Source: Hyella patelloides LEGE 07179
GTDB lineage: Bacteria; Cyanobacteriota; Cyanobacteriia; Cyanobacteriales; Xenococcaceae
Assembly: GCF_900659865.1 (NCBI RefSeq)
Contig: NZ_LR213805.1
Coordinates: 1-36,148, forward strand
Direction of reading: 5' to 3'
DNA: 36,148 nucleotides
Part shown: piece after piece, positions 1-36,148 of the stretch
How the letters are laid out: each line of letters opens with the position of its first letter
How positions within the stretch are numbered: the stretch's first letter is position 1
Notes under the pieces: model-generated
The model's database searches: none
What the model was told of the DNA's origin: nothing
The model's input: only the letters and a program-made list of their open reading frames with translations
Translations under genes and position numbers: made by a program

Positions 1-75
1 TATGAACACCGTGACAAGGGTATTTTAGGTTTTGCAGAGAATACGAGCAATCCTTTAGCTTTTTTAGATAACTAA
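1..75 (+). CDS. C-terminal tail of an unidentified upstream gene (partial)
   Basis: The frame starting at base 1 is open for 24 codons to a TAA at 73-75, and its tail reads GFAENTSNPLAFLDN. The peptide alone does not identify a family. It is taken as coding because a diverged second copy at 1567-1624 keeps the same residues: several differences are silent or conservative, and two Leu codons have become TGA. The CHAT-domain gene begins 39 nt downstream on the same strand, so the two may be cotranscribed. The rest of the gene lies left of the window. Confidence 0.5.
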   Translation, partial: YEHRDKGILGFAENTSNPLAFLDN

Positions 76-114
76 ATCAAGTGAATAACTAAATAAATTC
101 AAATCAGAAGTATC

Positions 115-1512
115 ATGTTAAAAAAAAACTTACGCCGTTTAAATCAAATAATTCGTAACTGGTCTTACTTTCTAATTTGTATTTCAGTAGCAAGCCTTGT
201 TATTTTAACCAATTCCCATCCACTCAAATCTCAAGAAATATTTTTTTCTAAATCGATTTCTGAACCCCAAGAAAAGTTGAATCTTGTAGATTTAGAAAAA
301 TTTTCTGACATGATTGCTGGACTAGAAAAAAAATGGGAACACGATTATGAACGTTATTTTCGGCGCAATTTCTCCAATCGCGATCGCTCAGCTACAAAAA
401 TCGCCGAGCATTTAACAGAAATCCAGCAGCAAGCAGGAATTCGACCAGCAGTTATTTGGGCAGTTCCCACAGATGATTTTTTAGAATTGATGCTAATTAC
501 TCCCGACGAACAATTTGTCACAAAATTCGTTAGAGGAGCAAATCGAGAACTGCTAACTGAAAGAGTTGAGGAATTAGAGTCAGGAATTGAAGCAGGTGCT
601 GCCGATCCTAATTCACTGAAATATTTACCGCCAGCCAGACTTATTTACCAATGGATGTTTGAGCCTCTAGAGCCTTATTTAGAAGCGGAAAACATTGATA
701 CTTTGTTGCTCTGCACTGGACCTACTCTACGCTCTCTACCTTTTGCTGCGCTACACGACGGCGAAAGGTTTATTGTTGAAAAATATAATATAGCCCGTAT
801 TCCTGCCTTCAATTTAACTGATACTGATTATGAACCTAAGCCAGAGCAACAGGTTTTAGCTATGGGGGCATCAGAATTTGATGATTTACCGCCATTACCA
901 GGTATTACAGTAGAACTAGAAACAATCGTACCAAAATTGTGGTCAGGGCAGAAACTAATCAACCAAGCCTTTACTATCCAAAATCTCATGAATGCTCATA
1001 AATCAGGAGGCTTTGATATTATTCATATTGCTTCTCATGCCAAATTCAACTCAGGTTCACCAGAAAATTCTTTTATTCAGTTTAGCGATCGCAAATTAAG
1101 TTTAGATCAAATTGCCAATTTAGAATTAAATCTTCCTCCAGTAGACTTATTAGTTCTTAGCTCTTGTGACACTGCTTTGGGTGATCGAGATGCAGAGTTT
1201 GGTTTTGCTGGATTAGCTATGCAGGCGGGAGTAAAATCTGCTTTAGCCAGTCTATGGAGTATTGATGATACGGGAACAGTGGTTTTGATGAGTAAGTTTT
1301 ATCAACAATTAAGATCGACTCCTATTAAAGCTGCTGCTTTAAGACAAGCTCAAATTAGTGTATTAAAACAAAAAGTTTTTGTGGAAAAAACTGAGGTTAA
1401 AGGTTTAGAAGTTGAGGTAAATTTGCCCCCTACAATTACAGGAGAAGAATCGAGAAACTTTCAACATCCCTTTTACTGGGCAGGATTTACAATTATTGGT
1501 AATCCCTGGTAG
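115..1512 (+). CDS. Membrane-anchored CHAT-domain (caspase-like) protein without TPRs
   Basis: 465 aa. The N terminus is basic and followed by a hydrophobic stretch (about residues 17-32), which suggests a membrane anchor or signal peptide. Residues about 170-465 form a CHAT peptidase-like domain: the conserved His is in DIIHIASHAKF (His308), the Cys in LLVLSSCDTALGD (Cys351), and the C terminus has the usual YWAGFTIIGNPW ending. Both caspase-dyad positions are intact, so proteolytic activity is possible. Many cyanobacterial CHAT proteins carry long N-terminal TPR arrays; here only about 130 residues of non-TPR sequence separate anchor and domain. The substrate is unknown. No strong Shine-Dalgarno precedes the ATG. 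The gene lies between an upstream gene tail and a decayed copy of that tail, suggesting local duplication. Confidence 0.85.
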   Translation: MLKKNLRRLNQIIRNWSYFLICISVASLVILTNSHPLKSQEIFFSKSISEPQEKLNLVDLEKFSDMIAGLEKKWEHDYERYFRRNFSNRDRSATKIAEHLTEIQQQAGIRPAVIWAVPTDDFLELMLITPDEQFVTKFVRGANRELLTERVEELESGIEAGAADPNSLKYLPPARLIYQWMFEPLEPYLEAENIDTLLLCTGPTLRSLPFAALHDGERFIVEKYNIARIPAFNLTDTDYEPKPEQQVLAMGASEFDDLPPLPGITVELETIVPKLWSGQKLINQAFTIQNLMNAHKSGGFDIIHIASHAKFNSGSPENSFIQFSDRKLSLDQIANLELNLPPVDLLVLSSCDTALGDRDAEFGFAGLAMQAGVKSALASLWSIDDTGTVVLMSKFYQQLRSTPIKAAALRQAQISVLKQKVFVEKTEVKGLEVEVNLPPTITGEESRNFQHPFYWAGFTIIGNPW

Positions 1513-1566
1513 TTATAGTTACCAAACATAGTCAAGGTAAGTTGTTGCATCGATACTGCGATCGCT

Positions 1567-1624
1567 GTATTTGAGGTTTTGCTGAGAATATCAGTAATCC
1601 TTGAGCTTTTTTAGATAGTTAAGT
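1567..1624 (+). pseudogene. Decayed copy of the gene tail at 20-77
   Basis: These 58 nt align without gaps to 20-77 with about ten substitutions. In the matching frame the copy reads I-stop-GFAENISNP-stop-AFLDS-stop, against ILGFAENTSNPLAFLDN in the intact tail. Two TTA leucine codons have become TGA, while other changes are silent (GCA/GCT, AGC/AGT) or conservative (Asn/Ser). This looks like the 3' end of a duplicated gene that has lost its coding role. Similarity is not visible upstream of the block. Confidence 0.6.
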
Positions 1625-1770
1625 AAAAATACGGAAAAACTTGTATAGATTATAAATTCCGTTAAAACGGGAGCTTCGGGCGATCGCTTTTAAAATTCAT
1701 GAGTTGTGACTTTAATGGTTTTCCTTCTATAGTGTTCTCCTCTTTTTAAGAAAGTTAAGAAAGAGAGAAA

Positions 1771-1791
1771 TAGAGTTTTATCAAGACTCTA
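1771..1791 (-). terminator. Weak candidate terminator after the mosaic protein gene
   Basis: On the minus strand, TAGAGT and ACTCTA can pair around a 9-nt loop, followed by a pyrimidine-rich TTTCTCTC run. It lies 27 nt beyond the stop of the 1819-5058 gene. The stem is short and AT-rich, so confidence is low. Confidence 0.3.
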
Positions 1792-1818
1792 ATGCTCCCT
1801 CTATTAGCTCATGCTCGA

Positions 1819-4800
1819 TTAACTTTCGGGTAATTGTGCTGGTTGCATTGGCTCAATCTGGGGTTGATTTTCAGTTCTTACCCAAGTTGTAAATCGGCTA
1901 GGCTGTACACAAGCGGCACCATCTAAAGTAGTTTTCAGTTTGGTGCTGAAAGACTCGAACATTTCCACTAACGCTTGACGGTCGGTCAAACAGCCTTGGA
2001 GAGCGGTAAGTTGCTCTAAAGTCCAGTTATACAGTTGGGTGTCTCCTTGTTCAATTCTGAGATATAGTTGGGTTTCAAATTGTCCTAAGCGGGAATAGAA
2101 GTTATTGACCTCTTCTCTAATAGACTGCACATCGAGGAAGAATTGTTGTTTCCTCATATCGGAGAATAAGGTTGCTTTCAAAGAATCAGTAAAGTTTTGG
2201 TTTAGCTCATTGTGGACGATGGAAGTGACATCATCGCGGAAGTTGAGCATGGTATTTTCTAGTTTGACATTAATGCGATCGTCAACATCGTTAATCACAT
2301 TATTGACAACTACTTGAAAGCTATTATCGGTCTTATTCTCCACTATAGAATTAATTCGTCGGTCTAAATCTACTTGGATTTGGTTGATTACTCCTTTCTT
2401 AATGTTTTGGCTTTGATTTTCAATTTTTAAACCCACCGCAGCATCAATGCGTTTATCGATGTCTGCTTGTAGCTGTTGATTGACTAAGTTAGTAATTTCT
2501 GGAGTTTGGTCGGATAGTTTCAGATTCACGACAGAATCAATGCGTTTATCGATATCTGCTTGTAGTTGCTGAATGATTAAGTTTTTCAGGTTGGGAGAGC
2601 GATCTGTAATTTTAATGTCAACTACCGAATCAATGCGTTTATCGATGTCTTCTTGTAATAACTGAACCACTTGATGATTAATTTCTGTGGCTTGATTTTC
2701 AATTTTGTGATCGACAATCGTGGTAATCTGTCGCTCCATTTCTTCTTGTAGCTGTCCGACAACTTGATGATTAATTTCTGTAGCTTGATTGTCGATTTTG
2801 ATATTTACTACAGCGTCAATACGACGGTCGATATCTTCTTGCAATTGTTGAACGACTTGGTTTTTAATTTCCGTAGAGCGATCGCTGACTTTAAGATTAA
2901 CCGCAGAATCAATACGGCGATCTATATCTTCTTGTAGTTGTTGGACGACTTGGTTTTTAATTTCTGTTGAGCGATCGCTGAGTCGGAGATTGATTTGCTC
3001 GTCTACCATCGCAGTCATTCTATTTTCGATCAGTTCCTGAAGACGATTATCGAAATAACCAGACCAAGCTTGGAAATTATGATTAAAGCTAGCTTCCATC
3101 TGTTGAGTGATGGATTTCGTCATAAACTCAATCCGCGCTACCTTCATTGCCAGGTCTTTGGCTTGAGTTTGATAGCCTTTGAGAATCCATTTTTCCAGAT
3201 TGTCCCAATAATAGGCTTCTTTTTTCTCGTCTTGTTCGTCAGTTACCGTCACGGAACTCTCGATTTGGGCTGCCATTTGCTGCCACATTTGTTCCATTTG
3301 AGCTTCATCAAAGCGGAAATTAAAACTACTACTTCCGTTATAGCTAGTGGAACTACTCGAACTACTTGAACTACCTACAACTCCTACCGCAACCTGACTT
3401 TCATTTTCTACGGACTTACTGGTTGATGTAGTAGTGCTTCCCTGTTGACGACTACTATTGCTATTTTGCTGTTTTTCGTATTCTTGGGCTAACTCAGTAA
3501 CGCTAATCGGTTCTATCCCTAGAACAATTTGTCCTTGATTGTCTTCTTTATAGGTATCAAAAAAGAATCCTGAAACAGTAGTTTTTGCTTTAACTTCTAA
3601 AATAAATTCGTCTTGGAATCCGTTTAAAGAACACCAAGTTTCGTCTCCTTCGATTCCTGTAAGTTTCGGTACAAATTTGCCAGCTTTAATTTGGATTAAA
3701 GTCCAAGGTTCGAGGTCAAACTTCTGATCATCTGACCAATAACTAGCATTGCCTTCCCGAATTTTAAGGCGATAATTACCAGGTTCTAGTTCGATAAAAT
3801 TATGACCCCATTGCTTCAAACTAGACAGATTATTTTCATTGAGGACATAACAGTTTTGCTTGCTATCGATTGTTAAACATTGAGCAGAAAAAGATGGCTG
3901 ATCGCCAGTAATTGTCAGATCGACAGAACCGCTATTTTCAGTCTGATTGACATCAAAGAACAAACCACAGAGAACGGCTTTATCTTTAACTTCTAATCGT
4001 AAGCGGTCGTTATATCCATTTAAAGTTGTCCAGGTTGCACCAGATTCAACACCAGTCTTGTGATTGATAAAGGTACTGCCATTTTCGCCATAAATCCAAA
4101 GTAAAACTAAAGGTTCTCCTTCTGTACTACTCTTGGCAAAACTGTAGCGACCGCTAGCAATTTTGATTTCATAAGTGCCTCGCTCGAAAGCAAAGGTATT
4201 GGCAACATTTTGTTGCAGATCGTTCATTCCATCAGGATCGATAACGTAGCAGTTGTTTTTGGTATCGATGGTTAATAGCTGCATGGCTTCTTCTACTGTG
4301 TTTTCAGATTGTTTCTTAGCGGTTACTTTTGCAGGAGTTTTTTTAGTTTGTGCTGTTGCTGGTTGATAAGTAGTCATACCAGCCCAACGACCGAGAGGAT
4401 CGGTTTCGGTGACCAAAGTTCCTTGTCCTGTCTTGGTATCGATGCGAATTAATTGACCGTCCTTTCCTAAGTCAAAAAAGTTACCCGTTACGCCATACAG
4501 AACATCTCCGACAAACTCCATACTGGCGAGGTCGGGAAAGCCAATATCGCCGATAATTTTGACTTTATTGGTATCGAGATTACAGCTTGCCAGAAATTTT
4601 TTACGGTCAGAACCAATTAGAGTAATGTAAGCGCGACCATTTTCGTCAAAAGCAATTTCACCACAACCTCTTTTACCCCGACTTACTTTAGTTGCAGGTT
4701 TACCACGACCTGTTTCGAGATCGATCGCAATTAATTGTTTAGCAGCAGAAGCATAAAGAGTTTTCCGTTGACGGTTATATGCTAGACCAACAACATAAAA

Positions 4801-5058
4801 GCCAATATCCCCAATTACAGTAGCATCTCCCGTAGCAGGATCTATTTTGACTAGGCAAGTAGTTTCCCGATCTTTTTCTTGATCTAATCCGTATAGATGC
4901 GAATCGACAGAAGCAATGTCATAAACATCATTGGTAATCGCACCAACTAATTCTGCTTTTCCCGTTGTGAGATCGAGTTGATATAAATTACTGACTTTGT
5001 CTGAAGTACAATCTTGGACATAGACGGTACAAGGCTGAAGTTCAAAATTATTAGTCAT
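1819..5058 (-). CDS. Large mosaic protein: propeller-like head, duplicated beta domain, coiled 31-residue repeats
   Basis: 1079 aa from the ATG at 5058, preferred because AAGGAA lies 10 nt upstream. A TTG at 5148 and an ATG at 5106 are in frame but lack such a site. About residues 10-235 hold repeated blade-like strands (LYQLDLTTGKAELVG, LVKIDPATGDATVIG, LIRIDTKTGQGTLVT), suggesting a beta-propeller. About 259-384 and 388-514 are two copies of one domain (LTIDxKxNCYV ... LNGxxDxxxLEVK ... GxFFD). A Ser/Thr-rich linker (about 534-590) leads into a charged helical region with eight 31-residue repeats (about 688-931) of the form LKxSDRSTEIKNQVVQQLQ + DIDRRID, predicted coiled coil. I see no signal peptide or membrane segment. 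I do not recognise the family; a filament, scaffold or surface-fibre role is conjecture. Confidence 0.8.
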   Translation of the reverse strand: MTNNFELQPCTVYVQDCTSDKVSNLYQLDLTTGKAELVGAITNDVYDIASVDSHLYGLDQEKDRETTCLVKIDPATGDATVIGDIGFYVVGLAYNRQRKTLYASAAKQLIAIDLETGRGKPATKVSRGKRGCGEIAFDENGRAYITLIGSDRKKFLASCNLDTNKVKIIGDIGFPDLASMEFVGDVLYGVTGNFFDLGKDGQLIRIDTKTGQGTLVTETDPLGRWAGMTTYQPATAQTKKTPAKVTAKKQSENTVEEAMQLLTIDTKNNCYVIDPDGMNDLQQNVANTFAFERGTYEIKIASGRYSFAKSSTEGEPLVLLWIYGENGSTFINHKTGVESGATWTTLNGYNDRLRLEVKDKAVLCGLFFDVNQTENSGSVDLTITGDQPSFSAQCLTIDSKQNCYVLNENNLSSLKQWGHNFIELEPGNYRLKIREGNASYWSDDQKFDLEPWTLIQIKAGKFVPKLTGIEGDETWCSLNGFQDEFILEVKAKTTVSGFFFDTYKEDNQGQIVLGIEPISVTELAQEYEKQQNSNSSRQQGSTTTSTSKSVENESQVAVGVVGSSSSSSSSTSYNGSSSFNFRFDEAQMEQMWQQMAAQIESSVTVTDEQDEKKEAYYWDNLEKWILKGYQTQAKDLAMKVARIEFMTKSITQQMEASFNHNFQAWSGYFDNRLQELIENRMTAMVDEQINLRLSDRSTEIKNQVVQQLQEDIDRRIDSAVNLKVSDRSTEIKNQVVQQLQEDIDRRIDAVVNIKIDNQATEINHQVVGQLQEEMERQITTIVDHKIENQATEINHQVVQLLQEDIDKRIDSVVDIKITDRSPNLKNLIIQQLQADIDKRIDSVVNLKLSDQTPEITNLVNQQLQADIDKRIDAAVGLKIENQSQNIKKGVINQIQVDLDRRINSIVENKTDNSFQVVVNNVINDVDDRINVKLENTMLNFRDDVTSIVHNELNQNFTDSLKATLFSDMRKQQFFLDVQSIREEVNNFYSRLGQFETQLYLRIEQGDTQLYNWTLEQLTALQGCLTDRQALVEMFESFSTKLKTTLDGAACVQPSRFTTWVRTENQPQIEPMQPAQLPES
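2266..2995 (-). repeat. Eight 93-bp in-frame tandem repeats (31-aa units)
   Basis: Within the mosaic gene the coding strand repeats with a 93-bp period. The first two units are nearly identical at DNA level, including a shared GCGATCGC at about 2878 and 2971, which marks recent duplication. The later units diverge and the last is degenerate. The protein core is (D/N)xxTEIxxQVVxQLQEDIDRRID. Confidence 0.85.
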
Positions 5059-5178
5059 TTTCAGTTGTTTCCTTGGTTGAAAGAAGGAAAGGATATTTTT
5101 GAACATAGAACAAATGAATATCAAGGAATTATCCTCCCTGATTTCCAAAGAGCATTTACGTCATATTCAACATCTGTC

Positions 5179-5194
5179 GATTGGTTAACCAATC
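5179..5194. promoter_or_regulatory. Perfect 16-bp palindrome, candidate operator
   Basis: GATTGGTTAACCAATC equals its own reverse complement. It lies 121 nt upstream of the preferred ATG of the mosaic gene, where a promoter would be expected. A homodimeric regulator could bind it. No regulator can be named from the sequence. Confidence 0.4.
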
Positions 5195-5590
5195 TTAATT
5201 TAATGACAAGTTATTTTTTCATTGGCAGAAAACAGCAAATGATTTTTAAGGCTAAATTACTAGCTATAAAACCTAAATTAAATTTACTATCTAAATTCAG
5301 AGAGTATCTGTAGTTCCAGATTCCTCAATCAACCACGATCAAATCTCTCAAACAAATTGGAATTTGGATAGGCTTGTCAATATTTACTTTACTAAAAATA
5401 AGTATTTTTATGTCTTTCTTTACATTTATTAAATTTTTGATCGTGAGTCAAAAAACTGTGGGATAGCTAACGAGATCGTTCCAACTCCATTGCTGATAGG
5501 TTAATCTCAGACAATTAAGTTATTAATCTTGCGGGATTACCGAAAGCTTTCTAATGTATCAAAAATGTAAATTTTGCGATCGCTATCAAT

Positions 5591-5623
5591 AAAAAATGCC
5601 CAAAACTGATAATTTTTTAGGCA
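5591..5623 (-). terminator. Rho-independent terminator of prfA and the ribosomal cluster
   Basis: On the minus strand TGCCTAAAA pairs with TTTTGGGCA (9 bp with one G-U) around a 9-nt loop, directly followed by TTTTTT. It lies 37 nt past the prfA stop and is the clearest terminator at the 3' end of the translation gene block. Confidence 0.75.
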
Positions 5624-5660
5624 CTTTTCAAATATACGAGAACGATCGAGATCGATCAAA

Positions 5661-6773
5661 TTAAATTAATCCTGCTGCTGTATCAGGAGAATTAGCCAAC
5701 TCAGCTAATCTTTCTTGTTGATCCTGAGAAATACAAGACTGAATAATGTTATCAATATCTCCTTCCAAAGAATTAGCTAAAGCAAAGTTTTGTCCCAATC
5801 TATGATCGGTAATGCGATTATCTTTGTAGTTGTAAGTACGAATTTTTTCAGAACGCGCTCCTGTGCCTACTTGCGATCGCCTCATGGACGTGACTTCTTC
5901 TTGTTGTTCGGCTAATTGCATTTCATAGAGTTTTGCTCTTAAGATTTGCATGGCTCGTTCGCGGTTTTGTAGCTGCGATCGCTCTTCCGTACAGAAAATA
6001 CGAATTCCTGTAGGTTTATGGATTAAATCTACTGCGGTTTCTACCTTGTTGACGTTTTGTCCCCCAGCACCACCTGAACGAGCAGTTTTCATTTCGATAT
6101 CTTTGGGATCGATTTTGACTTCCACATCATCTACTTCGGGCATAATAGCCACTGTAGCAGTAGATGTATGAACCCTTCCCCCAGCTTCGGTAACAGGAAC
6201 TCTTTGTACTCGGTGTACCCCTGCTTCAAACTTGAGTTGACTGTAAACAGAATCCCCTTGAATTTCGAGGATTGCTTCTTTAAAGCCTCCCATATCGGCA
6301 GTAGACTCACTCAAAAGCTTAACAGTCCAGTTTTGAACTTCCGCATAACGAGAATACATCCGCACCAAATCACCAGCCCAGATACTCGCTTCATCACCAC
6401 CAGTACCAGCCCGAATTTCTAACATGATGTTCTTATCATCGTTAGGATCGCGGGGTAACAAGAGAATTTTGAGTCGTTCTTCTAACTGAGTAATTTTCTC
6501 TTCTAATTCTTCAACTTCCATTGCTGCCATTTCCTTCATTTCAGGATCGCTAGCAGATTCTTTAACAATTTCTTTTGCTCCTACCAATTCCTCGGTAGCT
6601 TCTTGCCATTCTCTGTAAGTATTAACAGTTTCTTCCAAAGAAGATCGAGCTTTTGCTACTTTTTGTAATTCATCGGGATTAGTCGCAATATCAGGATCGC
6701 CCAAGCGACGAGTTAATTCCTCAAAAGTTTGCTCTACTGATTTGAGTTTTTCTAATAAATAAGCTTCAGCCAT
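5661..6773 (-). CDS. prfA: Peptide chain release factor 1
   Basis: 370 aa, normal for RF1. It reads UAA and UAG stop codons in the A site and triggers peptidyl-tRNA hydrolysis. The tripeptide anticodon PVT (residues 193-195) in [10 protein letters not shown] specifies RF1 rather than RF2, and the catalytic GGQ is at 237-239 in [11 protein letters not shown]; the Gln of GGQ is the methylation target of PrmC in this family. The N-terminal 100 residues are helical and charged, as in domain 1. It is the last gene of the minus-strand block, 115 nt after rpmE, with a hairpin in that gap and a strong terminator behind it, so it may be partly transcribed on its own. Confidence 0.98.
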
Positions 6774-6836
6774 GATTCAACACTCCTGAAAGTATAATGT
6801 AAGTTCAATAAATAAAATAAAGTCTGAAAATACAAA

Positions 6837-6870
6837 CAACCCAGCAGCCAAAAACTTGACTACTGGGTTG
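6837..6870 (-). terminator. Candidate terminator or attenuator between rpmE and prfA
   Basis: On the minus strand CAACCCAG pairs perfectly with CTGGGTTG around a loop that allows two more AG/CT pairs. A TTTGTATTTTC tract follows. It lies 18 nt after the rpmE stop. It could end the ribosomal transcript or reduce read-through into prfA. Confidence 0.55.
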
Positions 6871-6888
6871 CTAAATTTTATTTGTTTG

Positions 6889-7134
6889 CTACTTCTTTGG
6901 CTCGGAATCAGAAGCTTCTGCACTAGAATCGAGCATACCGTACTTGCGTAGAAAGCGGTCAACTCGTCCTTCTGTATCAATAATTTTTTGTGTTCCTGTG
7001 TAAAAGGGGTGATTTCCTGACCATACATCAACATTAATTTCTGGTTGAGTAGAACCAACAGTCATTACGACTTCACCGTTACAAATAACTTTAGCTTCAG
7101 GATACCAAGTAGGATGGATATCTGGTTTTGGCAT
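6889..7134 (-). CDS. rpmE: 50S ribosomal protein L31, zinc-free form
   Basis: 81 aa. L31 bridges the central protuberance of the large subunit and the head of the small subunit. The family core is visible (MPKPDIHPTWYPEAKV, then VDVWSGNHPFYTGTQ). Only one cysteine remains (VICNGE), so the four-Cys zinc site of the C+ form is absent, as is common in cyanobacteria and plastids. The C-terminal tail is acidic and Ser-rich. It follows rpsI by 33 nt and is followed by a hairpin. Confidence 0.97.
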   Translation of the reverse strand: MPKPDIHPTWYPEAKVICNGEVVMTVGSTQPEINVDVWSGNHPFYTGTQKIIDTEGRVDRFLRKYGMLDSSAEASDSEPKK

Positions 7135-7167
7135 AATACAACTTTCCTTCGCTGGAGATAATTAAGT

Positions 7168-7581
7168 TTAACGTTTAGAGAATTGAGGAGCTTTACGAGC
7201 TTTGTGCAATCCATACTTCTTACGCTCTTTACAGCGAGGATCGCGGGTTAAATAGCCTTCTGTTTTCAAAGGTTGACGATTACTAGGATCTTGAACGCAT
7301 AATGCTCTAGCTACTCCTAATTTTACCGCATCTGCTTGACCAGTGAGTCCACCACCGTGAGCATTTACCAGAATATCGTACTCATTTTCAAAACCTAAAG
7401 TTTCCAAGGGAGATTTGAGAGAGTTGACATAACCAGGAATGCGGTTAAAATAATCTTCTCCAGATTTGCCGTTAACGACTACTTTGCCTTCACCTGGGAC
7501 AAGACGAACTCTAGCGATCGCAGATTTACGACGACCAGTACCCCAATATACTACTCTATCTTGACTTTCTGTTCCTTCCAT
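7168..7581 (-). CDS. rpsI: 30S ribosomal protein S9
   Basis: 137 aa. S9 sits in the head of the small subunit, its basic tail reaching the P-site tRNA anticodon. Diagnostic segments are [17 protein letters not shown] near the N terminus, [18 protein letters not shown] in the middle, and the C-terminal [11 protein letters not shown], which ends in the conserved SKR. The start overlaps the rplM stop by one base (TAATG on the minus strand), indicating translational coupling. The rplM-rpsI pair is conserved across bacteria. Confidence 0.98.
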
Positions 7582-8036
7582 TAGTTACCTCTTGCGGGAA
7601 TTGTATTGATAATTAAAGTTTCTGGCTTTTGTGCTGTATGGGGATGTTCTGTACCTGCATACACTTTGAGTTTGGTAAACAGTTTGCGACCTAAAGCATT
7701 TTTAGGTAACATCCCTTTGACTGCTTTTTCGATAATTCTTTCGGGAATACGAGCTTTTAATTGGTCAAAAGTTTCTACTTTCATCCCCCCTGGTCTTCCA
7801 GAGTGACGACGATAAAGCTTTTGTTCGTTTTTTCTACCAGTAACAACAACTTTATCTGCATTAACTACAACAACAAAATCTCCAGTGTCCATGTGAGGAG
7901 TATAAGTAGGTTTGTTTTTGCCTCGTAGAATCATGGCAATTTCTGTAGCTAAACGACCCAAACGCTGGTCAGCAGCGTCTACAACATACCATTTTTGTTC
8001 TAGGGTATCTTTTGTTGGTAAAGGTGTTTTACTCAT
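7581..8036 (-). CDS. rplM: 50S ribosomal protein L13
   Basis: 151 aa, usual length. L13 is an early-assembly protein of the large subunit that binds 23S rRNA. The family signatures [16 protein letters not shown] near the start and [15 protein letters not shown] in the second half are present, with [16 protein letters not shown] between them. It lies 41 nt after truA and shares one base with rpsI. In E. coli rplM-rpsI is a separate operon; here it continues the alpha-operon block, the usual cyanobacterial arrangement. Confidence 0.98.
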
Positions 8037-8077
8037 TTTTTTTAATGATAGGTAATTTTTTCTTTATAAAGGAAATT

Positions 8078-8917
8078 TTAGGGAGCTAAAACATAAGTAG
8101 GTTGAGTATCAAACCAAATTTCTGGGGAAAAGGGAAAGACAGGATATCCCACTCTTAATAAGCAAAGCCCCTTAGCTGGTGCTGAGTACTTAACTTTTTC
8201 TCGCTGGCGATTTTGCCATAATTCAGTAAAACTTGTAGGAGACAGGTTGCCTACGCCTACTTCTATCAAAAGTCCTACCAATAATCGCATCATGCCATAC
8301 AAAAAACCATCAGCTTGAATCTCTAGATGCAGAAACGAATTTTGTCGATAGCATTGAGCTACCTGAACATCAACCCAAGAATGCTTTCTATTCGATCCTG
8401 TTCTTCTAAAAGCTGATAGCTCATGTTTCCCAACCAAGGGGTCTAAAGCTTGTTGGATAGCTGTTTCATCTAAAGGAGCACGATAGTAATGCCAGGATAC
8501 AGATTTGACAAACAAATTAGGCAGTTTGTCTGTATAAATTGTATAACGATAGCGTCTCCAACTTGCTGAAAAACAAGCGTGCCAATCATTAGGGACTTGC
8601 GCTGAGGCTCTAATTAGGATACCTTCTGGTAATCGAGAATTAAGGATTTTTGCCCATTTGTGGGGCGGTATTGGCCCTATGTAGTTAAAATGAGCTACTT
8701 GGGCTGCTGCATGAACTCCTGCATCTGTTCTTCCTGCACCATAGATAGTTACAGGTTTATTTGTTGCAGAAGCAAGTGCAGTTTCAATCTCTCCTTGTAT
8801 AGTCCGTCCAATGGGCTGTCTTTGCCAACCGTTATATTTAGTACCTATATACTGAATTATAAGTGCTACTCTTTGTGCAGATGGATTTCGCTGTTCTGAG
8901 TCGTAAGTATTCATCAC
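8078..8917 (-). CDS. truA: tRNA pseudouridine(38-40) synthase TruA
   Basis: 279 aa. It isomerises uridines 38-40 in the tRNA anticodon stem-loop. The catalytic Asp65 lies in GAGRTDAGVHA, the hallmark of the family. The N-terminal IQYIGTKYNGWQRQP and the later DGFLYGMMRLLVG are further TruA signatures. The first two codons are GTG-ATG, so translation may start at 8917 or 8914. It sits 18 nt after rplQ, a position conserved in cyanobacteria and Firmicutes, probably cotranscribed with rpoA-rplQ. Confidence 0.97.
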   Translation of the reverse strand: MMNTYDSEQRNPSAQRVALIIQYIGTKYNGWQRQPIGRTIQGEIETALASATNKPVTIYGAGRTDAGVHAAAQVAHFNYIGPIPPHKWAKILNSRLPEGILIRASAQVPNDWHACFSASWRRYRYTIYTDKLPNLFVKSVSWHYYRAPLDETAIQQALDPLVGKHELSAFRRTGSNRKHSWVDVQVAQCYRQNSFLHLEIQADGFLYGMMRLLVGLLIEVGVGNLSPTSFTELWQNRQREKVKYSAPAKGLCLLRVGYPVFPFSPEIWFDTQPTYVLAP

Positions 8918-8935
8918 AGTCGATCCATGCTCTTG

Positions 8936-9286
8936 TCAGACTAGCTCAATAATTGCCATTTCTGCATTATCTCCACGACGGCGTTTAGTTCTCACAATGC
9001 GAGTATAACCACCTTGGCGGTCGCCATAACGATTGTTAACTTCTTGAAAAAGTTGACTAACTAATTCTTTGTCGTAAAGATAGCTCATGGCTCTCCGTCT
9101 AGCAGCAAGAGAGCCATCTTTAGCTAAAGTGATCATTCTTTCCACTTCACTACGTACTGCTTTAGCGCGAGTTTTGGTAGTGGTAATTTGACCATGACGG
9201 ATAATTTGAGTAGCTAGAGAGCGCAAAAGGGCTTTCCTCTGATCTGCTGGTAGTCCTAATTGGGGGACTTTACATCTATGACGCAT
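8936..9286 (-). CDS. rplQ: 50S ribosomal protein L17
   Basis: 116 aa. L17 lies at the bottom of the large subunit near the exit tunnel. The family start [20 protein letters not shown] and the second motif [18 protein letters not shown] are clear. The C-terminal half carries the expected [18 protein letters not shown]. It follows rpoA by 17 nt, the universal alpha-operon pair, so levels are likely tied to RNA polymerase alpha. Confidence 0.98.
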
Positions 9287-9303
9287 GATTTTTGTTTTTT
9301 TAT

Positions 9304-10293
9304 TTAACTTTTACCTGATTTTTCTTGAGGCAAAGTAATGCCCAAACGCTTTTGCAAAGCCTCAATTACTTCATCGGCAGATTTTTGACCGAAGTTTTTG
9401 ATCTCAAGGAGGTCTTCTTGAGTGTAATCTAACAGGTCAGAAACAGAATTAATTTGCGCTCGCTTTAAACAATTGTAAGCTCTGACTGATAATTGCAACT
9501 CTTCGATGGGGATTTGACTTGTGGGATCTTCATCTTCTTGAATCTCATCATGAATTTCTTCTAAAGTCAGGTCTTTTAGCGGATTAAACATATCCACCAC
9601 TATTCCTGCTGCTTGAGACAAAGCTTCTTCAGGTTTGATACTACCGTTAGTCCAAATCTCCATCATGAGTCTTTCTCTGACTGCCGAACCATCTACCCTG
9701 GCATCTTCAACAGTAAAATTGACCTTGGTAACGGGCATAAATATGGCATCTATTTGCAGGAAATCTAAAGAACTCCCTTCGTCTCTGCCCCTTTCAACGG
9801 CTTTGTAACCTTTACCTTTCTCAATTTTGAACTCCATTTCTAAAGAAGCTCCGTCTGCTAAAGTAGCGACATATTGATTGGGATCGATTGACTCTACACC
9901 CGTAGGTAGAAGAAACTGATTAGCGGTTACTGTCCCAGGACCAGTAGCAACTAGACGACCAATTTCAGGCTGGTTAGTGTAGCTTTTGAGAATAATCTCT
10001 TTCATATTGAGAATAATCTCTAAAACATCTTCTCTAACCCCTTCGATGGTGGCAAATTCGTGGGTAGCAAAACCAAAATGATGTTCTTGCTTACTTTCAT
10101 CTTTTGCCATTCCTCCACCAATTCGGATTGCGGTAATCGCTGTTCCTTCAAGATTAGATAGCAGTACCCTTCTTAGCGCATTACCAAGGGTTGTACCTTG
10201 ACCACGCTCTAGGGGTTCAATGACAAACTTACTATATTGATGTTGATTTTTCTGTGTTTTGGATTCTACACACTCAATTTGAAATTGTGCCAC
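9304..10293 (-). CDS. rpoA: RNA polymerase alpha subunit
   Basis: 329 aa. The N-terminal domain (about residues 1-230) dimerises and nucleates core polymerase assembly; visible motifs are [20 protein letters not shown] and [21 protein letters not shown] flexible acidic linker ([11 protein letters not shown]) leads to the C-terminal domain (about 255-318), which contacts UP-element DNA and activators ([34 protein letters not shown]). It lies in the conserved rpsM-rpsK-rpoA-rplQ order, 94 nt after rpsK; that gap carries a short hairpin with CTTTGG/CCAAAG arms. Confidence 0.99.
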
Positions 10294-10387
10294 AGATTGA
10301 CCTCCCTGACCTTTGACAGCGACTGACTCGTACTTTGGGCAATATAGCCAAAGAGTGTTTAATCACTAGAATATTAATTTAGTATTT

Positions 10388-10780
10388 TTATACTCTGCGT
10401 CGTTTTGGTGGACGACATCCATTATGAGGAATCGGAGTTACATCACGAATAAGAGTAATTTCTAATCCTACTGCCTGTAATGCCCTAATAGCGGTTTCTC
10501 GACCAGCACCAGGGCCACTTACCATAACTTCTATTTGGCGCATTCCTTGATCCATTGCTTTTCTTCCTGCACCATCGGCTGCGGTTTGAGCAGCAAAGGG
10601 AGTTCCTTTTTTGGCTCCTTTAAAACCACTAGAGCCAGCAGAAGCCCAAGATACTACATCCCCCCTAGTGTCAGATATAGTAACGATGGTATTGTTGAAG
10701 GTAGATTGAATGTGAGCTACTCCGTTAGGAATATTTTTTTTCTGTTTTCTTGCGCCGCTTTTTCTTTTTGGTTGCGCCAT
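10388..10780 (-). CDS. rpsK: 30S ribosomal protein S11
   Basis: 130 aa. S11 forms part of the platform near the mRNA exit and E site. Family signatures are [36 protein letters not shown] and the C-terminal [18 protein letters not shown]. The N terminus is Lys/Arg-rich. It follows rpsM by 45 nt, in standard alpha-operon order. Confidence 0.98.
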
Positions 10781-10825
10781 TGTAATTCAATTAAAAAACT
10801 AGTTAGGTTGATTGAGTTTAATGCT

Positions 10826-11206
10826 TTACTTTCTGGGTGCTTTTTTCTTACCCGCTACGGTAAGTTTTCTACCTCGACGAGTACGACCATTAGTTCTGGT
10901 TCTTTGTCCGCGAACTGGTAAGCCCATACGGTGACGGCGACCTCGGTAAGTACCAATATCTGCCAACCTTTTAATGTTCATTGCTTCCCAGCGTCTCAAG
11001 TCTCCTTCGACTTGGTAGCTAGCTTCGATATGGGCGCGTAGTTTGGCAATATCTTCATCAGATAAATCTCTGACTCGAGTATCGGGGTTTACCCCTGTTG
11101 TTGCTAAGATATTTTGAGAACTGGACAATCCAATCCCAAAAATATAAGTCAGCCCAATTTCGACGCGTTTATCACGGGGAAGGTCGACACCTGAAATCCG
11201 TGCCAC
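10826..11206 (-). CDS. rpsM: 30S ribosomal protein S13
   Basis: 126 aa. S13 sits at the top of the 30S head and makes intersubunit bridges with L5. The start [20 protein letters not shown], the helix-hairpin-helix [14 protein letters not shown] and the basic tail [16 protein letters not shown] are diagnostic. It follows rpmJ by 66 nt, as in other bacteria. Confidence 0.98.
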
Positions 11207-11272
11207 GTGTTTATTCTCCTTATTTTTGTTTGGTTTACATGAATCTTAATGGTTCGTAATGATGGGAGTAAC

Positions 11273-11386
11273 TTATCCTTGGCGTTGTTTATGTTTCGGA
11301 TTGTTACAAATCACCATAACGCGACCGCGTCTTTTGATGACACGGCATTTTTCACACATTTTCTTGACTGATGGTCTAACTTTCAT
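11273..11386 (-). CDS. rpmJ: 50S ribosomal protein L36 (37 aa)
   Basis: The minus strand from the ATG at 11386 to TAA at 11273-11275 encodes 37 residues beginning [20 protein letters not shown] and ending [10 protein letters not shown]. The zinc-ribbon ligands Cys11, Cys14, Cys27 and His32 are all present, so this is the zinc-binding form, in contrast to the zinc-free L31 of the same block. Its place between infA and rpsM is the conserved one. L36 binds 23S rRNA near the GTPase-associated region late in assembly. Confidence 0.97.
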
Positions 11387-11500
11387 CCCTATCTGTCTGC
11401 AACACTGCAAGCCTATAATTATACTTATATTTCGATCTGATGTCAAAGTCCCTGTGTTATTATAGTATGGTTAAAAATTTATACTACAAAAACTGGAGTA

Positions 11501-11725
11501 CTATTTATTTTTGAGGCGATAAGTAATTCTTCCTTTTGTTAAGTCATAAGGGGTAAGTTCCACTTTAACGCGATCGCCAGGAAGGATTTTGATATAATTG
11601 CGACGTATCTTGCCAGAAATATGAGCTAGTACATTAAACCCATTATCTAGATCGACACGAAACATAGCATTGGGTAGAGACTCTGTCACCGTCCCTTCCA
11701 TTTCAATTAGGTCTTGTTTTGACAA
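11501..11725 (-). CDS. infA: Translation initiation factor IF-1
   Basis: 74 aa, a single OB-fold. IF-1 occupies the 30S A site during initiation and cooperates with IF-2 and IF-3. Characteristic segments are [39 protein letters not shown] and the C-terminal [10 protein letters not shown]. The order adk, infA, rpmJ, rpsM matches other bacteria. The 114-nt gap to rpmJ is large for this block and could hold a processing or promoter site, though I see no clear one. Confidence 0.98.
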
Positions 11726-11767
11726 TTGAGATTTCCTCCGTTGGGGGTTGATTTTTGCTCACAAATC

Positions 11768-12322
11768 TTAATTATTAATAATTGCTTGCAAAGAATTAGT
11801 TACTTCTGTCATTGAAAGATTGCCATTAATCGATTTTAAAGAACCACGTTCAGAATAGTAATTAGTTACAGGTACAGTATCTTGATGATAAATCTCTAAA
11901 CGACGACGAATAGTGGATTCATTATCGTCTTTTCTCTTTCTTTCTAATAAACGTTCGATGAGAATTTCGGTAGGAACTTCAAGATTGAGAACTAGATCTG
12001 CCGTTGAGCCTAGTTCAGCGAGTAATTTGTCTAGAAAAGCAGCTTGACTTACATTACGGGGAAAACCATCTAGAATCCAACCTTCTTTAGTATCTGGTTG
12101 ACTAAGGCGTTCTTTGATTAGATCGAGAATTAATTCATCAGGAACTAATTCGCCTCGATCCATATAACCTTGAGCCTTTTGTCCTAAAATAGTCTTATCT
12201 TTAACGGCTGCTCTTAAAATGTCCCCCGTGGAAATGTGAGGTATGGAGTATATTTCTGACAATAATTGTGCTTGAGTGCCTTTTCCTGCGCCAGGAGGAC
12301 CCAAAAAAATCAATTTTTTCAC
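11768..12322 (-). CDS. adk: Adenylate kinase, short-LID type
   Basis: 184 aa. It catalyses ATP + AMP to 2 ADP. The P-loop GPPGAGKGT is at residues 8-16, and the NMP-binding segment ISTGDILRAAV and the motif WILDGFPRN follow. The LID is the short form (after LLERKRKDD), without the inserted four-Cys zinc lid of longer bacterial enzymes; 184 aa is normal for cyanobacteria. The start is GTG. It lies between secY and infA as in many bacteria, after a 140-nt gap. Confidence 0.97.
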   Translation of the reverse strand: MKKLIFLGPPGAGKGTQAQLLSEIYSIPHISTGDILRAAVKDKTILGQKAQGYMDRGELVPDELILDLIKERLSQPDTKEGWILDGFPRNVSQAAFLDKLLAELGSTADLVLNLEVPTEILIERLLERKRKDDNESTIRRRLEIYHQDTVPVTNYYSERGSLKSINGNLSMTEVTNSLQAIINN

Positions 12323-12445
12323 TGCTCTTTATACTGATAACAGAAAAAAGTAACTCTGCGATTATCTTAAAATAGATATTTGGTTGTCACTTGAATTCCG
12401 TTGTTTGTATCCTCCAAAAAAATTAGTTACGTCTCAGAAGAAATA

Positions 12446-12460
12446 AACGATCGCATCGTT
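12446..12460 (-). other. Short hairpin immediately after the secY stop
   Basis: AACGAT and ATCGTT form a perfect 6-bp stem with a 3-nt loop, two bases past the secY stop codon, at the start of the 140-nt gap before adk. There is no U-tract, so it is more likely an mRNA-processing or stability element than a terminator. The stem includes a HIP1-like GATCGC core. Confidence 0.3.
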
Positions 12461-12462
12461 AT

Positions 12463-13785
12463 TTATTGCTTAACCATTCCCTCATAACGTTGAGAAATCA
12501 CGTAGGTTTGTATTTGTTTTGCGGTGTCAATAGCCACACCTACTAAAATCAGTAAAGATGTAGCACCAAAACCGTTGAATGTTTGTACTCTGGTAGCTGC
12601 TTCAATCAAGCTGGGAACTGTTACCACGATTGCCAAGAAGATTGCACCCAACAAAGTTAAACGATTCATTACTTTTTCTAGGTAAGCACTTGTAGCTTTA
12701 CCAGGACGAATCCCAGGAATGGAAGTACCCATCTTTTTCAAGTTTTGGGACATATCCACAGGATTCATAATGAGAGAGGCGTAGAAGTAACTAAAGAAGA
12801 GAATTAAAAGAGATTGAAAAGCGATCGCTATCCAGTTAATTTCTCCTCTCAAGGGAGTGACTGCGTTAGCAAATTGTGCCAAAATACGACCAAAAGTACT
12901 ATCTCCATTAGCAAACTGGGCCAAAGAAGTAGGCAAACTGATTACAGCAGTGGCAAAAATAATTGGCATAACACCACCCTGGTTAAGTCTTAAAGGCAAA
13001 TAACTGGTTCTCTCGCGATACAATCTTCTACCTACTTGACGACGAGCAGAAATAATGGGAATTCTTCTTGTCCCTTCTTGGACAAAAACAATCCCGACGA
13101 TAGTAACTAAAAAAACTAAAATTAAGATAACAACTTGAGCTACAGCTTCTCTGCCACCCTGTTGAGCAAATTCGATGGTGTTACCCAAATTTTTAGGCAA
13201 GGTAGCAACAATGTTGATAAAAATCAACAGAGAAGCTCCGTTACCAATACCTCGTTCAGTGATTAGCTCGGAAACCCACATGACAAACATTGAGCCAGCA
13301 GTTAGAGCCAATACTGTTTCTAAAATAAACCAAATTCCTGGTTCTACCGCATAAGGGCGAAGTAAACCAACGGTTAAACCAGAGCTTTGAAGAATTGCCC
13401 ATCCTAAAGCAATATAACGAGTAATCTGAGAAATTTTGCGTCTTCCAGCTTCTCCTTCATTTTTTTGTAAATCTTCTAAAGCGGGAATAGCAGCCGTTAA
13501 TAGCTGCATAATTATAGAAGCATTAATAAAAGGTAAAATTCCTAGAGCAAAAATCCCCAAAGCTGATAAACCTCCCCCTGTAAAGATATCTAAGAATCCT
13601 AATACGGGAAGGTTTTGTACTGCTTCGGCGAATCTAACTCGATCGATCCCTGGTACGGGGATAAATATGCCTAAACGAACTAATACTAAAAGACCGATGG
13701 TAATTAGCAGCCGACCCCGAAGACCAGCAGCTTGCGCCATCTGTAAAAATGTTTCTTGTGCAGTAGGTGTTTTATCTCGAACCAT
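12463..13785 (-). CDS. secY: Preprotein translocase channel subunit SecY
   Basis: 440 aa with about ten membrane-spanning segments. SecY forms the protein-conducting channel with SecE and SecG in the plasma and thylakoid membranes. The N-terminal RLGIFIPVPGID and plug region GGGLSALGIFALGILPFINA are typical, as are GIGNGASLLIFINIVATLP and the cytoplasmic loop RRIPIISARRQVG, which engages the ribosome or SecA. It keeps the conserved spc-operon position after rplO. The 112-nt gap upstream contains a palindromic motif also found upstream of rplC. Confidence 0.98.
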   Translation of the reverse strand: MVRDKTPTAQETFLQMAQAAGLRGRLLITIGLLVLVRLGIFIPVPGIDRVRFAEAVQNLPVLGFLDIFTGGGLSALGIFALGILPFINASIIMQLLTAAIPALEDLQKNEGEAGRRKISQITRYIALGWAILQSSGLTVGLLRPYAVEPGIWFILETVLALTAGSMFVMWVSELITERGIGNGASLLIFINIVATLPKNLGNTIEFAQQGGREAVAQVVILILVFLVTIVGIVFVQEGTRRIPIISARRQVGRRLYRERTSYLPLRLNQGGVMPIIFATAVISLPTSLAQFANGDSTFGRILAQFANAVTPLRGEINWIAIAFQSLLILFFSYFYASLIMNPVDMSQNLKKMGTSIPGIRPGKATSAYLEKVMNRLTLLGAIFLAIVVTVPSLIEAATRVQTFNGFGATSLLILVGVAIDTAKQIQTYVISQRYEGMVKQ

Positions 13786-13867
13786 GCAAGGCTACCTCTA
13801 TCTTGGTGGGAAGTAAATTAAGTTATTAGGTGAAAATCTTATATTGTTTTTATTGTTACACCTTCAA

Positions 13868-13895
13868 ACTTATGATATATCAAGTGGAGTATCTT
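13868..13895. promoter_or_regulatory. Palindrome-centred motif in the rplO-secY gap
   Basis: ACTTATGATATATCAAGTGG contains the perfect 10-bp palindrome TGATATATCA flanked by near-symmetric ACTT and AAGT. A near copy occurs at 23288-23313. It sits between the rplO stop and the secY start, about 85 nt upstream of secY in transcript direction. It could be a regulator site or a small dispersed repeat. Confidence 0.35.
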
Positions 13896-13897
13896 GC

Positions 13898-14347
13898 TTA
13901 ATTGGTGATTACTTCACAGCTACCACCAGCAGCTTCAATTTTAGTTTTAGCACTGTTGGTAAAAGCTGCTGCTTTAACGGTAAGAGCAACGGAAAGCTCA
14001 CCATTACCTAGAATTTTTAAAGGACCATCGTTTGTGGTAACTACACCATTTTCTAACAAAGAATCTAAGGTTACTTCTGTATTAGCAGGTAAAGAGGCTA
14101 ACTTTTCTACGTTAATAATGGTGTAATGTTTTTGATTAACTAATTGAAAATGTTTTAGTTTGGGAACACGGCGATACAAAGGCATTTGACCCCCTTCAAA
14201 TCCTGGTTTTGTGCCAGTACCAGAACGAGATTTTTGACCCCGCATTCCAAAACCACAGCTAGCTCCCTGTCCAGCAGAAATGCCACGACCGACTCTGCGT
14301 TTACGTTTTTTAGAACCTGGTTGAGGGGCTATTTCATTTAATTTCAT
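13898..14347 (-). CDS. rplO: 50S ribosomal protein L15
   Basis: 149 aa. L15 is a late-assembly 50S protein with a long basic N-terminal extension threading into 23S rRNA. Visible signatures are [40 protein letters not shown] and the C-terminal [20 protein letters not shown]. It follows rpsE by 27 nt without an intervening rpmD (L30), as is normal for cyanobacteria. Confidence 0.98.
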
Positions 14348-14374
14348 TGCTCGATATTCTCCTAGATGTAATTT

Positions 14375-14902
14375 TTAAGCATACAATTGTTCTAGCGAAA
14401 TACCTCTTTCTTTTGCTACTTCAGAGAAAGTGCGTAAACCATTAAGAGCGTCAATTGCTGCTCTAGCATTGTTCAAAGGGTTATTAGAACCTAACTGTTT
14501 AGCTAAAATATTCTTAATTCCCGCAAGCTCTAGAACAGTACGTACAGCACCCCCTGCAATTACCCCAGTACCAGGAGCAGCAGGACGCATAAATACTTTA
14601 GCTCCTCCAGAAATGCCATTGGTAACATGAGATATCGAACTAGCTTTGTTGAGGGATACTTCTACTAGTTGTTTCTTGGCATCTGCAACACCTTTACGGA
14701 CAGCACCAATAACATCAGCAGCTTTTCCGACACCAACACCTACTTGACCTTTTTCATTGCCCACAACCACAATGGCGCGGAAACTTAGTTTTTTACCGCC
14801 TTTTACTACTTTACTAACACGGCGAATTTGAACAACTCTTTCTTGCCAGTTAGAATCTTTTTCTTTTGAGCGACTTTTTTTGCGAGATTTGGTTTTTGCC
14901 AT
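14375..14902 (-). CDS. rpsE: 30S ribosomal protein S5
   Basis: 175 aa. S5 lies at the mRNA entry channel and affects decoding fidelity. The double-stranded-RNA-binding-like N-terminal domain ([20 protein letters not shown], then [17 protein letters not shown]) and the C-terminal domain with [17 protein letters not shown] are clear. The N-terminal 20 residues are Lys/Ser-rich. It follows rplR by 27 nt. Confidence 0.98.
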
Positions 14903-14929
14903 GATTTGTAATGAAGATTTTGCTAAAAA

Positions 14930-15292
14930 TTAAAAGTCCAGACCTGCTTCGCGAGCAGCATCCGCCAGAGATTGAATTCTGCCGTGGTAGAGATTGCCTC
15001 CACGGTCAAAAACCACTCTAGTAACTCCCTTAGCTAAAGTTCTTTGGGCAACCAGTTTCCCCACCGCAGAAGAAGCGTCACGAGTAGCAGTCGCGCTGAT
15101 GCTTTGCTTAACATCGGGATCTAAGGTAGATGCAGCAGCCAAGGTATGCTGTGCTACATCATCAATTACTTGGGCATAGATATGATTGTTGGAGCGAAAC
15201 ACTGACAAACGAGGACGCTCTGGAGTTCCACTTACTTTTTTGCGTATACGTTGGTGACGACGACCAACTGATTTTTTGCGAGATAATTTCAT
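14930..15292 (-). CDS. rplR: 50S ribosomal protein L18
   Basis: 120 aa. L18 binds 5S rRNA with L5 in the central protuberance. The basic N terminus [20 protein letters not shown], the strand [18 protein letters not shown] and the C-terminal [20 protein letters not shown] + AREAGL are family features. It follows rplF by only 5 nt, indicating coupled translation. Confidence 0.98.
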
Positions 15293-15297
15293 AGTGT

Positions 15298-15834
15298 TTA
15301 TTTACCTGTCTTACCTGCTTTACGTCTTACTTGTTCTCCAAGGTAACGAATTCCTTTTCCTTTATATGGTTCAGGAGGTCTAACTGCTCGAATTCTGGCA
15401 GCAACGTTGCCCAAGACTTCTTTATCAATACCGTTGAGGACTACTTCGGTATTCTTTTCTACAGCTACCTGGATTCCTTCTGGCATCTGCATTTCTACTG
15501 GGTTACTGTAGCCAACATTCAGGGTCAATTTTTTACCTTGAGCTTGGGCGCGATAACCTACCCCTTGAATTTGCAGTCTTTTTTCAAAACCTTTGGATAC
15601 ACCCTCTACCATATTCGCTACCAAAGTACGAGAAAGACCATGACGTTGACGGGCAATACGAGAGTTGTTTTCGGGGGATACTTTTACAGTGGAACCTTCT
15701 TGTGCAACCACTATCGCACTGGGTAATTCTCTTGATAAAGTGCCTTTTGGTCCTTTAATAGTGACATGACGACCTTTAATATCCACAGATACTTGATCTG
15801 GGATTGGAACGGGCTGCTTGCCAATTCGTGACAT
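15298..15834 (-). CDS. rplF: 50S ribosomal protein L6
   Basis: 178 aa. L6 lies near the sarcin-ricin loop and factor-binding site. The start [20 protein letters not shown], the duplicated beta domain and the C-terminal signature [20 protein letters not shown] (ending RRKAGKTGK) are diagnostic. It lies 18 nt after rpsH and 5 nt before rplR. Confidence 0.98.
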
Positions 15835-15852
15835 AAATAATTACTCCTTAAA

Positions 15853-16254
15853 TTACCAGACGTAACAGAGGATTTCTCCTCCAACGCCCTGACGACGGGC
15901 TTCGCGGTCTGTCATTACTCCACGGGAAGTGGATACAATAGCAATGCCAATTCCGCCTAATACACGAGGTATGTCTTTGCGTTTAGAATAAACCCTCAAT
16001 CCTGGTTTACTGACTCTTTTAAGTCTACTAATAGTTGGTTGGCGATTTTTACCATGATATTTAAGAGAAATAGCGAGGTATTTTTTTATACCTTCTCCTG
16101 TTTCTTCATATTCACCGATAAAGCCTTCTTCCTTGAGTACCTGAGCAATACTTCGAGTCATGTTTGTTGCAGGTACTTGAGTTGTTGGATGCTTGACCAT
16201 ACAGGCATTACGAATGCGGGTTAGCATATCTGAGATAGTATCGTTTGCTGCCAT
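15853..16254 (-). CDS. rpsH: 30S ribosomal protein S8
   Basis: 133 aa. S8 binds 16S rRNA helix 21 and organises the central domain; in E. coli it autoregulates the spc operon by binding the L5 message. [20 protein letters not shown] at the start and [20 protein letters not shown] near the end are diagnostic. It directly follows rplE by 34 nt with no rpsN (S14) between, the cyanobacterial arrangement. Confidence 0.98.
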
Positions 16255-16288
16255 TATTCCCTTTTGTTATCTCCCGATTTTAATCAAG

Positions 16289-16834
16289 TTAGTTTTTACG
16301 AAAGGGCATTCCCATTTCTTGAAGCAAAGCACGCCCTTCCTCATCGGTATTGGCGGTAGTAACGATGGAAATGTCCATACCCCGAATTTGATCGATAGCG
16401 TCATAATCAATTTCGGGAAAAATTAGTTGCTCTCTGACCCCAAGACTATAGTTACCGCGTCCATCGAAACTTTTGGCACTAATGCCACGAAAGTCACGGA
16501 TGCGAGGTAAAGCTAAGTGAATGAGCCGTTCGAGAAATGCGTACATCCGCTCACCACGAAGAGTTACCATTACTCCTACAGGCATTCCTTGACGGATTTT
16601 AAAACCCGCGATCGCTTTTTTTGCCCTAGTGACAACGGGTTTTTGTCCTGTAATAGTTGCTAATTCATTAATTGAAGATTCTAAAGCTTTCGCGTTTTGA
16701 GATGCTTCCCCTAAACCTCGGTTAATAATAATTTTGTCAACTTTCGGAACTTGGTGAATGTTACTGTAACCAAACTGTTCTTTGAGCTTGGGTACAATGT
16801 CTTTTTTGTAGTCTTCTTTAAGCTTAACTGCCAT
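16289..16834 (-). CDS. rplE: 50S ribosomal protein L5
   Basis: 181 aa. L5 carries 5S rRNA into the central protuberance and contacts P-site tRNA. Recognisable segments are [40 protein letters not shown] and [20 protein letters not shown]; the C terminus reads [20 protein letters not shown]. The gap to rplX upstream is 73 nt. Confidence 0.98.
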
Positions 16835-16907
16835 AGTTTTTTACTCTTAATTATTTCCTGGGCTTGGTCAGGACTCTGCGGAATAAAGTTAATGATTGAC
16901 TATTAAA

Positions 16908-17252
16908 TTAATCAATAATTTCGCCAGTCTTTTTGAGGACACGCACTTTACGACCATCTTCAGTAACGGTGTAGCCGACACGACTAGCAACTTTTTCTTT
17001 CTCGGAATAAAGCATCACGTTAGAACTATTAATGGGAGCTTCAAACGTAGCAATTTGCCCTGATTCCCCATCTTGTTGGGGTTTAACGTGCTTGGTACGA
17101 ATATTGACCCCTTTAACCACTACTTGGCTAGTTTTAGGTAGAGTTTGCAAAATTTCTGCTACCTTTCCTTTGTCACGACCAGAAATCACCTGAATAGTGT
17201 CTCCTTTTTTGACGTGCATTTTATAGCGTTGGGGCTTTTTAGTTTTTGCCAT
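16908..17252 (-). CDS. rplX: 50S ribosomal protein L24
   Basis: 114 aa. L24 initiates large-subunit assembly and lies near the tunnel exit. The KOW motif [20 protein letters not shown] is clear, followed by [20 protein letters not shown]. The start shares one base with the rplN stop, implying translational coupling. Confidence 0.98.
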
Positions 17253-17620
17253 TAGATTACCTCCGGAGCTAGAGATACGATTTTAGTAAAGTTTTTCTCT
17301 CTTAACTCCCGCGCTACAGGTCCAAAAACCCTGGTTCCTCGGGGGTTATTATCAGTATTAATGATTACCGCAGCATTATCATCAAAGCGAATACTCATGC
17401 CACTATCTCTACGTAAGGGCTGTTTGGTGCGAACCACCACTGCTCTAACGACATCGGATTTTTTGACTGCCATGTTAGGTAAGGCATCTTTGACTACAGC
17501 GGTAATAACATCGCCAATGCTGGCGTAGGTGGCGTTACCTTTACCCAGAACTCGTAAACACATTAGCTTACGCGCTCCACTATTATCGGCAACATTAAGA
17601 TAAGTCTGTTGTTGTATCAC
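17252..17620 (-). CDS. rplN: 50S ribosomal protein L14
   Basis: 122 aa, invariant family length. L14 sits at the subunit interface and is the docking site of the silencing factor RsfS. The start [20 protein letters not shown] and the segments [20 protein letters not shown] and [18 protein letters not shown] are diagnostic. It follows rpsQ by 26 nt and overlaps rplX by one base. Confidence 0.99.
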
Positions 17621-17646
17621 GGTGGTTAGATTTATCTAAATAAGAG

Positions 17647-17895
17647 TTAAGAATTTTTATTGTCTAAAATTTCTGCCACAGTCCAGCGTTTAGTACGACT
17701 GAGGGGTCTAGTTTCGCGGATTCTCACGCGATCGCCAATTTTGCATTGGTTTGATTCGTCGTGAACTTTATATTTTTTAGTGCGAACTACAATTTTTTTG
17801 TATTTGGGGTGAGGAGAACGGTTTTCGATAGCAACAACTACGGTTTTATCCATTTTGTCGCTTACTACTTCCCCTACTCTTTCTTTTACTGCCAT
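17647..17895 (-). CDS. rpsQ: 30S ribosomal protein S17
   Basis: 82 aa, an OB-fold that binds 16S rRNA early in assembly. [20 protein letters not shown] and the signature [20 protein letters not shown] are clear. It lies 9 nt after rpmC in the invariant rplP-rpmC-rpsQ order. Confidence 0.98.
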
Positions 17896-17904
17896 AACTA
17901 TTAA

Positions 17905-18153
17905 TTATTCCTGTTCAGAATTGTCTTGTGTAGTGGGTGCAATATTTAGTGCAATATTTAGCTGACGCTCGCGCTCTACTGTTAACAATTGAGAGAGGCG
18001 ATGTTTCGTATGTTTAAACAAATGGGGTTTTTCCAAACGGCGAGTTGCTTGTTCCAGTCTTAACTGAAACAGTTCCCGCTTTACAGCTAAAATTTCTGCT
18101 GCGAGATCTTCGTCGCTGAACTTTCTCGCGTCTTCTATACTGGGTAAAGCCAT
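17905..18153 (-). CDS. rpmC: 50S ribosomal protein L29
   Basis: 82 aa, longer than the roughly 65-aa E. coli protein because of a polar C-terminal extension (after [20 protein letters not shown]). L29 is a two-helix protein at the tunnel exit, near the chaperone and SRP docking site. [20 protein letters not shown] and the helix with [18 protein letters not shown] identify it. It follows rplP by 3 nt. Confidence 0.95.
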
Positions 18154-18156
18154 AGT

Positions 18157-18576
18157 TTATTTATACTCCTCATCGCGAGTAATAAATTTAGTTTTGATGG
18201 GTAGTTTTTGGGCTGCAAGTCTCATTGCTTCTTTGGCAATTGGTTCGGGTACTCCAGACATTTCAAACATGACCCGTCCTGGTTTGACTACTGCTACCCA
18301 GAATTCGGGAGAACCTTTACCAGAACCCATACGAGTTTCTGCTGGACGCATGGTAACTGGTTTATCAGGAAAAATCCTAATCCAAATTTTTCCGCCCCTT
18401 TTGACATAGCGTGTCATGGCTCGTCGGGCTGCTTCGATTTGACGAGAGGTGATCCAAGAAGGCTCGGTAGCTTGCAAGGCATAGTCTCCAAAGTTAAGAG
18501 TATTACCTCGGTGAGCCATTCCTCTCATCCGACCTCTATGTTGTTTACGAAATTTAGTTCTTCTTGGACTTAGCAT
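18157..18576 (-). CDS. rplP: 50S ribosomal protein L16
   Basis: 139 aa. L16 positions the A-site tRNA acceptor arm and joins late in assembly. The start [20 protein letters not shown], the segment [20 protein letters not shown] and [20 protein letters not shown] are diagnostic. It lies between rpsC (32 nt) and rpmC (3 nt). Confidence 0.99.
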
Positions 18577-18608
18577 AGTATTTGGTTGCTAGTTAAAGAG
18601 TGTAAAAG

Positions 18609-19328
18609 TTATTCAGAACGATCTTCAAATTTTTGACGACGACGGTTACGACGAGGTGCTTGAGAAGGAGTAGGTGCTGCAACTTCTTCTTGTCCAGGGA
18701 TAATCTCGCCTTTGAAGACCCAAACTTTAACCCCTAAAATTCCGTAGATGGTTAAAGCTGTGCGATAAGCGTAATCAATATCCGCTCTGAGGGTATGAAG
18801 AGGTACGCGTCCTTCTCTAACCCATTCTGTACGGGCAATTTCTGCACCGTTTAAACGACCACCTACTTGAATTTTAATCCCTTGAACTTCCGCTCTTTGC
18901 GCTCTTTGGATTGCTTGACGCACTACACGACGAAAAGAAACCCGACGCTCTAGCTGTTGAGTGATATACTCAGCAATCAAAGCTGCATCTGCATCAACTC
19001 TTGATACTTCAATGACATTGATGCGAATTTGGCGGTTATTGCCAACAGCTTCTTGAAGATCGTTGCGTAACTTTTCAATTCCCGTACCACCACGACCCAC
19101 TACTACTCCAGGTCGAGCAGTATGAATTGCCAGATCGATTTGATCGGCTTTGCGTTCAATTTTGACCTGAGAGATCCCCGCGTTACTTAATTCTTTCGCC
19201 ACGTACTGGCGAATTAAACGGTCTTCTTGTAATAATTCTGGATAACGTTTTTTATCTGCATACCAACAAGATTGATGTTCTTTGGTGTACCCTAAACGAA
19301 ACCCAATTGGATGTATTTTCTGACCCAC
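18609..19328 (-). CDS. rpsC: 30S ribosomal protein S3
   Basis: 239 aa. S3 forms the mRNA entry tunnel with S4 and S5 and contributes to helicase activity. [20 protein letters not shown], the KH-type RNA-binding loop [20 protein letters not shown] and the C-terminal domain [20 protein letters not shown] are clear. The C-terminal tail is Arg-rich and less conserved. It follows rplV by 24 nt. Confidence 0.99.
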
Positions 19329-19352
19329 TAATATTTCCTCTAAAATTATGAA

Positions 19353-19712
19353 CTACTCAGCTACTTGAGGCGCAACTGCTACAGTAATATGACAAGTAGG
19401 CTTACGGATTTGATAAGCTCTGCCTTGCGCTCTGGGTCGATAACGTTTGAGAACAGGACCCCCATCAGCAAATGCTCGGCTAACAACTAGAGTTGCAGGA
19501 TCTAATCCTGCATTGTGTTCTGCGTTGGCTACCGCAGAGCGGAGTACTTTCAGCACTGGATCGCAAGCTTTATAAGGCATAAATTCCAGAATAATCAGTG
19601 CTTCTCTGTATTGGCGACCGCGAATTTGATCCAAGACTCTTCTTACTTTATGAGGAGACATTCGGATGTATCTAGCGATCGCTCTTGTTTCATTTGTTGT
19701 GTCTAATGCCAT
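19353..19712 (-). CDS. rplV: 50S ribosomal protein L22
   Basis: 119 aa. L22 lines the peptide exit tunnel with a long beta hairpin, a site of macrolide-resistance changes in other species. Segments [20 protein letters not shown] and [20 protein letters not shown] identify it; the latter is the tunnel hairpin. It follows rpsS by 25 nt. Confidence 0.98.
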
Positions 19713-19737
19713 AATTATCTTCTAAACTTAGATGGTG

Positions 19738-20016
19738 CTATCGTCGAGCTTTTTTATCACTTTTGGCATGACCTTTAAAAGTGCGGGTAGGAGCAAATTC
19801 CCCTAACTTATGACCAACCATTTGATCGCTGATAAACACAGGAATGTGCTGGCGACCATTGTGAACGGCTATGGTATGACCGACCATTTGAGGTAAAATT
19901 GTCGAAGCTCGCGACCAGGTTTTGATAACTTCTTTTTTATTTTCTGAATTTAGTTTCTCAATTTTTCTGAGGAGTTTATCAGCAATAAAAGGACCTTTTT
20001 TTAAAGAGCGACTCAT
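19738..20016 (-). CDS. rpsS: 30S ribosomal protein S19
   Basis: 92 aa. S19 binds the 30S head together with S13. [20 protein letters not shown], then [20 protein letters not shown] and [20 protein letters not shown] are family signatures. A 101-nt gap separates it from rplB, long for this pair; I see no gene in it. Confidence 0.99.
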
Positions 20017-20117
20017 AGTTTTCCAATCAATAGTAAACAGTGGGGGCGAATTGTCGACTCACTTGGTTAAGAGAAAGCCGTACTGTAAAAAAAGCAGGTT
20101 TTCTCTGGTCCAAATGA

Positions 20118-20945
20118 TTAACGACGACGGCGTACAATTAAGCGATTGCTGGGCTTGTTTTTTTTGCGAGTTTTCAGACCTAAAGCTGGCTTACCCCAAG
20201 GAGTTACAGGACCGCTTCTGCCAATAGGAGCGCGCCCTTCACCACCACCATGAGGGTGATCGCAGGGGTTCATGGCACTACCTCTAACTTGGGGTCTTTT
20301 ACCTAAATGACGAGTTCTTCCTGCTTTTCCGAGTTTGAGGTTTCTAAATTCGGCATTACCTACCTGTCCGATGGTGGCATAACATTCTTTTCTCACCATG
20401 CGAACTTCCTTAGAAGGTAAACCAATTGTGACGTAATTTCCTTCTTTTGCCATTACTTTGGCAGCAGTTCCAGCAGCACGCACAATCTGTCCGCCTTTCC
20501 CCACCTTTAATTCTATGTTGTGAACAGTTTCCCCAAGAGGAATCTTGCTTAAAGGAAGAGCATTACCAACTTCAATAGGAGATTCGGGACCAGAAACGAT
20601 TTCTGTACCTACGCCAATTCCCGCAGGAGCAAGTATGTAACGTTTTTCTCCATCTTGATACTCCACTAAAGCAATTCTTGCGTTACGGTTAGGATCGTAT
20701 TCAATAGCAATTACAGTAGCAGGAATATCATATTTATCCCTCTTAAAATCAATGAAGCGATAAAGACGCTTGTGTCCACCACCACGCCGACGGCTGGTAA
20801 TAACCCCACGATTATTGCGTCCTTTGCGTCGATGATTGTATTTGGTTAATGATTTTTCTGGTTTACTTTTAGTAATTTCGGAAAAATCGGGAATCGTCGC
20901 TTGGCGAGTTCCTGGTGTGTATGGTCTAAATGAACGAGTACCCAT
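20118..20945 (-). CDS. rplB: 50S ribosomal protein L2
   Basis: 275 aa. L2 is required for subunit joining and peptidyl transferase centre integrity. The N-terminal [20 protein letters not shown], the middle [15 protein letters not shown] and the C-terminal [20 protein letters not shown], which carries the conserved His near the active centre, are diagnostic. It follows rplW by 83 nt in the rplC-rplD-rplW-rplB order. Confidence 0.99.
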
Positions 20946-21028
20946 AATTAATATTAAATGTGAAGTTTTTTTTGTGTTAGCTCGTTGTTTGTCGGGTAGT
21001 AACTGTGTCCAAGAACTAAAGCAGTAGT

Positions 21029-21331
21029 TTAAAGTTCGGGGAATAGAGCGATAGAATCACCTTCTTGTAGAGTTACAATTGCTCTTTTGTATTGAGCCTT
21101 GTAACCAAGATATCTGCCTACTCTCTTTTTTTTACGAGGCAGTTTTAGTGTATTGACGCTAGTTACTTTTACGTCAAATAAACTTTCGATAGCTGCTCTA
21201 ATTTCAGGTTTAGTTGCTTTGGGAAGTACATCAAAGACATACTTATTCTCTTCCATTTGCAACGTTGCCTTTTCTGTGATTATGGGCTTAAGAATTAGGT
21301 CTGCTAAATCTCTAGGATTATACTCTTTCAC
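21029..21331 (-). CDS. rplW: 50S ribosomal protein L23
   Basis: 100 aa. L23 at the tunnel exit is the docking site for trigger factor and [23 protein letters not shown], then [20 protein letters not shown] and the basic loop [20 protein letters not shown] are typical. Its start lies inside rplD (14-nt overlap), so translation of the two is coupled. Confidence 0.98.
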
Positions 21332-21956
21332 CGTAAACCTCCTGTATTTTTGCCAAAGCCCCAGTAGTAACCACTATTTGCTTTGCATTAAGTAAATCAT
21401 AAACGTTCAAATTACCTGCTTTGAGTAGCTTGACGTTACTAATGTTACGGGTTGATAAATGAAGATTTTCAGGAATATCTGTCACAATTAGTAAAATTTT
21501 ACTGGTTGAATCCAATCCCCAGCGTTCTAAAGCAGCAATAACTTCTTTAGTTTTTGGTTTGGTGATTTGTTCGGCAAAGTTTTCTACGACAATGGAATCT
21601 TCTAGACGAGCAACGAAAGCAGTTTTTAAGGCTAAACGTCGCTCTTTTTTGTTCATTTTGACGCTAAAATCTCTGGGTTTGGGTCCAAAAATGACACCAC
21701 CACCACGCCAGAGAGGAGAACGAGATGAACCGGCACGAGCGCGTCCTGTTCCTTTCTGTCTCCAAGGTTTGCGTCCTCCACCACGAACTTCCGATCTAGT
21801 TTTAGAGGAAGCTGTACCTTGACGAGCCATTGCCATTTGTCTGACTAAAGCTCGATGAACGATGTGGGAAGCAGTTTCTTCTTTGGCGACTGTAAGCTCT
21901 AGACTAGCCTCACCTACTTGCTCCCCTTGCCAATTTTTAACTGTACAATTAACCAT
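21318..21956 (-). CDS. rplD: 50S ribosomal protein L4
   Basis: 212 aa. L4 reaches into the exit tunnel and in E. coli represses its own S10 operon through the mRNA leader. The extended loop [19 protein letters not shown] and the following segment [20 protein letters not shown] are diagnostic. It overlaps rplW by 14 nt. It is separated from rplC by 319 nt of non-coding DNA, unusual because these two genes normally abut. Confidence 0.98.
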
Positions 21957-22275
21957 AGTTGTTTGTTATTGATTACTAATAACCAGAAATCTGCTTGATG
22001 CGCGTCTTAGGCTGGAGCCTGTTTTACTGTGTGTTCTTTCTATCGCTCAGCATTCTTTTGCTAGGGAAGTATTCCCTTCCCCCAAATACGATAGGGATAA
22101 ACGCTTAACGGTGACGCAGGGTCTACCCTCTTGCGGAGTGATGACGAGCAGTAGTTTCTGAGGACGTAATTCGTAGTTTTCTCAGCTAAGTTAACTTCCC
22201 GAAAAGACTGTTAATTGCCTCTTCCGACGCGGGGTCTGACCGCTTATAGATGAGAAATCACCTTTGTTTGCATCT
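21957..22275 (-). other. 319-nt non-coding insertion between rplC and rplD
   Basis: No open frame of note on either strand. In transcript direction it holds several inverted repeats: GGGAAG-GGAATA-CTTCCC, and AGGCTCCAGCCT, which is AGGCT/AGCCT around CC, about 50 nt before rplD. Two related phrases, GTCAGACCCCGCGTC and GTAGACCCTGCGTC, occur about 110 nt apart. It could be a dispersed intergenic repeat that entered the operon, or a structured leader for rplD. Confidence 0.55.
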
Positions 22276-22917
22276 TTATTTAGCTCCAACTATGTTGGCG
22301 GGTGCAATGCTCAATAATGCTCCTGGTTTTCCTGGAACAGCACCTTTTATGAGTAGTACATTTTGCTCTGAGTCAACCTGCACTACTTGTAATTTACGAA
22401 TGGTTACTTTAGTCCCACCGTAACGTCCAGCCATTTTCTTACCTGGATAAACACGACCAGGAGTAGTACCTGCACCTGTTGAACCTGGTAAACGATGGTT
22501 TTTAGAACCGTGAGCCATTTGCCCCCTTTTAAAGTTATGACGCTTTTGGTAACCAGCGAAACCTCTACCCATAGTGTCTCCACTTATGTCAACCAATGCA
22601 CCACTATCAAACAAAGCTGCGCCTAATGTTTGACCCAGTTCGTATTCACCCACATTATCTGTACGATACTCTTTAAGATGGCGTAACGGATTGGCAGAAG
22701 ACTTTTTCAAGTGTCCCAATTCTGGTTTGCTTAAAGCTTTTTCTTTAACTTCTTGATAACCAATTTGTACTGAGGTGTAACCATCAGTTTCTTTGGTTTT
22801 AATTTGAGTAATAGTGCAAGGACCAGCTTGAATAACCGTCACAGGAATGGCTTTCCCTGTTTCTGGTTCAAATACTTGGGTCATGCCTAGTTTGGTACCG
22901 AGTATGCCAACGGACAC
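22276..22917 (-). CDS. rplC: 50S ribosomal protein L3
   Basis: 213 aa. L3 binds the 3' end of 23S rRNA early in assembly and extends a loop toward the peptidyl transferase centre. [20 protein letters not shown] at the start, and [20 protein letters not shown] followed by [20 protein letters not shown], are diagnostic; the last includes the Gln methylated by PrmB in other bacteria. The start codon is GTG, with AAGGGG upstream. It is the first gene of the ribosomal block; rpsJ (S10) does not precede it, as usual in cyanobacteria. Confidence 0.98.
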
Positions 22918-22950
22918 TTTGACTAAACCCCTTTTTTACTTGCTAAACAA

Positions 22951-23032
22951 CATTGAAACCAACTAAAGCAATTTGCTTTAATTGTTTCTCTTAATAAACA
23001 CACAATCTCTTGGTTAGCAGCAGATTTCAATG
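22951..23032 (-). promoter_or_regulatory. Candidate structured mRNA leader of rplC
   Basis: In transcript direction CATTGAAATC (23032-23023) pairs along all 10 positions with GGTTTCAATG (22960-22951), including one U-G, and three further wobble-containing pairs can extend the stem outward. The enclosed 62 nt contain an AAAGCAA/TTGCTTT hairpin. It ends 34 nt before the rplC GTG. Position and shape would suit an autogenous ribosomal-protein leader, but no known class is recognised. Confidence 0.4.
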
Positions 23033-23287
23033 CTACTAATGTTAGGAAAATGTGCAGGTTTTAGGATATAGATTTTTGTTTTCTAAAATTTACAACCAGA
23101 GTCTTGTGATTTGAAGAATCTCTAATTATCTGGTTCTTAATATTTGCCTGATTTCCTTAAGACTTAGAGAATCGAACTATCTCCAGTTTCCCAAGGAGGC
23201 AGAAAACGCTATAATATCCCCCCACGATACAAACTTTATTTTTGCTTTCGCTGGGGTTGAGTTCTAAATTTTTATTTAGCCACAATC

Positions 23288-23313
23288 ACTTATGATATAT
23301 GAAGTGGTATCTT
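23288..23313. promoter_or_regulatory. Second copy of the palindrome-centred motif, upstream of rplC
   Basis: ACTTATGATATATGAAGTGG differs by one base from the motif at 13868 over 20 nt, and TATCTT follows in both after a 2-nt length difference. Here the palindrome core is imperfect (TGATATATGA). It lies about 370 nt upstream of rplC, after the hypothetical gene's stop. Confidence 0.35.
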
Positions 23314-23402
23314 TTTGACAAGCTTTATATTTTTTAGACAAAAAATAGAGAAAATTTAGTTAATTTCCTCCAGTATTAACGAAGATTGAGTTTTATTTTA
23401 AT

Positions 23403-23876
23403 TTAAAATTTAACTCTGGATTGGCGAGCCATGGTTTTAAATTTATCGAGGCTACCGCCAGGACGACGACGAGATTTAGGTTTTGAGATCAAATAGTCGG
23501 TGGCAAATGTTTTTTCCGCACTTTGTTCGGCTTCTTTCTGCTGGCTAGTTTTATACATTAATTTTACCCAGAATGGTTCTTCAGAGTAAGAAGTGTCAAT
23601 AACTGCTGGAGCAGGCGTTTTTTCTGGAGCAGGTTTTGTTTTTTCGCTTTTAGCTGCTACGGTAGCTACTTTAGATTTAGCTTCTTCTGCAATTTGCTTG
23701 GTTTCTGACTTGATTTCTTGTACTGCTTGAGACTCCGTAACAGCTTGCTTTACTTCCTTAGTTTCTTCTTTGACTTTAGTGGCTACAGCCTCTACTTTAT
23801 CTGCAAGACTAGCATTTTCGCCTACTTCCAAATAAAATTTATTTTTTTTTCCAAAGTTAATTAATTTTCCTAGCAT
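23403..23876 (-). CDS. Hypothetical Lys/Ala/Glu-rich protein upstream of rplC
   Basis: 157 aa. The N terminus reads MLGKLINFGKKNKFYLEVGE. A charged, heptad-like helical stretch rich in Val, Lys and Glu follows (about residues 24-85), then a Pro/Ala/Lys linker (KTKPAPEKTPAPA), a short conserved-looking patch SEEPFWVKLMYKTSQQK and a basic tail (SKPKSRRRPGGSLDKFKTMA). There is no signal peptide or membrane segment. It points the same way as rplC, 485 nt upstream. I do not recognise a family; the basic tail could bind nucleic acid or the ribosome. Confidence 0.75.
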   Translation of the reverse strand: MLGKLINFGKKNKFYLEVGENASLADKVEAVATKVKEETKEVKQAVTESQAVQEIKSETKQIAEEAKSKVATVAAKSEKTKPAPEKTPAPAVIDTSYSEEPFWVKLMYKTSQQKEAEQSAEKTFATDYLISKPKSRRRPGGSLDKFKTMARQSRVKF

Positions 23877-24003
23877 ATTCTGACTCCTGAAAAATAAAAT
23901 TTAATAGGTTTAAATCGCTCGCTCAAAGATTTTTTTCTTTTATGATTGCATTCTAAGTTTTGACTTCTTAAAAAAATGGTTTTTCAAAAAATACTTAGTT
24001 GAC

Positions 24004-24049
24004 AAGTCGAAAGCACTTCGTCTTTTTAAAACGGAGTCTGCTTCGACTT
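24004..24049. repeat. Long imperfect inverted repeat (46-nt hairpin)
   Basis: AAGTCGAAAGCA (24004-24015) pairs with TGCTTCGACTT (24039-24049) with one bulge, and the interior continues with ACTTCGT/ACGGAGT-type pairing. The reverse strand shares TTGACGAAGTC and a following TCCGT with 33026-33050, suggesting a dispersed palindromic repeat family. Confidence 0.55.
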
Positions 24050-24330
24050 CGTCAATAATGAAATAAATGCTTAAGTTTTGAAGATTGTTTTACTCAAACA
24101 ATCTCATCATAAATTTTGTGAGAAAAATATGTAACATAATGTTTCTCCGCTTCTCATAAAAACAAAAATGTAAACTAATTGCAATTTCTCGAAACAAAAG
24201 TTAACAATAAGGTAGAAACTCCATTTTTAGGGATATTTACCTAAAGATGAAGTGATTTTCCGAACAATAAACATCGTGCTATTCGACCGAGTAAACTTAA
24301 AGAGTTTATTAAGAATGATTGCTTTTTCTC

Positions 24331-24426
24331 ATGAACTATCAATTACATCTGGCAGAAGATGAATTAAATTGCAAATTTATTGATTGGGTAGCTAAACCCA
24401 AGAGTTTTTGGTTACGCTTGAGTTAA
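24331..24426 (+). CDS. Possible 31-aa micro-ORF upstream of ftsH
   Basis: ATG to TAA encodes MNYQLHLAEDELNCKFIDWV followed by 11 residues including the Trp-containing SFWLRL. It ends 48 nt before the ftsH ATG on the same strand. No good ribosome binding site is visible (pyrimidine-rich upstream), so it could be chance or an upstream leader peptide. Low confidence. Confidence 0.2.
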   Translation: MNYQLHLAEDELNCKFIDWVAKPKSFWLRLS

Positions 24427-24474
24427 TCTAGCAACAGAGTAACCTTCCATAAGAAAAACTCAAGAAGTTATCCG

Positions 24475-26394
24475 ATGAAACAAAAGTCCTCAGTCAATCA
24501 TTCTTACTTATCGCGTTTTAATGCGAATTCACGTCAAAAAGCGAAAAAATCTCAAAAAATGAGCCATTTACGTAAGTTAGCTGCTGGTTGGATGATTTTG
24601 CAGACTTTTCTTGTGGCTACTCCTACTTTGGCGCAAAAAGCTGACAATCAAATGAGTTATGGTCAATTTTTGCAGAAATTAGAACAGGGCGATGTGAAAG
24701 AAGTAGAGTTGGATGAAACGGCACAAAGAGCGCGAGTAACCCTTAAAGGAGAAGATGAAAAAGCTCCACAAAAAGAAGTAGTTCTATTTGAGAACAATCC
24801 TCGATTAAGTTCTCGTATCACTAAATCTGGGGCAAATTTAGAAGTTCGGTCTTCTCTGGATCGTTCTGCTACTGCCAGTATTTTACTCAATTTAATCATC
24901 ATTTTTATGCTTTTGGGTGCATTAATTATGATTATCCGTCGTTCTGCGGGAGCTTCTGGTCAAGCTTTTAGTTTTGGTAAATCAAAAGCGAGATTTCAGA
25001 TGGAAGCAAAAACAGGGATCAAATTTGATGATGTAGCGGGAATTGAAGAAGCAAAAGAGGAGTTACAGGAAGTAGTTACTTTTCTCAAAGAGCCAGAAAA
25101 ATTTACTGCAATTGGAGCAAAAATTCCCAGAGGAATGTTGTTGGTAGGACCTCCTGGGACTGGTAAAACTTTATTGGCTAAAGCGATCGCTGGAGAGGCT
25201 GGTGTACCTTTCTTTAGTATCTCTGGTTCAGAATTTGTCGAAATGTTCGTCGGTGTTGGTGCATCAAGGGTTAGAGACTTATTTAAAAAAGCTAAAGAAA
25301 ATGCACCTTGCTTAATTTTTATCGATGAGATTGATGCTGTGGGTCGTCAAAGAGGTGCTGGTATTGGCGGAGGTAATGATGAGCGCGAACAAACCCTCAA
25401 CCAATTATTAACAGAGATGGATGGTTTTGAAGGTAATTCAGGAATTATTGTGATTGCAGCTACTAATCGTCCTGATGTTCTCGACCAAGCTTTATTGCGC
25501 CCTGGGCGTTTCGACCGTCAAGTAATCGTAGATTATCCCGATTATCAGGGAAGATTGGGAATTTTAGAGGTTCATTCTCGTAATAAGAAAATCGCTTCAG
25601 AAGTTTCTTTAGAAGCAGTTGCTCGTCGCACTCCTGGTTTCACTGGCGCAGATCTCGCCAATTTACTCAATGAGGCAGCTATTTTTACCGCTAGAAGACG
25701 AAAAGAAGCGGTCACCCAAAAAGAGATCAACGATGCGATCGATCGGGTGGTTGCAGGAATGGAAGGCACACCGTTGGTAGATAGCAAATCCAAACGATTA
25801 ATTGCTTATCACGAAATTGGTCATGCGATTGTAGCTACGGTGACTCCCAATCACGATCCTGTAGAAAAAGTGACTATCATACCCAGAGGTGGAGCAGGAG
25901 GGCTAACTTGGTTTACTCCAGGGGAAGAATTAGGATTAGAAACTAAATCAAAAATCTTGGCTCAAATCACCTCAACTTTAGGGGGTAGAGCAGCAGAAGA
26001 AATAATATTTGGCAAGGATGAGATCACTCAAGGAGCTGGTCAAGATATTCAAATGTTAACTTCGATGGCTCGAAAAATGGTAACCAAGTTTGGAATGTCA
26101 GATCTAGGACCTTTAGCTTTAGAGGGTCAAGAACAACCAGTCTTTTTAGGTAATGATTCAATGCAAAGATCTGAATATTCTGAGGCAATTTCTTCGCGAA
26201 TTGATAACCAGATACGTGCGATTGTGTTGCAATGCTATGACAATGCTAAAAAAATTATTCGTGATAACCGATACGCTATTGACAGGATTACAGATATTCT
26301 AATTGAAAAAGAAAGTATTGATGGAGAAGAGTTTCGTAAGTTAGTCAAAGAGTTTTCTAATTCGTCGGAATCTGAATTGATGGTTCATAGTTAG
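24475..26394 (+). CDS. ftsH: ATP-dependent zinc metalloprotease FtsH
   Basis: 639 aa. FtsH hexamers extract and degrade membrane proteins; cyanobacterial members turn over photodamaged D1 and regulatory factors. There is a hydrophobic segment at about 36-53, a lumenal/periplasmic domain, and a second membrane segment at about 135-154. The AAA+ domain has Walker A GPPGTGKT (225-232) and Walker B IFIDEID (281-287); the second region of homology is near 319-345. The protease site HEIGH is at 446-450, with a likely third zinc ligand Asp524. The ~30-residue basic N-terminal extension means Met29 is an alternative start. Cyanobacteria have several FtsH paralogues; I cannot assign the number. Confidence 0.96.
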
Positions 26395-26425
26395 TAGGAG
26401 CGAATCGCCCCTATACTTTTGGCTG

Positions 26426-27598
26426 CTAATGATGAGTTGTTTGATTTTCTAGTTTTCTACTGGCTAAGGACATTGAGTAACAACACAACCAATAAATAGC
26501 AGCCACAAATAAGTAAACTTCTCCGTAACGTCCCAGGAATTTGGGATTAGCCAGGATTTTTTGGGCAATTCCCAACAGGTCTACCAAGCCAACAATTGCC
26601 AAGAGAGAAGTATCTTTAAATAAACTAATGAACTGTCCCACAATGCTAGGAATAACTGCTCTGAGAGCTTGGGGTAAGACAATAAAACTAAGGGTATAAA
26701 GTGGGTTAAGACCTAATGCTTCAGCTGCTTCAACTTGACCAGTAGGAATCGATTGTAAGCCTCCACGAATATTTTCTGCCAAATATGCAGAGCTATAAAG
26801 AGTCATTCCAGCGATCGCTCTTACGACTCGATCTGGTCTGATATCAGGAGGTAATACTAAAGGCAACATAACTTGTGCCATAAACAAAGTCCCAATCAAG
26901 GGTATACCCCGAATAATTTCAATATAGGCGATCGATAACCAGCGAATTATCGGTAATTTACTTCGTCTACCTAACGCTAATAAAATGCCGAAAGGAAAGC
27001 AGAGGACAATACTGATTACAGAAATCAAAATAGTTAAAATTAGACCGCTAAGATTGTCCAGTTTGACAGATGTCACTCCCAATAGTAACCACAAATTAAT
27101 AAAGAAAGCACCAAGCCACATTAAAGGAAGCCACGTTACTAAACTAGGAATTTTTTGCCCGATTTGTCGCCCAATAACTGCACTGACAATTAGTAAAATT
27201 AACATTCCAAAAAGAATCAAACTAGATTGAATTCCTGCAGGAAAAGCGATAATAGCACAAGTAAGAGCAATAATACCCAGAACAATGAGAATTCGTGCAT
27301 TAAAAAAAGAAGCAGCTTGATGATTTAGTAAACCCCAGGAAAGACCACTAAAAGCAACAATAACGCCTAAAGTAGCCCAAGTGCGCCACAGATACTTTAG
27401 GGGATAAAGACCAGTAAAAAAGAGACGAAAATTAGCATCAAGTACTGACCATTGTGCTGTAGTTAGTGACCAGTTAATCAATCCTGAAACAACCAAAAAA
27501 ATCAACCATACACTGACAATAGTTAGTATAGTGTTGTACCAAGTGCTGAAAAGATTTTTTTTCAACCACAAAACGGTATTTTGTTGCGAAATAAACAT
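26426..27598 (-). CDS. Amino-acid ABC transporter permease (AapM/BztC/NatH-like)
   Basis: 390 aa, of the long polar amino-acid permease type with extra N-terminal membrane segments. The N terminus LKKNLFSTWYNTILTIVSVW is typical, and the C-terminal half has the binding-protein-dependent permease fold with the EAA loop (EAAEALGLNPLYTLSFIVLP), which contacts the ATPase. In known systems (Aap, Bzt, Nat) this subunit pairs with an AapQ-like permease, a periplasmic binding protein and an ATPase; none lies in this window, so it is an orphan locus or its partners are elsewhere. It is convergent with ftsH across 31 nt. The ATG lacks a clear Shine-Dalgarno. Confidence 0.88.
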   Translation of the reverse strand: MFISQQNTVLWLKKNLFSTWYNTILTIVSVWLIFLVVSGLINWSLTTAQWSVLDANFRLFFTGLYPLKYLWRTWATLGVIVAFSGLSWGLLNHQAASFFNARILIVLGIIALTCAIIAFPAGIQSSLILFGMLILLIVSAVIGRQIGQKIPSLVTWLPLMWLGAFFINLWLLLGVTSVKLDNLSGLILTILISVISIVLCFPFGILLALGRRSKLPIIRWLSIAYIEIIRGIPLIGTLFMAQVMLPLVLPPDIRPDRVVRAIAGMTLYSSAYLAENIRGGLQSIPTGQVEAAEALGLNPLYTLSFIVLPQALRAVIPSIVGQFISLFKDTSLLAIVGLVDLLGIAQKILANPKFLGRYGEVYLFVAAIYWLCCYSMSLASRKLENQTTHH

Positions 27599-27822
27599 TT
27601 TTGTTGCTTTGCGTGTGGCATTATTTGTAATTATCTTAAGGTAAGATACTGTTATACTCGATATTTCTATTGATTTTTCATGACATTGACATCAAAAATT
27701 AATATGAAATTAAAGATATTATGACAGAAGTGGTTACTTTTTTATCAAAATAATCAGCAAAGAACAGCGACAGACGATGATTCTCTTGTGACTATTTTCA
27801 ATGAGTTTTGAGAGATTTATTT

Positions 27823-27924
27823 ATGAAGTTAAAAAGATACTTTGACATCAAAATATTGAGAGAAATAATCCATAAATTATATGTCCCGACTTTAATCTTG
27901 CTACTAATTACTACATTTGTTTGA
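27823..27924 (+). CDS. Possible 33-aa membrane micro-ORF or truncated gene start
   Basis: ATG to TGA encodes a basic amphipathic N terminus (MKLKRYFDIKILREIIHKLY) followed by 13 hydrophobic residues (VPTLILLLITTFV), shaped like a signal-anchor. It ends abruptly in the hydrophobic stretch, so it may be a decayed gene start or a genuine small membrane protein. A weak GAGAGA lies upstream. Low confidence. Confidence 0.25.
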   Translation: MKLKRYFDIKILREIIHKLYVPTLILLLITTFV

Positions 27925-27968
27925 ACTCTGTTAAAATTCTGATTTAGATAATCAAATCTTACTATCTC

Positions 27969-27998
27969 TTGTCTGGGAATCCGTCAGAAGCGTACAAT
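27969..27998 (+). promoter_or_regulatory. Sigma-70-type promoter of fabG
   Basis: TTGTCT (27969-27974) and TACAAT (27993-27998) are separated by 18 nt. A start of transcription near 28005 would give a leader of about 27 nt containing AGGAGA (28018-28023), 8 nt before the fabG ATG. Confidence 0.55.
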
Positions 27999-28019
27999 TA
28001 TCCAGCAAGATAAAAATAG

Positions 28020-28799
<780 letters not shown>

Positions 28800-28843
28800 T
28801 TATAGCTGTAATCTGCAATAGGGAAGAAGAAAGAAAGGTTAAG

Positions 28844-28915
28844 GTGAAAACATCACAGGTTGAAATTATCGCAGCATTAATTCTCCTGACTTCTGCATTC
28901 TTTTTAAATTTATAG
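28844..28915 (+). CDS. Possible 23-aa transmembrane micro-ORF after fabG
   Basis: A GTG-initiated frame encodes KTSQVEIIAALILLTSAFF plus three residues, a single hydrophobic span with a short polar N terminus. AAAGG lies about 6 nt upstream. Size and shape resemble the tiny membrane subunits common in cyanobacterial complexes, but it matches none I know. It lies 44 nt after fabG and stops next to the convergent gene's stop. Confidence 0.25.
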   Translation: MKTSQVEIIAALILLTSAFFLNL

Positions 28916-28916
28916 T

Positions 28917-29324
28917 TTACTCAGGGACTTCTGTGTTGGGTTCTGTTGTAGTTTGCTCAGGCTGCTGTTTTAATTCTGTTTCAATTTCTGTTAACAAGGT
29001 GTTTAATTCGGTTCTTTCAGGGTATAGTTCAATTAGTTTTTTCAAAGGTGCGATCGCAGTTTCTAAATCACCAGTTTGTAAACTAGCCTGTAGCAAACCC
29101 ATTAAAGCGGTGGTATTCTCTGGCTCTCGTTCTAAAACTTTGGCGTATCCTTGTGCTTGAGCTTGTAACTGTTCTGTTGCTGAAGTAGCTTCGGTGGTAG
29201 CAGCATAATTTTCCGTAACAGTATCTCGACGAAATAAACTACCAATTATGGCAAAGCCTGTAGAGCCAATAAATGCCAAACCAAAGACAACAATAAGTAG
29301 ACGTTGTATTTTTTTACGATCCAT
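28917..29324 (-). CDS. Membrane-anchored TPR-like protein
   Basis: 135 aa. A basic start (MDRKKIQRLL) is followed by one hydrophobic segment (about residues 9-29), giving a single-pass or signal-anchor topology. A Thr/Ala-rich linker leads to a tandem TPR-like region (about 55-115: YAKVLEREPENTTALMGLLQ, then LETAIAPLKKLIELYPERTE). The C terminus is Gln/Thr/Glu/Pro-rich. TPRs mediate protein contacts; the partner is unknown. Convergent with fabG. Confidence 0.8.
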   Translation of the reverse strand: MDRKKIQRLLIVVFGLAFIGSTGFAIIGSLFRRDTVTENYAATTEATSATEQLQAQAQGYAKVLEREPENTTALMGLLQASLQTGDLETAIAPLKKLIELYPERTELNTLLTEIETELKQQPEQTTTEPNTEVPE

Positions 29325-29364
29325 TTTTAATTAATAATTTTCTAGCTTAGATATTTATAGCAAA

Positions 29365-29382
29365 GGCGAACCGTAGTTCGCC
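29365..29382 (-). terminator. Terminator of the FG-GAP/RTX gene
   Basis: GGCGAAC and GTTCGCC form a perfect 7-bp GC-rich stem around a 4-nt loop, 41 nt past the stop at 29424. On the minus strand it is followed only by TTTGCTAT, so termination may be partial. Confidence 0.55.
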
Positions 29383-29423
29383 CTTAAAGAAAATCAAAAA
29401 TTAGCTCTCAAGTTGAAATTAGT

Positions 29424-31985
29424 TCAGACAAAAGCAAATACAGAATCATCCATAGTCAACTCAGGAGAAATATTTTTTAAGACACCAATAAGTTCTCCCG
29501 CAGTTTCAATTCCTGGATCGTAAATTAGTTTGGCATCAATAGTTCCTGCTTCAGAACCAAAGAAATCTAAACTATATAATTCTGCCGAACCAGTTAGCTG
29601 AATTGTATCTTGATTAGTATTCAAGTCTGTAATCATGGCAAAATCAGATTCTCCAGCAGAAAAATTGTCCGCATCAGAATAATAAACAGTATCGGAATCA
29701 CCTAAGACAAAAGTATCTTCTCCAGCACCACCAGTAAGAGTATCAATTTCTCCTAAACCAAAGTTGGATTCACGAATATCAGTTTCAATCCCGATTAAAG
29801 TATCGTCACCATCTGCGCCAGAGAGTTCATCATCACCATTTCCTCCTGCAAGATAGTCAAATCCAGCACCACCTCTCAAGATATCTGCTCGATCTCCACC
29901 ATTAAGGATATCGTCACCAGCACCACCATTAAGGGTATCGTTACCTTGTTGACCATTGAGAGTATCTTCTCCTGTACCACCATTGATGGTATCATTTCCA
30001 TACTGCCCAAAAATGCGATCGCTACCAGTATCACCATTGAGAAGATCGTTACCAGAATTTCCTTGAAGAGTGTCATTTCCAGCATTTCCTCGAAGAATAT
30101 CATCATCCTCTTGTCCTAAAAGGCGATCGTTACCAGAACCACCTTTGAGTGTATCTTCTCCTCTACCACCTTCTAGGGTATCATTATCGGCATCACCATT
30201 AAGCAGATCGTTACCATCTTGTCCGAGCAGGCGATCGTTTCCTTTGCCACCTTTGAGGGTGTCACTACCTGCTAATCCATCAAGGGTGTCATCTCCTTTT
30301 AAACCAGAAAGGGAGTCTGCACCAATAGTCCCAGTCAGTGAGTCATTGTCTACTGTTCCAGTTATATCTAGAGGGGTGAAACCAAAAACCACATAAGCTT
30401 TGCCTTCACCGTCATAAGAAAAGTCAGTATCGGCATTGGGCGCACCGATAACAAGATCGTCAAAACTATCACCATTCAAGTCTCCTGAACCGCTAACAGA
30501 GTTTCCAAAACCTTCATAGTTATTGCGACTGAGAAGAAGACCATCATTGGGATCGAGAGTATTTAAATCTATGTTGGCATCAAAACTACCACTATTTCCG
30601 AATAGCAAGTAAACTTGCCCTTCAGTGTTGTAATCATAGCTAGAATTAGCATAGGGTACGCTGATGATAATATCGTCGAAACCATCACCATTAAAATCTC
30701 CCGCACTGCTTACAGAACGTCCCAGATTGTCATAGGAGTTGATGCCACTGATTTGGAAGCCATTGCTACCATCGAGAGTAGATAAATCTAATTCGGCATC
30801 GAAACCCTCAGTACTACCAAAAACAATATAAGCTTCACCTCGACGATCCGAATTAGTATAGAATCCGTAATCAAAAATAACTTTTTCTCCCGCGTAGGGT
30901 GCGCCAATAATCAGATCGTCAATCCCATCACCATTGATATCTCCTGCATTACTGACAGAACGACCTAAATTATCATTATCCCCATTGCCAGGGATTGTAA
31001 AACCATTACTACCATTGAGAGCATTGATATCTAACTCAGAGTCAAAGTCTTTAGTACTACCAAAAATAATATAGGCTTCTCCGCGACTACTGTAATAATC
31101 ATCAGAATCATTAGCATAAGGTGCGCCAATAATCAGATCGTCAATCCCATCACCGTTAATATCTCCTGCATTGCTTACAGAACTTCCCAGATTGTCATAG
31201 GAGTTGATGCCATTGATTTGAAAGCCATTACTCCCATTAAGAGTCGATAAATCTAATTCAGTATTGAAGCCCTCAGTACTACCAAAAACAATATATGCTT
31301 CCCCTCGACGATCAGAATAAGTATAGTTTCCGTAATAAGAAGTAACTTCTTCTCCAGCTTCAGGCGCGCCAATAATCAGATCGTCAATCCCATCACCGTT
31401 AATATCTCCTGCACTACTTACAGAACGACCTAAATTATCTCCATCAGCATTACCAGGGATTATAAAACCATTACTACCATCAAGAGTGGATACATCTAAC
31501 TTAGAGTCGAAACCCTCAGTACTACCAAAAATAATATAGGCTTCTCCGTCACTATTGTAAGAATCACTGGGATTATCAGCAAAAGGCGCGCTGACAATCA
31601 GATCGTCAATACCATCGCCGTTAACATCCCCTGCATTGCTGACAGAGCGTCCCAGATTGTCATCGGAGTTGATGCCACTGAGTTGGAAGCCATTACTAAC
31701 ATCAAGAGCGGATACATTTAATTCAACATCAAAACCCTCAGTACGACCAAAAATAATGTAAGCTTCTCCTCGACGATCAGAAGAAGTATATTCTCCGTAA
31801 TACCCAGAGTAATTAACTTCTTCTCCAGCCCCAGGTGCGCCAATAATCAGATCGTCAATACCATCGCCGTTAACATCCCCTGCATTGCTCACAGAGCTTC
31901 CTACATTACCAAATCGATCTTCACCGATAATAACGAAACCGCTATTACCATCTGAGTTTGCGAGATTTAATCCATCGAGAGCCAC
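29424..31985 (-). CDS. FG-GAP seven-blade propeller plus RTX calcium-binding protein
   Basis: 853 aa. The GTG start has GAGG 9 nt upstream. About residues 16-543 form seven FG-GAP/integrin-alpha blades, each with a DxNGDGxDD calcium loop (for example DVNGDGIDD). About 544-745 hold some 20 RTX nonapeptides (GGxGxDxLx, as in GGKGNDRLL), which form a calcium beta-roll. The C-terminal ~100 residues (after DTFVLGDSDTVYYSDAD) look like the uncleaved type I secretion region. No N-terminal signal peptide is seen, consistent with that route; no transporter gene lies here. Likely an extracellular surface, matrix or adhesion protein. Confidence 0.9.
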   Translation of the reverse strand: MALDGLNLANSDGNSGFVIIGEDRFGNVGSSVSNAGDVNGDGIDDLIIGAPGAGEEVNYSGYYGEYTSSDRRGEAYIIFGRTEGFDVELNVSALDVSNGFQLSGINSDDNLGRSVSNAGDVNGDGIDDLIVSAPFADNPSDSYNSDGEAYIIFGSTEGFDSKLDVSTLDGSNGFIIPGNADGDNLGRSVSSAGDINGDGIDDLIIGAPEAGEEVTSYYGNYTYSDRRGEAYIVFGSTEGFNTELDLSTLNGSNGFQINGINSYDNLGSSVSNAGDINGDGIDDLIIGAPYANDSDDYYSSRGEAYIIFGSTKDFDSELDINALNGSNGFTIPGNGDNDNLGRSVSNAGDINGDGIDDLIIGAPYAGEKVIFDYGFYTNSDRRGEAYIVFGSTEGFDAELDLSTLDGSNGFQISGINSYDNLGRSVSSAGDFNGDGFDDIIISVPYANSSYDYNTEGQVYLLFGNSGSFDANIDLNTLDPNDGLLLSRNNYEGFGNSVSGSGDLNGDSFDDLVIGAPNADTDFSYDGEGKAYVVFGFTPLDITGTVDNDSLTGTIGADSLSGLKGDDTLDGLAGSDTLKGGKGNDRLLGQDGNDLLNGDADNDTLEGGRGEDTLKGGSGNDRLLGQEDDDILRGNAGNDTLQGNSGNDLLNGDTGSDRIFGQYGNDTINGGTGEDTLNGQQGNDTLNGGAGDDILNGGDRADILRGGAGFDYLAGGNGDDELSGADGDDTLIGIETDIRESNFGLGEIDTLTGGAGEDTFVLGDSDTVYYSDADNFSAGESDFAMITDLNTNQDTIQLTGSAELYSLDFFGSEAGTIDAKLIYDPGIETAGELIGVLKNISPELTMDDSVFAFV
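30543..31940 (-). repeat. Alternating two-blade (A-B) repeat, about 465-bp period, three units
   Basis: Blades 1, 3 and 5 (81-83 aa) share a longer loop with SDRRGEAYI. Blades 2, 4 and 6 (73-74 aa) share GFQxxGINSxDNLG. The DNA therefore repeats as A-B pairs of about 465 bp, three times, before a divergent seventh blade. Confidence 0.8.
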
Positions 31986-32501
31986 TTTGCTTTACCTCAA
32001 ATTAAATTGATCTTTAGTTTTGTAATTTGTGTACAGATACCGATTGAAGTTAACTTTAAATGAAAAAACACGTACTAATTTTTTTAAGACATTACTGTAG
32101 TAAAAGTAAGTATTTTTACAGAAGTTATGAGATTAATTCTTTAAAATTATTTTTAAACTTTACACTTTCTCGAAAAAATTAGAATGATATTACATAAGAT
32201 TTTGATGAAATCTTTATAATAATTGGCTGTTTTATGAATTAGAGATGAAGAGATTGGTAAAACAGCTATTTTTTGAGTTTTGATCTCTCAAACTTTGTAA
32301 AGTTTTAATAAAGGAGCGAAGCTCCTAGCTATAAGCCTTAAGCTATAAGCCAATCAAACAGGGTATTAGACCCTGCCTGATTGTAGACAACGCTCACTTC
32401 TTTGGAGTCTTAAACTCAGAGCGTGATTGCTGGTAGGCAGTCAAGTACAAAGCTATTAGCTTAGGCTTAGAGCTTATAGCTTTAAGAAGATAAATAAAAA
32501 A
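31986..32501. other. 516-nt spacer with structured repeats
   Basis: The part next to the FG-GAP/RTX gene is AT-rich and should carry its promoter; I see no clear -35/-10 pair. The distal part (32312-32486) is dense in inverted and direct repeats. No coding sequence is recognised. Confidence 0.5.
32312..32486. repeat. Compound inverted-repeat element
   Basis: It contains a perfect hairpin AGGAGC-GAA-GCTCCT (32312-32326); two direct copies of AGCTATAAGCC (32327-32337, 32341-32351); a 14-bp imperfect hairpin CAATCAAACAGGGT/ACCCTGCCTGATTG (32351-32383); and a distal GCTTATAGCTTTAAG (32472-32486) that is the reverse complement, with one indel, of the left arm at 32337-32350. The outer arms could close a 150-nt multi-branched fold. 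Confidence 0.6.
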
Positions 32502-32999
32502 TCAAAAAAGGGATTTGCCGTAAAATTTGAACAACAGCATCCCGATAGTAAATGCAGTCAAACCCAGCACTATTAGAATAACTTGAGCTATTTTGTGAGA
32601 ACAACCAGCAGTTTGCAAATCTAGGCGAAATAACATTGCAGCAGCCGATAAAATTAAGAAACGAATTAAAACAACAGGGTATTCTATAATTATGGCGAAA
32701 AGCACGATACTTACGATAATGGTAAATAAGGCTTTAGCATCTGCTCTGAACCAGTTGTCCATCCCTAAAGTTATAAGAGTTATGGGAGTGGTAAAAAATA
32801 AAATTACTAAGATAATAGACAGCAAACCCAATCCATAGGAAATTGCCAAAGCAGTTGATGGCGTTACCCATGCATACCAGAGTCTTGCTTTGGTGGCTAG
32901 TTCTTCTATTACCCAAGAACCATAAAGCCAGCCAAATACCCCATGAGTAGCTATTAAAAGTATCGGAGAAATTCGCGGGATTTTTTTAAACCAATCCAT
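32502..32999 (-). CDS. Small integral membrane protein, unknown function
   Basis: 165 aa. Five or six hydrophobic segments are visible (about residues 10-31, 43-60, 60-79, 90-107, 108-123 and 137-158). The start MDWFKKIPRISPILL is basic. No catalytic motif is recognised, and the ATG has no evident Shine-Dalgarno. The flanking spacers on both sides are rich in inverted repeats, so the gene stands alone. Confidence 0.7.
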   Translation of the reverse strand: MDWFKKIPRISPILLIATHGVFGWLYGSWVIEELATKARLWYAWVTPSTALAISYGLGLLSIILVILFFTTPITLITLGMDNWFRADAKALFTIIVSIVLFAIIIEYPVVLIRFLILSAAAMLFRLDLQTAGCSHKIAQVILIVLGLTAFTIGMLLFKFYGKSLF

Positions 33000-33330
33000 G
33001 AAGCTAGTATTTCGCGAAGTTAATTTTGACGAAGTCAGAGTAAGTTCCGTCGTTTTATTTATCCTTATTATCCCGCCCTGACGGGACGAATGGGGACGGC
33101 GGAGTCTCTCTGACCAATTGAAATAAGATGTAGGGTGTCAGAAAAATAATGGGTTATCATAATTTTTGCGATCTACTACTAGGTCAATTGACGATCGATT
33201 ATTTTTTAAGATAGTAAAAGGCAATCAATAATCGACAAAGGAGCTTTTGCCCTATTGCCTATTATCCATTACCTAATACTATAAGTTGATGTTATTAATT
33301 AGTTTTCTTAAGTGAGTTTAATCTTCCCGC
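33000..33330. other. 331-nt spacer between the membrane protein and apcD
   Basis: It holds TTGACGAAGTC plus TCCGT (33026-33050), shared with the hairpin at 24004-24049; a hairpin TCCCG-CCCTGA-CGGGA (about 33071-33086); and the palindrome GTCAATTGAC (33183-33192). The stretch near 33230-33290 has short degenerate phrases on ATTATCCATTACC, typical of cyanobacterial spacer repeats. No gene seen. Confidence 0.5.
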
Positions 33331-33816
33331 TTAAGACATGGTTTGAATGATGTAATCGAAATAAGGAGCAGCCTCTTGTGCATCTTCTTTACTTAAAAGG
33401 GCAATAGAAGCATCTCTTAAACAACGAATAGAATCAATCATTCCTGGTACTGGTACACCAAGAGAGTTATACATTTCTCTAACACCGATTAAACCAGTGT
33501 TTTCAATAGGTTCTTTGTCTCCTGCTAAAATACCATAGGTAACAAGACGCAAATACCAACCAAAGTCACGAATACATTGATTGTACTCTTTTTGTCCGTA
33601 GGCATTACCGCCAGGAGAACGATATTCAGGACGCAGTCGAAATAGCTCTTTACTAGCTTTATCAACAATTTTCTTTTCACTAGCTGCTAGAGTTTCCGCA
33701 ATGCGTACTCTTTGTGCGCCAGTTTTTAAAAATTTTTTGATTCCTGCTAGCTCTCCACTACTGGGATAGCGGAGTTCATCGTCTGCTTTGAGAATTACTT
33801 GACTAACTACGCTCAT
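33331..33816 (-). CDS. apcD: Allophycocyanin-B alpha subunit ApcD
   Basis: 161 aa. ApcD is a terminal energy emitter of the phycobilisome core that passes excitation to chlorophyll, mainly photosystem I. The start [20 protein letters not shown] and the chromophore segment [20 protein letters not shown], with the phycocyanobilin-binding Cys81, mark an allophycocyanin alpha-type protein. The [12 protein letters not shown] ending and EKKIVDKA segment fit ApcD better than ApcA. As usual, it lies apart from the apcE-apcA-apcB-apcC cluster. A lipoate/octanoyl-transferase family gene lies 34 nt upstream on the same strand. Confidence 0.93.
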
Positions 33817-33850
33817 AATGTTGCAATCAATTTATTTAACTTCAATAATT

Positions 33851-34597
33851 TTAGTATCTTACTGAAACAGGGTTATTTAAAATATCCTGCCATTCCTCTA
33901 AAGATAATGGTTGCAAGACTAAATTTATCTTAAACCAATCTTTAGCAGCTTCAGTAAGAGCCTCTACTATTTTGGGAATAGCTCTATTTTCTGATGAAGG
34001 GATGATTGTAAGCAAATTTTGGGGTGCTGGTTCGTTAAATATCTTAATAAATAGGTCATAATTATCTTTTAAGGTCATTGAGCCATGTTGCAGAATAGCA
34101 TTTCGGCGACGCAGTTGCGCGCTACCGATCGCTTTTTGACCATTTTCTGCGATCAAATCTGCACCTGTAGCAGTGGCAAAACAATTATGATGATTAGCGT
34201 ATTCTTTGACAGCAGTACCATAATCTAAGTTTACACCAAGCGATCGCCATCCGTCGATTAAAAATTGACAGATATATTTGTATACTTCCCAGCGTTTACC
34301 TGGAACAGAGGAAGTAACTACTGTGTATGTTAAATCTCCTTGATGTAACACAGCTTTTCCTCCTGTAGGGCGAGATACTATATCTAAGTCTAGTTTTTGC
34401 CAAAATTGGGGATAATCTTGCTGATGATAACCAAGGGAAATCGCACTGGGAAACCAAGTGTAAAACCTTAATGTAGAAGGATGGTTTCCTTGGCGATGTT
34501 TTTCTAGTAACCAATTATCCACAGCCATTTGTACCTCTCCCGAAGCTTGCAGAAGAGGAATCAAACGCCAAGTTCTTTGGTTATTGATAATCGACAA
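33851..34597 (-). CDS. Lipoyl/octanoyl-transferase family protein (LplA/LipM-like)
   Basis: 248 aa, BPL/LplA/LipB catalytic fold, which attaches lipoate or octanoate to lipoyl domains. Signatures are LRFYTWFPSAISLGYHQ, RPTGGKAVLHQGDLTY (76-91) and the Lys155 segment QKAIGSAQ followed by LQHGS. Cys139 in NCFATATGADL and this overall pattern resemble LipM-type octanoyltransferases, so it may transfer octanoyl rather than activate free lipoate; this is inference. The predicted start is TTG, inside a repeat-like phrase (ATTGTCCATTGTCGATTATC), so the true N terminus is uncertain; WRLIPLLQASG is typical of the domain's beginning. It is 34 nt from apcD. Confidence 0.85.
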   Translation of the reverse strand: MSIINNQRTWRLIPLLQASGEVQMAVDNWLLEKHRQGNHPSTLRFYTWFPSAISLGYHQQDYPQFWQKLDLDIVSRPTGGKAVLHQGDLTYTVVTSSVPGKRWEVYKYICQFLIDGWRSLGVNLDYGTAVKEYANHHNCFATATGADLIAENGQKAIGSAQLRRRNAILQHGSMTLKDNYDLFIKIFNEPAPQNLLTIIPSSENRAIPKIVEALTEAAKDWFKINLVLQPLSLEEWQDILNNPVSVRY

Positions 34598-34792
34598 TGG
34601 ACAATGAATGAAAGTTAAAGGGCAAAGCAGATAAGTCGAGATTAAAGAATTTTTACAGGAAATACGATCTTGTTCAGAATTAATTTTAGCTCTCTTCTAT
34701 CAGAGTGGATTGAAACCTCGATTTTTCGTAGGCTGAAATGACGTAAATTCTTTAAATTCTCCTAGAATGACAAAAGAGAGTTGGGATAAAAA

Positions 34793-36148
34793 CTAAACTA
34801 AAAATTGTGCTGCAATTGCATCGACCTCAAAAGGTGTAATTCCTAACTCAACAGAAAAAACAGTATCGGCTGCTTCTGGAGTACTTACTTCTTCTCCCCT
34901 AGCCTGCACGTGAAGTTTAAATAATCGATCCAGTTTAGGCTTATTTAAACTTGTCAAAGCTTTACCAATCAATACCATGCCCTTTTGATTATTCTCAATA
35001 TTATTACCTCTGCACCAGCTAGGCTGACGGGAAAGACTCATATCCGTCCACAGTATTTCTCGACTTCCTAAATCCAAAATAGCAGGAATACTAATGGCAG
35101 TATTAGCAGTCAAATCTACCTTATCTTGTACAGTCTGAGGTTCATAAATATCTCCACTAGCAGCATCTTGGCGAATCATCCAACCTGCAAAGCATTCAGG
35201 AATATTACAGAAAGGATGCTCGTTAAAAGACAAAACACTAACAACTATATATCTACCACCATACTTTAATACTGAGGGTATGTCTAAATCGATAAACTCA
35301 GATGCACCATTGGGTGCAGAAATAATATCACCACTATGAACAGCCTGATATTTATCAGATTTTAAATTGGTATAGGAAACGTGTTCTAAATAATTCCATT
35401 CAGCATCATACATTACCGCAGACAAGTCTAGATCGACATCTCCTGTTGGTTCTCTATTAATTACCCCTTCTTTCCACCAGATAAAAAATCTGACTGTATC
35501 TCCTGCTGGAATAGGCAATCTAGAGCCTCTAGTTAGCTGACGCAGGGACTTATTAGCAGAGCGTTGAGAAAAAGGGACGGGAAATGAGTGTAATTGCTCA
35601 TCAATGTATACTTTACCTAATACGGGTAATTGGGCAAAGCGATCGATCAAAGCCTGTTCACAAATTTGCACGACAGTTTGGCAGACAGATTTTTTAATCT
35701 TAGGTAATTCATTCTTAATGGCAAATGCCTTGGCAACGTTTCCTTTGGGGAAAAATACACGTAGCTCGTCCATTTGATGGCGATGTTCAAAATGACTGAT
35801 TAATTGTAATAAAACAGGTGTGGCAATTTGATTAGTTACTGTCTGAAAAGATTCAATTACTATCGATCGATCTTCATGATTTCTCAGTAAAAAGTCCAAA
35901 CGTCTGGCTAATTCTCCTGGTCTAGTTTGTAATAAACTTAAAGCATCCTGCCATTTTTCTTCAATAAAAGCAGTCTCTAAGCGACTGTTGAAAGTAGTGA
36001 CGGGTTTATTGTTACGGAGAATATCGAAAGCTTGATAACATTTGGGATAACGTTTCTTATATTCAAAAGGATGTATTCTTTCACCCAAACGAAGCCATCT
36101 TTTTTGATAACGCAGCATATCCTCCACTAATGAGTCACACTGCTCTAA
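34793..36148 (-). CDS. TerD-like protein (resembles MXAN_6230/SCO0854 family), 5' end beyond window
   Basis: At least 451 codons. The frame is open upstream of the GTG at 36127 to the window edge, so the N terminus is probably missing. About residues 205-325 (from that GTG) resemble a TerD/stress domain: RFFIWWKEG, the acidic GDVDLDLSAVMYD, HSGDIISAPNGASEFIDLD and PECFAGWMIRQ. The C terminus (ILDLGSREILWTDMSLS, then ADTVFSVELGITPFEVDAIA) matches what I recall of the MXAN_6230/SCO0854 family, whose members have a RING-like N-terminal region. The first ~170 residues here are helical. TerD domains bind calcium and occur in tellurite- and stress-response gene sets; no other ter gene is visible here. 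Confidence 0.7.
   Translation of the reverse strand, partial: LEQCDSLVEDMLRYQKRWLRLGERIHPFEYKKRYPKCYQAFDILRNNKPVTTFNSRLETAFIEEKWQDALSLLQTRPGELARRLDFLLRNHEDRSIVIESFQTVTNQIATPVLLQLISHFEHRHQMDELRVFFPKGNVAKAFAIKNELPKIKKSVCQTVVQICEQALIDRFAQLPVLGKVYIDEQLHSFPVPFSQRSANKSLRQLTRGSRLPIPAGDTVRFFIWWKEGVINREPTGDVDLDLSAVMYDAEWNYLEHVSYTNLKSDKYQAVHSGDIISAPNGASEFIDLDIPSVLKYGGRYIVVSVLSFNEHPFCNIPECFAGWMIRQDAASGDIYEPQTVQDKVDLTANTAISIPAILDLGSREILWTDMSLSRQPSWCRGNNIENNQKGMVLIGKALTSLNKPKLDRLFKLHVQARGEEVSTPEAADTVFSVELGITPFEVDAIAAQFLV

Follow-up and report, generated by a model that had tools for sequence, protein, structure and literature searches.

What could a single cyanobacterial protein do that joins a beta-propeller, a pair of like beta domains and a long rod of 31-residue repeats, and on which side of the membrane would it act? 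The gene that raises this question lies in a 36,148-nucleotide stretch of Hyella patelloides LEGE 07179 (the window), on a cyanobacterial contig (G000:C40) that also carries a ribosomal-protein cluster, in a genome of 8.06 Mb. A reading-frame check found the ORF intact (1819..5106, minus strand), without interruption over 1095 codons. An earlier note on this DNA had the right coordinates but began translation at ATG 5058, giving 1079 aa; the true start is probably ATG 5106, giving 1095 aa. We moved it there because the 16 added residues, MFKNILSFFQPRKQLK, match the leader of homologues, and their codons differ synonymously from species to species. The leader (residues 1-17; 5056..5106, minus strand) is aromatic/hydrophobic and then basic, a pattern kept in homologues with and without a vWA domain, and it may make peripheral contact with the membrane. 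The prfA gene lies upstream on the same strand, and we noticed no conserved gene order surrounding this copy. We propose, at a probability of roughly one half, that the product is a cytoplasmic, oligomeric docking scaffold and not a surface adhesin.

The head of the protein begins with the propeller (residues 27-247; 4366..5028, minus strand), which AlphaFold models as all-beta with a pLDDT of about 90 and which gave Foldseek propeller matches at E of about 1e-9. It contains a short but significant match to DUF4394 (PF14339; E = 6e-9, 36 bits against a cut-off of 29.6). This likeness covers ~30 residues, positions 199-230 of the 230-position model, with nothing outside the propeller, and at a threshold of 0.01 it was not found in two relatives (L021 and L023). 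Two beta domains follow on the minus strand, the first at residues 275-401 (3904..4284; profile match 3907-4284, E = 4e-54) and the second at residues 407-533 (3508..3888; profile match 3511-3885, E = 2e-52). They are 37% identical to each other over 128 aligned columns (E = 7e-27), and both are modelled at a pLDDT of about 90 in the full protein; modelled alone, the beta domain reaches 87. The predicted fold is beta-sandwich-like, and the model had no significant Foldseek match in the PDB or in the viral library. The sequence pattern had suggested a LecA-type lectin; we rejected this identity since the best PDB match has E = 0.006 and a TM score of about 0.35, and LecA is missing from the top 50 Foldseek hits. 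Sequence searches of the PDB likewise gave no match, whether the query was the whole protein or a profile of the beta or the vWA domain.

The same beta domain occurs in a second setting. At L054:10307-14646 and in L071-L080, a stand-alone gene for a beta domain of 129-141 aa is followed by a gene for a PBP_like_2-TM-DUF4912(n)-beta protein and, in Leptolyngbyaceae, by a C39-peptidase ABC exporter. These PBP_like_2 proteins share the beta domain with the window family and adjoin its gene in L054, but they are membrane proteins with a periplasmic PBP domain and have no propeller, rod or CTD. We found no paper on them. A PBP_like_2-TM-TPR-divergent vWA-beta fusion (L074:2866-6372) joins the two beta-domain systems.

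Behind the head, a Ser/Thr/Asn-rich linker (3307..3459, minus strand) with pLDDT below 50 varies in length among homologues. It leads into the neck (2980..3306, minus strand), a segment with the motif YWDNLEKWILKGYQTQAK that is conserved in alignments and helical in the model, and which includes a degenerate repeat at residues 679-709. The rod itself comprises seven clear 31-residue repeats (residues 710-926; 2329..2979, minus strand), supported by TRF, which reports 93-bp arrays between 2439 and 2991, by autocorrelation and by hydrophobic core positions. Identity at lag 31 is 0.39 in this region, compared with no more than 0.16 in 1000 shuffles. The earlier count of eight repeats is thus approximate: seven are clear and those flanking them are degenerate. 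Structure prediction, which had been suggested as a check, does return the repeats as helices, though at low confidence, as for all parts beyond the propeller and beta domains. In the repeats of 17 proteins, positions 7, 11, 15, 19, 23 and 27 are hydrophobic in 119 of 119 cases; after these positions comes an alternating V-N-L-K-I stretch before the next helix. The repeat can be read as 22 + 9 residues ending in the V-N-L-K-I segment, like the alpha/beta coiled coils with beta-layers (Hartmann et al. 2016, PMC4786415), although the individual residues do not all follow the consensus given there. The likeness is one of analogy; the repeat pattern is compatible with a trimeric alpha/beta coiled coil.

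These data bear out the three parts recognised earlier, a propeller, paired beta domains and a helical repeat rod, on the strength of AlphaFold, Foldseek, the duplication and the lag-31 identity, but the three do not make up the full plan. Alignment separates a fourth, strongly conserved domain, the CTD (residues 946-1095; 1822..2271, minus strand), which is common to a membrane sister protein of other cyanobacteria and present in a single copy in the window genome.

We compared the distance from neck to CTD in 21 distinct proteins of the 31-residue type. In 17 of them it comes to exactly 392 residues; these 17 fall into three groups, Pleurocapsales kin, Microcoleus and short core forms, and their distance from beta domain 2 to the neck ranges over 97-172. 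A single length for every rod of this type is ruled out by the departures: 516 residues in L043 (longer than 392 by 124, the length of four repeats), 515 in L032, 395 in L023/L057 (Xenococcus, with degenerate repeats) and about 309 in L058 (a hand count from the sequence). In the 392-residue group, repeats are usually closer to the repeat at the same position in other species than to those within their own protein, although this fails locally, for instance in repeats 1-2 of the window protein. Since repeats at the same position are alike across species, the copy number is old and constant in this group.

A rod frozen in length in 17 proteins and changed by whole repeats in others looks as if it were packed in register, and together with the head-rod-tail plan this suggests a filament-forming, cytoskeletal protein that polymerises in the manner of an intermediate filament. 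Cyanobacteria do have coiled-coil-rich proteins that form filaments, with candidates of about 280-650 aa (Springstein et al. 2020, PMC7002697), and like the window protein they are probably intracellular. No vWA, propeller or beta domain is described for these candidates, however, and the globular domains here far exceed those of known bacterial filament formers. The rods of a sister group with 37/34/117-residue repeats vary widely, with neck-to-CTD distances of 467-1031, and the CTD was found in only 6 of 292 genomes of the phylum sample. We regard a cytoskeletal role as unlikely.

The count of 6 in 292 also shows that the family is sparse. When 40 relatives were searched, roughly a dozen genomes proved to have homologues, and scanning GTDB contigs yielded 52 loci, all cyanobacterial by title, about 40 of which have the rod-type gene while the others have the beta domain only. 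Searches of Pfam, NCBIfam, PADLOC and the PDB returned no family that covers the protein, beyond the partial DUF4394 match, in agreement with the earlier impression that no named family has this order of domains. We found no paper or family model for the architecture, and nothing relevant in the literature on DUF4394, AAA_35 or DUF4912; the modules themselves are of known kinds. This is, apparently, an undescribed cyanobacterial family of propeller-rod proteins.

The window protein had looked like a lone mosaic. Its modules are indeed joined, but it represents one state of the family, whose fullest form runs from the leader through a vWA domain, propeller, beta 1, beta 2, linker, neck and repeats to the CTD. 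Set against this form, the protein of the window is shortened. Proteins without vWA occur in the window, Microcoleus and several Nostoc, and forms lacking both vWA and propeller occur in L025, L026, L033-L038 and L043. The tree built from the beta/neck region that these proteins have in common requires no fewer than six changes in whether vWA is present and no fewer than two for the propeller, as counts without direction. In L055/L069, a C-terminal scrap of vWA is still fused to the leader, so that in those loci the domain was lost. The vWA is absent from the window gene and from its genome, as searched with a profile that detects it in three relatives used as positive controls. The assignment of this N-terminal domain as a vWA rests on weak but consistent matches: VWA_4 in six of seven members (best E 1.7e-4, under the curated cut-off), hits of other vWA models on the MIDAS strand, and a MIDAS motif DTSPS (DxSxS) in six vWA-bearing members. 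In a separate variant (L062:1618-8292), a protein of 2225 aa has about 20 TPRs where the vWA would be, followed by the propeller and the beta pair.

Is the shortened form in the window simply a decaying relic, stripped of its vWA and partners and left without function? Decay is visible and common among related loci, with a truncated copy in G011, an orphan fragment in G015 and five stops in G156, and the window row is the longest branch among its close kin. Yet its frame is intact over the whole gene, its 392-residue spacing is fixed, it keeps 55-70% identity to distant homologues throughout, and vWA-less genes persist intact in several lineages. We consider a relic very improbable.

The location of the scaffold is suggested by the sister protein. 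In seven loci (L043, L044, L048, L049, L050, L053 and L066), a gene just downstream encodes an N-terminal signal-like segment, a periplasmic part, a second TM segment, coil repeats and the same CTD; the genome of L054 has an unlinked sister. Our hydropathy scan left the TM segments of L048 and the first TM of L053 and L066 unflagged. The periplasmic part is a PBP_like_2 (PstS-like) domain in L044, L053 and L066, with E = 6e-28 to 8e-32 in the L066 and L044 sisters and the L053 sister being a 93% homologue, and it is of low complexity in L043 and L048-L050. The coil and CTD come after the second TM segment and, by topology, should be on the cytoplasmic side. The sister coil is about 134-196 aa, far shorter than the rod of the propeller-rod protein, and a full-length parallel hetero-rod is therefore unlikely. 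Among 15 matched genomes, the CTD profile found two copies in 4 and one copy in 11, so that these 11 have no sister, and the single copy in the window genome means that the sister is absent there too. From these counts, any co-assembly with the sister would be optional at most.

This topology bears directly on the surface rod with a binding head that had been imagined for the window protein. A secreted or surface fibrous adhesin, with its rod projecting from the cell and its propeller and beta domains binding ligands, would fit the head-plus-rod plan; there is an FG-GAP/RTX surface-type protein elsewhere in the window, and in Leptolyngbyaceae the related beta-domain module lies near the C39-peptidase exporter. 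In contrast, the window protein showed neither a TM segment nor anything like a signal in the hydropathy scan (the earlier note, too, had seen no secretion signal), its N-terminal leader is charged and not a signal, and a like coil with the same CTD should be cytoplasmic in the sister. These observations disfavour the adhesin, which we judge improbable, and they argue for a cytoplasmic scaffold.

AAA_35 ATPases, of which there are 6-16 per genome, are enriched near the family's genes. Their genes adjoin the propeller-rod gene at 11 of 37 usable loci, where 0.7 would be expected (about 15 times chance; P about 1e-10 on the assumption of independent loci, which does not hold among related species). 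The window has no linked AAA_35 gene. Co-loss of vWA and AAA_35 gave a Fisher p of 0.01, but with three independent contrasts on supported branches it is not significant given the tree, and the association of AAA_35 with vWA is suggestive only. In G005, G012, G015, G019 and G333, two AAA_35 genes frequently stand side by side, a full-scoring short one with a weaker, longer one carrying another domain such as CHASE2 or WD40.

The AAA_35 enrichment could also point to an NTP-dependent defence or conflict system, in which a vWA-propeller protein partners AAA_35 ATPases and effectors, CHAT or others, are encoded close by. A CHAT-domain protein (window 115-1512, plus strand; E = 4e-68, with a weak PADLOC match to BovA) is convergent to the propeller-rod gene, and a second CHAT gene, together with AAA_35, lies upstream of the G024 homologue (L028). 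The distribution is patchy, with decayed copies, one of them degraded on a mobilizable Nostoc plasmid. Furthermore, the MoxR-vWA ternary conflict systems carry a vWA with a C-terminal propeller in one protein (Kaur et al. 2020, PMC7159879), the same order as in the fuller relatives here, and they too belong to multicellular or complex prokaryotes including cyanobacteria. The family's fusion differs in that the chain continues with the beta pair, the rod and the CTD, its enriched neighbour is AAA_35 and not MoxR, and the window protein has neither vWA nor a linked AAA_35. MoxR as a partner was rejected: in nine genomes, bpMoxR hits were on other contigs or far away. Nor was there a PADLOC match at 0.01 for the window protein, L021 or the L066 sister, and CHAT was close in only two of the loci examined. 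A defence role thus seems unlikely to us.

In the docking scaffold that we favour, the neck, 31-residue repeats and CTD would assemble as a multi-stranded rod, with the CTD as the common assembly module, and the rod would display several heads whose propeller and two beta domains would bind a ligand or partner. Fuller relatives would add a peptide-binding vWA domain to the head, and AAA_35 ATPases are probable functional partners of this form. In part of the Nostocales, a co-encoded single-pass membrane protein with the same CTD behind a cytoplasmic coil may tether or signal to the scaffold. Given that the window organism has neither vWA nor sister, its protein would act as a homo-oligomer in which binding falls to the propeller and the beta domains. 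Of this picture, we observed the order of domains, the lack of vWA, the CTD held in common, the adjacency of the genes and the pattern of lengths; oligomerisation, the cytoplasmic location, binding and the AAA_35 partnership are inferences.

A more elaborate version, which we find doubtful, would be a two-component scaffold from envelope to cytoplasm: a PstS-like periplasmic sensor linked through the shared CTD to a cytoplasmic vWA-propeller rod set in whole 31-residue units, with AAA_35 acting on the vWA head and the window protein as a stripped-down, sensor-free form. Should such a partnership exist, cyanobacteria would have a new route for a periplasmic signal into a cytoplasmic assembly. 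The family unites vWA, propeller, an unassigned beta-sandwich and repeat rod, usually studied apart, and its CTD recurs in membrane proteins with a PstS-like sensor in the periplasm. Rod length and the need for each domain lend themselves to direct tests, given the fixed 392-residue spacing, the jumps by whole repeats and the repeated changes in vWA presence.

Elsewhere in the window, three minus-strand ORFs (34793-36127, 444 aa; 32502-32999, 165 aa; 23403-23876, 157 aa) had no Pfam match at 0.01. The FG-GAP/RTX protein (29424-31985, minus strand) is 853 aa long, with FG-GAP and RTX calcium-binding repeats, and its DNA has long tandem repeats (222 and 465 bp).
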